Below, piece by piece: positions 1 through 62,259 of a DNA stretch of 62,259 nt; positions within the stretch are counted from its first letter, which is position 1, and the number at the start of each line of letters is the position of its first letter. The stretch is from positions 77,508 to 139,766 of the forward strand of contig PAQY01000018.1 in the NCBI GenBank assembly GCA_002709955.1, read 5' to 3'. Source of the stretch: Rhodospirillaceae bacterium. GTDB taxonomy: Bacteria > Pseudomonadota > Alphaproteobacteria > UBA8366 > Aestuariispiraceae. The position numbers and the translations under genes are program-made. Under the pieces are notes generated by a model that was not told where the DNA came from, made no database searches, and worked only from the letters and a program-made list of their open reading frames with translations.

Positions 1-660
1 GAGAATATCGCCGTTCCTTTCAAAGACCCGCGCAATTATGTCCACACCGCGCAGCGCATTGCCGAAGAACGCAAAGCAACCGAACCGCATGGCGCGATTT
101 ATGCCAATCAATGGGATAACCTGTCCAATCGGGAAGCCCACATTCGCTCCACCGGCCCGGAAATCTGGGAACAAACTCAAGGTAAGATCGACGGTTTCTC
201 CTGCGCCATGGGGACCGGCGGCACCCTTGCAGGGATGAGCCTGTTTCTGAAGGGCAAAAACAAGGATATCAAAATCGCTGCCGCCGATCCGATGGGGGCG
301 GCCATGTATAACTGGATCAAGACCGGTGAATTGAAGGCGGAAGATGGCGGCTCCATCGCGGAAGGCATCGGCCAGGGCCGGATCACCGGTAATATCGACG
401 GCGCAGTATTCGATGATGCCTATAAGATCACAGATGCCGAAGCCCTGCCCATTGTTCACCGCCTGTTGAAAGAAGAAGGCCTGTGCATGGGCCTGTCGAC
501 CGGCGTGAACATCGCAGGCGCAATTCGTCTGGCAAAGGATCTGGGGCCGGGCCATACCATCGTCACGATTCTGTGTGACTGGGGCCATCGCTATATGGGC
601 AAGGTCTGGAACCCGACATTCCTGAAAGAAAAAGGTCTTCCCGCGCCGGACTGGCTGTAA
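1..660 (+). CDS. cysK: Cysteine synthase A, 3' part only
   Basis: C-terminal 219 residues of a PLP-dependent O-acetylserine sulfhydrylase, which makes cysteine from O-acetylserine and sulfide in the cytoplasm. The frame is open from base 1, so the start and the PLP lysine lie outside the window. The glycine loop GTGGT, which in this family holds the PLP phosphate, is at fragment residues 71-75. The segments KDPRNYVHTAQRIAEE and GLSTGVNIAGAIRLAKDL and the end GHRYMGKVWNPTFL are typical of bacterial CysK. CysM or a cystathionine beta-synthase-like enzyme is possible but fits less well. The stop is followed by a repeat-filled gap with no clear terminator. Confidence 0.9.
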   Translation, partial: ENIAVPFKDPRNYVHTAQRIAEERKATEPHGAIYANQWDNLSNREAHIRSTGPEIWEQTQGKIDGFSCAMGTGGTLAGMSLFLKGKNKDIKIAAADPMGAAMYNWIKTGELKAEDGGSIAEGIGQGRITGNIDGAVFDDAYKITDAEALPIVHRLLKEEGLCMGLSTGVNIAGAIRLAKDLGPGHTIVTILCDWGHRYMGKVWNPTFLKEKGLPAPDWL

Positions 661-730
661 GGAAAGGTTGCTCGCCCGCCGCCTCTGTGACCCGTCGCTA
701 GCGCGGGGTATCGATCCGACTACCGGCACT

Positions 731-836
731 CTCACCCTGAGGAGCGAAGCGTCTCGAAGGGTGAGCTTGCTGGACGCACCTGACTTACAGCCCCTCCTTC
801 GAGACGGCGCGGTGCGCCTCCTCAGGATGAGGGTGG
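731..836 (+). repeat. Interspersed palindromic repeat, family A, copy 1
   Basis: About 105 bp. The left arm has CACCCTGAGGAGCG then GTCTCGAAGGGTGA. The right arm has CCTTCGAGACGGCGC then CCTCCTCAGGATGAGGGTGG. The arms are imperfect inverted copies, so the transcript could fold into a long hairpin. Similar copies are at 3859-3960 (reversed), 8467-8573, 8908-8987, 17225-17332 and 55777-55858. All lie between genes. Confidence 0.85.
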
Positions 837-862
837 TGCGCAATTGCATACACCCGTCCCGA

Positions 863-895
863 TCTCTTCGCGTCCTTTGCGCCTTCTGCGGTTGA
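863..895 (+). repeat. Short interspersed repeat, family C, copy
   Basis: The stretch reads CGCGTCCTTTGCGCC followed by TTCTGCGGTTGAT. It is one copy of a short element also found, in either orientation, at 3754-3786, 8716-8815, 17085-17106, 17369-17404, 55478-55518 and 55617-55663. It normally sits beside families A and B. The rest of the 661-1053 gap shows no recognisable gene. Confidence 0.6.
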
Positions 896-1053
896 TCTTG
901 ACCAGTCACCTCAGTCATAGTCGTGCCGATGGGGTATCCAGTGCGGCGTGACGCGTCATTTCCGAAATCATCCGCTTTCACGAAAATCAGACTGGCATTC
1001 TCTGGCCCTATGACTAGGCTTGGGAAACAGGTTGATAATATTGGGTGGAAACC

Positions 1054-1770
1054 ATGACGGACCGGACGGAAGAACTTTATCGCGACGATTCCTATCTGAA
1101 ATCCTGCGACGCCACGGTCGTGGAAATCACGGATCGCGGCGCGCTGGTTCTGGATCGCACCGTCTTTTACTATACCGGCGGTGGACAGCCCGGTGACAGC
1201 GGCACCTTAACCTTTGACGGGGGGTCCATTCGCATCGGGACAACCATTCAGGTCGATGGGGACATTCTGCATATCCCGGAAGAAGGCCAGACTCTGCCCC
1301 CTGTTGGCACAAAGGTCGTTGCCGAAATCGATTGGGACCGACGCTATCGCTTGATGAAGATGCACACAGCGATGCATCTGCTATGCGCGCTTGTCCCCTG
1401 TGGCGTGACCGGCGGTCAGGTTGGGGAAGACAAAAGCCGCCTGGATTTCGATGTCGGCGAACACATGCTGGACAAGGACGCGCTGACCGCGCAACTAAAC
1501 GACCTGATTGCACAGGATCACCCGCTGCAAACGCTGTGGATCACAGATGCGGAACTGGACGCCAATCCGGAACTGGTGCGCACCATGTCCGTACAGCCGC
1601 CCCGCAATGCCGGACGCATTCGTCTGGTCAAGGTCGGGGAAGCGGTCGACCTGCAACCCTGTGGCGGCACTCATATCGCCCATACCGGTGAAATTGGGGC
1701 CCTGAGCATTGGGAAGATTGAGAATAAAGGCGCTAAGAACCGGCGCGTGAATATTCATCTAGAAGCATAA
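1054..1770 (+). CDS. alaX: AlaX-type trans-editing alanyl-tRNA hydrolase
   Basis: A 238-residue stand-alone relative of the AlaRS editing domain. Such proteins hydrolyse Ser- or Gly-tRNA(Ala) made by mistake. The N-terminal beta-barrel part contains FYYTGGGQPGDSGTL. The zinc-binding motif HTAMH (HxxxH) follows MKM, and a second metal motif CGGTH sits near the C-terminus, both as in AlaX and the AlaS editing domain. There is no aminoacylation domain. An in-frame GTG lies at 1045, but ATG 1054 has GGTGGA just upstream and is preferred. A full alaS is at 49800 in this window, so the protein supplements rather than replaces it. Confidence 0.9.
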   Translation: MTDRTEELYRDDSYLKSCDATVVEITDRGALVLDRTVFYYTGGGQPGDSGTLTFDGGSIRIGTTIQVDGDILHIPEEGQTLPPVGTKVVAEIDWDRRYRLMKMHTAMHLLCALVPCGVTGGQVGEDKSRLDFDVGEHMLDKDALTAQLNDLIAQDHPLQTLWITDAELDANPELVRTMSVQPPRNAGRIRLVKVGEAVDLQPCGGTHIAHTGEIGALSIGKIENKGAKNRRVNIHLEA

Positions 1771-1825
1771 TCACATTCAGATTGTCGGTGCTTCGATGAT
1801 CATTAACGACTGAAAGCCCTAAACC

Positions 1826-2686
1826 ATGTCACATTTCCCGCTCGTTTCCGCCCAATGGTTGAAGGGTGCCCTGTCCGACCCTGATGTGATTGTTGTGGAT
1901 GCAACCTATCATCTGCCCACGGTTCAGCGGGATGCGAAGGCTGAATATCTGGAGCGCCGAATTCCAGGGGCGCGGTTCTTTGATGTTGATGGCGTGTCTG
2001 ATGCATCGGATCCCCTGCCCCATATGGTGCCAACGCCCGAGTCTTTTGGCGAGATGATGGGGGCACTTGGCATTTCCAATGACAGCCACGTCGTGTGCTA
2101 TGACAGCTATGGCATATTCTCATCTGCCCGCCCCTGGTGGCTGTTTCGATTGTTCGGCCATGAGAAGGTTTCTGTTCTGGATGGCGGTTTGCCAGCCTGG
2201 ATGTCGATGGAATATGCAACAGAAACCGGCCCTGCACCTGCCCCTCAGCCAACCCGGTTTACAGCGGGTTTCCGCCCGAACCTGCTGCGGCGCGTGGCAG
2301 AGGTTCAAGCCAATCTGGAAGGGGGGACAGAGGTCATTCTGGATGCCCGCGCCGCCAATCGATTTAATGGCAGCGCCCCGGAACCACGCCCCGGCACACG
2401 ATCGGGTCATATACCGGGATCGCTCAATCTGCCCTTCTCCAACTTGCTGGATGCCGATACAAAGAAAATGATCAGTGTCCACGGATTGCAATCCGCCTTT
2501 GACAAGGCTGGGATTAAGCTGGGGCGCGACAAGGTTGTCACAAGTTGTGGATCGGGCGTGTCCGCCTGTGTTCTGGCGCTGGGCCTGCATCTTCTGGGCG
2601 ATGAGAGCGCTGCGGTCTATGACGGTTCCTGGTCCGAATGGGGCACGCGCAGCGATACCCCCATCACCAATCCATCCGACTCCTGA
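1826..2686 (+). CDS. sseA: 3-mercaptopyruvate sulfurtransferase
   Basis: A 286-residue protein with two tandem rhodanese domains, as in SseA/TST. It transfers sulfur from 3-mercaptopyruvate or thiosulfate to an acceptor. The N-terminal domain (about 1-140) is the inactive one. The C-terminal domain carries the catalytic loop CGSGVSAC, with the nucleophile at Cys241; the CGSG(V/T) form points to mercaptopyruvate rather than thiosulfate. The segment YDSYGIFSSARPWWLFRLFG is characteristic. A GNAT gene begins 9 bp after its stop and is probably co-transcribed. The link to cysteine metabolism fits cysK nearby. Confidence 0.92.
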   Translation: MSHFPLVSAQWLKGALSDPDVIVVDATYHLPTVQRDAKAEYLERRIPGARFFDVDGVSDASDPLPHMVPTPESFGEMMGALGISNDSHVVCYDSYGIFSSARPWWLFRLFGHEKVSVLDGGLPAWMSMEYATETGPAPAPQPTRFTAGFRPNLLRRVAEVQANLEGGTEVILDARAANRFNGSAPEPRPGTRSGHIPGSLNLPFSNLLDADTKKMISVHGLQSAFDKAGIKLGRDKVVTSCGSGVSACVLALGLHLLGDESAAVYDGSWSEWGTRSDTPITNPSDS

Positions 2687-2695
2687 AGAAGTATC

Positions 2696-3730
2696 ATGAA
2701 AACACGACCCTGTACGCTTGCGGATATCCCCCATGTTGTGAACCTGTGGAAGGCCTGTGGTCTGACTCGCCCCTGGAATGATCCCGCGCAGGATATGGAA
2801 ATGGCGCTGAAACACAGCGCATCGACCGTCCTGATTGGTGAATTTAATGGCGCAATCATCGCCAGTGTGATGGCGGGATTCGATGGCCATCGGGGCTGGC
2901 TGTATTACGTAGCAGTTCGCCCGGACCTTCAGGGCAATGGCTATGGCCGCCAGATCATCACAGAGGGTGAAGACTGGTTGCGCCAGCAGGGCTGTCCGAA
3001 AATCCTGCTGATCATCCGGGCGGATAACAAGAAGGTTATCGATCTCTATACCTCCCTGGATTATATCCAGGAACCACGCGCGATGATGTCGAAATGGTTG
3101 ATTGAGCCCCCCGCCCAGAATCCGGAGGCAGCCCCGCCGCGCAAGCTGGATGTGACAATCACCTATCTGGAAATGACTCAGGCCCCGCAACGCCCCCCCA
3201 GGCCGGCCCCCGTTACCCCCAAGCCACTGTCATTACAGCGTGTTCACAATCCAACCGTATCCTTTTATCGCTATTTGCAGCATACGGTGGGCGACCCTTG
3301 GCTGTGGTGGGAACGCCGCGCTATGCCCGATGAAACCATTGCAGCGATCGTCCAAGACCCAAAGGTTGAACTGTATGTGATGACCATGGGCGGCGTTCCA
3401 GCGGGCTTTGTCGAATTGGATTTTCGCGCAGCACCGGACAAGGCGGAAGTCGCCTATTTCGGCCTCATGCCAGAATTTATCGGCCATGGGCTGGGGCCTT
3501 ACCTGTTGGAATGGGGCATCGATTGCGCCTGGAACCGCAATCCCGCACCCAAGCGCCTGACGGTCAATACCTGCACACTGGACCATCCAAAGGCCCTCAG
3601 CGGGTATCAGCGCGCCGGGTTCGAGGTCGTGGATCAAGTCCATGTGCAAGCCTGTGATCCAGTCGCAATGGGTCACATCCCCAAAACCGTCCACATCTTA
3701 AGCCCAGGATACCCGCCTGCGAAAGTATGA
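2696..3730 (+). CDS. Tandem GNAT acetyltransferase (two GNAT domains)
   Basis: A 344-residue protein with two GNAT N-acetyltransferase domains. The first (about 1-145) resembles the YpeA family: LADIPHVVNLWKACGL at the start and the acetyl-CoA loop VRPDLQGNGYGRQII. The second (about 175-340) has GLMPEFIGHGLGPYLLEWGI as its CoA loop and ends with a YQRAGFEVVD strand. A proline-rich linker at about 139-172 joins them. Substrates are unknown. It follows sseA by 9 bp and is probably its operon partner. The fusion looks genuine: there is no internal stop or frameshift. Confidence 0.85.
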   Translation: MKTRPCTLADIPHVVNLWKACGLTRPWNDPAQDMEMALKHSASTVLIGEFNGAIIASVMAGFDGHRGWLYYVAVRPDLQGNGYGRQIITEGEDWLRQQGCPKILLIIRADNKKVIDLYTSLDYIQEPRAMMSKWLIEPPAQNPEAAPPRKLDVTITYLEMTQAPQRPPRPAPVTPKPLSLQRVHNPTVSFYRYLQHTVGDPWLWWERRAMPDETIAAIVQDPKVELYVMTMGGVPAGFVELDFRAAPDKAEVAYFGLMPEFIGHGLGPYLLEWGIDCAWNRNPAPKRLTVNTCTLDHPKALSGYQRAGFEVVDQVHVQACDPVAMGHIPKTVHILSPGYPPAKV

Positions 3731-3753
3731 CGGGGGTGATTGCCTTTGCGACC

Positions 3754-4010
3754 GCCGCGTTCCTCCGCGCCCTGTGCGTTCCCTCTCTATCGTCACCCTG
3801 GACTCGGTAGGCACTTTTGCCTGAATAGCCACCTTCGCGATTCACAAATCGTAAAATTCTCATCCTGAGGAGGCGCGATAGCGCCGTCTCGAAGGACGGG
3901 CTGTAAGTGCAGTGCTTACAGTGGGCTCCCCCTTCGAGACGCTACGCTCCTCAGGGTGAGTCTGCATTTATAGGCGATACCGTCACCCCGGACCCTGATC
4001 CGGGGTCCAG
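3754..4010. repeat. Repeat cluster: families C, A (reversed) and B
   Basis: The 3731-4091 gap has no gene. It contains a weak family C copy (about 3754-3786), a family A copy in reverse orientation (3859-3960, starting CATCCTGAGGAGGCGC and ending CGCTCCTCAGGGTGAG), and a family B palindrome (3981-4010, CACCCCGGACC / GGTCC type). The cluster lies between the GNAT gene and the DsbA-family gene. Confidence 0.75.
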
Positions 4011-4091
4011 AGCGGCAGGCGCAATTGGTCCTGGGTGGCGCTCCCTATTTCGTTACTAGAATCTGTCGCCTGATTTGCCTATAGTGACGGC

Positions 4092-4757
4092 ATGATAACA
4101 ATTGATGTCTTTTCCGACCCAATCTGTCCCTGGTGCTATATTGGAAAAAAGCGCCTGGATCAGGCCTTGGCTGCGCGGCCGGACCTGCCCATTGCTGTGC
4201 GCTGGCGCGCGTTTCAGCTTAATCCCGATATGCCGCGCGATGGGATGGACCGGCAGTCCTATCTGTCAGCAAAATTTGGCGGTGCAGACCGCGCGTCAGA
4301 GGTTTATGGACAGATCCAGCGCGTGGGGTCTCAGGTCGGAATCGATTTTCAGTTTGATAAAATCCCGCGCACGCCCAGCACCCTGAATGCCCATCGGCTG
4401 ATCCGCTATGCCCAACGCCCCGGCTTGGAAAAGGCGGATGGCCTGATGCCAGCCCTGTTTCAGGCCTATTTCATGGATGGCAAGGATATCGGGGATGTTG
4501 CCGTCCTGTTGGATATTGCCCAAGCCGTTGGCCTGGACCGACCCGCCGTCCAGGAATATCTGAACAGCCGGGAAGACGAGGATGAAGTTCAGGCCGAAGA
4601 CGTGTTCGCCAGACGCCTTGGCATTGGTGGCGTGCCCTGCTTTATCATCGACGGCAAATACGCCCTGTCCGGCGCTCAGGAACCAGAGGCCTTCCTGCCC
4701 CTTCTGGATATGGCGGTTCAGGAACAAACCGCCGGTCAGAGTTCAGTTGAGAGTTAA
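4092..4757 (+). CDS. DsbA-family (FrnE-like) thiol oxidoreductase
   Basis: 221 residues with a thioredoxin fold and DsbA-type helical insertion. The active-site motif CPWC is at residues 12-15, and a cis-proline loop GGVPCFII is near residue 180. The absence of a signal peptide suggests a cytoplasmic FrnE/polyketide-type member rather than periplasmic DsbA. Related proteins include 2-hydroxychromene-2-carboxylate isomerases, but those lack the CxxC pair seen here. It probably handles disulfide exchange or oxidative stress; the substrate is unknown. It converges on dnaE with a 32-bp gap. Confidence 0.88.
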   Translation: MITIDVFSDPICPWCYIGKKRLDQALAARPDLPIAVRWRAFQLNPDMPRDGMDRQSYLSAKFGGADRASEVYGQIQRVGSQVGIDFQFDKIPRTPSTLNAHRLIRYAQRPGLEKADGLMPALFQAYFMDGKDIGDVAVLLDIAQAVGLDRPAVQEYLNSREDEDEVQAEDVFARRLGIGGVPCFIIDGKYALSGAQEPEAFLPLLDMAVQEQTAGQSSVES

Positions 4758-4789
4758 TCCGCAACCGACTGATTATTAAAGTAATTTAC

Positions 4790-7700
4790 CTACAAATCCT
4801 GCACATCGACAATGCCTGAAATCGATTTGATTGCTTGGCGGAAAGCGGCATTGACCTGATAGGGTTTGTCCAGGGTGAAATCGACATCGCCTTCTTCTGT
4901 GTTCAGGGCGCGGATTTCAATGCGGCCGCGGCCGGGCTTGGCATGGCCGTCAAAGACCTTGCGCAGCGATTCGATGGGCGCAATCGTATCCAGCACAATG
5001 CGCATGCCTTTGGCGGCCTGGGCGGCTTCTTCGTCCAGGGATTTGACCGAACTGGCGGTCAGGCGCAATTCGGCCTCTGCCCCTTCCCCCTTTTTATCGA
5101 TATTGACGGTCACCAACAGCGGCTGGCCGGAGTCGAGAAGCTCCCGCGCCGTGCCCAAGGTTTCCTGAAACATCGTGACTTCAAAATTACCACTGGCGTC
5201 AGACATGCTGACAAAGGCCATTTTAGAGCCACGCTTGGTCGTCATGATCCGTTTGGCCCCGACCAGTCCCGCCAGCTTCACGCCTTGGGACAGGCGCACA
5301 CGCCCGGCCTGAACATCCGCCCATTGGCTGATCCCCAGTTTTCCAAAGTTCGCGGCATAGGCTTCCAATGGATGCGATGACATGTAAAAGCCGATGGCAT
5401 CAAATTCATGGGACAATTTATCCGTCGGGGGCCATTCCGGAACTGTGGAGAGTTTGGGGCGATTGACGGTCGCCATTTCCCCCCCGAACAAGGCGGCCTG
5501 GGCGCTGACCTTATCGGCCTGTATCGCCGCCCCGTGCCCTAATATGCTCTCCAAGCTTTCAAACAGGCGGCGGCGATTGCCATCCAGACTGTCAAAAGCC
5601 CCCGCCTTGATCAGGTTTTCGACGGAACGCTTGTTCAGCGCCTTGGGCTCTACCCGTTCCGCGAAATCAAAGACATCCTTGAACGACCCGCCCTCAGCGC
5701 GGGCGCGGATCACCCCTTCCATTGCCCCGGCCCCGACATTCTTCAATGCCGCCAGAGCATAGCGCACGCACCGCTCCCCCTCTGCCGTCGTTTCCACCGA
5801 GAAATCGACCGCCGATTTGTTCACATCCGGCGGCAGCAGGCCGATTTCCAGCCGCGCAATCTCTTCCCGGAAGACATTCAGCTTGTCGGTATTATGCATA
5901 TCCAGCGTCATGGACGCGGCCATAAACTCAACCGGATAATTCGCCTTCAGCCAGGCGGTCTGATAGGCGACCAGGGCATAGGCGGCGGCATGGGATTTGT
6001 TGAACCCATATCCGGCGAAAGCATTGATCAAATCAAAGATTTCATTGGCCTTGGGGGCATCAACATCGGAATGCTCCTTCGCGCCGGACACAAACAAGGC
6101 ACGCTGTTCATCCATTTCCGACTGGATCTTTTTCCCCATGGCCCGGCGCAGCAAATCAGCGCCGCCCAGCGTATAGCCAGACAGGACCTGGGCCATCTGC
6201 ATGACCTGTTCCTGATAAATCGGAATACCAAAGGTTTCTGCCAGAACCGGTTCCAGCTTTGGATGCGGATATTTTGGTGCTTCCTCACCATGTTTACGGC
6301 GGATATAGGTGGGGATATTCTCCATCGGCCCTGGACGATACAGGGCCACAACGGCGATCAGATCTTCCAGCCTATCGGGCTTCAGGGTTTTCAGGACATC
6401 GCGCATGCCGGAACTTTCCAACTGGAACACGCCCGTTGAAATGCCCCGGCACAGCATTTCATAGCTTTTCGGGTCATCCAGCGGGATTTTGGCGATATCC
6501 AGGGGTTCCGTCCGATCCGGCCGCTGATCGATCAGCTTGCGGGCCTTGTCGATGACCGTCAGAGTTTTCAGGCCCAGAAAATCGAACTTCACCAATCCGG
6601 CCTGTTCGACATATTTCATATTGAACTGCGTGACAGGAATCTCAGACCTAGGATCGCGATACAGCGCCACCAATTGATCCAGGGGGCGATCCCCGATCAC
6701 CACCCCAGCAGCATGGGTTGAGGCATGGCGGTACAGGCCTTCCAGCGCCTTTGCCATTTTTACCAGACGGGCGACCGCCTCATCCTCATAAATCTGGGCC
6801 TGCAACAGGGGTTCCCCCTCAATTGCCTCACTCAGGGTTACAGGATTGGCCGGATTGTTGGGCACCAGCTTGCAGATACGGTCGACCTGACCATAGGGCA
6901 TTTGCAACACGCGCCCGACATCGCGCAGAACGGCGCGGGCCTGCAGTTTACCAAAGGTGATGATCTGCGCCACCTTGTCGGCACCATATTCCTTCTGAAC
7001 ATAGGAAATGACTTCGTCGCGGCGGTCCTGACAGAAATCGATATCGAAGTCAGGCATCGAAACACGTTCGGGATTCAAAAACCGCTCGAACAGCAGGTTA
7101 TAGCGCAGCGGGTCCAAATCTGTGATGGTCAGCGCCCAGGCGACGACCGACCCCGCCCCGGACCCACGGCCCGGCCCAACCGGTATTTCCTGCGCCTTGG
7201 TCCATTGGATGAAATCCGCAACGATCAGGAAGTAACCGGGAAAGCCCATCTGACCGATCACGCCTAGCTCAAAATCCAGGCGACTTTCATAGGGCTTGGC
7301 CGTGGCGATGCGCGCAGCCTCATCCATGTCCGGGGTGAAGACTTCCTCTTCCAGCCGGACCTTCAGGCCTGCAACGGACAGGTCCCGCAATGCCTCTTCC
7401 GCCGTGCGGTCGCCACGCTTGGTATATTCCGGCAGCAGCGGCTTGATCTTTTCCGGCATATAGGCGCAACGCTGGGCAATAATCACCGTGTTATCAACCG
7501 CTTCCGGCAGATCAGAAAACAGGGCGCGCATTTCATCCGCGCTTTTTAGCCGGTGATGGGCGGTCAGCTTGCGGCGGTTCGGGTCGGTGATGACGGTGCC
7601 TTGGGCGATGCATAGCAGGGCGTCATGGGCCTCAAACATTTCCTCCTTCGGGAAATAACAGTCATTGGTGGCGACCAGCGGCAGGTCATGGCGATAGGCC

Positions 7701-8299
7701 AGATCAATTAGTTCCGGTTCGATCTTGTCTTCTTCGACCAGATGATGGCGCATGATCTCCACATACAGACGGCCAGGAAAGATCGCCGCCAATCGGATCA
7801 GGCATTCCTCGGCCGCCGCCGATTGCCCATCCCCCAACAATCGACCAACCGGCCCGTCCGGCCCCCCGGTCAGGAAGATCAGCCCCTGAGAATGGACCTC
7901 CAGATCTGGAATGCCTATCTGGGGCGTCTCGCCAGGCGTGGTTTTCAGATAAGCCGCGCTGACCAGCTTCATCAGGTTCTGATAGCCACTCTCGTCCTGA
8001 GCCAGCAGAACGATCTTGTCCGGCGGCGGGCGAATGCCCCCTTGCAGACCGGTCCCGGCCCCTTCCCGCTCTTCCTGTCTCAGGCTCAACTGCACGCCTG
8101 CAATCGGCTGTACGCCCGCAGCAGAGGCCGCCTGGGCGAATTCCAGACCGCCAAACATATTGTTGGTATCGGTAATCGCTACAGCGGGCATTTTCTGCTC
8201 CGCGCACAGCTTCACCAAATCCTTAACACGAATAGCCCCCTCCGCCAGGGAATAGGCGGAATGAACGCGCAAATGAACGAATTGAGCATGATCTGTCAT
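4790..8299 (-). CDS. dnaE: DNA polymerase III alpha subunit
   Basis: The replicative DNA polymerase, about 1169 residues. It has an N-terminal PHP domain (FVHLRVHSAYSLAEGAI), the palm with GPGRGSGAGSVVAW and PDFDIDFCQDRR carrying catalytic aspartates, the finger/little-finger region (FNKSHAAAYALVAYQTAWL), and a C-terminal OB fold (VKLAGLVGAKRIMTTKRG). An upstream in-frame start would add 51 residues, but these look unlike DnaE. The start at 8299 gives the usual MTDHAQFVHLRVHS N-terminus. No strong ribosome binding site is seen there. The gene stands alone between repeat-rich gaps. Confidence 0.95.
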   Translation of the reverse strand: MTDHAQFVHLRVHSAYSLAEGAIRVKDLVKLCAEQKMPAVAITDTNNMFGGLEFAQAASAAGVQPIAGVQLSLRQEEREGAGTGLQGGIRPPPDKIVLLAQDESGYQNLMKLVSAAYLKTTPGETPQIGIPDLEVHSQGLIFLTGGPDGPVGRLLGDGQSAAAEECLIRLAAIFPGRLYVEIMRHHLVEEDKIEPELIDLAYRHDLPLVATNDCYFPKEEMFEAHDALLCIAQGTVITDPNRRKLTAHHRLKSADEMRALFSDLPEAVDNTVIIAQRCAYMPEKIKPLLPEYTKRGDRTAEEALRDLSVAGLKVRLEEEVFTPDMDEAARIATAKPYESRLDFELGVIGQMGFPGYFLIVADFIQWTKAQEIPVGPGRGSGAGSVVAWALTITDLDPLRYNLLFERFLNPERVSMPDFDIDFCQDRRDEVISYVQKEYGADKVAQIITFGKLQARAVLRDVGRVLQMPYGQVDRICKLVPNNPANPVTLSEAIEGEPLLQAQIYEDEAVARLVKMAKALEGLYRHASTHAAGVVIGDRPLDQLVALYRDPRSEIPVTQFNMKYVEQAGLVKFDFLGLKTLTVIDKARKLIDQRPDRTEPLDIAKIPLDDPKSYEMLCRGISTGVFQLESSGMRDVLKTLKPDRLEDLIAVVALYRPGPMENIPTYIRRKHGEEAPKYPHPKLEPVLAETFGIPIYQEQVMQMAQVLSGYTLGGADLLRRAMGKKIQSEMDEQRALFVSGAKEHSDVDAPKANEIFDLINAFAGYGFNKSHAAAYALVAYQTAWLKANYPVEFMAASMTLDMHNTDKLNVFREEIARLEIGLLPPDVNKSAVDFSVETTAEGERCVRYALAALKNVGAGAMEGVIRARAEGGSFKDVFDFAERVEPKALNKRSVENLIKAGAFDSLDGNRRRLFESLESILGHGAAIQADKVSAQAALFGGEMATVNRPKLSTVPEWPPTDKLSHEFDAIGFYMSSHPLEAYAANFGKLGISQWADVQAGRVRLSQGVKLAGLVGAKRIMTTKRGSKMAFVSMSDASGNFEVTMFQETLGTARELLDSGQPLLVTVNIDKKGEGAEAELRLTASSVKSLDEEAAQAAKGMRIVLDTIAPIESLRKVFDGHAKPGRGRIEIRALNTEEGDVDFTLDKPYQVNAAFRQAIKSISGIVDVQDL

Positions 8300-8466
8300 A
8301 CCCGACAGTCTAGGTAAGATTCCCCCCCTGTCATGAGGAACCGTCGTGAACGATTGCGATTTTTCGGGATAAGCCGGGGGATAACTTCCATTCCAGTTCG
8401 GCAGTAGCGTATCACCCTTGGCGTCTGAGTTCTGTCCGGGGAGACGCAGCATTAGCCAAATACCCC

Positions 8467-8573
8467 CTCACCCTAAGGAGCGCAGCGTCTCGAAGGGTTA
8501 TCTGTCTATAAGCATCGGACTTCCAGCGCATCCTTCGAGACGGCGCTGTCGCGCCTCCTCAGGATGAGGGTGG
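8467..8573 (+). repeat. Interspersed palindromic repeat, family A, copy
   Basis: A full-length family A copy starting CTCACCCTAAGGAGCG and ending CTCCTCAGGATGAGGGTGG. It lies in the gap between dnaE and the XRE regulator. The 8300-8466 stretch just upstream of dnaE shows no gene. Confidence 0.8.
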
Positions 8574-8644
8574 AGTGGGTGATAAAATGCCGTCACACCC
8601 GCAAGGTGGGTGTCTAGGGCCGCACGCCCAAATCTGCGCCAACC

Positions 8645-8676
8645 GCCCTGGATCCCGGATCAAGTCCGGGATGACG
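8645..8676 (+). repeat. Palindromic repeat, family B, copy
   Basis: A near-perfect palindrome: CCTGGATCCCGGATC, AAG, then TCCGGGATGACG. The same unit recurs at 8856-8889, 17172-17205, 55437-55469, 55582-55615 and 55729-55759. A divergent copy is at 3981-4010. Confidence 0.8.
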
Positions 8677-8715
8677 ATAGCGTCGTATCCATGCTGATCC
8701 TGTGCAGGGGCCTTT

Positions 8716-8815
8716 AAAAAGGGGAAACGCAAAGGGCGCTGAGAAACGCAGAGGACGCAAAGGGGGTTCCCCTCAGCGCCCTTTGCGCCTCCTTCGCGCT
8801 CTCTGCGGTACCTCT
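8716..8815. repeat. Inverted pair of family C repeats
   Basis: A left copy (AACGCAAAGGGCGC then AACGCAGAGGACGC) is followed by its reverse complement (GCGCCCTTTGCGCC then GCGCTCTCTGCGGTA). The transcript could form a long hairpin. Nothing here resembles a transposase. Confidence 0.65.
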
Positions 8816-8826
8816 TCAAAGAAGCC

Positions 8827-8987
8827 AGGGCCGCACGCCCAAATCTGCGCCTGCCGCCCTGGACCCCGGATCGATGTCCGGGGTGACGAAGTAGTAGACA
8901 AGAGCATCCTCACCCTGAGGAGCGCAGCGTCTCGAAGGGGGAGCCCTCTGTAAGCACCCCACGTACAGCCCCTCCTTCGGGACGGCG
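8827..8987 (+). repeat. Family B repeat followed by a truncated family A copy
   Basis: 8827-8889 holds the family B extension (CCAGGGCCGCACGC) and palindrome. 8908-8987 holds a family A copy whose right end is cut short after CTTCGGGACGGCGTGGG, with no CTCCTCAGG end. The truncation lies next to the 3' end of the XRE regulator gene. Confidence 0.75.
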
Positions 8988-9008
8988 TGGGTGATCACAA
9001 AACCAGTC

Positions 9009-9902
9009 CTAAACCTCCTCACATTCCGCCATCAGGCTGCGGATATAGTTCGGCATTTCGTGGGCTTGTACCTTGGCGGCGCGGACCAGGGAATCGAAGT
9101 GGTCGGACAGGGTTCGGATATGCTCGCGGGTGTTGAATACGAAATACATCTGGCCCAGAAAGATTGCGGCGCGTCTGGGGCCGAACACCGTATAGGGGAC
9201 CGCGTAGACCTTGCGCCCGTCGAACAGGAACAAACGGACGCGGGGATATAGTTCACTGAGCAAGGACGCCATATACTCCAATTGCTCCAACCGCACGCTT
9301 TTGGGGAATTCGTCCCAGACCCCCTGTCCCCGCGCAAAGGTGCGCAAAACCTGCCAGGACAGGCAGATTTCCATCTCCATTTCCGGAATGCGCGACAGGG
9401 CCAGTCGGTTCTGGATAGAGGACTTCGCTTCCTCCGTCGATTTCGCCTGATAGGTAGCGTATTCCAGGGCCAGAACCGCATCGGTTTTCACCAGATCCGG
9501 CAGCGAGGAGGGTACATAGCGCACCTTATACCCCACGGCATCGGTATGCCATTGCTCCAGCAATTTGTCTGACCCGGCGAAAGTATCAGGCCGGGCGATT
9601 TCAATGGATTCCCGCAGGATCGCCGCCCCTTGTCCCGGTTCTTCCGCCAGCCCGAGCAGCCAGTCCGTGCTGACCTGCAGGGCAACAGCCATGGCCGCCA
9701 CCGTATCGGCGCGTGGCAGGCGGTCCGCACTGCGGGACAACAATTGCGACAGGGTGGAACGATCCACCCCGATGGCGCGGGCCAAACCGGACTGATTGAT
9801 CCCGACATCCGCCATCGCGCTTTCCAGACGCTTGCGGAAAGATGACACCGTTTCGCGCCGATCCAGGTTACGCCCGGTCGGATACTCTGTTGCTTTATAC
9901 AT
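9009..9902 (-). CDS. XRE-family transcriptional regulator
   Basis: A 297-residue DNA-binding protein. Residues about 20-85 form a Cro/C1-type helix-turn-helix, with the recognition part QSGLARAIGVDRSTLSQLLS. The C-terminal ~200 residues form an uncharacterised effector-like domain containing RVRLFLFDGRKVYAVPY. The gene is divergent from the fatty acid desaturase at 10061. The 158-bp gap is AT-rich and has repeated TATAAAC half-sites, one pair overlapping this gene's own start codon. I infer that it regulates itself and the desaturase; the effector is unknown. Confidence 0.82.
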   Translation of the reverse strand: MYKATEYPTGRNLDRRETVSSFRKRLESAMADVGINQSGLARAIGVDRSTLSQLLSRSADRLPRADTVAAMAVALQVSTDWLLGLAEEPGQGAAILRESIEIARPDTFAGSDKLLEQWHTDAVGYKVRYVPSSLPDLVKTDAVLALEYATYQAKSTEEAKSSIQNRLALSRIPEMEMEICLSWQVLRTFARGQGVWDEFPKSVRLEQLEYMASLLSELYPRVRLFLFDGRKVYAVPYTVFGPRRAAIFLGQMYFVFNTREHIRTLSDHFDSLVRAAKVQAHEMPNYIRSLMAECEEV

Positions 9903-9948
9903 ATAAACCTTTGTTTATAAATATCACCATTAACCAGTTAATATAAAC
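9902..9948. promoter_or_regulatory. Operator-like inverted repeats in the XRE/desaturase gap
   Basis: TATAAAC (9902-9908) and GTTTATA (9913-9919) are a perfect 7-bp inverted pair with a 4-bp centre, overlapping the XRE start codon. A further TATAAAC lies at 9942-9948. ATTAAC/GTTAAT (9929-9942, 2-bp centre) is a second inverted pair. This layout suits binding by the dimeric XRE regulator. It is inference from symmetry only. Confidence 0.5.
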
Positions 9949-10060
9949 ATACGCTATACATTGATTACAAGTATATCATTTTCAAAACATGAAAATCACG
10001 GGACTGTGTTCTCGCACTGCACAATCAACATCGCATGCCCCAACAAGTACAAGGATATAT

Positions 10061-11005
10061 ATGGCCTCCCTGGCAGGAACCCCGCCCAATCTCGCCCCCA
10101 GCCCCGTTCAATCCCGTGGGCGATCAGCCCTGGCGGAATGGCCGACCTTGTTGGTATGGGGGGGCGTATATGGTGGTTTCTTTGCCTTAACAGCCTTCTG
10201 GAGCCAGATCAGCCCCTGGATCGCCATTCCGGCCCTGGCCTATCTGGTGTGCTGGAATGGTCATTTGATGCATGAAGTGTTGCATGGTCACCCGACCCGC
10301 AACAAAACGATCAACCGGTTGTTGATACTGCCCAATCTGTTTGGGTGGATGCCCTATGAAATCTATCGCGACAGCCATATTGCACATCATGAGACGGATC
10401 ATCTGAGCCACCCGACCCTGGACCCGGAAAGCTATTACATTGCCCCGGAGCAATGGGCACGGACGCCTGGTTTCATGCAGGCCGTATTGCGTGCGAATAA
10501 CAGCCTGATCGGGCGCATGCTGATTGGCCCGATCCTGATGGTCAGCCGCTTCTGGATATCGGAAATCCGCCGCTATGCGTCTGGGGATTCCCGTTACATC
10601 GGTGCATGGATCATCCTGATCATCAACAATCTGGCCCTGGCCTATTGGCTATTCGACTTCTGCGCCCTGCCGGTCTGGCAGGTGGCGTTTGGCCTGTATG
10701 GTGGCCTGTCCCTGGGCTTGGTGCGATCCTTCACGGAACACCGGCAAGCCGACAATCAGGATGCGCGCTGTGCCATTGTTGAATCCGGGCCGCTAATGCA
10801 ACTGCTGTTTCTGAACAATAACTTTCATATCGTTCACCACACGCACCCGTCCCTGTCCTGGTACGAGATCCCTGGAACCTATTATCGCAATCGGGACTAT
10901 TGGATTGCCAAGACGCAGGGACATTGGTTCAGCACCTATTGGGATGTCCTGCGCCGCTGTGCCTTTACAGCCAAAGACAGCCCTCGCTTTTCCGATCAGG
11001 CTTAA
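10061..11005 (+). CDS. Membrane fatty acid desaturase/hydroxylase family protein
   Basis: A di-iron integral membrane enzyme of about 314 residues. All three histidine boxes are visible: HEVLHGH, HIAHHE and HIVHHTH. Hydrophobic stretches such as WPTLLVWGGVYGGFFALTAF and YIGAWIILIINNLALAYWL fit membrane helices. The family includes acyl-lipid desaturases and carotenoid or alkane hydroxylases, and the substrate cannot be read here. An upstream start at 9989 exists, but ATG 10061 has AAGGA five bases before it and is preferred. Its stop overlaps the end of mfd by 4 bp on the other strand. It is probably controlled by the divergent XRE gene. Confidence 0.88.
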   Translation: MASLAGTPPNLAPSPVQSRGRSALAEWPTLLVWGGVYGGFFALTAFWSQISPWIAIPALAYLVCWNGHLMHEVLHGHPTRNKTINRLLILPNLFGWMPYEIYRDSHIAHHETDHLSHPTLDPESYYIAPEQWARTPGFMQAVLRANNSLIGRMLIGPILMVSRFWISEIRRYASGDSRYIGAWIILIINNLALAYWLFDFCALPVWQVAFGLYGGLSLGLVRSFTEHRQADNQDARCAIVESGPLMQLLFLNNNFHIVHHTHPSLSWYEIPGTYYRNRDYWIAKTQGHWFSTYWDVLRRCAFTAKDSPRFSDQA

Positions 11006-14000
11006 ACGGCAACCCGGGCCAGGGCCTCTGCGATTTTACGCACGCCCGACAAACGCCGGTCTGAATCACTCCACGCCCGCATGATCACCATTTTATGGTC
11101 TGGGCGCAGTTTTGCCACCCCCGCCATTTTCTGAATAAAGCCGATCAGGCCGCCCGGATTGGCAAAATCATCATTGCGGAAGGAAATCAGCGCCCCCTTC
11201 GGCCCGGCATCCACCTTGGAAATCCCCGCTGCCTTGCAGGCCTGCTTAATTGCCACGATCTGCAACAGATTGGCGACTTCTTCCGGCATGGGGCCAAAGC
11301 GGTCCACCATCTCCACAGCAAAGCGATCAATCTCCCGCGTGTCTTTCAGGTCGGACAGGCGGCGATACAGGCCCAGGCGCACCGACAGGTCCGGGACATA
11401 TTTCTCTGGGATCAACACGGCAATGCCGACATTGATGGTCGGCGTCCAGGTCTCTTCAATCTCTTCTGCAGCGACATGATCGCGGGCGGCGGCGACGGCC
11501 TCTTCCAGCATCCGCTGGTACAGTTCCACCCCGACTTCCTTGATATGGCCCGACTGTTCTTCGCCCACCAGATTACCGGCACCACGAATATCCAGATCAT
11601 GGCTGGCCAATGTGAAGCCCGCCCCCAAGCTATCGAGCGTCTGCATAACATCCAGTCGCTTGCGGGCGGTTTCGGTCAGGACCTTGCCCGGCGGCAGGGT
11701 CAGATAGCAATAAGCCCGCTGTTTGCCGCGCCCGATGCGCCCACGCAATTGATACAATTGTGCCAGGCCGAACATATCGGCCCGGTGAATGATCATCGTG
11801 TTGGCATTGGGAATATCCAACCCACTTTCCACGATATTGGTGGACAGCAGAATATCGTATTTGCCGCCAACGAAGTCTGTCATGACCTCTTCCAATTCGC
11901 GCGCGGCCATACGGCCATGGGCCATAGCAACATTGGAATCAGGGGATAATTCGCGAATACGCTCCCGCACGCGGTCCATATCGGCCAGTCTTGGGCAGAC
12001 ATAGAATATCTGACCGCCGCGATATCGTTCTCTGCGGATGGCTTCCCTCAGGACAACGGGATCATAGGGCAGAACGAAGGTTCGAACCGCCAGACGATCC
12101 ACCGGCGGGCTGGCAATGATTGACATCTCGCGCACCCCGGCCAGGGCCATCTGTAAGGTCCGCGGGATTGGTGTCGCAGTCAAGGTCAGCACATGAACAT
12201 TGGCGCGCAACTGCTTCATGCGTTCCTTTTGCTGCACGCCGAAATGCTGTTCCTCATCAACGATCAACAGGCCCAGATCACGGATTTTGATGGATTTCGC
12301 CAACAGGGCATGGGTGCCAACGACGATATCGATTGTGCCATCGGCCAGACCTTCCTTTACGCCCTCCGCCTCTTTACCCGTCACCAGGCGGGACAATTGG
12401 CGCACCCGGACCGGCAGGCCTTCAAAGCGTTCCTTGAAATTGCGAAAATGCTGGCGGGCCAACAGGGTCGTGGGGACGACGACAGCGACCTGCTTGCCGG
12501 ACAGGGCAACCAGGAAGGCCGCCCGCAGCCCAACCTCTGTTTTGCCAAAACCGACATCCCCACAGACCAGACGGTCCATTGGCTTGCCGGACCCCAGATC
12601 TTCAAACACGTCTTGAATGGCGCGCAATTGGTCTTCAGTTTCGGTGAAGGGGAAGCGCGCGCAGAATTCATCATACGCCCCTTCCTGCGGGACAACAGGA
12701 TCGCCCTTGCGCAAGGCCCGCTCCGCCGCGATTTTCATCAGCGACTCGGCGATTTCCCGAACCCGTTCTTTCAGTCGCGCCTTTCGGGCCTGCCAGGCGG
12801 CCCCGCCCAGCTTGTCCAGTTGAACCCCTGAATCTTCTGAGCCATAGCGCGACAGCACTTCCAGATTCTCGACCGGCAGGAACAATCGATCATCGCCCGC
12901 ATACAAAATGCGCAGGCAATCATGGGGCGCACCATCAACACGCAGCGTCTCCAGCCCGTCATAGCGCCCGATGCCATGTTCGACATGGACGACCAGATCC
13001 CCAGTCTCAATGGCCGACAATTCGGAGATGAATTCCTCCCCCTTGCGGCGGCGGCGGGCCGGACGGGCCAGACGTTCTCCCAGAATATCAGGCTCACTGA
13101 GCACCTGAACCGTATCCGTCTCAAAGCCCGCATCCAACGGCATCAGGCCAATCGCGGCCTTTCCAGGGGATAGAGAATCTAAATCCGACCAGCTCTTCGC
13201 ATCACTCAGGTCGGCAACGCCCCCTTCGCGGATCAACAGTTTCAGGCGTTCCCGCGCGCCCTCCCCCGATGCCGCAATCAGGGTGCGCTTTGTCGCCGCC
13301 TCGGCAATACGCTGGGCGACGGCCTCAAACAGGTCGATATCGGGCGATTTCCGGGCAACGGCAAAATCCGGCACCCTTATTCCAGCGGCATCCAGCGTTG
13401 CCTCCTGCCCGGTATCGGGTTTGGGATAGGGATTGAAGGTGAAGACCTGCGCCAGACCCAACCGCTCCCCCCAGCCATGCTGTGTGAAATACAACATATC
13501 GGGCGGGATCGGCTTATAGGGGGCCGCCCCATCCTCATCCGGGCTGCGGCGCTTGGATCGGATCGATTCTTCTTCCTTGCGCGCGGCATAGTGATCGCGG
13601 ATCGTCTCAATCCGCGCCTCGATTGCCTCTTCTCCCTGGGCATCCAGGAATATCGGGGAATCGGGCAACCAGTCTGGAATGGTTTCCATATGATCATGGA
13701 ACAGTGGCAGCCAATGTTCGACGCCGGGGGACCTGCGCCCTTCGCTGACCGCATCGAACATCAGATCGCCACTGGCATCGCCGCCAAACAACATGCGATA
13801 GGCTTGGCGGAAGCGGTCAATATGCTCCCGGTCCAGCATGATTTCGCTGACCGGGCGCAGAATCATCTGGGTCGCTTCCCCCAATGTGCGCTGATTCATG
13901 GCGTCGAACCGCCGGATCGTCTCCAACTCATCCCCAAAGAAATCAAGGCGCAGCGGATCGGCCTCTCCCGGTGGGAAGACATCGACAATCCCGCCCCGGA

Positions 14001-14490
14001 TCGCATATTCACCGGGTTCGCGCACCGTCGTTGCGCGGCGATAGCCATTGCGCTCGTAAAAGGCCTGCATCGTTTCAACCGGAAAGCGGGTGCCTGGCTT
14101 TGCCACCAGGGTGGCGTCCCGGAAGGATTTTGCAGGTGGGACCTTCTGTAAAACAGACGCAATCGTGGTCAGAACGATCGCCGCACCATCAATGCCCGCC
14201 GCCAGGGCAGACAAAGCCTCCAGCCGCCCCGCGACGCTTTGCGCATTGGGCGATACCCGATCATACGGCAGGCAATCCCAGGCAGGCAGCAGGATCTGGC
14301 GCAGGTCCGGCGCAATAAAGCTCAACCGATCCGCAGCCGCCCGCATACGGGTTTCGTCCCGCATCACAACCAGGATCGGCTTTTCAAATTCGGTGGCGGC
14401 CTGGGCCAGGATCAGCGTATCGACACCTTCCGGTGCGCCCGCAATCTCCGTCTTACCCAGCCCCTCCAGGAAGGGACGAAATGATATCAA
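11002..14490 (-). CDS. mfd: Transcription-repair coupling factor
   Basis: A 1162-residue ATP-dependent translocase. It removes RNA polymerase stalled at DNA lesions and recruits UvrA. It has an N-terminal UvrB-like region, the RNA-polymerase-interacting domain ([19 protein letters not shown]), RecG-like motor domains with Walker [11 protein letters not shown], the box [14 protein letters not shown] and [13 protein letters not shown], and the C-terminal TRCF domain. It overlaps the upstream sdhE stop by 4 bp, which suggests translational coupling. UvrA is also in this window at 18607. Confidence 0.97.
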
Positions 14491-14780
14491 GGGGACCCCA
14501 ATGGATCTTTGGCGAATTGAAAAATATCCTGGAAAATAGGACCATTAACCTGTGGCGGAATTTCAGCCCCATGGACCAGCATGGAATAAAGGACCTGATC
14601 GGGGATGTGCAACAGGGCCTCGAACACGTCCAATTGGGACTCATCGAACTGATCCAGGCGTTTATCCGCAAAGTTTCCCAGGATGATATCCATTTCCTTC
14701 ATCCCGCGATGCCAGGCGCGAAACCGCAATTTCTTGCGGCGAATATCAGCGGGAATTCTATTATCATTCACGGAAAGCAT
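14487..14780 (-). CDS. sdhE: SdhE/CptB-type FAD assembly factor
   Basis: A 97-residue, all-helical protein of the SdhE/YgfY (SDH5) family, which promotes covalent FAD attachment to succinate dehydrogenase. The family signature RGxxE is present as HRGMKEMD, preceded by IRRKKLRFRAW. The stop overlaps the mfd start by 4 bp. No sdh genes are in the window, so the pairing with mfd is positional. The region between it and recG (14781-14977) is a divergent promoter region. Confidence 0.9.
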   Translation of the reverse strand: MLSVNDNRIPADIRRKKLRFRAWHRGMKEMDIILGNFADKRLDQFDESQLDVFEALLHIPDQVLYSMLVHGAEIPPQVNGPIFQDIFQFAKDPLGSP

Positions 14781-14977
14781 GGTGACGGTCCACCTTCAGG
14801 AGTACAAATCAGTTTGCGTTTTGTGCAATAGGACTTAGCGCATGGTTGAGGCTTTTACAGCCCTATTGCGATCACGGCAAACCCCGGCACAGAAATTTTT
14901 GTTCCTCAGCGCGGTTTTCGCGGGGCGACGAAGGCGATAGACTGCCTCGACAAAGCCCGTTTCTAAAGTTGATCGGT

Positions 14978-17062
14978 ATGCGCCCGGAAATTCTGTTCCC
15001 CCTGTTTGCGACGCTAAACAGCCTGAAAGGCGTTGGCCCGCGCATCGCCCTGCTGTTGGAAAAAGCAGCAGGCGCCCATGTCGTGGACCTGTTATGGCAT
15101 CTGCCCCGCGAGGTGATTGATCGCCGTGACCGCCCCTCGGTCGCAGACGCACAGCCGGGGAAAATCGTTACCTTGCAGGTACATGTCGGGAAACACGAAG
15201 CACCCTCCGACAAGCGCCGCCCCTATCGCATACACTGTTCGGACGTGACCGGGCCCCTGATCCTGACCTTCTTTCGCGGCGATAAGAAATATCTGGAACA
15301 AATCCTGCCACAGGGAGAGGAACGCCTGATTTCCGGGCGGTTGGATCTGTATCTGGGCATCAAACAGATGGCCCATCCCGATCATATCCAACCGCTGGAT
15401 AAGGCCGATGAGATACCCGATATTGAACCTGTCTATCCGCTGACCGCCGGGATTACGCCAAAGGTCCTGTCAAAAGCAATCGCAGCAGCGCTCAGCCGCG
15501 CACCAGATCTGCCCGAATGGCTGAATGCGGAACATCGCAAGCGCGAAGGATGGCTGCCCTGGCGCGACGCCCTGATGCAGGCGCATATGCCAGGCAACAG
15601 TGGCGATCTGTCGCCGCTTACCAAGATGCGTCAACGGCTGGCCTATGATGAATTGCTGGCCAATCAATTGGCCCTGACGGTCGTGCGGCGCAATGCAAAA
15701 CGCCAGGGCGGGCAATCGCTGAAAGGGGATGGAACCCTGCGAGAGGCCGCCCGAAAGGCCCTGCCCTTTACCCTGACCTTAAGCCAGGAAACCGCCCTGT
15801 CTGAAATTTTTGCAGATATGGAATCACCGCAACGCATGCTACGCCTGTTGCAAGGGGATGTTGGCAGCGGCAAGACGGTCGTCGCCCTGATGGCGATGTT
15901 GAACGCCGTGGAATGTGGCGGCCAGGCCGCCCTGATGGCCCCCACTGAAATCCTGGCGCGACAGCATTTTGAGACGATTGCGCCGATTGTGGCCAAGCTG
16001 GGCCTGAAATGCGTCGTCTTGACCGGGCGGGATAAGGGCGCGGCGCGAAAGGAAATTCTGGCGGCCATCGCAGAAGGGCGCGCCGCATTGGCAATCGGCA
16101 CCCATGCACTGTTTCAGGAAGAAGTCACCTTTCGCGACCTGAAACTGGCGGTGATCGATGAACAGCATCGTTTTGGCGTCCATCAACGCCTGACATTGGG
16201 CGGCAAAGGTATCCGAACCGATATGCTGGTGATGACCGCAACTCCAATTCCCCGCACTCTGACCATGACGGCCTATGGCGACCTGGATTCGTCGCGCCTG
16301 ACCGATAAGCCGCCGGGGCGCATTCCCATTAAAACCGTTGTCATTGCCAATAACCGCCTGCCCGATGTGGTCGATGGCCTGCGCCGGAAATTGGCAGAAG
16401 GGGCAAAGGTCTATTGGGTCTGTCCCCTGGTCGAAGAGTCTGAAACCAGTGATCTGGCCAATGCCGAAGGGCGCTATGCCGATCTGTGCCACAGTTTTGG
16501 CGAAACCCGCGTATCGCTGGTACATGGCCGCATGAAAGGCAAAGAGAAAGACGCCGCCATGGCGCGGTTTATCGAGGGGCCCGCCGATATTCTGGTGGCA
16601 ACCACAGTGATTGAAGTTGGCGTGAATGTGCCTGCCGCCTCTGTCATGATCATTGAGCAGGCAGAACGCTTCGGCCTGGCGCAATTACATCAATTGCGCG
16701 GGCGCATCGGGCGGGGTGCTGACGCATCCACCTGTATTTTATTGCGCGCAGAACACATGACCGAAACCGCGAAAGAGCGCCTGCGCACCCTGTCTGAAAC
16801 CGACGATGGCTTTGTGATCGCTGAAAAAGACTTGGAACTGCGCGGGGCCGGCGAAATCCTGGGCACCAAACAAAGCGGCCTGCCCGAATTCCGGCTGGCC
16901 GACATCGCCCTGCATGGCGACCTGATGCGCATCGCCCATGACGATGCCCGCCTGATCCTGGAAACCGATCCCGACCTGAACGGCCCACGCGGCAAAAACT
17001 TGCGCCTGTTGCTATACCTCTTCGAAAGAGACGCCGCGATCGGGAATTTGAAGTCGGGCTGA
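14978..17062 (+). CDS. recG: ATP-dependent DNA helicase RecG
   Basis: About 694 residues. It processes stalled forks and branched DNA. The N-terminal wedge (OB-fold) domain contains LNSLKGVGPRIALLLEKA. The motor domains have Walker A GDVGSGKTVVALMAM, the box [28 protein letters not shown] and QLRGRIGRG. The C-terminus LRGAGEILGTKQSGLPEFR is typical. A longer in-frame start at 14846 would add 44 residues unlike RecG. ATG 14978 matches the family N-terminus although the ribosome binding site is weak. It is divergent from sdhE-mfd. Confidence 0.96.
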   Translation: MRPEILFPLFATLNSLKGVGPRIALLLEKAAGAHVVDLLWHLPREVIDRRDRPSVADAQPGKIVTLQVHVGKHEAPSDKRRPYRIHCSDVTGPLILTFFRGDKKYLEQILPQGEERLISGRLDLYLGIKQMAHPDHIQPLDKADEIPDIEPVYPLTAGITPKVLSKAIAAALSRAPDLPEWLNAEHRKREGWLPWRDALMQAHMPGNSGDLSPLTKMRQRLAYDELLANQLALTVVRRNAKRQGGQSLKGDGTLREAARKALPFTLTLSQETALSEIFADMESPQRMLRLLQGDVGSGKTVVALMAMLNAVECGGQAALMAPTEILARQHFETIAPIVAKLGLKCVVLTGRDKGAARKEILAAIAEGRAALAIGTHALFQEEVTFRDLKLAVIDEQHRFGVHQRLTLGGKGIRTDMLVMTATPIPRTLTMTAYGDLDSSRLTDKPPGRIPIKTVVIANNRLPDVVDGLRRKLAEGAKVYWVCPLVEESETSDLANAEGRYADLCHSFGETRVSLVHGRMKGKEKDAAMARFIEGPADILVATTVIEVGVNVPAASVMIIEQAERFGLAQLHQLRGRIGRGADASTCILLRAEHMTETAKERLRTLSETDDGFVIAEKDLELRGAGEILGTKQSGLPEFRLADIALHGDLMRIAHDDARLILETDPDLNGPRGKNLRLLLYLFERDAAIGNLKSG

Positions 17063-17084
17063 AGCCATTAAGCACGACAAAAAG

Positions 17085-17404
17085 CGGAACGCAGAGGGCG
17101 CTAAGGCAATCACTGGCTCGTCTCTCCCGCGAAGGCGGGAGTCCAGGGCCGTACGCACCAAATGCGCTTGCTGCCCTGGATCCCGGACCAAGTCCGGGAT
17201 GACGGTATTTCAAGACAAATGCCCCCTCACCCTGAGGAGCGTCGCGTCTCGAAGGGGGTCTTTCTGTAAGCACCGAACTTACCGCGCATCCTTCGAGACA
17301 GCGCTGCCGCGCCTCCTCAGGATGAGAGTGGGGCGGAATGTATTCCATAACACGCCATCCCCCCTGCGTCCTTCGCGCCTTCTCTGCGCCCTCTGCGGTT
17401 CATC
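17085..17404. repeat. Repeat cluster: families C, B, A, C
   Basis: The gap after recG holds a family C copy (17085-17106), a family B copy with its CTCCCGCGAAGGCGGGAG hairpin and palindrome (17119-17205), a full family A copy (17225-17332) and a closing family C copy (17369-17404, CTGCGCCCTCTGCGGTTC). No gene is supported here. Confidence 0.8.
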
Positions 17405-17443
17405 TTTGCCCCAGAACACAGAAAATATTCCAAAATATGCGAT

Positions 17444-17458
17444 TGACAATCATTCTTA
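17444..17458 (+). promoter_or_regulatory. Fur-like iron box upstream of the Bfd gene
   Basis: TGACAATCATTCTTA matches 12 of 15 positions of the 7-1-7 Fur consensus TGATAATnATTATCA. It lies about 40 bp before the ferredoxin start and overlaps a TTGACA sequence (17443-17448) that could be a -35 element. Iron-responsive control of Bfd is known in other proteobacteria. In this lineage Irr or RirA might act instead, so the regulator's identity is inference. Confidence 0.55.
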
Positions 17459-17498
17459 ACATCATCATCTTTCTTATACGCGATGTGTGAAAGGACGA

Positions 17499-17693
17499 AT
17501 GATGTTTGTGTGTGTGTGCAACGCGATCGGTGATAAATGCGTGTCCAAGGCCATCAATGATGGTCACGGCGATCCGGATGCCGTGTATGAGGCCCTGGGC
17601 GTTGCGCCGCAATGTGGGCAATGTGCGGAAACCATCGAAGAAATGATTTTCGACCACCGTTGTAAATCACGCATGCTGATCGCGGCGGAGTGA
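17499..17693 (+). CDS. bfd: Bacterioferritin-associated ferredoxin (Bfd-like [2Fe-2S])
   Basis: About 64 residues, with four cysteines in Bfd spacing: CVC near the N-terminus and CGQC after residue 36. The fold binds a [2Fe-2S] cluster and reduces the iron core of bacterioferritin so that iron is released. Two ATGs (17499, 17502) follow AAAGGA at 17490-17495; 17502 gives better spacing. A Fur-like box precedes it. Bacterioferritin is encoded convergently about 220 bp downstream, which supports the assignment. Confidence 0.88.
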   Translation: MMFVCVCNAIGDKCVSKAINDGHGDPDAVYEALGVAPQCGQCAETIEEMIFDHRCKSRMLIAAE

Positions 17694-17697
17694 TCGG

Positions 17698-17847
17698 ATG
17701 TTTTTGGTCAAATCCATGAGTACATGGGTTTCACTGGCAGCAAAACTGTCCAAGGACCATGCCGAGGCTGCTGATTCATCAGACAAAAAGAATGCGCGCG
17801 CGAAAACACCGCACGCGGCTTCTGATAAAACACCGTCAAAACACTGA
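17698..17847 (+). CDS. Possible small basic protein downstream of bfd
   Basis: A 49-residue reading frame starting 5 bp after the bfd stop, with GGCGGAG upstream of its ATG. The product is hydrophobic at the start (MFLVKSMSTWVSLAAKL), then lysine-rich and polar. No family is recognised. It could be a real iron-module gene or chance. Its 3' end runs into a 15-bp tandem repeat, so the C-terminus looks recently altered. Confidence 0.35.
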   Translation: MFLVKSMSTWVSLAAKLSKDHAEAADSSDKKNARAKTPHAASDKTPSKH

Positions 17848-17881
17848 GCCTCAAAACACTGAGCCTCAAAACACTGAGACT
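17837..17881 (+). repeat. 15-bp tandem repeat, three copies
   Basis: CAAAACACTGAGCCT occurs three times head to tail (17837-17851, 17852-17866, 17867-17881); the last copy has one change (GAGACT). Each copy carries a TGA. It sits between the convergent bfd unit and bfr and overlaps the end of the possible 49-residue gene. It looks like a slippage-prone tract. Confidence 0.9.
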
Positions 17882-17910
17882 GACAGCGACCGATCACCGG
17901 CCTGAAACGG

Positions 17911-18387
17911 TCAGGAATTGTCGAACATCTGTTCCTGAAGATAGTTCTGCAGGCCTGTCTGGTCGATCAGATGCTGTTGTGTTTCCAACCAGTCGATATG
18001 TTCTTCGGTATCATCCAGGATTTTGCTGAAAATGATACGGGTAACATAATCCTGATTCTTTTCACACACGACAATGGCGGCCTTCAGGTCGGTCTGATTC
18101 GCCATTTCCAGTCCCAGGTCACTTTCCAGCATTTCCGGCACTGTCTGGCCGATCCTTAAGCGCCCCAGATCCTGGAGGTTGGGGAGTGCATCCAGCAACA
18201 GGACCCGTTCAACGATCAGGTCCGCATGCTTCATCTCACCAATCGACTCTTCATAGACGGTATCGGCCAGGCGCTTAAAGCCCCAGTCTTTCAGCATGCG
18301 GGCGTGCAGGAAATACTGATTAATCGCGGTCAGTTCATTTTTCAAAATCTTGTTTAACTGTTCAATGACGGCTGGGTGCCCCTTCAT
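17911..18387 (-). CDS. bfr: Bacterioferritin
   Basis: A 158-residue, heme-binding, iron-storing ferritin. The residues match the E. coli pattern: Glu18, Glu51 and His54 of the ferroxidase centre, with Met52 as heme ligand in GEMKHAD. Downstream acidic ligands lie in VVCEKNQDYVTR and the segment DDTEEHIDWLETQQ. A GTG at 18402 is in frame, but ATG 18387 follows AAGGAGAG with good spacing. It is convergent with bfd, its likely reductant, so storage and release genes lie together. Confidence 0.95.
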   Translation of the reverse strand: MKGHPAVIEQLNKILKNELTAINQYFLHARMLKDWGFKRLADTVYEESIGEMKHADLIVERVLLLDALPNLQDLGRLRIGQTVPEMLESDLGLEMANQTDLKAAIVVCEKNQDYVTRIIFSKILDDTEEHIDWLETQQHLIDQTGLQNYLQEQMFDNS

Positions 18388-18606
18388 TGCTCTCTCCTTC
18401 ACGAAAACTTTTTCACCAACTCTTACCCTAGATGATCATAGGATCGCTGAAATAGCATCCCTTTTGTCGAAATAATTTGGTCAAACCAAGACTATGCCGC
18501 GCTGCAACAAGTAAATTTCCCCCATCGCAGATCAAGACTCGAAGTTCCCCCTTGGGCAGCCTATATTCCCTGTCTTCCGACGATGAAAATCCAACAGCGG
18601 GGTTCC

Positions 18607-21459
18607 ATGTCCAATACGACGATTTCCGTGCGCGGCGCGCGTGAGCACAATCTGAAGAACGTGGATGTTGACCTGCCCCGGGACAAACTGGTGGTGATTA
18701 CGGGGCTCAGCGGGTCCGGTAAATCCTCTCTGGCCTTTGATACGATCTATGCCGATGGTCAGCGTCGCTATGTCGAAAGCCTGTCTGCCTATGCGCGGCA
18801 ATTCCTGGAGATGATGCAGAAACCGGACGTGGATCTGATTGAAGGATTGTCTCCGGCGATTTCCATCGAACAGAAGACGACATCCAAAAACCCCCGCTCC
18901 ACCGTCGGCACGGTTACGGAGATTTATGACTACATGCGCCTTCTCTGGGCGCGGGTGGGTATTCCCTATTCCCCGGCAACGGGCCTGCCGATTGAAAGCC
19001 AGACGGTCAGCCAGATGGTGGATCGCATCATGGATATGGGCGATGGAAAACGTCTGTATCTGCTGGCCCCGCTGGTGCGCGGGCGCAAAGGGGAATATCG
19101 CAAGGAATTCGCTGAATTGCAGAAGCGCGGTTTCCAGCGCGTGAAAGTGGATGGCAAATTCTATGAGATCGAAGAAGTCCCCACCCTGGACAAGAAGTTG
19201 AAACACACAATCGATGTGGTCGTGGACCGTGTTGTCGTGCGCGACGATCTTCAGTCACGCCTGGCCGATTCGATTGAAACCGCCTTGCAGATTTCCGATG
19301 GATTGCTGTTTGCGGAAAATGCTGATGATGGCGATCAGGTAATCTTTTCCGCCAAATTCGCCTGCCCCGTCTCCGGCTTCACAATTGAGGAAATTGAGCC
19401 GCGCCTGTTCAGCTTCAACAATCCCTTCGGTGCCTGTCCGACCTGTGACGGGCTGGGAACGGATATGGAATTTGATGTTGAACTGATCGTACCCGACAAG
19501 ACAAAATCTCTGTGGCAAGGCGCGATTGCCCCCTGGTCGACCTCGACCTCCCCCTACTACAAGCAAACACTGGAAGCTATTGCACGGCACTACAACGCCT
19601 CCCTGAAAACGCCCTTTGGGGAATTGGATGAGAAGGTTGCGACCTGCATCCTGCATGGTAGCGGCGACGAGGAAATCGAGTTTAGGTACGACGACGGCCT
19701 GCGCTCTTACAAGACCACCAAGCCGTTCGAAGGCGTTATCCCGAATATGGAACGTCGCTTTCGGGAAACAGAATCCAGCTGGTCCCGGGAAGAGCTGGCA
19801 AAGTATCAGGCCGTCACCCCCTGCCCGGCCTGTAACGGCTATCGCCTGAAGGCAGAAGCCCTGGCCGTGAAGGTCGGCGGCTGTCATATCGGCGAAGTCT
19901 CTCAAATGTCGATTGCTGAGGCTGGAACCTGGTTTTCCGCCCTCAACGAGCAACTAAGCGAGAAGCAGAAAGAAATCGCCTATCGCATCCTAAAAGAGAT
20001 TAATGAGCGATTGGGATTCCTGAACAATGTCGGCCTGGACTATCTGGCGCTCAGCCGGAATTCCGGCACATTGAGCGGTGGGGAAAGCCAGCGCATTCGT
20101 TTGGCCTCGCAAATCGGGTCGGGCCTGACGGGCGTTCTGTATGTCCTGGACGAACCCTCCATCGGTCTGCATCAGCGCGACAATGATCGCCTTCTGGATA
20201 CGCTGCGGCGGTTGCGGGATCTGGGCAATACGGTGATCGTCGTGGAACATGACGAAGACGCCATTCGCGCGGCGGATTATCTGGTGGATATGGGCCCGGG
20301 CGCGGGTATCCATGGCGGCCATGTCGTGGCAGCGGGGACACCCCAGGAAGTGCTGGCCAATCCCAACAGCCTGACCGCGCAATATCTGACCGGGGCCCAG
20401 GAAATCGCGATCCCCAAAACGCGCCGCAAGGGTCATAAGAACCAGTTCCTGAAAATCTTTGGTGCCAGGGAAAACAACCTGCAAACGGTGGATGCCACGA
20501 TCCCACTGGGCACCATGACTGTGGTGACCGGGGTCAGTGGATCGGGTAAATCAACCCTGATCATTGAAACCATGCAGCGGGCTTTGTCGCGCAGCCTGAT
20601 GGGGGCACGGGCGCATCCCGGCCTGCATAACAAGATCGAGGGAACGCAATTCCTGGACAAGATCATCGATATCGACCAATCGCCCATCGGGCGCACGCCG
20701 CGATCCAACCCGGCGACCTATACCGGGGCCTTCTCCCCCATTCGGGACTGGTTCTCCGGCCTGCCAGAAGCCAAGGCGCGGGGCTATCAGCCCGGCCGGT
20801 TCAGCTTCAACGTCAAGGGCGGCCGCTGTGAGGCCTGTCAGGGCGATGGCATGATCAAGATCGAAATGCACTTCCTGCCCGATGTGTATGTGCAATGCGA
20901 CCAATGCCACGGCCATCGCTATAACCGCGAGACGCTGGAAATCAAATATCGCGACAAGTCGATCGCCGATGTGCTGGACATGACCGTTGATGAGGGCGCA
21001 GATTTCTTTAAGGCCGTCCCCGCCATCCGCGACAAGCTGATCACGCTACAGCGCGTGGGTCTGGGCTATATCAAGGTCGGACAACAGGCGACCACCCTAT
21101 CGGGCGGCGAGGCGCAGCGGGTCAAACTGGCTAAGGAACTCTCCAAAAAAGCAACGGGCCGCACCCTGTATGTGCTGGACGAGCCCACCACGGGCCTGCA
21201 TTTCCATGACGTGCGCAAACTGTTGGAAGTGCTGCAAACCCTGGTCGACAGCGGCAATACAATCGTGGTGATCGAACACAATCTGGAAGTCATCAAATGC
21301 GCCGATTGGATCATTGATCTGGGCCCCGATGGCGGCACCCGTGGCGGCGAAATCGTCGCCCAGGGCACCCCGGAAGAAATCATCAAGGTCGCAAGATCCC
21401 ACACCGGCACCTATCTGGCCCCCTACCTGAACAAGGCCTCTCAGAAAAAGGCAGGGTGA
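18607..21459 (+). CDS. uvrA: UvrABC excinuclease subunit A
   Basis: A 950-residue damage-recognition ATPase of nucleotide excision repair. It has two ABC ATPase halves: Walker [15 protein letters not shown] and [14 protein letters not shown], with signatures [12 protein letters not shown] and [12 protein letters not shown]. The zinc fingers are seen as CPTCDG..CPACNG and CEACQG..CDQCHG. An earlier ATG at 18583 would add eight residues; ATG 18607 ([16 protein letters not shown]) fits the family. I found no clear alphaproteobacterial LexA box (GTTC-N7-GTTC) upstream. It is divergent from bfr. Confidence 0.97.
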
Positions 21460-21462
21460 GGC

Positions 21463-21873
21463 TTATCCCTCTTTGGGCTTCGGACCCACAATAGGGCCGC
21501 CGGCGTCGATCCAGGATGTGAAGCCATCGGTGATATGGGCGACATTTTGCATGCCCATATCCTGCAAGGTCGCGACCGTGATGGCAGACCGCCAGCCGGA
21601 CGCGCAGTGGAAGATAAACGTCTTATCCTCCCCAAAAATCGGCTTGAAGTAAGGGCTGTCTGGATCGACCCAGAATTCCACCATGCCGCGCGGGCAATGG
21701 AAGGCCCCTTCAATATACCCCACCCGCTCCCGCTCTCTGGGATCACGCAAATCGACGATCACGACATCATCGCGCTGGGCCATCTCAATCGCCTCTGGCG
21801 CATCGACTTCGCGAATACGCGCCTTGGCGTCGGCGACCATCTGGGCACTGCTCATTTTCAAGGGTTGGGGCAT
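21463..21873 (-). CDS. Single-domain rhodanese-like protein
   Basis: 136 residues with one rhodanese domain. VVIVDLRDPRERERVGYI is the typical N-terminal part, and the catalytic loop is CASGWRSA with the cysteine nucleophile in FIFHCASGWRS. It probably carries sulfane sulfur in the cytoplasm. Partners are unknown. It lies 16 bp downstream of the thioesterase gene, so the two are probably co-transcribed, and it converges closely with uvrA. Confidence 0.88.
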   Translation of the reverse strand: MPQPLKMSSAQMVADAKARIREVDAPEAIEMAQRDDVVIVDLRDPRERERVGYIEGAFHCPRGMVEFWVDPDSPYFKPIFGEDKTFIFHCASGWRSAITVATLQDMGMQNVAHITDGFTSWIDAGGPIVGPKPKEG

Positions 21874-21889
21874 GCGTGATCTCCTGATT

Positions 21890-22276
21890 TCAATTCATCG
21901 GGCGGGGTTTGCGGTCACTATCGATGGACACATAGGTATAAGTCCCCTCCGTCACCAACACCCGTTCCATGGTTTCGCTGCGCAAGGCCCAGGTCTGGAT
22001 ATTGACGGAAATCGATGTTCGCCCTGTTTTCAAGATGGTGGTATAGCAGCACACAACATCACCGACAAAAACCGGCAGATAGAATGTCATCGTGTCGACC
22101 GCGACGGTGACGACCCGGCCTTTCGCGCAATCGCGTGCAGCAATGCCGCCCGCCACATCCATTTGGGACAAGACCCATCCGCCAAAAATATCACCCGCAG
22201 GGTTCGTATCCGCGGGCATAGCGATTGTGCGAATCTGCAATTCTCCCCGTGGCGCAGGCTTGGAATCCGTATTCAT
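21890..22276 (-). CDS. YciA-type acyl-CoA thioesterase
   Basis: A 128-residue hotdog-fold thioesterase of the acyl-CoA hydrolase (YciA/BACH) type. The motif ADTNPAGDIFGGWVLSQMD, with catalytic Asn and Asp, is characteristic, followed by VDTMTFYLPVFVGDVV. It hydrolyses acyl-CoA, perhaps in fatty acid turnover; the chain-length preference cannot be read. ATG 22276 is preferred over an in-frame TTG at 22285. It is divergent from parE. Confidence 0.88.
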   Translation of the reverse strand: MNTDSKPAPRGELQIRTIAMPADTNPAGDIFGGWVLSQMDVAGGIAARDCAKGRVVTVAVDTMTFYLPVFVGDVVCCYTTILKTGRTSISVNIQTWALRSETMERVLVTEGTYTYVSIDSDRKPRPMN

Positions 22277-22364
22277 GATCGTCAAATCCTATATCTTGTG
22301 GTTAAATGCCATTCGCTACACTCTATAAGCTTGCGAGCGCCCGTCCAGCCCGTATAATGACATT

Positions 22365-24353
22365 ATGAGCGACCTATTCCAAAGCACTGTTAAGCAGCAA
22401 GATGACTATTCCGCCAAGGACATTGAAGTTCTGGAGGGATTAGAGCCTGTGCGCCGCCGCCCCGGCATGTATATCGGGGGCACGGACGAGCGCGCCTATC
22501 ACCATCTGGTCGCCGAAGTCCTGGATAATTCCATGGATGAGGCCGTGGCCGGTCACGCCAGCCGGATCGAATTGGAACTGTCCGAGGACGGGTCCTGTAC
22601 GGTCCGCGACAACGGGCGTGGCATCCCGATTGATCCGCATCCGAAATACAAAGACAAATCCGCGCTGGAAGTCATTCTGACCACGCTGCATTCCGGGGGC
22701 AAGTTTTCCGGCAAGGTCTATGCCACATCGGGTGGCCTGCATGGGGTTGGGGTTTCTGTCGTAAATGCCCTGTCGCAGAGCTTGATGGTTGAGGTTGCCA
22801 GGGACCGCGTTGTCTATCGCCAGTCCTTCAGCCGCGGCCTGCCTTTGGGCAAGCTGGAAAAGGTTGGCGATGCGCAGAACCGGCGCGGCACGACGATCAC
22901 CTTTACCCCGGACACAGAAATTTTCGGCACCAAGATCCACTTTGAACCGGAACAGCTTTATCGCATGGCGCGGTCCAAGGCGTATCTGTTCAAAGGGGTG
23001 GAGATTCGCTGGTCCTGCCCTGCCTCCATGCTGCGGGAAGGATCAGAGGTCCCACCAAAGGGTGTGCTGCATTTCCCCGGTGGCCTGAAAGACTATCTGA
23101 CCTATACGCTGGGCGACCGGGTCACCGTAACACCGCGCGCCTTTGCCGGTGCCTGGAAGGCAAGCGATGGCGTCGGACAGATGGAATGGGCGATGCATTG
23201 GCCCGCCGATGGCGACGGCTTCTGTCATACCTATTGCAACACCGTACCAACGCCCCAGGGTGGCACCCATGAAAGCGCGATGCGCTCTGCCCTGGCAAAA
23301 TCTTTGCGGGCCTATGGCGAATTGGTTGGCAACAAGCGCGCCACACAAATCACCGGCGATGATATCACGGGCGAAGCCAGCATCATGCTGTCAGTCTTCA
23401 TCCCCGATCCGCAATTCCAGGGTCAGACCAAGGAAAAGCTGGTCTCTGCCGATGCCGGAAAAATGGTGGAACCGGCACTGAAGGATCGTTTTGACCATTG
23501 GCTGGCGGAAGATCCCGCCTCTGCCAATGACCTGCTGGAGCGGATTCTGGAGCGGGTGGATGAGCGCCAGAAGCGCAAGGCCCAGAAGGAACAGCGACGC
23601 AAAACCCCGACCCGCAAGCTGCGCCTGCCGGGTAAGCTGGCCGATTGCTCCTCTGAAAGTGCGGAAGGCACGGAAATCTTCCTGGTCGAGGGCGACAGCG
23701 CGGGCGGCAGTGCGAAACAGGCGCGGGATCGCAAGACCCAGGCGATCCTGCCAATGAAGGGCAAGATCCTGAACGTCGCCTCCGCCTCTGCGGATAAGTT
23801 AAAGCAGAATCAGGAACTTAAAGATATCATCCAGGCGCTGGGCTGTGGCACGCGGGCGGATTTCCAATTGGACAAGCTGCGCTATGAACGGGTCGTGATC
23901 ATGACCGATGCCGATGTCGACGGCGCGCATATCGCCTCTTTGTTGATGACATTCTTTTATCGCGAAATGGCGGGATTGATCGAATCCGGGCGTCTGTTCC
24001 TGGCGCAACCGCCGCTGTATCGCCTGACCCAGGGCGGCAAATCTGTCTATGCCATGGATGATGTATCGAAAGACGCGCTGCTGAAATCCGAATTCAAACC
24101 GAATTCCAAGGTTGATATCAGCCGCTTTAAGGGTCTTGGCGAAATGCCTCCGGCGCAATTGCGGGAAACCACCATGGACCCGGCGCGTCGCACCCTGCTG
24201 CGCGTTCAATTGCCAGACCGCACACGCGATGACGAATTGGAAGAAAGCCGCCGCACCGCGCGGTTGGTGGAAACCCTGATGGGGAAAAAGCCGGAATTGC
24301 GCTTCCAATATATCCAGGATCACGCCCGCTTTATCGATGATCTGGACGTCTGA
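22365..24353 (+). CDS. parE: DNA topoisomerase IV subunit B
   Basis: A 662-residue GHKL ATPase subunit of topoisomerase IV, which unlinks daughter chromosomes. The ATP-binding part has LDNSMDEAVAGHA, DNGRGIPID and the loop TSGGLHGVGVSVVNALS. The Toprim domain has LVEGDSAGGSAKQAR and the MTDADVDGAHIASLL acidic cluster. The length and the PHPKYKDKSALEVILTTLHS segment favour ParE over GyrB. No parC is in the window. It is followed by a lipoprotein gene after 93 bp. Confidence 0.93.
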   Translation: MSDLFQSTVKQQDDYSAKDIEVLEGLEPVRRRPGMYIGGTDERAYHHLVAEVLDNSMDEAVAGHASRIELELSEDGSCTVRDNGRGIPIDPHPKYKDKSALEVILTTLHSGGKFSGKVYATSGGLHGVGVSVVNALSQSLMVEVARDRVVYRQSFSRGLPLGKLEKVGDAQNRRGTTITFTPDTEIFGTKIHFEPEQLYRMARSKAYLFKGVEIRWSCPASMLREGSEVPPKGVLHFPGGLKDYLTYTLGDRVTVTPRAFAGAWKASDGVGQMEWAMHWPADGDGFCHTYCNTVPTPQGGTHESAMRSALAKSLRAYGELVGNKRATQITGDDITGEASIMLSVFIPDPQFQGQTKEKLVSADAGKMVEPALKDRFDHWLAEDPASANDLLERILERVDERQKRKAQKEQRRKTPTRKLRLPGKLADCSSESAEGTEIFLVEGDSAGGSAKQARDRKTQAILPMKGKILNVASASADKLKQNQELKDIIQALGCGTRADFQLDKLRYERVVIMTDADVDGAHIASLLMTFFYREMAGLIESGRLFLAQPPLYRLTQGGKSVYAMDDVSKDALLKSEFKPNSKVDISRFKGLGEMPPAQLRETTMDPARRTLLRVQLPDRTRDDELEESRRTARLVETLMGKKPELRFQYIQDHARFIDDLDV

Positions 24354-24446
24354 TCGGGGCTAGGCCCTTTCCTCCCCCTTGACGTGATCCATTCGACCGC
24401 CCAGATCGGTATTCTGTTGGGGGGCTCAATCCGAAAGGAAATCGAT

Positions 24447-25025
24447 GTGATTCGTTTGACCTCCCGCATTGTCTCACTTCTCTGTGCTGCTATGATTCTA
24501 GCGTCTTGCGCTGGAACCGGGGCCACGGTTTACAAACAAAGTTACGCAGCGCTGTATCGCCAACAGGAAATCATCGCCAAGCATTACGAAACCGGGGTCA
24601 GTGTCGACACAATCGGCAGTTTTGCGGGTATGTCCTCGCCAGATTTAGGTCAATCTGTGGCCAGCGCGATGGATCAACATAATGAAGGCCCGCCCCTGCG
24701 CTTTTACGCCAGAACAGCGGACAACTGGGACAAGGATCATCATGCTGCGGTGTTATTTCAGCCCGCGCCGGATGCCCTGGCTTTCAAGCTGTGTGAAGGA
24801 ACCGCCGTTTCCAGTGCGAAAGGCAATCCCAACACCGCCCTGCTGGCCTATTGCCGCTATGGCAAACCATACAGCGATGTCTGGGTGACAATTCCTGCGG
24901 GCGCAAGGCCTGGGGACACGGCCTTTGAAGATGCCTTTGCCTTGGCAACGCGCCTGCTTCTGCCTGTTAATCCAGAAGGACGGGATCGGTGCGATTTCAA
25001 TTGTCAGCAGATGATTGGAAATTAG
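24447..25025 (+). CDS. Putative lipoprotein of unknown function
   Basis: 192 residues. The N-terminus is a lipoprotein signal: a basic start (IRLTSR), a hydrophobic core and the lipobox LASC, so Cys would become lipidated and membrane-attached. The mature part has paired cysteines (KLCEGTAV..AYCRYG and CDFNCQQM) that could form disulfides. The GTG start at 24447 follows AAAGGAAA. No family is recognised. A large hairpin follows its stop. Confidence 0.7.
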   Translation: MIRLTSRIVSLLCAAMILASCAGTGATVYKQSYAALYRQQEIIAKHYETGVSVDTIGSFAGMSSPDLGQSVASAMDQHNEGPPLRFYARTADNWDKDHHAAVLFQPAPDALAFKLCEGTAVSSAKGNPNTALLAYCRYGKPYSDVWVTIPAGARPGDTAFEDAFALATRLLLPVNPEGRDRCDFNCQQMIGN

Positions 25026-25053
25026 GGGGATGCGCTGTTCCTACCTTGAATAA

Positions 25054-25121
25054 AGAGGGGACATGGTTCCAGGATCGGTCGGGATTTTTCGCCGATCGCT
25101 TAGAATCCATGTCCCCCCTCT
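25054..25121. terminator. Long near-palindrome between convergent genes
   Basis: AGAGGGGACATGG (25054-25066) pairs with CCATGTCCCCCCTCT (25107-25121). Inside it, GATCGG pairs with CCGATC around a TTTTTCG loop region. The 68-bp structure lies between the lipoprotein gene and the convergent isochorismatase gene. It may be a bidirectional terminator or a small mobile-type repeat; no second copy was seen in the window. Confidence 0.55.
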
Positions 25122-25124
25122 ACA

Positions 25125-25778
25125 TCAGGCTTTTGGAATCGGGGTATGCAAAAGTTGCTGCTCCCACAGGAATGCGATGCCGCTGCCACCGGCATGATGC
25201 TTCAGGATCTCCGTCAATTCAGCAACATGGTCCGTCCAGGCCCAATCGCGCTGCCATTCCGATGCCACTGCCAGCCAGGTCATCATATTCGCACCGGCCA
25301 TAATCATGCGCTGGATGGCAACGTCATGCGCCTCAACTGAAACGCCCCCGGACGCATCGGTGACGACCGTGACATCCCAGCCCTCTCCCAAAGCCTGAAT
25401 TGCAGGCATGGCGACACAGACCTCCGTCCACAGGCCCGCGATAATCAATTGCTTCCGACCGGTTGCCTTGACCACATCAACGACGTTTGGATCTTGCCAG
25501 GTGTTGATCAGCGTCCGGTCGATCACCTCTTGATCGGGAAACACATCGGTGATCTGAGGGAAGATCAGTCCGCCCTGAACGGCAAGCACGCTTGTCAGGA
25601 TGGTGGGAACGCCATAGGCCTTTGCAGCCTTCGCCAGCCCTGTGGCGTTGTTCACAACCATTTGCGGCTCATGGCTGTTCAAATTGGCAAGCTGGAACGG
25701 CTGGTGATCGATCAGCACAAGAATGGAATCTTCCGGGCGAAGAAGGGAATTCAGGCCATTGCGAAACGTCATTTTCAT
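25125..25778 (-). CDS. Isochorismatase-family hydrolase (YcaC-like)
   Basis: 217 residues with the isochorismatase/cysteine hydrolase fold. The N-terminal strand LVLIDHQPFQL carries the catalytic Asp, and LWTEVCVAMPAIQALGEG carries the catalytic Cys in the xxVC motif. The best resemblance is to YcaC-type hydrolases of unknown substrate. It is divergent from a LysR-type gene that probably controls it. A second, shorter member of the same fold lies at 26818. The start ATG 25778 follows TAGGAA; an ATG 6 bp downstream is an alternative. Confidence 0.88.
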   Translation of the reverse strand: MKMTFRNGLNSLLRPEDSILVLIDHQPFQLANLNSHEPQMVVNNATGLAKAAKAYGVPTILTSVLAVQGGLIFPQITDVFPDQEVIDRTLINTWQDPNVVDVVKATGRKQLIIAGLWTEVCVAMPAIQALGEGWDVTVVTDASGGVSVEAHDVAIQRMIMAGANMMTWLAVASEWQRDWAWTDHVAELTEILKHHAGGSGIAFLWEQQLLHTPIPKA

Positions 25779-25925
25779 TTCCTAACTGCCGCGACGGGCG
25801 GCATTGGTTTTTCCAAATAGACCTGCACCAGGGGCAGCAGTGTCCGAAATCAGTATTGCCGTTCCTGTATTCGCGGCACTAGCATCCATGATCGACAAGC
25901 TGTGTCGCAGAATGAGGAACGCAAA

Positions 25926-26807
25926 ATGGAAATGGACGATCTTGAAATGTTCGTGGAAGTTGCTGATGCTGGGGGCGTTTCAGCGGCCGCCCGTCGGCTG
26001 GGACTTTCCAAATCCATTGTCAGCCGGCGTCTTTTCCGACTTGAAGCAGAACTGGGGGTGCAGCTGCTGTCCCGAACAACGCGGGGGGCCGCGCTGACCG
26101 AAGCGGGAACGACATTTCGCGACCACGCGGCGCGGATCACTGCGGAACTGGATATAGCCAAGGAAACGATCCTGCCGGACGGGGAGCTTCGCGGGCGATT
26201 GAGGGTTGCGATGCCGCTAACTTTCGGCGCAAATTATTTTGCTCCCGTACTGGCAGATATGGCACATCAGCACCCCCAGCTTCATATCCATGCCTCCTAT
26301 GGTGATCGCTTCGTTGATCTGATCGCGGAGGGTTTCGATTGCGCGATACGGGTGGGCTATCTTAAGGATTCCAACCTGGTGGCCAGACGGGTGGCCACAA
26401 TCTATGGCAAGCTTGTCGCCAGCCCGGATTATATCAAGGCGCATGGAGCGCCAGACTCACCCCAGGCGCTAATCGACCATGAGGCGCTGATGCAGGGCAC
26501 AGAATCGTGGCACCTGATGGATGGCGACAAGACTGTGACCGTCAATCCACAGGGGCGGTTCAAGGCGGATAACGGCACGGCTCTTGCCACCGCAGCGGTG
26601 GCGGGGCTGGGCATTGCCTATCTGCCAGACTGCATCACTCATGATTACATTGCCTCGGGCGCATTGGTATCTGTTATGCCTCAGCATCCGCCGCCCCCGG
26701 CCGGGGCCTTTGTCGTTCGCCCGCCAGGTCAGTATCCGGCCCGAAAGGTACGGATTCTAACCGACATGATGGTCGACTTCTTCAAACGGTCTCCCTATTT
26801 CGCATAA
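25926..26807 (+). CDS. LysR-type transcriptional regulator
   Basis: About 293 residues. The N-terminal winged helix-turn-helix is typical (MEMDDLEMFVEVADAGGV then AAARRLGLSKSIVSRRLFRLE). The C-terminal periplasmic-binding-type domain begins near LRGRLRVAMPLTFG and would sense a small effector. ATG 25926 has GAGGAA upstream; an in-frame start 24 bp earlier is less likely. It sits between two isochorismatase-fold genes, both on the other strand, and is divergent from the YcaC-like one. Confidence 0.92.
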   Translation: MEMDDLEMFVEVADAGGVSAAARRLGLSKSIVSRRLFRLEAELGVQLLSRTTRGAALTEAGTTFRDHAARITAELDIAKETILPDGELRGRLRVAMPLTFGANYFAPVLADMAHQHPQLHIHASYGDRFVDLIAEGFDCAIRVGYLKDSNLVARRVATIYGKLVASPDYIKAHGAPDSPQALIDHEALMQGTESWHLMDGDKTVTVNPQGRFKADNGTALATAAVAGLGIAYLPDCITHDYIASGALVSVMPQHPPPPAGAFVVRPPGQYPARKVRILTDMMVDFFKRSPYFA

Positions 26808-26817
26808 GATTCTTCGA

Positions 26818-27360
26818 TCATGTCACCAGACCGCGCAGGTCTTTGAATTCCGGTGTTCCCGCCTGGCCCAGCCATTCAAACAGGACCATTTCCAGGGTGA
26901 CAACGGGAATGCCGGCCTGTAACAGCCGCGCCTTTGCTGCCTGAACACTGTCGGGTGACCTGCTGGATATGGCGTCACCGACGACAAAGACCTCATATCC
27001 GGCATTTTGAAAACCCAGGGCGGATTGCAGGACACAGACATGCGCTTCAACCCCGCACAGCACCAGCTGACGCCGCCGCGACCGTGTTAGGGCCTCCGTT
27101 ATCAGGGGTTCATCGGCACAGGAGAAATGAGTCTTTGCGAAAATCTCCTCCTGTTCCAGGGCCGCTGCAAGGGGCGCAACGGATGGCCCCAGCCCTTTTG
27201 GATATTGTTCGCTGCAGAATACCGGGATTGCGAGCCGCCGCGCAGCTTCGATCAGCTTCAAACTGGCGTTCAGCACATCACCGCCCTGATGCATTACAGG
27301 AAGCAATCGTTCCTGAATGTCTATAACACACAGCGACGCGCGGTCTCGTTTCATCAGCAT
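26818..27360 (-). CDS. Isochorismatase-family hydrolase (short)
   Basis: 180 residues with the isochorismatase fold: SLCVIDIQERLLPVM (catalytic Asp), the Lys region FAKTHFSC and LVLCGVEAHVCVLQSAL with the catalytic Cys. It is a nicotinamidase-like or ycaC-related hydrolase of unknown substrate. A longer frame would start at 27465, but ATG 27360 follows CAGGAG and starts where the family starts. It lies immediately downstream of, and convergent to, the LysR gene. Confidence 0.88.
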   Translation of the reverse strand: MLMKRDRASLCVIDIQERLLPVMHQGGDVLNASLKLIEAARRLAIPVFCSEQYPKGLGPSVAPLAAALEQEEIFAKTHFSCADEPLITEALTRSRRRQLVLCGVEAHVCVLQSALGFQNAGYEVFVVGDAISSRSPDSVQAAKARLLQAGIPVVTLEMVLFEWLGQAGTPEFKDLRGLVT

Positions 27361-27556
27361 TTTCGTCACTCCTGTTCCCAAAAAGCCCAAATATCGGTGA
27401 AAACGTAGCGTTCCGGCAACAGTTGGGCAACTCGCCGGGCAATTGCGGCCCCCTGATGTCGGCATAGATTGACAGGGTAAGCACGAGGCCTATAGTCCGG
27501 CGCAACTGAAAGCGCAGAAATCCCGGCCTTTTTGAGGGTCGACGAAGAAGGAAAGC

Positions 27557-29188
27557 ATGACAACAACATTTGCAGATTTAGGATTAAGTGACGCACTCCT
27601 GCGGGCCATCGCCGATGCAGGATATGAACATCCGACGCCGATCCAGGAAAAGGCGATTCCCTATGTCTTGATGAATCGGGACATTCTGGGATGTGCCCAG
27701 ACGGGAACCGGCAAGACGGCTTCCTTCACACTGCCGATGATTGATATTCTAAGCCAGGGTCGTGGCCGCGCCCGGATGCCGCGCACGGTTATTCTGGAAC
27801 CGACGCGCGAATTGGCGGCACAGGTTGCGGATAATTTTGAAACCTATGGCAAATACTGCAAATTAAACATGGCCCTGCTGATTGGCGGCGTGTCGTTTAG
27901 TGAGCAGGAAGCCAAGATCAACCGTGGCGTTGACGTGCTGATCGCGACACCGGGCCGTCTGATGGACCATTGCGAACGCGGCAAGGTGATCCTGACCGAC
28001 GTGAAAATCCTGGTCATCGACGAAGGCGACCGGATGCTGGATATGGGCTTTATTCCTGATGTGGAAAAGCTGGTATCCCTGATGCCGCCGCTGCGCCAGA
28101 CCTTGATGTTTTCCGCAACCATGCCGCCGGAAATTCGCAAGCTGGCCTCTAAATTCCAAAGCAATCCAAAAGAAATCACCGTATCGGCCCCGGCCAGCAC
28201 CGCAGACACGATCGAACAGCGCCTGTTGAAGGTGGATGGCCGCCAGAAGCGCAAGGTTCTGTATCGCCTGTTGCAGGATAAAACCATTTCCAACGCACTG
28301 GTTTTCTGTAACCGCAAGCGCGATGTCGCGACCCTGTATCGCGCCCTGGAAGAGGCTGGGATTTCGTCCGGCGCATTGCATGGCGATATGGATCAGTACA
28401 AGCGCCTGGAATGGCTTGAGAAATTCAAGAATAACGAAATCCAGGTTCTTGTCTGTTCCGATGTCGCCGCCCGTGGCCTGGACATTCCAAGTGTTAGCCA
28501 CGTCTTCAACTATGACGTCCCGACCCATTCGGAAGATTATGTCCACCGCATCGGTCGCACGGGCCGTGCCGGTCGATCCGGTATTTCAATTACCCTGGCG
28601 ACCGATGCTGAAATGCGTCTGGTCGGCGGCATTGAAAAGCTGATCGGGAAGAAGATTCCGGTTGTTACTGAAGTCACGGAAGCTTTGGGCAGCGACGCGG
28701 GTGGCGACGACAAACAAGCATCCACCGAACAACAGGATGATGCATCGTCGCAAGAGCGTTCGAAACGTCGGACCAGATCCCGCGGCAAACGTACATCTGA
28801 TGATCAGACAGCATCAAGCCAGACCGAAAGTGCATCATCCAACGACGATGCCGATGATCAGGACACTCAGGATCCTGCCTCTCAGGAGCAACCGGAAGAC
28901 AAGTCCCCCAGCCGCACCCGTGGTCAACGGGGCCGCAGCCGGGCCAAATCTGACGATAATGCCTCTGAGGCACCGCGTCAGGGGCGCTCAAGTAATGACC
29001 GCACGGGCAACGACCGTCCGGCGAAGGAAAGTCAGCCGAAACAGGACGCATCTTCAAACAGACAAAGCGGTCGCGGTCGCTCCCGCAATCCAGGCGTAGA
29101 GGCGAATGAAGATCCGCTGCCGGATATTTCTGATCAGCCTTTCGGCAAGACAGAACAGGTTCCTGCCTTCCTGTTACGCGCACGATAA
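27557..29188 (+). CDS. DEAD-box RNA helicase with disordered C-terminal tail
   Basis: 543 residues of the RhlE/DeaD class, acting in RNA unwinding or ribosome assembly. The motifs run in order: HPTPIQEKAIP (Q), AQTGTGKTASF (I), PTRELAAQV (Ia), VIDEGDRMLDMGF (II), SATMP (III), VCSDVAARGLDIP (V) and HRIGRTGRAGRSG (VI). Motif II reads DEGD instead of DEAD. Residues from about 378 to 520 form a low-complexity Ser/Asp/Gln/Arg tail, probably RNA-binding. It is followed by a short stem-loop. Confidence 0.93.
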   Translation: MTTTFADLGLSDALLRAIADAGYEHPTPIQEKAIPYVLMNRDILGCAQTGTGKTASFTLPMIDILSQGRGRARMPRTVILEPTRELAAQVADNFETYGKYCKLNMALLIGGVSFSEQEAKINRGVDVLIATPGRLMDHCERGKVILTDVKILVIDEGDRMLDMGFIPDVEKLVSLMPPLRQTLMFSATMPPEIRKLASKFQSNPKEITVSAPASTADTIEQRLLKVDGRQKRKVLYRLLQDKTISNALVFCNRKRDVATLYRALEEAGISSGALHGDMDQYKRLEWLEKFKNNEIQVLVCSDVAARGLDIPSVSHVFNYDVPTHSEDYVHRIGRTGRAGRSGISITLATDAEMRLVGGIEKLIGKKIPVVTEVTEALGSDAGGDDKQASTEQQDDASSQERSKRRTRSRGKRTSDDQTASSQTESASSNDDADDQDTQDPASQEQPEDKSPSRTRGQRGRSRAKSDDNASEAPRQGRSSNDRTGNDRPAKESQPKQDASSNRQSGRGRSRNPGVEANEDPLPDISDQPFGKTEQVPAFLLRAR

Positions 29189-29215
29189 TCCAGGCCCCAA
29201 TACAGGGTTTCACTT

Positions 29216-29233
29216 GCACCAGAACCCTGGTGC
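29216..29233 (+). terminator. Short perfect stem-loop after the helicase gene
   Basis: GCACCAG, loop AACC, CTGGTGC: a 7-bp perfect stem 27 bp after the helicase stop. No U-run follows, so termination here is uncertain. Confidence 0.35.
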
Positions 29234-29307
29234 GGGGCATTCTGGTATTGTCTGGCATTACTTGTTATCGCCGGGTCGGTCTAGATTGTTAGGAAAGTGA
29301 GTTATCC

Positions 29308-29547
29308 ATGCGCACGCTCTTTGTTCAGGTAAAATGCGATCTTGGGGTCGCCTATACCACCGCCGCCGCCGCCATCGAGGAAGTGGAGCATGTGTCTGAG
29401 GTTTATTCGACATCCGGACAATATGACCTGCTGATGAAATGCTATTTGCCGGAAGAGATGGATGTCGGGCATTTTATAACCGACCAGATTCAAAAATTGC
29501 CCGGCGTTCGCGATACCTTCACGACATTGGCATTCAAGGCCTTCTGA
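29308..29547 (+). CDS. Stand-alone Lrp/AsnC ligand-binding (RAM) domain protein
   Basis: 79 residues covering only the alpha-beta effector-binding domain of Lrp/AsnC regulators (TLFVQVKCDLG to VRDTFTTLAFKAF). There is no DNA-binding domain. Such proteins form oligomers that bind amino acids and may modulate full-length Lrp proteins. The next gene, an NlpC/P60 peptidase, starts 7 bp later and is probably co-transcribed. Confidence 0.85.
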   Translation: MRTLFVQVKCDLGVAYTTAAAAIEEVEHVSEVYSTSGQYDLLMKCYLPEEMDVGHFITDQIQKLPGVRDTFTTLAFKAF

Positions 29548-29554
29548 GGCGCTG

Positions 29555-30409
29555 GTGGCTGAAACGACACGCCCCTTACCGGACCCGCGACGCAATCTAT
29601 ATCGCAGTGATCTTGCAGATGTGATGCTGGCAGGGACTGTGCCCGCTGAACGCTACGTGTCGGGCACCCCAGCGCGGATTTGTCAGCCCATCGTGCCCGC
29701 CCGCCGGACACCGGATCCAGCAAAACCGCGTGATACTGAGTTCCTGATGGGGGAGGCTGTTCTGGTCTTTGACCGGGACGATAGCTGGGCCTGGGTAAAG
29801 TCCCAGCACGACGGGTATGTTGGTTATATTGATCAGGCTGCCTTAAATATTGGCGCACCGGACCCAACGCACCGCGTCAACACGATCCGCAGCCATTTAT
29901 ACCCCGCACCGGAATTAAAGCGTTTCGCCCTGGCCGCATTGCCTTACGGTGCCCTGGTCACCGTTATTGATCAAACCGAAAAATGGGCGCAACTGGCCGA
30001 CGGTCAGTGGGTTGCCCTGGCGCATCTGGCCCCCATTTCACAAACAGCCCAGGACCCGGTTGCAGAGGCCATGCGGTTTCTGGGTGTTCCCTATCTATGG
30101 GGCGGTCGATCCAGCGACGGTATGGATTGTTCCGCCCTGATTCAATTCGCACTGGAAGCCTGTGGCATCCCCTGCCCGCGCGACAGTGACATGCAGGAAG
30201 CGGAATTGGGCCACGCAATTGATCGCGCAGATGTGCAGGCGACAGATTTGATATTCTGGCCGGGTCATGTCGGCATGATGATGGATCGTGACAGGATGAT
30301 CCATGCCAATGCGACGGATATGGCCGTAAGGGTCTGGACCTTAAGCGATGTTGAGGCGCATATTATCCGCATTGAAGGCCATACAATTCGCACCATTAAA
30401 CGCCTGTGA
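29555..30409 (+). CDS. NlpC/P60 peptidase with two bacterial SH3 domains
   Basis: 284 residues from a GTG start. Residues about 25-90 and 105-155 look like SH3b domains (SWAWVKSQHDGYVGYID; KWAQLADGQWVALAHL). The C-terminal NlpC/P60 domain has the catalytic Cys192 in SSDGMDCSALIQFAL and His in FWPGHVGMMMD. This resembles YkfC-type gamma-D-glutamyl-L-diamino acid endopeptidases, which cut peptidoglycan peptides during recycling. No signal peptide is visible, which fits cytoplasmic action on recycled muropeptides. Confidence 0.88.
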   Translation: MAETTRPLPDPRRNLYRSDLADVMLAGTVPAERYVSGTPARICQPIVPARRTPDPAKPRDTEFLMGEAVLVFDRDDSWAWVKSQHDGYVGYIDQAALNIGAPDPTHRVNTIRSHLYPAPELKRFALAALPYGALVTVIDQTEKWAQLADGQWVALAHLAPISQTAQDPVAEAMRFLGVPYLWGGRSSDGMDCSALIQFALEACGIPCPRDSDMQEAELGHAIDRADVQATDLIFWPGHVGMMMDRDRMIHANATDMAVRVWTLSDVEAHIIRIEGHTIRTIKRL

Positions 30410-30437
30410 CATAACGCAATAAGGATGATAATTCCCT

Positions 30438-31217
30438 ATGCCCCGCTTTGCGGCAAATATTTCCATGCTGTTCACGGAACTACCCTTTCTGGAACGGTTT
30501 GAAGCCGCCCGAGAGGCTGGATTCAAGGGGGTTGAGTTCCTCTTCCCCTATGACTTTCCCGTCGATGAAATATCTGATGCCCGCAAACAAAGTGGCCTGA
30601 CCCAGGTTTTGTTCAACCTGCCCGCCGGGGATTGGAAGCGGGGAGATCGGGGGATTGGTGCCCTGCCCGGCCGCGAGGCTGAGTTTGAGCGGGGCTTTCA
30701 TCAGGCCCTGACATATGCCAACGCCCTGTCCTGTAAGAAACTGCATGTCATGTCGGGGATCGCGCCGACAACTTTGGACGACCGGGTCAATCTATCCGCG
30801 CTTGAAGGCAATTTACGACGTATCGCGCCACAAGCGGCCAAACATGGCATTACCCTGATGCTGGAACCGATCAATACCAGGGACATGCCCGGCTATGTCC
30901 TGAACAAGACAGAACAGGCTTTCCGCATTATGGGTAATGTTCCGGCCCAGAATATCATGCTTCAACTGGATCTGTATCACCGACAGATCATGCAGGGGGA
31001 TCTGATCGCGACAATAGAGCGTCACATCCAGAAAATTGGGCATATCCAGATCGCAGGCGTCCCCAGCCGAAATGAGCCTGATACTGGAGAGGTTAATTAT
31101 CCTTATATATTTCAACGGCTTGATCAGTTAGGATACGATGGGTGGATCGGGTGTGAATACAATCCACGCGGGGATAGCTGGGCAGGCCTGTCCTGGTTGG
31201 AGCCCTATCTGTCATGA
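30438..31217 (+). CDS. hyi: Hydroxypyruvate isomerase family protein
   Basis: 259 residues with a TIM-barrel of the xylose-isomerase-like family. The N-terminus PRFAANISMLFTELPFLERF and the stretch ITLMLEPINTRDMPGY match Hyi, which interconverts hydroxypyruvate and tartronate semialdehyde in glyoxylate metabolism. Metal ligands probably include the Glu in EPIN and the residues in MLQLDLYH and EYNPRG. 2-oxo-tetronate isomerase (OtnI) is a close alternative. It overlaps the HD-domain gene by 4 bp. Confidence 0.87.
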   Translation: MPRFAANISMLFTELPFLERFEAAREAGFKGVEFLFPYDFPVDEISDARKQSGLTQVLFNLPAGDWKRGDRGIGALPGREAEFERGFHQALTYANALSCKKLHVMSGIAPTTLDDRVNLSALEGNLRRIAPQAAKHGITLMLEPINTRDMPGYVLNKTEQAFRIMGNVPAQNIMLQLDLYHRQIMQGDLIATIERHIQKIGHIQIAGVPSRNEPDTGEVNYPYIFQRLDQLGYDGWIGCEYNPRGDSWAGLSWLEPYLS

Positions 31218-31831
31218 GCCGGACGCCAAAGGACACCCGCGCCTGGCAACGCATGTTAAGCGGCAGGCGTCTGGATCTGCTGAATCCCAGCCCGGTTGAT
31301 GTCGAAATTGAGGACATCGCCCATGGCCTGTCCCGCGTTGCCCGCTGGAACGGTCAAACAATCGGGGAATGGGCCTTTTCCGTTGCCCAGCACAGTGTCA
31401 TGGTCGAAGCCCTGGCAGTAGAACTGGAACCCCAGCTAAGCGTCACACATCGATTACAAGCCCTGCTACATGATGCATCGGAATATGTTGTCGGCGATAT
31501 GATTTCCCCCTTCAAGACCGCGATTGGCCTGGATTATCGGGAGATGGAAGATCGCCTGCAGCAGGCAATCCATATCCGTTTTGGCCTGCCCCCGACCCTG
31601 CCCGCCAGGATCAAAAGCCTGATCAAGAAAGCTGATCTACATGCCGCCCGGATCGAGGCGACAGGCATTGCAGGCTTTTCTGAATCAGAAGCCCGGAAAC
31701 TTTGGGGCAAGCCGCCAACGGTTAAAATCACCGGTCGCTTTGATCCCACCCCGATCCCGCCAGATCAGGCCAAGGCGATGATGCTATCGCGATTCAACAG
31801 CCTAGTTACCGCCCTCCCGCCAGTTCGTTGA
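31214..31831 (+). CDS. HD-domain phosphohydrolase (YfbR-like)
   Basis: 205 residues. The metal-binding HD motif is visible: AQHSVMVEAL gives the first His, LLHDASEYVVGDM gives the His-Asp pair and a further acidic residue. This resembles YfbR-type 5'-deoxynucleotidases and related HD hydrolases, which remove phosphate from nucleotides. It overlaps hyi by 4 bp (ATGA), indicating coupling. Its 3' end overlaps the convergent patatin gene by 30 bp. The substrate is not readable. Confidence 0.85.
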   Translation: MSRTPKDTRAWQRMLSGRRLDLLNPSPVDVEIEDIAHGLSRVARWNGQTIGEWAFSVAQHSVMVEALAVELEPQLSVTHRLQALLHDASEYVVGDMISPFKTAIGLDYREMEDRLQQAIHIRFGLPPTLPARIKSLIKKADLHAARIEATGIAGFSESEARKLWGKPPTVKITGRFDPTPIPPDQAKAMMLSRFNSLVTALPPVR

Positions 31832-33622
31832 CTCTTTCGCGGTCTTCTTCTCCTCGACGGGTTCTGGCACGAGTTTGGCCTTAGCAAGACTCTCAATAAG
31901 GGCTTTCATAATCGCCTCAACCGCATGTTTCCGCAGAACCAGAGTTAACGCACCCTGCAATATGGCCCGAAAGAACACGCCGAACCCGGATGACCGGATC
32001 AGGGCCTTTCCGACGACATGAACACGGTTGCTGACCCATTTCTCAATTTCCGGCAGACGTTTCTCAAACCCTTTGGGCCAGGGGGGCGTGAATATCCGGG
32101 CATTGGGGTCCAGTCCGATTGCGTCCATATCCCCCAATCCATCGAACAGCGGAATGATTGGCACCACTTTTTGGATCTTGGTATTGTCGTCAGGATCTGT
32201 AATCTCAAACTGCCAATGGGCAATTTGTGCGGGCGACCAATTCTGCGCCACCAATCGATGACTGACCGGAACGGCAAACCATCCCGACAGGAATCGCTGG
32301 GCATTCATACGGCCCAGAATATAGTCATGATGACGAAAACTGATATCCAGAAATCCACCAAACGCCCCCACACTGCCGCAGGCAAGCGGCAGCGCCGCCA
32401 GTGCCTGGTTTCCCGTGTCATTCAATTCATAGCGCTTTGGCGCGATGGCATATCGGCTGGCCGATTTTTGAAGGATGGATAAATCTTCCGCCTTAAACCG
32501 GGCCTGTTGCTTCAATGCGGAAATCATTCGCATCAGAACATAGGGTATTGTGGCTTGGTCGTTCTCTGGAGGGTCTGGATCATAATCATTTGGAAAGGGA
32601 TCGATCATCAGCAGTTTACGGGTGGAAAGCACCGGATCCCGCTCGTTACGCCCGGAACTGTCGGCAATCAAATGGCGTCCCATCTCAAATGGTTCATTGT
32701 TTAAGACACCCCCATCAATCGTCCAATAGTCGAAGTCTTTGGGAACATCCTCTGGAAAGGACGGCGGAATCACACGGTCTTGGGTACAGTTATCCCCTTC
32801 ACACTTCTCTAACGGAACCCGCCAGATCGCCTGCTCATAAAACTCTCTCGTTGTTTTGATTTTTCGCGCCCGCAGGGCCCCTGGAAAGGCGGATGTCCCC
32901 AGGGCCGCATTTCCAAGATCCCTGAATCCAGACCCTGGCCCATTGGTGTTGAAATCAACAAATGTGTGACCGGTCCAGCCTGGATTGGTTTCCCCAAAGA
33001 CAAACCTGGCATAATCCTTGTGCATGGAAATGATGTGTTGGCGCCCTTCAATCGCATTGAAATCAAGGCTATAGGGCGTGCCGCGCAGATTCGTTGTGGT
33101 CAGATAAACCGGAAGGGGCTGGCGCAGCCATTTCGGATATTCCGTCCGGGTTTTCTGAAGATTGATCGCATCATCGCGTATGCCGTCCAGGCTGTCTTTT
33201 CCTGTCGTGTTTAACAAAGAATACAGCGGCTGGTTGCCGCGCAGATCGTCATCGGCCAACAGGCCTTTCATATCGATCTTCTCAACCCAGGCCTTGTACA
33301 AGACAGAATGTTTGGCACCCTGTTGGTATAGGGGTCCCCGAACCCCCTTCACGGATCCGCGCACGATGGAGGGAAGCAAGGCGCTGCAAATCCCCCCGGC
33401 GGATGCCCCAAGAACCGCATCAATCGATACCCGGTGGTTGGCTGGCATGTTGGGATCCCCGGCGTCGCGCGCGGCCTCCATCGCGTCCAGCGCTTCGATC
33501 AGGAAATCCATGACCCCGGCGGTATAGGCCCCGGCAGAAACCGCCCCGGCCATCACAAGTGAAAGGTGAAAGCTTGTATCATCCTGCTGGTTCCCCGGCA
33601 GGCGTGTTTCCTGTAACAACAT
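31802..33622 (-). CDS. Patatin-like phospholipase-domain protein, 606 aa
   Basis: Residues about 18-330 form a patatin (PNPLA) domain: the Gly-rich oxyanion segment LVMAGAVSAGAYTAG, the nucleophile motif GASAG in VLGASAGGICSALL, and the catalytic Asp in DGG (WTIDGGVLNNEP). It is therefore predicted to be an active acyl hydrolase. The remaining ~270 residues have no recognised domain and end in a basic/acidic tail. The layout is that of large bacterial patatin-related proteins. There is no signal peptide. It stands alone and overlaps the HD gene at its 3' end. Confidence 0.88.
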   Translation of the reverse strand: MLLQETRLPGNQQDDTSFHLSLVMAGAVSAGAYTAGVMDFLIEALDAMEAARDAGDPNMPANHRVSIDAVLGASAGGICSALLPSIVRGSVKGVRGPLYQQGAKHSVLYKAWVEKIDMKGLLADDDLRGNQPLYSLLNTTGKDSLDGIRDDAINLQKTRTEYPKWLRQPLPVYLTTTNLRGTPYSLDFNAIEGRQHIISMHKDYARFVFGETNPGWTGHTFVDFNTNGPGSGFRDLGNAALGTSAFPGALRARKIKTTREFYEQAIWRVPLEKCEGDNCTQDRVIPPSFPEDVPKDFDYWTIDGGVLNNEPFEMGRHLIADSSGRNERDPVLSTRKLLMIDPFPNDYDPDPPENDQATIPYVLMRMISALKQQARFKAEDLSILQKSASRYAIAPKRYELNDTGNQALAALPLACGSVGAFGGFLDISFRHHDYILGRMNAQRFLSGWFAVPVSHRLVAQNWSPAQIAHWQFEITDPDDNTKIQKVVPIIPLFDGLGDMDAIGLDPNARIFTPPWPKGFEKRLPEIEKWVSNRVHVVGKALIRSSGFGVFFRAILQGALTLVLRKHAVEAIMKALIESLAKAKLVPEPVEEKKTAKESTNWREGGN

Positions 33623-33685
33623 GACAGCCCCCTATCTGTTAGATCAGGGGTGAAGAATATCACAACTTAAAGAAATAATTTAGAG

Positions 33686-34414
33686 TTATTGCACGTCGTT
33701 TTCGCGCCTGAAGCCAACCGCAACCACATACATTTCTGGGGATTCTTTGCGGCTGGATTTTGGCTTCATATGAAAGACTTTGGTAAAGTCCTTCTTAAGG
33801 ATCTGCAGCAGGTCATTTTCCGTGCCGCCGGAAAACACTTTCGCAATGAAGGTGCCATTCGGGGCCAGGACTTCGGCTGCAAAATGATAGGCCGTTTCCA
33901 CCAATGCCACGACGCGCAAATGATCGGTTGGGGGATGTCCTGTTGTATTGGACGCCATATCGGACATGACGATATCGGCCTGCCCGCGCAGCACGGTCTT
34001 CAGTCGATCCGGCGCATCATCGTCCATAAAGTCACCGACCAACAAGGTTGCGCCGGGGATCGGGTCGCATTCCAACAGGTCGATACCAACAATACGGGCC
34101 GTTTCCCCACACCGTTCCAGGGCAACCTGTGTCCAGCCGCCAGGCGCACAGCCCAGATCGACGATGCGGGCATTGGGTTTCAGGAATTGATGCTTGTCGT
34201 CAATCTCTGCCAGTTTGAACGCAGCCCGGCCGCGATAGCCCAGGCGCTGCGCCTCCAGCACATAGGGATCGTTCAACTGACGCTGAAGCCACAGGGTCGA
34301 AGACAGTTTGCGCCCCCGGGCCGTTTTAACCCGAACCTGTAATCCGCGGGCATCATTGACGTTATGGTTGGTTCTTTTGCCACCACCGCCTGGACCGGTT
34401 GATTTTTTCGCCAT
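33686..34414 (-). CDS. rlmE: 23S rRNA 2'-O-methyltransferase (U2552)
   Basis: About 242 residues of the RrmJ/FtsJ family. It methylates U2552 of 23S rRNA during late 50S assembly, using SAM. SAM-binding motif I is VDLGCAPGGWTQVAL; DIVMSDMASNTTGHPPTDH is the catalytic Asp region; the KDKE-type lysines lie in RGRAAFKLAEID and FIAKVFSGG. A Gly/Lys-rich N-terminal tail is common in alphaproteobacteria. ATG 34414 with GAGGGA upstream is preferred to a TTG 12 bp earlier. A tRNA gene is 42 bp upstream on the same strand. Confidence 0.95.
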   Translation of the reverse strand: MAKKSTGPGGGGKRTNHNVNDARGLQVRVKTARGRKLSSTLWLQRQLNDPYVLEAQRLGYRGRAAFKLAEIDDKHQFLKPNARIVDLGCAPGGWTQVALERCGETARIVGIDLLECDPIPGATLLVGDFMDDDAPDRLKTVLRGQADIVMSDMASNTTGHPPTDHLRVVALVETAYHFAAEVLAPNGTFIAKVFSGGTENDLLQILKKDFTKVFHMKPKSSRKESPEMYVVAVGFRRENDVQ

Positions 34415-34456
34415 GCTGTCCCTCAATATCCGCGCATTACCTGCGCGAGGGTAAAA

Positions 34457-34531
34457 TGGCTGGGGTGGAAGGATTCGAACCTTCGCATGCTGGAATCAGA
34501 ATCCAGTGCCTTACCGCTTGGCTACACCCCA
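34457..34531 (-). tRNA. tRNA-Gln (anticodon CUG)
   Basis: A 75-nt cloverleaf with encoded CCA. The acceptor stem TGGGGTG pairs with CACCCCA. The anticodon stem CTGGA/TCCAG encloses loop TTCTGAT, giving CUG. The T arm is GAAGG TTCGAAT CCTTC. The U1-A72 pair is a known feature of tRNA-Gln. It lies upstream of rlmE on the same strand. Confidence 0.96.
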
Positions 34532-34713
34532 ACAGGTCCTTCCTCTATCGTCAGGACGCGCGGGTCATACCGACTTTACCGGCACAGGTCAACGCCAACC
34601 CGTTGCAAACCTATTACAACAATTCCCCCTGGATCAATTAGCTGGTATTCTTATGCCAGATATCGGCACACGATGGGCAAATCCAGTCCCTATACCACTG
34701 CGTAGAAGAGTAT

Positions 34714-35301
34714 ATGCGAAATCAATTCCTATATCCGGTGGCGGGTGCCATCATTGCGACATGGTCAGCGATTCTTGGACTGATCACCCCCATTCCGGCA
34801 CAGGCAGACACGATGCAGAAATCAGCCCATGATTTCACCTTCACTGCAATCGAAGGCGGTGACCTGCCGCTGGCCACCTATAAAGGAAAGGCCATGTTAA
34901 TCGTCAACACGGCGTCCTTCTGTGGATTTACAGATCAGTACAAGGGCTTACAGGCATTATGGACTGAATTTCAGGATCAGGGGCTGGTCATCATCGGCGT
35001 GCCCAGCAATGATTTTGGCAATCAGGAACCTGGCACCGCAGATGAAATAAAGACCTTCTGTGAAGGAACTTATGGCATTGATTTCCCCCTTGCCCAGAAG
35101 GTCGCGGTAATGGGAGATCAGGCCCATCCCTTTTATGTCTGGGCAGCAGCCACATTGGGTATTGAAAAAGCCCCGCGCTGGAATTTTCACAAATACCTGA
35201 TTAATGGTCAGGGCCAGCTTGTGGGGTCTTTCCCCTCAACGGTTCGCCCATCGGATGAAACGCTTCGATCAGAAATCAAAGCCGCTTTGCCGAATTCGTG
35301 A
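34714..35301 (+). CDS. Exported glutathione peroxidase-family protein
   Basis: 195 residues. An N-terminal signal sequence of about 32 residues (hydrophobic core to PAQADT) predicts export to the periplasm. The mature part is a thioredoxin-fold peroxidase: the peroxidatic Cys is in NTASFCGFTDQYKG, followed by VPSNDFGNQEPG (Gln) and PRWNFHKYLI (Trp, Asn). Sulfur rather than selenium at the active site makes thioredoxin a likely electron donor. It reduces hydrogen or lipid peroxides. The 182 bp upstream, next to the tRNA, hold no gene. Confidence 0.88.
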   Translation: MRNQFLYPVAGAIIATWSAILGLITPIPAQADTMQKSAHDFTFTAIEGGDLPLATYKGKAMLIVNTASFCGFTDQYKGLQALWTEFQDQGLVIIGVPSNDFGNQEPGTADEIKTFCEGTYGIDFPLAQKVAVMGDQAHPFYVWAAATLGIEKAPRWNFHKYLINGQGQLVGSFPSTVRPSDETLRSEIKAALPNS

Positions 35302-35422
35302 TCACAAAATTTATACTTTGAGGATGCGCATTCCCGGCAGGTCCGTATAGTGCGTCGCGTATTCTGAAACCGCGCATTCCGTGCGGACACTTCACATCGA
35401 TCCTCAAAGGGAGACGCCAGTC

Positions 35423-36115
35423 ATGGCCATCAGTCACTATGAACTTTGTGGCAAAGACCCCGAAATCCTGTTCAGTCCCAATGTCTGGCGCACGAAAATG
35501 GCGCTGGCCCATAAGAATCTGGACTTTGAAACCATTCCCTGGCGCTTTACGGAAAAGGACAAGATCGCCTTTTCCGGTCAGGGCAAGGTTCCTGTCATCA
35601 AAGACAATGACACAACAGTGATCGATTCCTGGGACATCGCGATATATCTGGAAAACGCCTATCCGGATCGCCCCAGCCTGTTTGGCGGGGATGCGGGTCT
35701 GGCGGGGGTGACCTTTATTCGTCATTGGGTCGATACGGTCATTTTCCCCGCCTGCGCGCCCCTGGCTGTTTTTGGCGTCTGGAAATTGCTGGATGAAAAG
35801 GACCGGGCCTATTTCCGGGAAACCCGGGAAGCCCGGTTCGGAAAGCCGCTGGAAGACATTTGCGGGGACCCGGCCGAGCGCATTGAAGCCCTGCGCAAGG
35901 CCTTTACCCCTGTGCGCAGCATGCTGTCACAACAATCCTATCTGGGTGGCGATGCGCCCCTGTTTTCCGACCATATGGCCTTTGCCCCCCTGCAATGGCT
36001 GCGATGCGTGACAACGCATACTCTGTTCGAAGACAGCGATCTTATTCAGGCCTGGCTTGAGCGGATGTTAAAGGCCTATGGCGGCCTGGCGGGCGACGCA
36101 AAAACGATACGATAA
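35423..36115 (+). CDS. Glutathione S-transferase family protein
   Basis: About 230 residues. The N-terminal thioredoxin-like domain contains LFSPNVWRTKMALAHKNLDFE and the glutathione-binding GKVPVIKDNDTTVIDSWDIA (cis-Pro, then an Asp-Ser equivalent). The C-terminal half is helical. It resembles fungal-type and beta-etherase-like GSTs. The substrate is unknown. ATG 35423 with GGGAG upstream is preferred to an in-frame GTG at 35381. It lies downstream of glutathione peroxidase on the same strand, but 121 bp apart, so shared transcription is unproven. Confidence 0.85.
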   Translation: MAISHYELCGKDPEILFSPNVWRTKMALAHKNLDFETIPWRFTEKDKIAFSGQGKVPVIKDNDTTVIDSWDIAIYLENAYPDRPSLFGGDAGLAGVTFIRHWVDTVIFPACAPLAVFGVWKLLDEKDRAYFRETREARFGKPLEDICGDPAERIEALRKAFTPVRSMLSQQSYLGGDAPLFSDHMAFAPLQWLRCVTTHTLFEDSDLIQAWLERMLKAYGGLAGDAKTIR

Positions 36116-36160
36116 GCCCCTGTGGCATTCAAAAGATGCCATTCCGGTACTCATAAACCC

Positions 36161-36191
36161 GCCCGGATCTATGCAACAATTGGATCCGGGC
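36161..36191 (+). terminator. Stem-loop after the GST gene
   Basis: GCCCGGATC pairs perfectly with GATCCGGGC, 46 bp after the GST stop. No U-run follows, so it may be a stabilising hairpin rather than an intrinsic terminator. The remaining 36192-36525 is AT-rich intergenic sequence that must hold the promoter of the DUF1127 gene. No other gene is seen there. Confidence 0.5.
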
Positions 36192-36525
36192 GGCATTCCG
36201 GCAGTGGGTCTGCCGCGAATAGACTGAAAAATTCATAATGCCTCTATCGTATCGTATTTTATTGGCCAGTCTCGTAGGAATTTCAATTTAATAATATAAA
36301 ACAATAGGATAATTAATTTTTCCATCTCAAGATGGCGTCAGCCAGCGCTGATTTCCTGTCGCTAAATCGATAGTTTTGGACCGTCCTGTCGCTATTCCGA
36401 TTTTGCATCCCCCTGACTCTATTTCTGCATTTGTATTGCGTCGCGAAAAGGCGCATTTCCCGGTCATCGCAGCGGCCACGAGGGCCCTGCACACAGACAA
36501 CTGCTTACTTTAGGGAGTGACCGTT

Positions 36526-36750
36526 ATGACCATCCTTACCGTCGACACCAATCGTCAGGGCGTCTCCCTGAAAGACATGATCGCAGACGCCGTATTCGCC
36601 GTAATCTCTTTTGCTGAATCAGTAATGGACAGCATTTCGGCTGAAATGAACCGTCGTGCGACCATCCGCCAGATCAACAGCCTATCCGATGCCATGCTGA
36701 ACGATATCGGCCTGACCCGCGGCGACGTTGAAAAATTAGTGAAAGCGTAA
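36526..36750 (+). CDS. DUF1127-domain small protein, copy 1
   Basis: 74 residues. The C-terminal DUF1127 motif LSDAMLNDIGLTRGDVEKLV is clear, preceded by an Arg-rich segment. In alphaproteobacteria such small Arg-rich proteins have been tied to phosphate, carbon and stress control and RNA binding; the role here is not known. ATG 36526 with AGGGAG upstream is preferred to GTG 36517. It has its own terminator and is followed by a paralogue, each a single-gene unit. Confidence 0.88.
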   Translation: MTILTVDTNRQGVSLKDMIADAVFAVISFAESVMDSISAEMNRRATIRQINSLSDAMLNDIGLTRGDVEKLVKA

Positions 36751-36801
36751 CATCAGACACGTCTTTAAGGATTAACATCCTATAGACTGTGCCTTGAGAG
36801 T

Positions 36802-36838
36802 AAAAACCCCATCCAGAGAGATCTGTGATGGGGTTTTT
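36802..36838 (+). terminator. Intrinsic terminator after DUF1127 copy 1
   Basis: AAAAACCCCATC pairs with GATGGGGTTTTT, with a 13-nt loop and a U-run. The symmetric A and T tracts would allow bidirectional use. Confidence 0.9.
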
Positions 36839-36902
36839 GTTTGTGTGGGGAAAGTATAAACTTTTAGGTAAGTTTATTATTTATCTTTTTCTTGAAATTC
36901 AT

Positions 36903-36973
36903 AGATCCCGTTCCGTATCGGCCATTCGGTTTTTGCACATGTCCCCTCTGTTTTATGCAGTTGCTTAGACTGG
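36903..36973 (+). promoter_or_regulatory. Shared upstream motif of the DUF1127 cassettes
   Basis: TTTTTGCAC, then CCCCTCTGTTTTATGCAGTTG here, resembles TTTTGCATCCCCC, then CTCTATTTCTGCATTTG at about 36400-36433 upstream of copy 1. In both cases the motif lies about 90-130 bp before the gene. It may be a common promoter or operator. This is inference from similarity between the two leaders. Confidence 0.35.
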
Positions 36974-37072
36974 TCTTAGGGATCATTTCAGGCGCTAACA
37001 AACGAACCATTTCGGTTCCCCTGTCGCGCCCCGGAGAGCGCGCAGGAACACAAAGTCTAGGAGTGGCCCATC

Positions 37073-37300
37073 ATGACCGTTACCGCTTTTGAATCAGCCC
37101 AGCGCGGCGTTACCGTAAAAGACATGCTGGCCCGTGCGGCCTATCAGGTCATTGCCTTTGTCGAAAACGTCCCCAGTGCCGTTGCGGATTATCGTGAACG
37201 TCGCAAGACCGCGAACCAGTTGCACGCCTTGTCCGATGACATGCTGCGCGACATCGGCCTGACCCGTGGCGAAATCAATCAATTGACCGCACGTCGCTAA
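37073..37300 (+). CDS. DUF1127-domain small protein, copy 2
   Basis: 75 residues and a paralogue of the gene 320 bp upstream. Both share VSLKDMIADA/VTVKDMLARA near the start and LSD-ML-DIGLTRG at the end. An Arg-rich stretch (DYRERRKTANQ) precedes the motif. TAGGAG lies 9 bp before the ATG. It has its own leader and terminator, so it is transcribed separately from copy 1. Confidence 0.88.
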   Translation: MTVTAFESAQRGVTVKDMLARAAYQVIAFVENVPSAVADYRERRKTANQLHALSDDMLRDIGLTRGEINQLTARR

Positions 37301-37444
37301 GGCAAACAGGCCGCTGCACAGAATATCTGGTCAGCGTCACCAAATGAATGCCAGGTCCGGGTGCGGCCCAACAGCGCCCATCGTCTTCGGAAATGTCTAT
37401 AATCCGAAGCGACGATACAAAGCCTGAGCCTTATAATGATGAGA

Positions 37445-37477
37445 CCCCGCTTCATAATAATGTGATGCGGGGTTTTT
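37445..37477 (+). terminator. Intrinsic terminator after DUF1127 copy 2
   Basis: CCCCGC (37445-37450) pairs with GCGGGG (37467-37472), followed by TTTTT. The stem may extend through CAT/ATG pairing in the loop. Confidence 0.9.
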
Positions 37478-37534
37478 CATTTACTGCGAATCACCAACCG
37501 GAAATCTTTAAGCCATAGACGCGCGCGACAAAAT

Positions 37535-37591
37535 GACCTAATATTTTCGAAGGTTAGGCTTATTCTGTACTTTTGAGTAAGCTGTTAGGTC
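37535..37591 (+). promoter_or_regulatory. Structured 5' leader of the cold-shock gene
   Basis: GACCTAA (37535-37541) can pair with TTAGGTC (37585-37591), enclosing a hairpin GCTTATTC (37558-37565) / GAGTAAGC (37575-37582). Alternatively CCTAA (37537-37541) can pair with TTAGG (37554-37558). The leader before the gene is about 150 nt. Long foldable leaders are known to regulate cspA-type mRNAs by temperature; that this one does so is inference. Confidence 0.4.
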
Positions 37592-37665
37592 AGTCGTACG
37601 GCCGTGGGGGCATCAGAAGAATACACTCCTGGGGTCGGGGAATAGCGAAGGAGCGCAGGTTTCCC

Positions 37666-38226
37666 ATGAATAGCCGTTTACCACCCGCAGTCGTACAGGA
37701 GCGGGTGACCGTTCACGTTAAGTGGTTCAATCCCACCAAAGGGTTTGGGTTTGTTGTGCCGGAGGATCAGGCTGGCAGCGATGCGTTTTTGCATGCCTCG
37801 GTCCTGCCCCCAGAAGATGCCAATGGCATTGCGGAAGGGGCGACGCTGGTCTGTGATCTTGCCCAGGGGGATAAAGGCCTGATGGTCGCAACAGTCTATT
37901 CTGTGGATACGTCCACAGCAGCGTCTGGACCGTCATCCGGGGGCCCACGCGCCGGTGGGTTCGGCAGTGGCTATGGCAGCCCGGACCGCCCGCCCCGCCG
38001 CCCCACGGGCCCGCCTGCGGAAAGTGGTGAGGGAACGGTCAAGTTTTTCAATGACTCCAAGGGGTTTGGGTTTGTCACGCCAGATAATGGCGGGGCGGAT
38101 GTCTTTGTCTCTGCCCGCATTCTGGGACGGGCTGGTATTCAATCCCTGGAAAGCGACCAACGTGTCCGTTTTGAGGCACGCCCCGGCGATAAGGGGCCAA
38201 TGGCCGACAAGATTGAACTGATTTGA
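37666..38226 (+). CDS. Two-domain cold-shock protein
   Basis: 186 residues with two cold-shock domains. Domain 1 (about 10-80) has VKWFNPTKGFGFVVPED and DAFLHASVL, and domain 2 (about 118-184) has VKFFNDSKGFGFVTPDNGG and DVFVSARIL. A Gly/Pro-rich linker joins them. RNP1 (KGFGFV) is intact in both; RNP2 of domain 2 is VFVSA rather than VFVHF. It binds single-stranded nucleic acid. ATG 37666 follows GAAGGAGCGCAGG; an upstream in-frame start is less likely. Double CSD proteins are typical of alphaproteobacteria. The next gene overlaps its stop. Confidence 0.92.
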   Translation: MNSRLPPAVVQERVTVHVKWFNPTKGFGFVVPEDQAGSDAFLHASVLPPEDANGIAEGATLVCDLAQGDKGLMVATVYSVDTSTAASGPSSGGPRAGGFGSGYGSPDRPPRRPTGPPAESGEGTVKFFNDSKGFGFVTPDNGGADVFVSARILGRAGIQSLESDQRVRFEARPGDKGPMADKIELI

Positions 38227-39047
38227 CGCTTGATCTGGAGTCTGTCCGCCAGCATTGGGATGCCAAGGCGACCGCTTGGGCCAATCATTCTGACACGCTG
38301 TCCACAATGGCGGATCGATATAATCTGCCTTTACTGGAAGCCGCAGGGCTAAAGTCGGGCGACCATGTGCTGGATCTTGCTTCTGGCGTGGGGGAACCTG
38401 CATTTACCGAAGCGCGACTGGCGGGCCCCGATGGGGTGGTGATTGCAACGGATCTGGCTGAGGGCATGCTGACCGCCCTGAAAGCGCGGGATAAAGGAAC
38501 CCTGTTGCACCTGACGACTGCCGATATGCAGCGCCTGCCATTCAGAGATTCCTGTTTTAATCGCGTCATCTGCCGCTTTGGCATCATGTTCGTGCCAGAC
38601 CCTATGACGGCCCTGACAGATGTTAGGCGCGTCCTGGTGCCCGATGGGCGTGCCGCGTTCATGGTTTGGGGACGACGGGACGATCAAACCCTGTTCTCCC
38701 TGTTATCCAGTGCCGTCGAATCCGTGACCGGCGAACCACCGGATGATCATCATTTCCAGATTTTCCGGTTCGGTGAACCGGGCTCCCTTGCGGCACTGTT
38801 CAAGTCAGCAGGCTTTGTTGATGTGACGGAAACGTCGCACAGTTTCACGCCCCTAGCCCCCCTGGACGTCCCCTTCTGGCGCGCGCCGCTGGAAATGACA
38901 TTCGGGCATGTGGTGGATCAATTGTCCGCACAGGACAGACAGAAAGTGGACGACGATATCCTAAACCGCCTACAGGCCGTGCGGGAAGCAAAGGGGTATC
39001 GCCTACACGCGAACCTGCACATCGTTGCCGGTCGTCATAGCATGTAA
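38223..39047 (+). CDS. SAM-dependent class I methyltransferase
   Basis: About 274 residues of the UbiE/Methyltransf_11 type. SAM motif I is HVLDLASGVGEPAFTEA; VICRFGIMFVPDPMTALTDV and LVPDGRAAFMVWG follow in the usual order. The apparent TTG start overlaps the cold-shock stop (TTGA), which suggests translational coupling but lacks a clear ribosome binding site. A downstream start cannot be excluded. The substrate is unknown. It converges on a thioesterase gene with a 13-bp overlap. Confidence 0.85.
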   Translation: MTLDLESVRQHWDAKATAWANHSDTLSTMADRYNLPLLEAAGLKSGDHVLDLASGVGEPAFTEARLAGPDGVVIATDLAEGMLTALKARDKGTLLHLTTADMQRLPFRDSCFNRVICRFGIMFVPDPMTALTDVRRVLVPDGRAAFMVWGRRDDQTLFSLLSSAVESVTGEPPDDHHFQIFRFGEPGSLAALFKSAGFVDVTETSHSFTPLAPLDVPFWRAPLEMTFGHVVDQLSAQDRQKVDDDILNRLQAVREAKGYRLHANLHIVAGRHSM

Positions 39048-39454
39048 TTGCCAAGCTGATCGCGCACATCGTCGGGCAGCGGAATTGGCGTTGGGCCCGT
39101 CATATCCATACAAACCGCAACACTGTCATAGGTCGCATAGCATATATCATCCGCAGCATTAAGCATTCGGGTGCGATAACCGAATGATTTCCCCCCGATG
39201 CGCGTCACGGATATTTCAAACCGCAGCGGTGTGTTCTGTGGAACAGAATCCGCAACCACCAGGTTTGCTGTTGCGGAATATGTAGATCGATTGATCTCTC
39301 TTCGGGCCTGCTCCCCCACCCCGACGGAGTCCAGAAAGATATCAGAGGCACGGTCACAATTGCGATAATAGAAAAAGGTCAATGCCGTCCCGTTTTCATC
39401 ATAAAAGCCAGGTTCTTGCGTCACAAAATCCCCAGACACCTGTAAAACCGGCAT
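39035..39454 (-). CDS. Hotdog-fold acyl-CoA thioesterase-like protein
   Basis: About 139 residues of the 4-hydroxybenzoyl-CoA thioesterase-like hotdog superfamily. Visible features are the central helix region ASDIFLDSVGVGEQARREI and strands such as LRFEISVTRIGGKSFGYRTRML and ICYATYDSVAVCMDM. The usual N-terminal Asp/Tyr motif is not obvious, so activity and substrate are uncertain. ATG 39454 with GAGGAGG upstream is preferred to GTG 39460. Confidence 0.7.
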   Translation of the reverse strand: MPVLQVSGDFVTQEPGFYDENGTALTFFYYRNCDRASDIFLDSVGVGEQARREINRSTYSATANLVVADSVPQNTPLRFEISVTRIGGKSFGYRTRMLNAADDICYATYDSVAVCMDMTGPTPIPLPDDVRDQLGNYML

Positions 39455-39570
39455 GGTCACCCTCCTCTATCATTGCGCAAAAGACTGACTTATGCCCCTC
39501 CTCTGTGCAATAGTTCATCTGTGCAATAATGAAGAATGATCTTTTGCAAACCTGTTGGACCTGATCCTGA

Positions 39571-41364
39571 ATGACACGCCTGGATACCACCACACATCCT
39601 GACCTGAACATGGGGGCATTCCGCCGCCGCTGGATCGTTATTCTGCTTATCCTGGCCGTTCTCAGCGCAATTCCGCTTTTCAACCTGGCCTATGGGTATT
39701 TCAAGAATGAGGAATTACAGCGCGCACAGAACCGCGTCTCCCTGTATCGCAGCACCCTGGTCAATGCTTTGGAGCGGTTTCAACATCTCCCCTTTGTCCT
39801 GGCCCGCGATACGCATGTCTTGAAGGCGGCGCGGGGCGACGATCGCGCGGCATTAAGCGTCCGGCTGTCCAGATTTGCCGCACAGACAGATCTGGATGCG
39901 ATTTATCTGATGGATCGAACGGGATTGACCGTCAGTGCGTCCAATTATGATGCGCCGGTCACCTTCCTGAACCAGAATTATGGCTTCCGGCCCTATTTTA
40001 AGGCCGCTCTTACCGGCTCTCGCGGGCAATTCTATGGCATTGGCGCGACAACCTCCCTGCCCGGTTTCTTTGTGGCAGAGCCTGTGCGCGACGAAATTGG
40101 AACGCCTGTGGGGGTGATAGCGATCAAGCTGGGCCTGTCAAATCTGGAAAAATCCTGGAAAGATGGGGGGGAGTTTGTCTTTGCGTCCAATGCAGACGGC
40201 GTGGTGGTTCTGTCGTCAGACGCATCCTGGCGTTATCATACCCTGACTGAGATCGATACAGACCGGCGCGCGGCAATCCGCGCAAATCGACAGTTTGGGA
40301 CAGAGCCCCTGGCACCCCTGGATTGGACGGTCAAAGGAAATTCCACGGTTACACTGGACGGCGCACAGTACTTACATGTGACAACCGCCATCCCAAAGCT
40401 AGGATGGACCCTGCATTTCCTGACCGATGAAGGACCCATCTGGCAGCGGTCCATGATGGTGGTCATTGTGGTTGCGATCATAACCTTTATCCTTTTGACC
40501 ATCGCACTGTTCCTGCGGTCAGAGCGTATTCGCATCGCGCTGCAGGCGTCTCAGGCCGACAGTCGTCAATTGCGCGCAACCAATGCCAAACTGGCGCGGG
40601 AAATTGAAGAGCGCCGCATGGCAGAACAACGCCTGGAGCGGGCCCGCTCTGAACTGGCCCGCGCCAGCAAATTGGCAGCCTTGGGCCAGTTGTCCGCCTC
40701 TGTCACCCATGAGCTGGGGCAACCAATCGCGGCAATGCGCAACTATCTGGCCGCCGCAGAATTTGATGATGACCCCAATGGCCGCAGGGACAGGCTGAAC
40801 CGGTTAAACGGCCTAGTCACACGCATTGAAAGCATCTTCAACCAATTGAAATTCTTTGCAAAACCGGGATTTTCCGGCAGTGCGGATGAACGCCTGGATG
40901 AAATTGACCTGCGCGATGTCTGGACCGGCGCACAAGAACTTCTGGATGTGGATATTCAGAATGCGGGCATCGAATTGACCCTGACACAGCCCAATCGGCC
41001 TGTTCTGGTGCGGGGCAATCATCTACGTTTGGAACAAGTTCTGATCAACCTTGTGCGCAACGCAATTGCCGCCATGGACTCCACCAACCATCGCGCCATC
41101 CATATCGGCATCGACATACAGGAGGGCCGCGCGCTCTTATCTGTCGCCGACAGTGGCCAGGGATTGGGCGACTATTCCCTGGAACAATTGCAGGAACCCT
41201 TCCTGACGACACGCGCGTCGGGTGAAGGCATGGGGCTTGGCCTTGCCATATCCACTGAGATCATTAAAGAACATGATGGGCGGCTGACAGCGCAATCCCA
41301 GCCGGAGGGTGGCGCATTATTTGCCATGGACCTGCCCCTGGCGGAACAGAAAGAAGCGGCGTGA
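39571..41364 (+). CDS. dctB: DctB-type sensor histidine kinase
   Basis: 597 residues. TM1 is at about 20-42. A periplasmic double-PAS sensor follows, containing ARDTHVLKAA and DLDAIYLMDRTGLTVSASN. TM2 (MMVVIVVAIITFILLTIALFL) is at about 292-312, then a coiled-coil signalling helix. His380 sits in LSASVTHELGQPIAAMRNYL. The ATPase domain has LINLVRNAIAAM, DSGQGL and GEGMGLGLAIS. It senses C4-dicarboxylates in known systems. It overlaps dctD by 4 bp. No dct transporter gene is in the window, so the ligand is inferred. Confidence 0.9.
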   Translation: MTRLDTTTHPDLNMGAFRRRWIVILLILAVLSAIPLFNLAYGYFKNEELQRAQNRVSLYRSTLVNALERFQHLPFVLARDTHVLKAARGDDRAALSVRLSRFAAQTDLDAIYLMDRTGLTVSASNYDAPVTFLNQNYGFRPYFKAALTGSRGQFYGIGATTSLPGFFVAEPVRDEIGTPVGVIAIKLGLSNLEKSWKDGGEFVFASNADGVVVLSSDASWRYHTLTEIDTDRRAAIRANRQFGTEPLAPLDWTVKGNSTVTLDGAQYLHVTTAIPKLGWTLHFLTDEGPIWQRSMMVVIVVAIITFILLTIALFLRSERIRIALQASQADSRQLRATNAKLAREIEERRMAEQRLERARSELARASKLAALGQLSASVTHELGQPIAAMRNYLAAAEFDDDPNGRRDRLNRLNGLVTRIESIFNQLKFFAKPGFSGSADERLDEIDLRDVWTGAQELLDVDIQNAGIELTLTQPNRPVLVRGNHLRLEQVLINLVRNAIAAMDSTNHRAIHIGIDIQEGRALLSVADSGQGLGDYSLEQLQEPFLTTRASGEGMGLGLAISTEIIKEHDGRLTAQSQPEGGALFAMDLPLAEQKEAA

Positions 41365-42725
41365 CACAAAGGGATGGAGAAGGCTATCGCGTCATTGTGG
41401 TGGATGACGACAAGGCGATGCGAGAGTCACTGACCCATCTGTTAAGCGCCGCGAAATGGCAGGTTCAGGCGTTGAGCCGCGCCGAACAGGTGGCCCCGCT
41501 GATCCCCGCCTTTCAACCCGATGCAATCCTAAGCGATGTGCGTATGCCGGGCATGAGTGGCCTGGAACTGTTGAAAGATCTGTCCGCCACCCATGCGCCG
41601 CCAGTCATTCTGATTTCCGCCCATGGTGATATTCCCATGGCGGTTTCCGCGATGCAGGATGGGGCCTATAGCTTTCTGGAAAAGCCATTTGACCCGCGCC
41701 GCCTGTTGACCGCCCTGCGCCATGCCGCCGAACAGCATCGCCTGACCCTGGACACGCAACGCCTGCGCGCAGGATTGGCCCGTCTGTCTGGATTGGATCG
41801 CGTCCTATTGGGCAATGCGCCCGCCATTCAGAACCTGCGGGAAGATGTCCTGGACCTCAGCGAAACAGCCGTTCCTGTGATGCTGTTGGGGGAAACCGGA
41901 ACAGGCAAAGAACTCGTCGCCCGTGCCCTGCATGATTTAAGCACAAGGTCTGCTGGCCCCTTCATTCCCGTCAATTGTGCAGCGATTCCAGATGCCTTTT
42001 TCGAAACCTCCATGTTTGGAACAACCGCCAGCGCCCAGGCTGACTCCGTTCCCGGCATTCTGGACAGCGCCGATACCGGCACACTGTTTCTGGATGAAAT
42101 TGGCGCTTGCCCGCTGCCGGTTCAGGCCAAGTTGCTGCGCATTCTGGAAACGCGGGAATTTACGCCCCTGGGGTCCGCCGTGGCGAAGCGGGCGGATATC
42201 CGAATTCTGTCGGCTTCCAATGAAAAGCTGGACGCCGCTGTGGCTGGGGGCAAATTTCGGGAGGACCTGCTGTATCGGCTGAACACTGTCACCCTGACCC
42301 TGCCGCCATTGCGGGAGCGCCGGTCCGATATCCCGCTGCTGTTTTCCTATTTCATGGAACAATATGCCGCCCTGTATGAGGTCGCCCGCCCGGATCTTGG
42401 CACGGATGATCTGGCCGCGCTGCTGGCGCATGACTGGCCCGGCAATGTGCGGGAATTGCGCCACGCCGCAGAGCGCCGAATTCTGGCCGCCAGACGCGGG
42501 CGGGGATCGGTCGTTGAAGCCATTCGACCCGATGGCGATTCCGCCGAGGTCCCCGATACCCTGCGTGAGGCTGTTGCCGCCTTTGAGCGCCAGCTGATCG
42601 GTCAGGCCATCAAGACCCATAAGGGCCGCATGGATGCGGTTGCCGAAGCCCTGGGCATCGGTCGCCGCACCCTGAATGAAAAGATCGTCAAGCTGGGCCT
42701 GAAGAAAGATGATCTGCTGACCTAG
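41361..42725 (+). CDS. dctD: DctD-like response regulator lacking the GAFTGA loop
   Basis: 454 residues from a GTG start overlapping dctB. The receiver domain has phospho-acceptor Asp59 (LSDVRMPGMSG) and the KPF lysine. The AAA+ domain has Walker A GETGTGKE, Walker B GTLFLDEIG, and RILSASNE and FREDLLYRLN. The Fis-type helix-turn-helix is at the C-terminus (AEALGIGRRTLNEKI). Between FG and GTLFLDE the GAFTGA sigma-54 contact loop is absent: the segment reads TTASAQADSVPGIL and is about three residues short. It may therefore not activate sigma-54 promoters in the normal way. Confidence 0.88.
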   Translation: MTQRDGEGYRVIVVDDDKAMRESLTHLLSAAKWQVQALSRAEQVAPLIPAFQPDAILSDVRMPGMSGLELLKDLSATHAPPVILISAHGDIPMAVSAMQDGAYSFLEKPFDPRRLLTALRHAAEQHRLTLDTQRLRAGLARLSGLDRVLLGNAPAIQNLREDVLDLSETAVPVMLLGETGTGKELVARALHDLSTRSAGPFIPVNCAAIPDAFFETSMFGTTASAQADSVPGILDSADTGTLFLDEIGACPLPVQAKLLRILETREFTPLGSAVAKRADIRILSASNEKLDAAVAGGKFREDLLYRLNTVTLTLPPLRERRSDIPLLFSYFMEQYAALYEVARPDLGTDDLAALLAHDWPGNVRELRHAAERRILAARRGRGSVVEAIRPDGDSAEVPDTLREAVAAFERQLIGQAIKTHKGRMDAVAEALGIGRRTLNEKIVKLGLKKDDLLT

Positions 42726-42784
42726 CGCATAATGTTCTAGATCATTCTATAAGAACTCATGCGAGCGCATGATGTTCTAGATCA
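42724..42784 (+). repeat. 21-bp direct repeat around the dctD stop
   Basis: AGCGCATAATGTTCTAGATCA (42724-42744, 20 of 21 bases) recurs at 42764-42784 with one change (A to G at the eighth base). Copy 1 overlaps the dctD stop codon and copy 2 overlaps the end of the convergent CoA-binding gene. The spacing is 40 bp. Confidence 0.85.
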
Positions 42785-43295
42785 CCCGCTTTTTTGCCGT
42801 GATCACCCGCGTATTGATGCCGTTCCAGCCCAATTCCCCCGACAGGCGTGCATATTCAATCTTGGGACAGCGATTCATCACCACCTTTATTCCCACGGAT
42901 TCAGCCTTTTCCGCCGCCTCATAATTGATCACCCCCAATTGCATCCAGATCACCTTGGGACGCGGCTTCAGGCTCAACGCCTCATCGATAACACCTGCAA
43001 CCTGGTCGGATCGACGAAAGACCTGAACCACATCAATGGGCACATCCACGCCAGACAGGCTGGCAACCACCGTTTCCCCCAAAAGGCTCTCTCCGGCAGA
43101 GTTCGGATTGATCGGAATGACACGAAACCCTTTCTGGATCAGATACTTCATCGCGAAATAGCTGGGCCGGTTCCAATTCGTGCTGGCCCCCACCACGGCA
43201 TAGACCTGACTGTCCCGCAGAATATCGCGGATATAGGCATCAGAATAATAGTCTGTGGCATGATCGAATTGGACTTCGCGAGAATTCGTGGTCAT
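42777..43295 (-). CDS. CoA-binding (YccU-type) Rossmann protein
   Basis: About 172 residues of the small CoA-binding domain family. The nucleotide-binding start YAVVGASTNWNRPSYFAMKYL and the downstream VIPINPNSAGESLLGE and KVIWMQLGVINYEAA are typical. Its biochemical role is unknown. ATG 43295 follows AAGGATG; a longer frame to 43334 is less likely. It is divergent from a two-gene unit of unknown function and convergent with dctD. Confidence 0.88.
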   Translation of the reverse strand: MTTNSREVQFDHATDYYSDAYIRDILRDSQVYAVVGASTNWNRPSYFAMKYLIQKGFRVIPINPNSAGESLLGETVVASLSGVDVPIDVVQVFRRSDQVAGVIDEALSLKPRPKVIWMQLGVINYEAAEKAESVGIKVVMNRCPKIEYARLSGELGWNGINTRVITAKKRVI

Positions 43296-43322
43296 ACTAA
43301 AAACATCCTTAGGTAAGGCTTG

Positions 43323-43808
43323 GTGATTCCGCATATGAGCATTCAGGACACTACGACAAGCAACAATATTACCGAATTTTCTCTATCTGTGATAGGGTCG
43401 TGGGCGTCTGTTATAAGTGTTCCTTTGGCAATTTGGTTTTGGTGGGATGGTCGTCAAAACAAGCGTAAGGTTCAATCGAAACTACTCCGCCAAGCCATCC
43501 ATGTGCATGCAAACGCCTGTCTGCCAATCGTTGTTAGCTTTAACACGGCAATTCAACAGAGCAATCTCAGCCATGCCATGCAAGATTTTGGGCATTTAAA
43601 ACTGTTGTTTCCCAAACTTGATGAACTCTGTCAGAGAACCCAAATTAGAGGCTATGATCAAAAGTCAATCATGCTTGCTTTTAATAGTGCGGAAAGACAG
43701 CTTCAGCGGATCAAGTTCAAAAAGAGTCACCAGCCAGTGTTGCTGAGTAGCAATGCGCAAACCCTTGTATCCCTGGTCGCCCGACTAAAAGAGGAGATGG
43801 CAGAATGA
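43323..43808 (+). CDS. Unknown membrane-anchored protein, first of a two-gene unit
   Basis: About 161 residues. One transmembrane segment is seen near the N-terminus (SVIGSWASVISVPLAIWFWW), followed by a positive stretch (DGRQNKRKVQSK), so the rest is probably cytoplasmic. The soluble part is helical with no recognised domain. GTG 43323 follows AAGG; ATG 43335 is an alternative without a clear ribosome binding site. It overlaps the next gene by 4 bp. Base composition is AT-richer than its neighbours, suggesting acquisition from elsewhere. Confidence 0.7.
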   Translation: MIPHMSIQDTTTSNNITEFSLSVIGSWASVISVPLAIWFWWDGRQNKRKVQSKLLRQAIHVHANACLPIVVSFNTAIQQSNLSHAMQDFGHLKLLFPKLDELCQRTQIRGYDQKSIMLAFNSAERQLQRIKFKKSHQPVLLSSNAQTLVSLVARLKEEMAE

Positions 43809-44167
43809 GTACCGAACCCGTGCGAGAACAGTTGATCAGACTCGCTCTATCCCTCATCGAAAGAACAATTGCACAGGAAATCGTATGGGAGGAACGAACC
43901 AACTTTGGGCAATCACAATTTTTCGTCAATGCCGGTAAACACGGCGTCATTGTAGGTCAAGAATTGCCCGAAGATGTAAACACATTTTACATGGTCATCT
44001 CTACGCATGCAGGAATTCAGGTAGCATCTCTTTCTTTAACTGAGAACGACAGATCTTATCACGTATTGCGGGAGTTGTTCGAGACTGCGATGTTCTCTGC
44101 ACGCGGCGGTGAAGAAGCCATTGATGAGATTATGACCTTTCTGGACCAAAGGGCTGTTGCATCCTAG
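43805..44167 (+). CDS. Unknown soluble protein, second of a two-gene unit
   Basis: 120 residues, acidic, starting within the stop of the upstream membrane-anchored gene (ATGA). A middle part looks beta-rich (KHGVIVGQEL, FYMVISTHAGIQVASLSL), and the ends are helical (LIRLALSLIERTIAQEI; SYHVLRELFETAMFSA). No family is recognised and no catalytic motif stands out. The two products probably act together at the inner membrane. Their composition differs from the flanking metabolic genes. Confidence 0.7.
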   Translation: MSTEPVREQLIRLALSLIERTIAQEIVWEERTNFGQSQFFVNAGKHGVIVGQELPEDVNTFYMVISTHAGIQVASLSLTENDRSYHVLRELFETAMFSARGGEEAIDEIMTFLDQRAVAS

Positions 44168-44171
44168 CGGT

Positions 44172-44957
44172 TCATTCATGTGTCCATAACGGGGGGCGTT
44201 TGTTGATGAAGGCGTCTATCCCTTCCTTGCTGTCGCTGTAACTCATATTTTCCACCATCACGCCGCCGGTATAGGTATAGGCCTGATCCAATGACATTTC
44301 GATCTGGCGGTGAAAGGCTTCCTTGCCGGTTTTGAGGACCTTGTGGGATTTGGATGCGATCACATCGGCCAGGGCCTTGGTTTCCACTGCCAGGGCATCT
44401 TCTGGGACGGCGCGGTTGATCAAGCCGATGGAGACGGCCTTTTCGGCAGAAATCAGCTCCCCGGTCAGCAACATCTCCATCGCCTGCTTGCGATGCACGG
44501 CGCGACTGAGCGCGACCATGGGGGTGGAGCAGAACAGGCCGATATTGACGCCAGGCGTCCCAAACTTGGCGGTATCTGACGCAATCGCCAGATCACAGGT
44601 GGCAACCACCTGACAGCCGGCCGCCGTCGCGATCCCCTGTACTTTCGCAATCACCGGCTGGCGCAGACGGGTGATCGCCAACATCATCTGGGAGCATGTC
44701 TTGAACGTCTGTTCGCGAAAGGCCTGACTTGGATTGGCCTGTAATTCCTTCAGATCGTGCCCCCCGGAAAAGCCACGCCCGGCCCCTTCCAACACGACAA
44801 CCGCGATAGACGGGTCCTGATCGATCGCCGCCAGAGCCTCCAGCACCGCATTCATCAGGCCAAGCGACAGCGCATTATAAGCCTTGGGCCGGTTCAACGT
44901 CAGCGTTGCTACAGCGCCGTCATCCTGGCGCAGAACCAAAGGGTCTTCCGTCGACAT
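44172..44957 (-). CDS. ECHDC3-like crotonase-fold protein lacking catalytic glutamates
   Basis: About 261 residues of the enoyl-CoA hydratase/isomerase fold, with the oxyanion-hole segments GRGFSGGHDLKE and ATAAGCQVVATCDLAIAS. The closest type I recognise is mitochondrial ECHDC3 (ATPGVNVGLFCSTP-like segment). In classical crotonase the two catalytic Glu are in GCELAM and QPEILLG. Here these positions read GCQVVA and TPGVNIG, so both are replaced. Hydratase activity is therefore doubtful; another acyl-CoA reaction is more likely. ATG 44957 is preferred. Confidence 0.87.
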   Translation of the reverse strand: MSTEDPLVLRQDDGAVATLTLNRPKAYNALSLGLMNAVLEALAAIDQDPSIAVVVLEGAGRGFSGGHDLKELQANPSQAFREQTFKTCSQMMLAITRLRQPVIAKVQGIATAAGCQVVATCDLAIASDTAKFGTPGVNIGLFCSTPMVALSRAVHRKQAMEMLLTGELISAEKAVSIGLINRAVPEDALAVETKALADVIASKSHKVLKTGKEAFHRQIEMSLDQAYTYTGGVMVENMSYSDSKEGIDAFINKRPPLWTHE

Positions 44958-45074
44958 ACCCACCACTCCCAACCATAAACAATCTGACGGACAGCATCCC
45001 TGATCAGTGCAGCTTGTTCAAGTCGCGTGGCGTTGCTACCAACAGAGATAGACCATCACCCAGGGATTGAATAC

Positions 45075-45497
45075 ATGCCATCGGACAAACTTACCCAGGC
45101 CCAATTGGATCACATCCTCACGACGGATGCCCCCTTCTCCGCCCATTATGGGTTTGTTGTTGAGGTATTTGATATCGGTACGGCCAGGATCCGGCTGCCC
45201 TATGACACGCGCCATACGCGCCCCGGCGGCACGATCAGCGGCCCGGCCATGTTCGCCCTGGCAGATTTCGGGATGTATGTGGCGGTTATGGGTGCCATTG
45301 GCCCCGTTGCCCTGGCGGTTACCACCAATATGACCATCGATTTCCTGCGCAAACCGGCAGAGCGTGACCTGATCGCAGATGTCAGCCTGATTAAGCTGGG
45401 CAAACGCCTTGCGGTTGGTCGCGTGGAGATCCGGGCAGAGGGCGAAGACGATATCTGTGCCCATGTAACTGGCACCTATTCAATCCCGCCGCGATGA
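45075..45497 (+). CDS. PaaI-like hotdog thioesterase
   Basis: About 140 residues of the thioesterase superfamily (PaaI/YbgC-like hotdog). HTRPGGTISGPAMFALADFGMYVAVMG carries the central helix with the catalytic-type Asp, followed by VTTNMTIDFLRKPAERDLIADV. It probably hydrolyses a small or aromatic acyl-CoA. ATG 45075 has AGGGAT upstream; an in-frame GTG at 45027 is less likely. It is divergent from the ECHDC3-like gene, and both act on acyl-CoA by family. Confidence 0.87.
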   Translation: MPSDKLTQAQLDHILTTDAPFSAHYGFVVEVFDIGTARIRLPYDTRHTRPGGTISGPAMFALADFGMYVAVMGAIGPVALAVTTNMTIDFLRKPAERDLIADVSLIKLGKRLAVGRVEIRAEGEDDICAHVTGTYSIPPR

Positions 45498-45577
45498 TCT
45501 GCATGGGCCAAAATGTGATTTTTTCCGCAAAAACAGTCACTTTTTATGAGGTATTATAATACCGTTAAACTAATCTA

Positions 45578-45607
45578 TTGAAATATAACGATTATTTTTA
45601 ATATAGT
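45578..45607 (+). promoter_or_regulatory. Putative promoter of the rplM-rpsI operon
   Basis: TTGAAA (45578-45583) and TATAGT (45602-45607) are spaced by 18 bp in an AT-rich tract. Transcription would begin near 45614, leaving a leader of about 125 nt before rplM. That leader is GC-rich and foldable. This is inference from consensus similarity. Confidence 0.5.
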
Positions 45608-45741
45608 CCGAAAAACAGGCATTGACGTTCCCCCGGACAGGGGCTATCAACCGCCGTCCCTGACGTGGGTTGGGAAACAGACGAAACGGCCAAGGCAGCG
45701 CCCCATGCGCGACCGGCCCTTAAGAATGGCAGGCAGCAATG

Positions 45742-46206
45742 ATGAAAACTTATTCGATGAAGCCGGCGGAGGTCCAAAAGACCTGGTTCGTCATCGACGC
45801 ACAGGACATGGTCCTGGGCCGTATGGCTTCGGAAATCGCAAAAATTCTGCGTGGCAAGCACAAGGCGGGTTACACCCCCCATGTCGATTGCGGCGACAAT
45901 GTCATCGTCATCAATGCGGAAAAGGTGAAACTCACCGGTCGCAAACTGGCGGACAAGACCTATTACTGGCACACCGGCTATCCGGGCGGGATCAAAAGCC
46001 GCACCGCTGGTCAGTTGCTGGCCGGTCGCTTCCCGGAACGGGTTGTCGAAAAGGCGGTTGAGCGCATGGTGCCACGGGGTCCCTTGGGCCGCGTACAGAT
46101 GAAAAACCTGCGTGTTTATGCCGGGACCGATCACCCGCATGAAGCACAGCAGCCGGTGGTGCTGGATCTTGCAGCCCGTAACCCGAAGAACAAGCGGAGC
46201 CAGTAA
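45742..46206 (+). CDS. rplM: 50S ribosomal protein L13
   Basis: About 154 residues. The N-terminus [20 protein letters not shown] and the blocks [35 protein letters not shown] and [10 protein letters not shown]-like ([17 protein letters not shown]) are diagnostic of L13, which helps start 50S assembly. An ATG immediately before (45739) is an equal start candidate. It is followed by rpsI after 3 bp, the standard bacterial pair. Confidence 0.97.
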
Positions 46207-46209
46207 ATC

Positions 46210-46713
46210 ATGGCCGAAGAACAGCAAACCCTGAACGATCTGTCCCAACTGGGCACCGCCACTGGCGTGACCAGCGCGGCCGTTGCGCAAGCAGCCGCTG
46301 CCCCGGCAGAACCCAAAAAGGACGAATTCGGCCGCGCCTATGCGACCGGTCGTCGTAAGAACGCCATTGCCCGTGTCTGGATCAAACCAGGGTCTGGCAA
46401 GGTCACCGTCAACGGCAAGGATCAGGTCACCTATTTCGGTCGCCCGGTTCTGCGCATGGTGCTGAAGCAGCCTTTTGAAGAAGCCGGTCGCGTGGATCAG
46501 TTCGACGTGATGTGCACCGTTAATGGTGGCGGCCTTTCCGGTCAGGCAGGCGCCCTGCGTCACGGCATCAGCCGCGCGCTGGTCAATTTCGAGCCCGCCC
46601 TGCGCGGCCCGCTGAAAGCCGCAGGCTTCCTGACCCGCGACAGCCGTAAGGTTGAACGTAAGAAATACGGTCGCGCGAAAGCCCGTAAGAGCTTCCAGTT
46701 CTCGAAGCGTTAA
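46210..46713 (+). CDS. rpsI: 30S ribosomal protein S9
   Basis: 167 residues. The C-terminal core (about 38-167) is canonical S9: [37 protein letters not shown] and the terminal [17 protein letters not shown] that reaches the P-site tRNA. An N-terminal extension of about 37 residues rich in Ala/Gln/Thr is common in alphaproteobacteria. It is co-transcribed with rplM and followed by a strong terminator. Confidence 0.97.
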
Positions 46714-46740
46714 GCGGCGATCTTATCGTACAGAATGGAA

Positions 46741-46773
46741 AGCGGCCTTCCCGAAACGGAAGGCCGCTTTTTT
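46741..46773 (+). terminator. Intrinsic terminator of rplM-rpsI
   Basis: AGCGGCCTTCC (46741-46751) pairs with GGAAGGCCGCT (46758-46768), followed by a run of Ts to 46773. The stem is 11 bp with a 6-nt loop. Confidence 0.95.
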
Positions 46774-46803
46774 GTGTTTGACTGACATTTGACCCAGAAA
46801 CTG

Positions 46804-47922
46804 TTACGCGGCCCGAAACCAGTCTGGTGCTTTATCCTGATGGGTGGCAACCGGCGCTGGTCTTGAATACAGATATCCCTGTGCCAGATCGGCCCCTGTT
46901 TTCTTCAGAAACTCTGCTTCGCCTTGTGTTTCAATGCCTTCGGCGATGACTTTGATGCCTTGATCCTTGGCAATATTGATCAGGTTTCTGACAATCGATT
47001 GCTTGAACATGTCGGTGTCGATATCGCGTATCAGCTCCATATCAAGCTTCACGAAATCCGGGTTGAATGTGTGCAGCAGGTTCAAACCGGACCAGCCAGA
47101 CCCAATGTCGTCCAGGGCGCACATGAACCCGGCGCGGCGATAAAAGTTCAGAATGCCTTTCAAATGATCGATGTCCGTGATGCGTTCGGTTTCGGTGATT
47201 TCAAATACGATGTCAGAGGGCTTTAGCCCAAGGTCATTGATGGCTGCAGCCGTGGTGCGCAGACAATAGGCCGGGTCATAGACGCTGCTGGGATTAAAAT
47301 TTACGAAGATTTTACCCTGATACCCTGCCTTCGCAGCCGTCTCCACCGCCGTTGCCCGCGCGATCAGGTCGATTGAGAACAGGACATCTGCGTCTCCAGC
47401 AACACGAAACACATAATCTGGTGGAATAATCGCACCATTCTGGTCGCGCATCCGCAGCAGGGCTTCCATCCCAAAGGGCGTATCGAGATCCTGAAAATCA
47501 TAGATCGGCTGATACCAGGTTTCGACTTGGCCATCACAGACCTTTTCGATGATCCAGCTTCCTTTGATACGGTTCACAAAAACATCGCCATTGACGACAC
47601 GGCCGATATCTAGGGCACCGGGATCTTTTCCATCGGTCGTCAGAACACGAACATTCTTCAACTCGTGCTGGGTCATATTGCCATACAGAGCCACGACAAA
47701 CGCATTACATTCCGATCCTGAAAGTGTCAGGGAGATGCATCGATCATCAAGCTTTTCCATCTGAATGCCCTTGCGGTCACACAAATTGGTCAATTTATCA
47801 AAACTGTCCTGGGTTGGTACATGGAACCACAGTCGTGTCGTATCAAACACCAATGGGTCCACTTGTTCACAATCCGGACAACGCATCGTTGACATTCCAT
47901 GCTTTTCAAATGCTGTCGTCAT
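46804..47922 (-). CDS. EAL-domain cyclic-di-GMP phosphodiesterase
   Basis: About 372 residues. The C-terminal EAL domain (about 135-360) has its catalytic residues: MEALLRM (EAL), FVNFNPSS (Asn), FEITETE (Glu), ALDDIGSGWSG (double Asp), KLDMELI (Lys), VIAEGIET (Glu) and AQGYLYSRP (Gln). It is therefore predicted to degrade c-di-GMP. The N-terminal ~130 residues form an unknown sensory part that begins with CPDC. No membrane segment is seen. The second ATG (47922) fits AAGAAGG better than 47928. A link to the adhesin downstream in this window is possible but unproven. Confidence 0.9.
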   Translation of the reverse strand: MTTAFEKHGMSTMRCPDCEQVDPLVFDTTRLWFHVPTQDSFDKLTNLCDRKGIQMEKLDDRCISLTLSGSECNAFVVALYGNMTQHELKNVRVLTTDGKDPGALDIGRVVNGDVFVNRIKGSWIIEKVCDGQVETWYQPIYDFQDLDTPFGMEALLRMRDQNGAIIPPDYVFRVAGDADVLFSIDLIARATAVETAAKAGYQGKIFVNFNPSSVYDPAYCLRTTAAAINDLGLKPSDIVFEITETERITDIDHLKGILNFYRRAGFMCALDDIGSGWSGLNLLHTFNPDFVKLDMELIRDIDTDMFKQSIVRNLINIAKDQGIKVIAEGIETQGEAEFLKKTGADLAQGYLYSRPAPVATHQDKAPDWFRAA

Positions 47923-48062
47923 AGTCATATCCTTCTTAAATCAGATAATTTTCAATATCTTACACATTATTACGATAAGGATAGCACAGCGGATCAGGCC
48001 AACCATGCTTTGACAAACACTTGAGCTCACACGCAGGCTCTGGGCTTGAAAGAAATCTACCC

Positions 48063-48968
48063 CTAAGACTTTTCTGCCAAACTGTGGCTAAGGATATCAA
48101 ACACAATCCGTATGCGGCGATTGGTGCGCAACTCCCGATGGGCAACCAGCCAGATCGGCACCTCTATTGGGGCCAGGTCCGGAAAGGCGCGTTCGACCCC
48201 CGCTGCTGTGTCTGCAACTTCCTCCGGGATCACCCCCAGCCCCAGACCATTCTGAACCATGGCCCATGTCACCGATTCATTCTCGCTGGTGATGCAAAAC
48301 GCCCGGTGGTCGGCCAGGGAGGGCATGTTCAGGCCAACCTCCACCAATCGGTCAACCAATATGGTGCGGCGCGGGTACCCGATGAAGGACACCTGTGTCA
48401 GGTCATCCTGTGGGCCGGGCCGACCGATCTGATCCAGATAGGATGTCGCCGCATATAGGCGCATGGGAACATTACGAATGAATTTCGCGATCAGGTCGCC
48501 CTGGGACGGGCGGACATGCCGGATGGCGATATCCGCCTCCCGATATTTCAAGTCCTGCACATTTGTCGACGCGATGATCTCAACCGTAATTCCAGGCGCT
48601 GTCTGGCGCAGCTTTTTCAGGGCCGATGGTAGCAGATGGGCCGCCAGACCATCGGTGGCCGTGATACAGACATGCCCTTCAACGCTTTGGGCATGACCAG
48701 TGGCGGTCAGGGAAATTTGTGTCGCCGCCTCCCCCATCGCCTGTACATGGTCCAATAATTCGCGACCCGATGCCGTTAAGGTCAAGCGGCGGCCTGTCCG
48801 CTCAAACAGGGCCACATCAAAATGCTGCTCCAGCGCTGCGACCTGTCGGCCCAATGTCGGCTGGGTCAGGCCAAGTGCTCGACTGGCCGCAGAAAATGAC
48901 CCCTCCTGCGCCGTCACCAGAAAGGCCCTGGCCAGGTTCCAGTCGAATGTGATGGATGTCCATTTCAT
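48063..48968 (-). CDS. LysR-type transcriptional regulator
   Basis: About 301 residues. The N-terminal helix-turn-helix is clear (FSAASRALGLTQPTLGRQVAALE), and the effector domain starts near GHVCITATDGLAAHLLPSAL. It is of the CrgA/AaeR-like subgroup by style. It is divergent from the NnrU-family gene at 49070 across a 101-bp gap with a short palindrome (ATGCATAGCAT at about 48975), so it may regulate that gene or itself. An in-frame ATG lies 12 bp upstream. Confidence 0.9.
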   Translation of the reverse strand: MKWTSITFDWNLARAFLVTAQEGSFSAASRALGLTQPTLGRQVAALEQHFDVALFERTGRRLTLTASGRELLDHVQAMGEAATQISLTATGHAQSVEGHVCITATDGLAAHLLPSALKKLRQTAPGITVEIIASTNVQDLKYREADIAIRHVRPSQGDLIAKFIRNVPMRLYAATSYLDQIGRPGPQDDLTQVSFIGYPRRTILVDRLVEVGLNMPSLADHRAFCITSENESVTWAMVQNGLGLGVIPEEVADTAAGVERAFPDLAPIEVPIWLVAHRELRTNRRIRIVFDILSHSLAEKS

Positions 48969-49069
48969 ACATTTATGCATAGCATATAAACAGAATACGG
49001 CAATTCCCTATATAATTTGCATGATTTATACCCAGCCCTATTGACGATAACTGTGAGGGGCGTTGCGAA

Positions 49070-49642
49070 ATGGTTTGGCTGATAACCAGTATGGCTCTGT
49101 GGATCGTGGCACATTTGTATCAGCGGGTGCTGCCCACCCACCGGGCGGCCCTGATGGATCGCTGGGGAACCAAACGGGTGAAGATCACCCTCACCCTGGT
49201 CATAGCGATCAGCGTTATTCTGATGATCATCGGCTATCTGCGGGCCGACACGGTTTATCTTTACGCCCTGCCGGTCTGGGTCTGGCATGTGAACAATGTC
49301 CTGATGCTGATCGCGCTGTTTCTGATGGAAATTGGCAGGGTGCGCGGTGTCATGCGCAGCAAAATCCGCCATCCGATGCTGGTCGCCATCATTCTATGGT
49401 CAATCGCCCATCTGCTGGTGAATGGCGATCTGCCCTCCGTCATTCTGTTCGGCGGCATGGGGCTGTGGGCGATCGTTCAAATAGCCCTGATCAACAAGGC
49501 GTTAGGCCCCTGGCACCGCCCCGACCGCGGGAAATGGCGCAATGATCTTAAAATCCTGGGCGTCGCCATCATCCTCTATGGCGTGGTCGCGGGCATTCAC
49601 TATGGTTTGGGGCCCCCGGTCATCGCCCTGTTATGGACATAA
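49070..49642 (+). CDS. NnrU-family membrane protein
   Basis: 190 residues with about six membrane helices (TLTLVIAISVILMIIGYL, VWVWHVNNVLMLIALFLME, PMLVAIILWSIAHLLV, VILFGGMGLWAIVQIALI and others). This matches the NnrU family, named for a link to nitrite and NO reduction in some alphaproteobacteria and related to the NDR isomerase fold. No denitrification gene is in the window, so that role is not supported here. The gene lies 157 bp before alaS. Confidence 0.85.
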   Translation: MVWLITSMALWIVAHLYQRVLPTHRAALMDRWGTKRVKITLTLVIAISVILMIIGYLRADTVYLYALPVWVWHVNNVLMLIALFLMEIGRVRGVMRSKIRHPMLVAIILWSIAHLLVNGDLPSVILFGGMGLWAIVQIALINKALGPWHRPDRGKWRNDLKILGVAIILYGVVAGIHYGLGPPVIALLWT

Positions 49643-49760
49643 AGCGGGGCCCCCTGCCGAACCATCAACAGGATACAGATTTCCAGAAACCCAAGCCATC
49701 GACTGGACAAGTATGGGTTGGAAGGCTACTTACTCTGGCCCATATAAGGAAAGCCCATCT

Positions 49761-49786
49761 AACGGTCGGAACCGTTTGTTTTCTTG
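49761..49786 (+). terminator. Stem-loop with U-rich tail upstream of alaS
   Basis: AACGGT, loop CGGA... ACCGTT is followed by TGTTTTCTT. It looks like a short intrinsic terminator placed directly before the alaS ribosome binding site (GAGGA at 49786-49790). It could end nnrU transcription or act as an attenuator of alaS. Confidence 0.45.
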
Positions 49787-49799
49787 AGGATTGATAACC

Positions 49800-52454
49800 A
49801 TGGCAAGTGCCAATGACATTCGCGCAAAGTTTCTGGACTATTTCGGCCAGAACGACCATCGCATCATCGACAGCTCGCCCCTGGTGCCGCTGAACGATCC
49901 GACATTGATGTTCACCAATGCCGGTATGGTGCAGTTCAAGAATGTCTTCACCGGCCAGGAACATCGCGACTATGTGCGCGCCACGACATCCCAGAAATGC
50001 GTGCGCGCCGGTGGCAAGCATAACGATCTGGAAAATGTTGGCTATACCGCGCGCCACCACACCTTCTTTGAGATGCTGGGCAATTTCTCCTTTGGGGACT
50101 ATTTTAAGGATACCGCAATCGAGCTGGCCTGGAACCTGGTGACCCGGGAATATGGCCTGCCGAAGGACAAGCTGCTGGTCACCGTCTATTCAGAAGACGA
50201 TCAGGCCTTTGATCTGTGGAAGAAAATCGCTGGCCTGCCCGAAAGCCGGATCATCCGCATCCCGACATCGGATAATTTCTGGCAAATGGGCGATACCGGC
50301 CCCTGTGGCCCCTGCTCTGAAATCTTCTTTGACCATGGCGATAAGATTCCAGGCGGCCCTCCCGGCAGCCCGGACGAAGACGGCGACCGGTTCATTGAGA
50401 TCTGGAATCTGGTCTTCATGCAGTATGAGCAGATCGAGCCCGGCAACCGGATCTCACTGCCCAAACCCTCCATCGATACCGGCATGGGGCTGGAGCGGAT
50501 CGCCGCCGTGCTGCAGGGCAAGCACAACAATTACGACATCGATCTGATGCGCGCCATCATCCTGGCCGTGGCAGAAGCGACAGGCGTCGATCCCGATGGA
50601 CCGCAAAGCGCAAGCCACAAGGTGATCGCAGACCATCTGCGCGCCTCCTCCTTCCTGATCGCCGATGGCGTGCTGCCGTCCAATGAAGGGCGCGGCTATG
50701 TGCTGCGCCGGATCATGCGCCGTGGGATGCGCCACGCCCATATGCTGGGCGCGCAAGAGCCACTGATGCATCGCCTGGTCCCGGTTCTGGTCAAACAAAT
50801 GGGCGGGCATTTTGAAGAATTGCGCCGTGCAGAGGCCTTGATTACAGAAACACTAAAACTTGAAGAATCGCGTTTTAAGAATACGTTAGATCGCGGACTT
50901 AAACTTCTTGATGAAGAATTGGCAGATGTTCCGGAACAGGGCGAACTGTCCGGTCGTGTGGCCTTTACCCTGTATGACACCTATGGATTCCCGCTGGACC
51001 TGACCAAGGACATTCTGCGCGGTCAGGGCCGCAGCGTGGACGAGGCGGAATATACCGCCGCCATGGAAGAACAGAAGGCCAAGGCCCGCAAGGCCTGGTC
51101 CGGGTCTGGCGATGCCGCAACCGAAAGCGTCTGGTTCGACCTGCGCGACCAATTGGGGGCCACAGAATTCTTCGGCTATGAAACAGAAAAGGCCGAGGGT
51201 GTGGTCACCGCCCTGGTCAAGGATGGCAAACCCGTCGATACCCTGAAACAGGGCGATCAAGCGATCCTGATTGCCAATCAAACCCCGTTCTATGGCGAAA
51301 GCGGCGGCCAGATGGGCGATCAGGGAATCCTGAAAACCGCAGATGGCGCCGTCTTCACCGTAACCGATACCCAGAAGAAGCTGGGCGACATGGTGCTGCA
51401 TATCGGCACCCTGACCGAAGGCAGCCTGCGCCGGGGGGAGGCCCTTGAACTGCTGGTCGATGGACAGCGCCGCTCCAAGTTGCGTGCCAACCATTCTGTG
51501 ACCCATTTGGCCCATGAGGCATTGCGCCAGGTTCTGGGCGATCATGTGACCCAAAAGGGCTCTCAGGTGAATGCCGATGCGATGCGCTTCGATTTTGCCC
51601 ATCCAAAGGGCTTGAGCCTGGAGGAGATTGATCAGGTTGAACGTCTGGTCAATGCCCAGATCCGCATGAATGCGCCCGTCACCACCCGCCTGATGACACC
51701 GGACGAGGCCATCAAGGCCGGTGCCCTTGCCCTATTTGGGGAGAAATATGGTGAAGAAGTCCGCGTCGTTTCCATGGGCGCGCCCAAGGGCGATGCATCA
51801 GGCCATGTCTATTCAACTGAATTGTGCGGCGGCACCCATGTGCGACGCACCGGGGATATCGCGCTGTTCAAGATCATCAGCGAAAGCGCGGTTGCTTCTG
51901 GTGTGCGACGCATTGAATGCCTGACCGGGCAAGCTGCGCTGGACTATCTGGCGACCCAGGAAGCCCGCGTGAAAACCATCGCTGCCCAGATGAAGGTCAG
52001 CCCCGCTGATGTGACGGACCGGATTGTCAGCCTGATGGAAGAACGCAAACGGTTGGAACGGGAAGTTTCCGACCTGACCCGCAAGCTGGCCGCTGGTGGG
52101 GGCGGCAGTGGTGCCCCTCAGGAAGCCAAGGAAATCGCTGGCATCAAATTCGCCAGCCGGGTTCTGGACGGGGTCTCCCCTAAAGAACTGAAACCCCTGG
52201 CCGATCAGTTGAAAACGCAATTAGGCTCTGGGATTGTGGCGGTGATCGCGGTCAATGACGGCAAGGCTTCTCTGGTGGTTGGTGTTACCGATGACCTGAC
52301 CCAGCGCTTTGATGCGGTGTCCCTGGTGCGTGCCGGGGCCGAGGCTATGGGCGGCAAAGGCGGCGGTGGACGCCCCGACATGGCGCAGGCCGGGGGCCCC
52401 GATGGGGCGGCTGCAGCAACGGCGGTTGCCGCGATTGAGGCCGCACTGGGATAG
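49800..52454 (+). CDS. alaS: Alanyl-tRNA synthetase
   Basis: 884 residues. The class II catalytic domain has [16 protein letters not shown] and [19 protein letters not shown]. The editing domain has the zinc motif HSVTH and [13 protein letters not shown]. The C-terminal oligomerisation part is Gly-rich. It charges tRNA-Ala and edits mischarged Ser/Gly. ATG 49800 follows GAGGA; a TTG nine bases earlier is unlikely. A separate AlaX editing protein is encoded at 1054. Confidence 0.97.
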
Positions 52455-52480
52455 GTGCTTCCGATTTTCTGCTTTATGGC

Positions 52481-52687
52481 TTATTCCAACAGGCACAATG
52501 CGCCATAACAGGCACCAAATCCGAATCGGAAAACGGCATAGAGCAGGATGTCGAGGATCAGCATCGCCCCCAGAAACAGGACCACGGCCCGCCAGGTGAT
52601 GCGTATGCGCCCTTTGCCCCGGCGCGGTTGCTGTGTTGGACCGGGGGCAGCATGTCCCGCCAGTTTCTTTCGCTTCTGTTCACCCAT
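52481..52687 (-). CDS. Small single-pass membrane protein
   Basis: 68 residues with a basic N-terminal half (GEQKRKKLAGH, QQPRRGKGRIRITW) and one transmembrane helix (AVVLFLGAMLILDILLYAVF). AAGGGA precedes ATG 52687 at good spacing. A longer frame on this strand extends upstream but only mirrors the opposite FemAB-like gene. No family is recognised. It converges on alaS and is divergent from the FemAB-like gene. Confidence 0.7.
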   Translation of the reverse strand: MGEQKRKKLAGHAAPGPTQQPRRGKGRIRITWRAVVLFLGAMLILDILLYAVFRFGFGACYGALCLLE

Positions 52688-52714
52688 ACCCCATTCCCTT
52701 CCGTAGATGGCTAG

Positions 52715-53638
52715 ATGAGCACGATCCAACTGGATTGGGAAAGCCCCGATGAAGAGACATGGCGTCACAGGATCACGGCCTGTGGCCGCAGCACCGCCTT
52801 TCAAAGCTGGTCCTGGGGCTCTGCCAGCGTTGCAGTGGGGGATGCCGATGGGCTGCACCGCGCCTATATCCTCAAGAAAGGTCGACCTGTTGGCCTTGTG
52901 CAGGTCTTTGAGCAGAAACGGCTGGGCCTGTTCACCCTGGGTCAAGTCTTGCGCGGCCCCTTGTTTTTCCACCCTGTTATGCCAGAAGACCGCATTGCGG
53001 CCCTGCTGGCCGTGCGATCATATTACCCATTGGGCCGCCTGAAGCGCCTGTCTGTATTGCCGGAGTTACCTCATGGACCGGCAACACTGGCCCTGCTGAG
53101 AGAGGCTACATTTCACAATGTCCTGGCCGCCTATGAGACCGCCTGGCTGGATCTGAAACAGCCTTTAGACACACTACGCGCACAGTTGCGCCAGAATTTC
53201 CGAAACCAATTGCGCCGCGCCGAAGCACACGACACGCGCTGTGCGATAGAAGAGGACCCAAGGCCCCTTCTCGCCCGCTATGATGCGCATCGGGCCAAAA
53301 TGGGGTATTCGGGACCCAGCGGCGCGATGCTGTCCAGCATGCCTGCCCAGGACGGCCTGTGCCTTCAGGCCTATGATCCGGATGATCAGCTGCTGGCGGG
53401 GGTATTTTTTGTCCTGCATGGGACGGCGGCTACCTATCAGGTAGGCTGGACATCGCCTCAGGGCCGTGCCTGCCATGCCCATAATCTGCTGTTGTGGCGC
53501 GCCCTGCCCGCCCTAGTCGATCATGGCATCCGGCATCTGGATCTTGGGGGCCTGAATTGGGACAAAGCCCCCGGCGTTGCCCATTTTAAGGCTGGTCTGG
53601 GGGGGGAGAGCTTTTCCCTGCCCGGTACTTTCGTGTAA
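52715..53638 (+). CDS. FemAB/GNAT-like acyltransferase
   Basis: 307 residues of the BioF2/FemAB-like double-GNAT fold. [38 protein letters not shown] (basic helix) and [27 protein letters not shown] near the C-terminus are typical of proteins that add amino acids to peptidoglycan or transfer acyl groups in envelope biogenesis. The actual substrate is unknown. It is followed by hisI after 35 bp, but no functional link is evident. Confidence 0.8.
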
Positions 53639-53673
53639 ACAAGACCTTCCCAATCCTGTTGGAGACCCAAACC

Positions 53674-54081
53674 ATGTCCTTCCCCGACCCGGCCAGACTG
53701 AGCAAGGTAGAGCTTGAAACCGGCAGCCGCCTGGCCCCGAAATTTGATGCCAATGGCCTGATTGTGGTGATCACCGTCCATGCCGATACCGGCGAGGCAC
53801 TAATGGTCGCCTATATGAATGCTCAGGCGCTAGAACGCACCCTGACAACGGGAGAGGCGCATTACTGGTCCCGCAGCCGACAGGAGCTCTGGCACAAGGG
53901 CGCAACATCCGGACAGGTGCAGAAACTCATCGAATTGCGGGTCGATTGCGATCAGGACGCCATCCTGTTGCGCGTATTGCCCCAGGGCGATGGCGGATGC
54001 TGTCATGTTGGCTATCGCAGTTGCTTCTACCGCAGCGCCGCATCAGACGGCACATTGACAACAATTGATACCAAGCTGTGA
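53674..54081 (+). CDS. hisI: Phosphoribosyl-AMP cyclohydrolase
   Basis: About 135 residues. It catalyses the third step of histidine synthesis, opening the purine ring of PR-AMP. Diagnostic segments are [37 protein letters not shown] and [12 protein letters not shown]; the zinc cysteines lie in VDCDQD and [13 protein letters not shown]. There is no HisE domain, as usual in alphaproteobacteria. ATG 53674 with TTGGAG upstream is preferred to an in-frame TTG at 53659. Confidence 0.96.
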
Positions 54082-54084
54082 TCG

Positions 54085-55308
54085 TTATTCCGCCGCCGCT
54101 GGCGTCATTTTAGGGGCCGCTGGCGTTTCTTCATCCGGCAGCCGTGGCAACAGCAGGGCGACCAGCATGACCAGCACGGCTAGAATGCTATAGGCCAACA
54201 GCAGATCCGTAAACTCACCGGTCGAATGGCGCACTTGTGTGATCAGATACAGGCCCACTGGCCCTGCGCCAAAGGACACCACGAATTTCGCCCCAAAGAC
54301 CAGCCCTTGATGATTGGCCGGCGCAAAGCGTGACAGCATCATGTTTTCCGCGGGCAGAATGGCCGTGCCCGCCATGGCCAGCAGGATTGCCGCCAGCCCC
54401 AGCGGAATGCCGGAATATTCCGCCAGAACAAACAACAGGGGCGCTTGCAGCAACCACAACAGCACATAGACCCGTTTCAGGCTATAGCGGTCTGCCAGAA
54501 CCCCGCCGACCAGTTGCATCGTTGCTCCAATGCCATAAACGACCCCAACTGCCGTCCCGACCAGACCGATCTGACCGGACAACAGGTCCACCATGCGCTC
54601 TTCAAACAGCTTGGGCATAATGTTCTGCACGGTGTTATAAATCAGCCCCAACATGCACATTGGGATCATCATCAGGGCGACGGCTTTCAAATTCCCCGCT
54701 GCGCTGGCTTTGCTGGTGCGGTTCGCGGCAACCTTTGCCCCTTCTGCAATCCAACCGGTGCGCAGGGCAAAGAACATCGCAATGCCAATCGACAGGCAGA
54801 TCACCCCTGGAATGACAAAGGCACCGCGCCAGCCAAAGATTTCAATGATCCAGCCGGTCAGCATCGCGGCCCCGGCGGCCCCCATGCCGCCAAATATACC
54901 ATTGAAGGCCAACCGCATGCCGGTCTTGCCCTCGCTGGTCTTAATCACCCAGGGAATGCCGACCGGGTGATAAATAGCACCAAACAGGCCCAGCCCGCCC
55001 AGAAAGATCATCAGGGCTGTTTGCGTCTCGACAAAGCCACACAAGATCGTCGACAAGCCCATGCCCAGAAACATCACCACCAGCATGCCCGGGCTGGACC
55101 AACGATCCGCCAACCGCCCCGCCGGTAGGGCACAGAACCCGATCAACATGGCGGCTGGAAACCAAAGCTGCATCAGCGCCTCATAAGGCGTCTGCCAATC
55201 CCGCTCAATCGCCAGAACGATGGTGAAATACATCGCGGCGAAATAGTGAAACAGAAAATGCCCGGCATTGGAAAAACCCGCAGCCAGCTTTGGGGAGGGT
55301 GTCGACAT
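54085..55308 (-). CDS. MFS transporter
   Basis: About 407 residues with 12 predicted helices. The loop 2-3 signature is visible as CALPAGRLADRWSS, repeated in the second half as LVGGVLADRYSLKRVYVLLW. Helices such as AMLIGFCALPAG and ILAVLVMLVALLLPRL are strongly hydrophobic. The substrate is unknown. The start ATG 55308 lacks a clear ribosome binding site. It converges on hisI with a 3-bp gap. A long repeat-filled gap lies upstream. Confidence 0.88.
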   Translation of the reverse strand: MSTPSPKLAAGFSNAGHFLFHYFAAMYFTIVLAIERDWQTPYEALMQLWFPAAMLIGFCALPAGRLADRWSSPGMLVVMFLGMGLSTILCGFVETQTALMIFLGGLGLFGAIYHPVGIPWVIKTSEGKTGMRLAFNGIFGGMGAAGAAMLTGWIIEIFGWRGAFVIPGVICLSIGIAMFFALRTGWIAEGAKVAANRTSKASAAGNLKAVALMMIPMCMLGLIYNTVQNIMPKLFEERMVDLLSGQIGLVGTAVGVVYGIGATMQLVGGVLADRYSLKRVYVLLWLLQAPLLFVLAEYSGIPLGLAAILLAMAGTAILPAENMMLSRFAPANHQGLVFGAKFVVSFGAGPVGLYLITQVRHSTGEFTDLLLAYSILAVLVMLVALLLPRLPDEETPAAPKMTPAAAE

Positions 55309-55436
55309 ACCGAAATCCAACGAATTTCAAGAGAATACGATCATCGCATCATTCCCAAATTCGCTCAACCATAAGGACCTGCACAAAACCTATGAAATCC
55401 CAGACCAGATTGCCCCTACGCACCATTCACACCCGC

Positions 55437-55858
55437 CGCCCTGGATCCCGGATCAAGTCTGGGATGACAACAATGGGGAACGCAAAGGGCGCGGGGAAAC
55501 GCAGAGGGCGCAAAGGCAAATACAAGCTCGTCTCTCCCGCGAAGGTGGGAGTCCAGGGCCGCACGCACCAAACGCGCTTTTTGCCCTGGATCCCGGATCA
55601 AGTCCGGGATGACGACAGAGGGGTACGCAGAGGGCGCGGGGAAACGCAGAGGGCGCTAAGGCAAATTCAGGCTCGTCTCTCCCGCGAAAGCGGGAGCCCA
55701 GGGCCGCACGCACTAAACGCGCTTTTTGCCCTGGATCCCGGATCAAGTCCGGGATGACCAACTTTTGAAACACCCCCCTCACCCTGAGGAGCGTAGCGTC
55801 TCGAAGGGTGACCTGCTGTAAGCACCCCACTCACAGCCCATCCTTCCAGACGGTGCTT
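55437..55858. repeat. Largest repeat cluster: three family B, two family C and one family A
   Basis: Family B palindromes are at 55437-55469, 55527-55615 and 55670-55759; the last two include the CTCCCGCGAAGGYGGGAG hairpin, so they are near-identical tandem units of about 85 bp separated by family C copies (55478-55518, 55617-55663). A family A copy truncated on its right side follows (55777-55858, ending CATCCTTCCAGACGG). The cluster lies between the MFS transporter and the SAM-II riboswitch. Confidence 0.85.
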
Positions 55859-55905
55859 AAATTATCCGCTTGACCCGGAAATCGTCATCCCTTATGCATC
55901 TACTC

Positions 55906-55959
55906 AGCGCCGATTTGAAGCTCAGCTTGCGGGCGCTTTATAAATGCAGCTAAAGAGGG
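55906..55959 (+). promoter_or_regulatory. SAM-II riboswitch aptamer
   Basis: The stretch has the SAM-II pattern. P1 is AGCGCC (55906-55911) with GGCGCT (55932-55937). Loop GATTTGAAG, then CAGCTTGC, matches the conserved loop. The 3' part TTTATAAATGCAGCTAAAG carries the invariant A-rich and GCTAAAG bases. Pseudoknot pairs are TTGC (55927-55930) with GCAG (55946-55949) and CTC (55921-55923) with GAG (55955-55957). It senses S-adenosylmethionine and lies upstream of metY. A strong terminator starts 12 bp later. Confidence 0.85.
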
Positions 55960-55970
55960 TTGGTCATCGC

Positions 55971-56003
55971 ACCGCCCGGCTATGCTGCGGCGGTTTTGTT
56001 TTT
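55971..56003 (+). terminator. Riboswitch-linked intrinsic terminator
   Basis: ACCGCC (55971-55976) pairs with GGCGGT (55989-55994). CGGC/GCTG extends the stem inside past one bulged C, with a 3-nt loop, and TTTTGTTTTT follows. CGCCCG of the 5' arm (55973-55978) can instead pair with CGGGCG (55930-55935) in the aptamer P1 region. This gives an antiterminator that excludes both P1 and the terminator. SAM binding would then favour termination. Confidence 0.8.
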
Positions 56004-56044
56004 CCGGGCCTTGGTTGCCTTGGAGAGTTCAAAATCTGACCGCT

Positions 56045-56100
56045 TCTGCTTTAGCGCCGCATTTATAAATCCCCGCAAGAGAACACTTTGGATCGACGCC
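56045..56100 (-). repeat. Degenerate inverted SAM-II-like copy
   Basis: Read on the minus strand the segment aligns with the aptamer at 55906-55959: GCG-CGAT, AAAG, CTTGCGGG, TTTATAAATGC and GCTAAAG occur in the same order and spacing. P1 no longer pairs and the loop GATTTGA is changed to GATCCAA, so it is probably non-functional. It looks like an inverted, decayed duplicate. Confidence 0.55.
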
Positions 56101-56138
56101 TTGGCGACCGGCCTGCTTTCATTCGGCACAGGGTCGCC

Positions 56139-56190
56139 CGCGGTGATTTGAGGATCAGCTTGCACCGCGTCATCAACTGCTAAAGCGACG
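56139..56190 (+). promoter_or_regulatory. Second SAM-II-like (or SAM-V) aptamer before metY
   Basis: P1 CGCGGT (56139-56144) pairs perfectly with ACCGCG (56164-56169). The loop GATTTGAGGATCAGCTTGC is nearly identical to that of the first aptamer, and ATCAACTGCTAAAG follows with the conserved GCTAAAG. The pseudoknot pairing is less obvious than in copy 1. It lies about 100 nt before the metY start. SAM-II/SAM-V tandems are known in marine alphaproteobacteria, so a SAM-V-like identity is possible. Confidence 0.65.
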
Positions 56191-56292
56191 TCAGGGAAGT
56201 CCTTTCATTCGGGACCTAGATTGGCGCAGATCCTCGCTGGAAACCCACTATGGAGCATTAAGGCTCCGACCTTAAAAATGGAGAAAGCGACG

Positions 56293-57609
56293 ATGACACA
56301 TACCCCGAAACATCCAGAAACCCTGGCCCTGCATGCCGGTTTTCGGTCTGACCCAGCCACCAATGCAGTGGCCGTGCCAATCTATCAGACAACATCCTAT
56401 CAGTTCGACAGCGCCGAACATGCCCAAAAGCTGTTCGCCCTGGAAGAATTGGGCAATATCTATACCCGCATCATGAACCCGACCGTGGATGTGCTGGAAA
56501 AACGCATCGCAGCCCTGGAAGGCGGCGTCGCGGCACTGGGTGTTGCATCCGGCCAGGCAGCGAGTGCCTATGCGGTTCAGAATATTGCTCGCGCTGGGGA
56601 CAATATCGTAAGCTCCACAAACCTTTATGGCGGAACATGGAACCTGTTTGCGAACACGCTGAAAGACCAGGGGATCGAGGTTCGCTTTGTCGATCCAACC
56701 GACCCTGAAGCGTTCCGGAAGGCCACAGATGACAAGACCCGGGCCTATTACGCCGAAACATTGCCCAATCCAAAGCTGGAGGTTTTCCCAATCGGAGAAG
56801 TCGCTGCCATCGGTCGCGAACTGGGCATTCCGTTGATTGTCGATAACACCGCCGCCCCGGTCCTGTGCCGCCCCTTCGATCATGGCGCAGCCATCATTGT
56901 CTATTCCACGACCAAGTATATCGGTGGTCACGGAACCTCTATCGGTGGGGCGATTGTCGACAGCGGCACCTTCCCCTGGGAAGACCACAAGGAACGCCAA
57001 CCCTATCTGAACCAGCCTGACCCCTCTTATCATGGGGCTGTCTGGACAGAGGCTGTGAAGCCGCTGGGACCGATTGCCTATATCATCAAGGCCCGCGTCA
57101 CCCTGTTGCGGGATCTGGGCGCGGCCTTGTCCCCCTATAATGCGTTCCAAATCATCCAAGGGCTGGAAACCCTGCCAATCCGCATTCGGGAACATTCCCG
57201 CAATGCCGCCGCTGTCGTTAATTTCCTGAACGAACACCCGCTTGTCGACCGCGTGATTTATCCCAATCACCAGAATGGCGAGAATTTGAAACGGGCCCAG
57301 ACCTATCTGAAAGGCGGATATGGTGGCTTGGTCGGGTTCCATATCAAAGGCGGCAAAGCAGCAGGCGCGGCCTTCATTGATGCCCTGGACCTGTTCTATC
57401 ACGTCGCCAATATTGGTGATGCGCGGTCCCTGGCAATCCACCCAGCCACCACCACCCATTCTCAGCTCAGCCTGGAAGAGCAGCATCAATCCGGGGTGAC
57501 AGACTCCTATATCCGGCTGTCGATCGGGATTGAACATATCGACGATATCATCGCTGACCTGACCCAGGCCCTGGCCGTTGCGGCCGATGCCGCACAAGCA
57601 GCAGCCTGA
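56293..57609 (+). CDS. metY: O-acetylhomoserine sulfhydrylase
   Basis: 438 residues of the Cys/Met metabolism PLP enzyme family. It makes homocysteine from O-acetylhomoserine and sulfide in methionine synthesis. The PLP lysine is Lys208 in YSTTKYIGGHG. The N-terminus PETLALHAGFRSD, LEELGNIYTRIMNPTVDVLE and the end HSQLSLEEQHQSGVTDSYIRLSIG are typical of MetY. ATG 56293 follows GGAGAA; earlier in-frame starts are unlikely. The leader with SAM-II elements fits feedback by SAM. It is followed by an OsmC gene after 25 bp. Confidence 0.95.
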   Translation: MTHTPKHPETLALHAGFRSDPATNAVAVPIYQTTSYQFDSAEHAQKLFALEELGNIYTRIMNPTVDVLEKRIAALEGGVAALGVASGQAASAYAVQNIARAGDNIVSSTNLYGGTWNLFANTLKDQGIEVRFVDPTDPEAFRKATDDKTRAYYAETLPNPKLEVFPIGEVAAIGRELGIPLIVDNTAAPVLCRPFDHGAAIIVYSTTKYIGGHGTSIGGAIVDSGTFPWEDHKERQPYLNQPDPSYHGAVWTEAVKPLGPIAYIIKARVTLLRDLGAALSPYNAFQIIQGLETLPIRIREHSRNAAAVVNFLNEHPLVDRVIYPNHQNGENLKRAQTYLKGGYGGLVGFHIKGGKAAGAAFIDALDLFYHVANIGDARSLAIHPATTTHSQLSLEEQHQSGVTDSYIRLSIGIEHIDDIIADLTQALAVAADAAQAAA

Positions 57610-57634
57610 TTGCGGCGACCAGGAGGATATTGAG

Positions 57635-58210
57635 ATGACAAGCACTCACACACACCCCCAAACAGCCGGACTGGGGGCTGTCTTTGACCATGTGGCAGAG
57701 ACCATCCGACACACCCCCGGAAAAGCCCTTGCACATTTCGAGGTGCAATCCCGCCAGGTCCGAGGGTTGCACAGCGAGGTCGAAGCCCGTGATTTCATAT
57801 TGACAGTGGATGAGCCGAAAGCTCTTGGCGGTCAGGATCTTGGGCCAAACCCTATAGAACTGATCTTGGCAGCGATCGCATCCTGTCAGGAAATCACCTA
57901 TCGCCTGTATGCAGATCGTCTTGGAATTCCGTTGAAGGGCGTGTCGGTTTCGGTAAAGGGGGATATTGACCTGCGGGGACTGTTTGCCTTGGATCCTGGT
58001 GTTCGACCCGGTCTCCGGGGACTGGATATTCAGGTGGATCTGGACAGCACGGCATCACAGGCAGAGTTGGACCGGTTGAAACGAACGGTCGATGCCCATT
58101 GTCCTGTGCTGGACATCATTCGCAACGCAACGCCGGTGATTGCCCGGACACAGCGTCAATCGGATGGATCCCCGATCGACACCCCTTTATTTGCGGGGTT
58201 GGCTGGATAA
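57635..58210 (+). CDS. OsmC-family peroxiredoxin-like protein
   Basis: 191 residues. The OsmC/Ohr fold uses two cysteines to reduce organic hydroperoxides; both are present in AAIASCQEITY and VDAHCPVLDII. An N-terminal extension of about 40 residues precedes the fold. AGGAGG lies 8 bp before ATG 57635. It is close behind metY and probably co-transcribed, which would place it under SAM control. A role in sulfur-compound redox chemistry is possible but inferred. Confidence 0.88.
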   Translation: MTSTHTHPQTAGLGAVFDHVAETIRHTPGKALAHFEVQSRQVRGLHSEVEARDFILTVDEPKALGGQDLGPNPIELILAAIASCQEITYRLYADRLGIPLKGVSVSVKGDIDLRGLFALDPGVRPGLRGLDIQVDLDSTASQAELDRLKRTVDAHCPVLDIIRNATPVIARTQRQSDGSPIDTPLFAGLAG

Positions 58211-58301
58211 AGGCAGAACCTTCTGCCAAGAGAATTGCGGCCCGGTGAAAGCATGGCTAACCTAGCCCCCGATTTTGTTACACCATTGGGGAGTTGTTAC
58301 C

Positions 58302-59300
58302 ATGGCTTTTCCGGGCCGTTATCCTACTGTGCGCCCGCGGCGCAATCGCACCAATGCCGCTGTGCGGGCTCTGGTCGCTGAGAATGCTCTTACGCCCGCT
58401 GATCTGATCTGGCCGCTTTTTGTCAGCGATGGCATGAACAAGCGCGAACCCGTCCCATCCATGCCAGGGGTGGACCGGCTGTCTGTCGATCTGATTGTCG
58501 ATGCAGTTAAACGCGCAGAAGATGCAGGCATTCCGGCCATCGCCCTGTTCCCCTATACAGACCCGATTTTAAGAGATGATGCGGGCAGCGAAGCCTTTAA
58601 TCCGGACAATCTGGTTTGTCGCGCAACCCGCGCGGTGCGTGAAGCCTGCCCGAATATCATGATCGTTTGTGACGTGGCCCTGGACCCCTATACCAGCCAC
58701 GGTCATGACGGGTTGATTGTCGGGGGGGAGATTGTGAATGATGAAACGGTTGAAAGCCTGATCAAACAAGCCCTGGTTCAGGCCGAAGCTGGCTGTGACA
58801 CATTGGCCCCGTCTGACATGATGGATGGGCGCATCGGTGCCATACGTGCGGCCCTGGATGATGTCGGGCGCAGCGATGTTCGCATCCTGGCCTATGCAGC
58901 AAAATATGCGTCCTGCTTCTATGGCCCCTTTCGGGATGCGGTTGGGTCATCCACGGCCCTGATCGGGGATAAGCGGACCTATCAGATGAACCCCGCTAAT
59001 TCCGATGAGGCCCTGAGAGAGGTGGCATTGGATATCGCGGAAGGGGCCGACATGTTGATGGTGAAACCGGGCATGCCCTATCTGGATATTCTGCAGCGGG
59101 TGAAGAGTGAATTTCATCTGCCCACCTTTGCCTATCAGGTTTCCGGTGAATACAGCATGTTACGGACAGCCTTTGATCTTGGATATATGGATCGGGATCG
59201 CGGTATTCTGGAAACCCTGATGTGTTTTAAGCGCGCCGGGGCCGATGCTGTCTTAACCTATTTCGCTCTTGAGGCAGCATTAATGATGAATACGCGCTAA
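58302..59300 (+). CDS. hemB: Porphobilinogen synthase (ALA dehydratase)
   Basis: 332 residues. It condenses two 5-aminolevulinate molecules to porphobilinogen in heme synthesis. The Schiff-base lysines are Lys201 (AYAAKYASCFYGPFRDA) and Lys255 (LMVKPGMPYLD). The metal site reads DVALDPYTSHGHDG, without the zinc cysteines, so it is the Mg-dependent type usual in alphaproteobacteria. AYQVSGEYSML is also conserved. ATG 58302 follows GGGGAG. It stands alone. Confidence 0.97.
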   Translation: MAFPGRYPTVRPRRNRTNAAVRALVAENALTPADLIWPLFVSDGMNKREPVPSMPGVDRLSVDLIVDAVKRAEDAGIPAIALFPYTDPILRDDAGSEAFNPDNLVCRATRAVREACPNIMIVCDVALDPYTSHGHDGLIVGGEIVNDETVESLIKQALVQAEAGCDTLAPSDMMDGRIGAIRAALDDVGRSDVRILAYAAKYASCFYGPFRDAVGSSTALIGDKRTYQMNPANSDEALREVALDIAEGADMLMVKPGMPYLDILQRVKSEFHLPTFAYQVSGEYSMLRTAFDLGYMDRDRGILETLMCFKRAGADAVLTYFALEAALMMNTR

Positions 59301-59520
59301 ATTTTCCTAAAATAAATATAAAATTTTACAGAAATATTGTTGATAGCGACTCACATCGGGTCTATCACAGCTATAGGTATGAAAAAGCATGTACCAAGCC
59401 TATATAAGGAATTGACTGAAAAGGATCGCTGGAGCGCGCAATCAAAAGACCAGCAGAGTGATATATGTTCGGCACAGCAGATAAGTGCGCACCGATGCCA
59501 AACTTGAAGGGAAAATGATC

Positions 59521-60348
59521 ATGGCCGACATACCCTTTGAAGCGACCCCCAATCCTTCAGCATATATGGTTGTTTCAAACGACGGTCATTTCACCAATTT
59601 GTCCGCGCATTTGATAAATACAGCAACGCATATTCTTGCCGATACCAGTTCTCTGGATTCCCTTGGCCAATTAGCCCTACCCGTTGGACAGCAAGCAATC
59701 AAAGCGCTTCTTCTGAACGGCAGTGACTTAATCATCATCCAGCAGGACGGTTCACTCCTGATAATCGATGATTTTCTGGGTGCGCTGGAAGCAGGTGTGC
59801 TGACGGGGTTAAGGCTGTCGGATGGAACATCGATGGATGCCATTGACTTTTTGGATACATTTGGCGACGGCGATGCGCTCAATGACATCATGTATTCTCT
59901 TGAGGCAGCCTCAATTGAGGAGGGTGTGATTGATGATGCGCGCGCCATCGGACAGGACGGTCCGTCTGATGTGTTGGACGAAACACTCGATTTCACTCGA
60001 TTTGGTGCGCAGGATACCGGGAACGTTGATTTCGGTTCTAGCCTTTATAAAGCAGACGCGACAGACCCGCTTCTGGCGGCGGGTGAACCAGCACCATTGG
60101 TGGACACGTTTACCCCGGAATCCCTTGATGCAAACACTTTAGGGGTAAGTGCACTTTTGGGCCAGGACATGGATCCTGTTCTGGAAAAATATTTACCAAA
60201 CCATCATGAGGTTGCGGGCCAACAAACAGCCCCTCTTTTTGGGCAAGACGTGATCCAGACATTGGACACTGATCACGCATTGTCCTTTCGACCTGTTGAT
60301 CCAATCGGTTTTTCTGACCCTACAACTGATGACGTCGCAGTCCTATAA
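59521..60348 (+). CDS. Acidic secreted-type protein with a retention-module-like domain
   Basis: 275 residues, very acidic and Cys-free. Residues 65-115 (SDLIIIQQDGSLLIIDDFL to LRLSDGT and FLDTFG) align with residues 61-110 of the adhesin downstream (DLVVVTEDQDTIIIKDFV, LIDGT, FLEQYG). The product has no signal peptide, and its composition and hydrophobic end (DDVAVL) fit type I secretion. It lacks the repeats and the TAAG site. ATG 59521 fits GAAGGGAA better than the earlier starts. Function is unknown; it may be a companion of the adhesin. Confidence 0.65.
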   Translation: MADIPFEATPNPSAYMVVSNDGHFTNLSAHLINTATHILADTSSLDSLGQLALPVGQQAIKALLLNGSDLIIIQQDGSLLIIDDFLGALEAGVLTGLRLSDGTSMDAIDFLDTFGDGDALNDIMYSLEAASIEEGVIDDARAIGQDGPSDVLDETLDFTRFGAQDTGNVDFGSSLYKADATDPLLAAGEPAPLVDTFTPESLDANTLGVSALLGQDMDPVLEKYLPNHHEVAGQQTAPLFGQDVIQTLDTDHALSFRPVDPIGFSDPTTDDVAVL

Positions 60349-60471
60349 GTCAGGATACCAGATGGGACATACGTAAATTGGACCAAAAATTGCTTTGGCA
60401 TTAAGGTTCGGAACAAGTGTCAGGACATTATGCAACAAATGTCGAAAATTTTATAAGAATTTATGCTGAAC

Positions 60472-60487
60472 TGTGACAAAGGTCACT
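60472..60487 (+). promoter_or_regulatory. CRP-like site upstream of the adhesin gene
   Basis: TGTGACAAAGGTCACT matches the CRP-family consensus TGTGA-N6-TCACA at 9 of 10 positions. It lies about 128 bp before the adhesin start in the otherwise gene-free 60349-60614 stretch. A cAMP-CRP-type or related regulator could act here. This is a single sequence match. Confidence 0.45.
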
Positions 60488-60614
60488 GAACAAAAAGTGG
60501 ATTTCTGGGATTAGTGTAGGCGTGGTGCATTCTGTTTTGGTACAGTTGGTTTTATAAGTATCTGCAATAACACACCTGATCGTCAGAACGACGTGCGGTG
60601 ATGAAGGACCTGAA

Positions 60615-62259
60615 ATGGCTGAAATGGATCTAGTTGAATTGGTGGCAATCGCGCAATCCGGCGGATCGAATAATCCGTTGCCGGAGCATATCGTGCAATC
60701 TGCGACCATCGTCGACCTCCAGACACCCGATGTCGTCACGAATGGCGTGTTGGGAATTTCATTTGATCCCGAAACGGCCCAATTCATTTCGGTCTTTGGC
60801 GATGATTTGGTGGTCGTCACTGAAGATCAAGACACCATCATTATCAAAGACTTTGTCCCAGCTGTAACGGACGGCTTTCTTGTCTCCATCGAACTTATTG
60901 ATGGTACCCTGATAGAGGCTCCAGAATTTCTTGAACAATATGGTATTGGCACCAATATCGCCGATGCCTTGTCAGATATTGATACCGCCGCCGGGGATTC
61001 CAGCACGCAAAACAGTGTTACGAATTTTGCCGAACGGGAACGATTCAACAACGAAGAAATCGGCAGTGATAGTATCCGGGGGGGTCCATCGGGCACGTTG
61101 GGTCGCGATGGCTTCGACCGGTTTGATCGTGCGAATGGTTCGGGCCGCCCCTTCGGCGGACGCGATGGCGATCCGTCAAACGGATCCAATTCATCAAATA
61201 ATGGCCAATCGGGTCCAGGGTCTTCCGGAGGGCCTGTCCGGGACACTGAGGCATCGACACCAACATTAGAGGTTGGCGAAACAGTTGTTGGCCTGGAAGA
61301 CGTTGCTATCCCCCTTTCGATATCTGCCGCACTGACGGATTTGGATGGTTCCGAAACACTTGCGATTACAATTTCAGGCCTGCCAGAGGGGGCAAGCCTG
61401 AATGCGGGATACTTTGACGCGGTTTCCGGCGCATGGGTTTTAACAGCAGCGGAATTGGATGGGCTCAGCCTTATCCCCGCTGAAAATGCCAGCGGAAATT
61501 TCTCCCTGACCGTTCACGCCATCGCCGTTGAAAGCGACGGCGGGGCCCGCGCGATCACCAGCGATACCCTCGAAATAGACATCACCCCAGGGGCCGACGC
61601 CCCCACACTCACTCTATCATCAGCAAGCGGCGATGAAGATACAGCCATAGCGCTGGATATCAGTTCCTCACTGACCGACACGGACGGCTCTGAGACGCTG
61701 TCCGTTGAGATCAGCGGTATTCCCGAAGGTGCCGTCCTCACCGCCGATGGCGAAGCGGTCACCGTCACCGATGGTGTTGCGACGCTGACCCCTGCGCAAT
61801 TGGCGAACCTGACGATCACCCCGCCCGCCAATAGCAGCGACGATTTTGATTTAACCGTCACTGCGACCAGCACCGATGGATCAGACACTGCGACGACAAC
61901 AGCAACCTTGCCTGTGTCGGTCACCGGTGTTGCCGATGCGGCAACGGTCGCTACAGCGGATGCTGCGGGTTCGGAAGACACAGCGATTGCGCTGAACATT
62001 GATGTCACCGGTGTTCAGGATGGCGACAGTGCGTCTATCACCATCAGTGATATTCCTGCAGGCGCGACCCTGTCGGCTGGAACTGTTAATCAGGATGGTT
62101 CCGTCACCCTGACACCGGCGGAACTGGAAGGCCTGACCATCACCCCTGCTGCGGACAGTGATGCGGACTTCACGCTCTCTGTCGCGGTCACCACAACGGA
62201 TGGGCAGAGCGGCGATACCAGCACCGTCACAGACACGCTGGATGTTACCGTCGATGCGG
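60615..62259 (+). CDS. Large LapA/BapA-type repeat adhesin, 5' part
   Basis: Open for 548 codons to the window end. Residues 1-115 form a beta-rich N-terminal module like the LapA retention module. TAAG (124-127), the type of site cut by the protease LapG, follows. A Gly/Ser/Arg-rich linker lies at about 150-210. Three tandem repeats of about 110 residues come next (216-329, 330-442, 443-548), each with an EDTAI-type start, TDxDGSE and LTPAELxGLTI. Such proteins are exported by type I secretion and anchor cells in biofilms. GAAGGA precedes the ATG. Confidence 0.82.
   Translation, partial: MAEMDLVELVAIAQSGGSNNPLPEHIVQSATIVDLQTPDVVTNGVLGISFDPETAQFISVFGDDLVVVTEDQDTIIIKDFVPAVTDGFLVSIELIDGTLIEAPEFLEQYGIGTNIADALSDIDTAAGDSSTQNSVTNFAERERFNNEEIGSDSIRGGPSGTLGRDGFDRFDRANGSGRPFGGRDGDPSNGSNSSNNGQSGPGSSGGPVRDTEASTPTLEVGETVVGLEDVAIPLSISAALTDLDGSETLAITISGLPEGASLNAGYFDAVSGAWVLTAAELDGLSLIPAENASGNFSLTVHAIAVESDGGARAITSDTLEIDITPGADAPTLTLSSASGDEDTAIALDISSSLTDTDGSETLSVEISGIPEGAVLTADGEAVTVTDGVATLTPAQLANLTITPPANSSDDFDLTVTATSTDGSDTATTTATLPVSVTGVADAATVATADAAGSEDTAIALNIDVTGVQDGDSASITISDIPAGATLSAGTVNQDGSVTLTPAELEGLTITPAADSDADFTLSVAVTTTDGQSGDTSTVTDTLDVTVDA

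Follow-up and report, generated by a model that had tools for sequence, protein, structure and literature searches.

The window analysed here is a 62,259-nucleotide stretch from a Rhodospirillaceae bacterium, and the features described below lie on its plus strand. The metY gene (56293-57609; TIGR01326, 611.9 bits against a cut-off of 495.1) encodes O-acetylhomoserine aminocarboxypropyltransferase (sulfhydrylase), and the next gene on its 3′ side encodes an OsmC-like protein (57635-58210; PF02566, 72.3 bits). The leader upstream of metY contains two SAM-II-type aptamers, here called copy 1 and copy 2, with a terminator between them, as a first-pass annotation of this DNA had observed. GGAG at 56280-56283 is the likely Shine-Dalgarno sequence of metY. 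A putative promoter, read from the sequence, consists of TTGACC (55870-55875) and TATGCA (55893-55898) with a 17-nt gap; TTGAC also precedes copy 1 in nine relatives in a comparison of leaders, and a simple consensus scanner listed no plus-strand promoter at the leader. Short repeated stretches (cgcagagggcgc, ggatcccggatcaagtccgggatga) occur between the upstream gene and the leader, in 55500-55760. A CTTTCATTCGG motif flanks copy 2 on both sides (GCTTTCATTCGGC and CCTTTCATTCGGG; 56115-56127 and 56201-56213), and is also found, slightly altered, in relatives of the genus.

Copy 1 (55906-55959) is a canonical SAM-II aptamer. In a search of the whole window the Rfam model RF00521 (SAM_alpha) matched 55897-55974 with 42.8 bits (E 2.7e-6), above its gathering score of 36. 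P1 (55906-55911/55932-55937) appears in computed folds, and GCTAAA lies at 55949-55954. The intrinsic terminator (55971-56003) has a stem at 55971-55980/55984-55994 with one bulged C and the loop TAT, followed by TTTTGTTTTT; its hairpin is computed at -15.7 kcal/mol. The simple consensus scanner did not list it, and the bulge may be the reason. The terminator thus stands behind the first aptamer, as in tandem SAM-II leaders with two mechanisms; none was seen behind copy 2.

Structure of the second aptamer

The core of copy 2 (56139-56187) comprises P1 (56139-56144/56164-56169), GATTTGA, AGCTTGC and GCTAAAGCG. RF00521 matches it at 56130-56206, but the 26.4 bits fall short of the gathering score (E 0.00085 when 701 bases were searched). 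Against its own core model (14 sequences, 5 pairs) copy 2 scores 74.6 bits, being itself among the 14 seeds. The SAM-II segments P1, GATTTGA, GCTTGC and GCTAAA are present and aligned, and are invariant in five genus members. In canonical SAM-II the 3′ strand of the P2 pseudoknot lies directly behind GCTAAA. In copy 2 this strand instead follows an inserted hairpin, P3 (56189-56226; outer CGTCAG/TTGGCG, inner GTCC/GGAC), which sits between GCTAAAGCG and the displaced strand in a comparison with relatives. The pairing itself is present: GATCCTC (56229-56235) is complementary over seven pairs to GAGGATC (56150-56156) in the copy 2 loop. We refer to this helix as P2b. The annotation had called the element a second SAM-II-like aptamer; its pocket segments are indeed intact, but with the inserted hairpin and the displaced P2b strand it is not simply a second SAM-II. 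Judged by its sequence, copy 2 is a remodelled SAM-II in which P3 parts the pocket from the P2b 3′ strand.

Among the five aligned genus members neither the pocket segments nor the two strands of P2b vary, while the interior of P3 has diverged; within the genus none of the 27 predicted pairs, P3 included, has changed on both sides. A consensus fold of these five members also contains a conserved helix between AGCGA (56184-56188) and UCGCU (56234-56238), which overlaps P2b and could compete with it in the window.

Copy 2 gave no match at E <= 10 to the SAM-V model (RF01826) in a search of 55700-56400. With SAM-II long loop (RF01726) copy 2 shares a SAM-II core with an extra hairpin, but that hairpin lies inside the P1 loop according to the structure line of the model, whereas the copy 2 hairpin is behind GCTAAAGCG; the RF01726 score is 18.6 bits against a cut-off of 44.

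Recurrence in relatives

We found RF00521 matches at E <= 0.05 in 33 of 59 genomes searched, counting the window's own. That genome has only copy 1, copy 2 and one 18-bit match at E <= 1. Among 14 control genomes, 10 have a match at E <= 1 and three at E <= 0.05; a score of 26 bits would therefore carry little weight by itself, and the evidence for copy 2 lies in its recurrence. Two matches less than 250 bases apart occur in eight of 14 genomes of the window's family, giving 10 pairs (one each in G000, G001, G002, G003, G005 and G011, two each in G008 and G013), and in five of six genomes of its genus. The other family genomes have a single match (G007, G012) or none (G004, G006, G009, G010). 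Two more pairs were found within the order (G021, G030). The recurrence of the pair in the family is more than chance.

At E <= 1e-4 the copy 2 core model hits 12 genomes out of 43 searched in the order and 81 out of 385 in the class. Matches of 49.5-79 bits were taken as the copy 2 form and those up to about 46 bits as canonical; by this score cut the form is present in 67 of the 385 class genomes, including the window's own and G003. Eighty of the other 83 class sites with at least 49.5 bits were fetched, which together with the family and named loci gave 99 copy-2-type sites, four pairs of these being identical over the leader. A canonical copy lies within 330 nt upstream in 36 of the 99, and none was found in the other 63, by a letter pattern that may miss some. 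Azospirillum brasilense Sp 7 carries the copy 2 form with P3, and in Azospirillum lipoferum 4B the form precedes an operon for a methionine ABC transporter, a hypothetical gene lying between the two. A search of viral contigs with the copy 2 core plus GCCACG gave no match. When 20 loci of the form were scanned with Rfam release 15 at E <= 0.1, the family reported was RF00521, and a single copy-2-type site exceeded its cut-off (L217, 36.8 bits); the other matches were one tRNA and two sub-threshold ones to unrelated families.

P2b of the copy 2 form is supported by covariation in relatives. Over 90 unique copy-2-type sites the sites' own pairs sum to 993.5, against 879.2 +- 20.0 when partners are swapped (0 of 2000 swaps); such swaps, here and below, ignore the phylogenetic tree, and common ancestry can raise z. 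The signal is found outside the GCCC type (z 5.9, 0/2000; 26 sites) and after stricter removal of similar sites (z 5.6, 0/2000; n=28), while inside the GCCC type P2b is nearly invariant and gives none (z -1.5, n=29). Pair types include GGGC/GCCC, GAGC/GCTC, GAGGG/CCCTC and GGGA/TCCC, with GAGGATC/GATCCTC in the window's genus. P3 takes the form GCCACG..CGTGG in 64 of the 99 sites. This motif served as a selection pattern, so the first five pairs of P3 are uninformative; at pairs 6 and 7 the letters change but pairing is largely retained.

The probable antiterminator of the first aptamer

The annotation had proposed that CGGGCG (55930-55935), overlapping the 3′ strand of P1, pairs with CGCCCG (55973-55978) in the terminator. 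Both strands are present and complementary. Covariation in relatives and folds of the window support another helix as the antiterminator of copy 1, between GCAGC (55946-55950), which overlaps GCTAAA of the SAM pocket, and GCTGC (55984-55988), inside the 3′ arm of the terminator. A loose canonical SAM-II pattern gave 80 matches in the fetched loci, of which 72 have a terminator by our own rule and 57 are unique, one copy-2-type site (L238) being among the 57; seven of the eight matches without a terminator are copy-2-type sites also caught by the loose pattern. Each copy's own pairing between aptamer and terminator was compared with that of partners swapped 2000 times. One clade, that of the window's copy 1, is marked by GCGCC in P1; here the final 12 nt of the aptamer fit the whole terminator (z 6.15, 0/2000; 24 non-redundant copies) and its loop and 3′ arm (z 5.05, 0/2000; n=22) better than swapped partners; outside this clade the fit to loop and 3′ arm is weak (z 1.6, 129/2000; 22 other copies). 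The same strand fits the terminator 5′ arm above chance too (z 3.8, 0/2000 in the clade; z 2.35, 21/2000 outside), so the exact partner is less certain than the strand. Across copies the supported helix appears as GCAGC/GCTGC, GCGGC/GCCGC and GCAGCTAA/TTAGCTGC, among others.

Computed folds depend on the transcript end. At 55990 the best fold has the GCAGC/GCTGC helix together with P1 (-31.1 kcal/mol, against -23.0 for the annotated helix); at 55994 the values are -31.1 for GCAGC/GCTGC, -28.1 for the annotated helix and -32.1 for the terminator; and at 56003 a plain fold without SAM puts the terminator slightly ahead (-32.4 against -31.1), so the switch would rest on timing. A second candidate antiterminator helix seen in window folds, between a GGG behind the aptamer and GCCC of the terminator, was dropped for lack of covariation (z -0.44, 1346/2000 in the GCGCC clade; z 1.07, 297/2000 outside).

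That the P1 3′ strand at 55930-55935 is the antiterminator strand after all, with P1 stabilised by SAM freeing the terminator, we consider unlikely. Its six GC pairs exist, and over all 57 unique canonical copies with a terminator they give a signal (z 3.7, 0/2000) that may reflect clade differences. Within the GCGCC clade the signal is absent (z 0.3, 1001/2000; n=24), although the helix is nearly invariant there and the null result is thus no disproof. This helix also breaks P1, and for that reason lies 4.0, 8.1, 4.0 and 4.2 kcal/mol above the best fold at transcript ends 55985, 55990, 55994 and 56003. Mutual exclusion of P1 and antiterminator, the switch originally envisaged, is not required: GCAGC/GCTGC covaries while keeping P1 intact, and P1 itself need not be the switching element. 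Less probable again is a constitutive terminator, copy 1 having some other role as reported for Sinorhizobium meliloti metA. Such a terminator is described downstream of the metA SAM-II riboswitch in PMC9373788, and the free fold of our leader already contains the terminator, but the covarying antiterminator strand overlaps the SAM pocket. We therefore favour GCAGC/GCTGC; as its 5′ strand shares letters with GCTAAA, SAM binding should remove this antiterminator directly.

Targets and predicted sign of the second aptamer

Family searches at selected loci placed metY, metZ, metA, metF, metE and metN behind copy-2-type leaders (all but metY with scores below the NCBI curated cut-offs, and the metZ, metE and metN proteins clipped by the end of the fetched stretch). 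Further genes behind the form are cysG or its methylase part, and those for sulfate-binding protein, sulfite or nitrite reductase, DUF2849 and OsmC-like proteins; the proteins of L268 and L225 gave no family in this search. These targets are biosynthetic or uptake genes, for which repression by SAM is expected.

Of the 64 GCCACG..CGTGG sites, 59 have a called first ORF, and the median distance from P3 to its start codon is 29 nt, with two outliers beyond 130. With redundant sites removed, which leaves 55, the P3 3′ arm fits its own downstream region (6-50 nt) better than swapped ones (z 6.7, 0/2000). The P2b strand and loop show no such fit (z 0.2 and -0.8, same 55 sites). The effect comes from the 29 sites of the GCCC type (z 5.75) and is missing from the other 26 (z 0.8). 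After strict removal of similar sites it is modest (z 2.65, 30/2000; n=11), and against the region 60-104 nt downstream it is absent (z -0.8). The P3 5′ arm, taken as a control, is weakly positive (z 1.5, 156/2000 over the 55 sites; z 2.45, 25/2000, n=26, and z 2.07, 62/2000, n=11, in reduced sets), and similarity shared among the sites may therefore account for some of the anti-Shine-Dalgarno signal. The window has 57 nt between the end of its P2b 3′ strand and the metY start codon, and inspection found no long match between the P3 3′ arm and GGAG; the arrangement of the compact relatives thus seems not to extend to the window. A candidate SAM-free helix, in which sequence ahead of P1 of copy 2 would pair with the 3′ arm of P3 and the P2b strand, is striking at some loci but was dropped for lack of covariation (z 0.24, 839/2000).

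Shine-Dalgarno access was modelled for 49 of the 55 sites, six being dropped for want of a usable start or P1. With P1, P2b and P3 imposed, access rose in 17 of the 23 sites of the GCCC type and fell in none; among the 26 others it rose in 16 and fell in three. With P1 and P2b only, it rose in 10 GCCC-type and 15 other sites and fell in four and three. This modelling suggests release, the opposite sign to repression, and is given little weight since imposing structure tends to free other strands.

Copy 2 might be a translational ON element, in which SAM-bound P2b and P3 hold the anti-Shine-Dalgarno strand and leave the ribosome site free; copies 1 and 2 would then form an incoherent pair. In the GCCC-type relatives, where the Shine-Dalgarno region finds its partner in the P3 3′ arm, forming P3 should release that region, and the modelled access points the same way. 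We find this doubtful for the window: inspection shows no match between its P3 and Shine-Dalgarno sequence, the signal among relatives shrinks under strict filtering, and the targets identified call for repression. Very improbable, in our estimate, is that copy 2 is a decaying duplicate without function. Its sub-threshold Rfam score would suit such a duplicate, but the pocket and P2b strands have stayed invariant in the genus despite the diverged P3 interior, and the form is found across the class, at most collected sites with no canonical copy found upstream. We thus lean towards repression of metY by SAM at copy 2, with translation as the predicted target. For the form at large, a question is posed by targets that suggest repression by SAM and a geometry of P3 and anti-Shine-Dalgarno strand that suggests release.

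Proposed control of metY and known systems

With fair confidence we propose a two-stage SAM brake on metY, in which copy 1 attenuates transcription and copy 2 most likely controls translation. At low SAM, GCAGC would pair with GCTGC in the terminator and RNA polymerase would read through. With SAM on copy 1, the aptamer would take up the GCAGC strand, allowing the terminator to form and transcription to stop near 56003. Transcripts that escape would carry copy 2. Since this aptamer precedes the metY start and no terminator was seen to follow it, its most likely role is to govern ribosome access to metY. SAM binding by either copy, and a response of termination to SAM, are predictions of this model.

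Several published systems resemble this leader. metY is given as the core SAM-II target (PMC4239095), and the leader shares a methionine-gene target and a terminator with SAM-II (RF00521; PMC1273637), whose P1, GATTTGA, GCTTGC, GCTAAA and pseudoknot P2 recur in copy 2; P3 between GCTAAAGCG and the P2b 3′ strand sets copy 2 apart from RF00521. The statement in the annotation that most SAM-II elements act on translation is at odds with PMC2258182 and PMC1273637, which tie SAM-II in alpha-proteobacteria mainly to terminators. Forty-four tandem SAM-II cases have been reported, some with a terminator after the first aptamer, and in some the second aptamer appears to regulate access to the ribosome-binding site (PMC9481103). 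The architecture of terminator first and ribosome-binding-site platform second is therefore not new, and the tandem before metY is a further case of it, with two SAM-II aptamers and the terminator behind the first. The assignment of copy 1 to transcription and of copy 2 to a later step, made in the annotation, is reasonable and matches this arrangement (PMC9481103), and we keep it as a proposal. The SAM-II/SAM-V tandem of marine bacteria likewise has the terminator first and the second aptamer near the ribosome-binding site (PMC9481103); our leader differs from it in that copy 2 gives no SAM-V match. The SAM-II section and other passages of PMC9481103 make no mention of a separate subtype of the second aptamer, of a hairpin inserted into it or of displacement of its P2b strand. 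No description of a hairpin insertion in SAM-II was found in the literature consulted, which was mostly short of full text.

For S. meliloti metZ, a SAM-II aptamer is predicted to cause termination, a short RNA of matching size was seen, and this short terminated RNA is more abundant in the medium used as the high-SAM condition (PMC9373788). This agrees with attenuation by a SAM-II element. The part of PMC9373788 available mentions no second aptamer for metZ, whereas the window has two.

Short reading frames and a possible wider subtype

A first ORF was called at 89 of the 99 copy-2-type sites. In 43 it is no longer than 50 codons, and 26 of these short ORFs have at least two cysteines, frequently in runs of CC or CCC close to the end. 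They resemble cysteine leader peptides placed after a SAM sensor. Loci with short cysteine ORFs include L049, L216, L243, L248, L253-L257, L260-L262, L264 and L266, and the same kind of short ORF was read by eye in Azospirillum (L278, L279).

Copy 2 may belong to a widespread, undescribed alphaproteobacterial subtype of SAM-II, in which P3 links the pocket to P2b, the P3 3′ arm is anti-Shine-Dalgarno in many members, and the aptamer stands just ahead of cysteine-rich short leader ORFs in several lineages including Azospirillum, where a single leader may sense SAM as well as the supply of cysteine; we give this proposal about even chances. Since most copy-2-type matches at the 20 loci scanned fall below the Rfam threshold, SAM control may be under-annotated across Alphaproteobacteria. 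Targets possibly affected are sulfate uptake, sulfite reductase, siroheme and methionine genes, including those of the tractable A. brasilense.

In the linker after the terminator, the segment 56048-56079 carries complements of both aptamers: of the copy 1 3′ half (GCATTTATAAA, CCCGCAAG) and of GCTAAAGC in copy 2. Four of the five genus leaders share CCCGCAAG, as does L117; L116 and L122 have CCGCAAG. The per-locus support for the complement to copy 1 is marginal, the numbers of shuffles of 2000 reaching it being 57 for the window, 68 for L113, 109 for L114, 184 for L115, 89 for L116 and 6 for L117; with a slightly different terminator-end rule they were 286 for L122, 744 for L118, 943 for L120 and 77 for L124.

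At four loci a tandem of canonical and remodelled aptamer precedes siroheme genes in place of metY: L119 and L123 (both cysG), and L125 and L126 (both uroporphyrinogen methyltransferase), the gene identity coming from family search for L119 and L125 and from a similar start for L123 and L126. In G001, a member of the window's genus, the search for metY gave no close relative, the best match having 50% identity, but the tandem leader is kept whole directly before the OsmC-like gene (L113, 645-1625).
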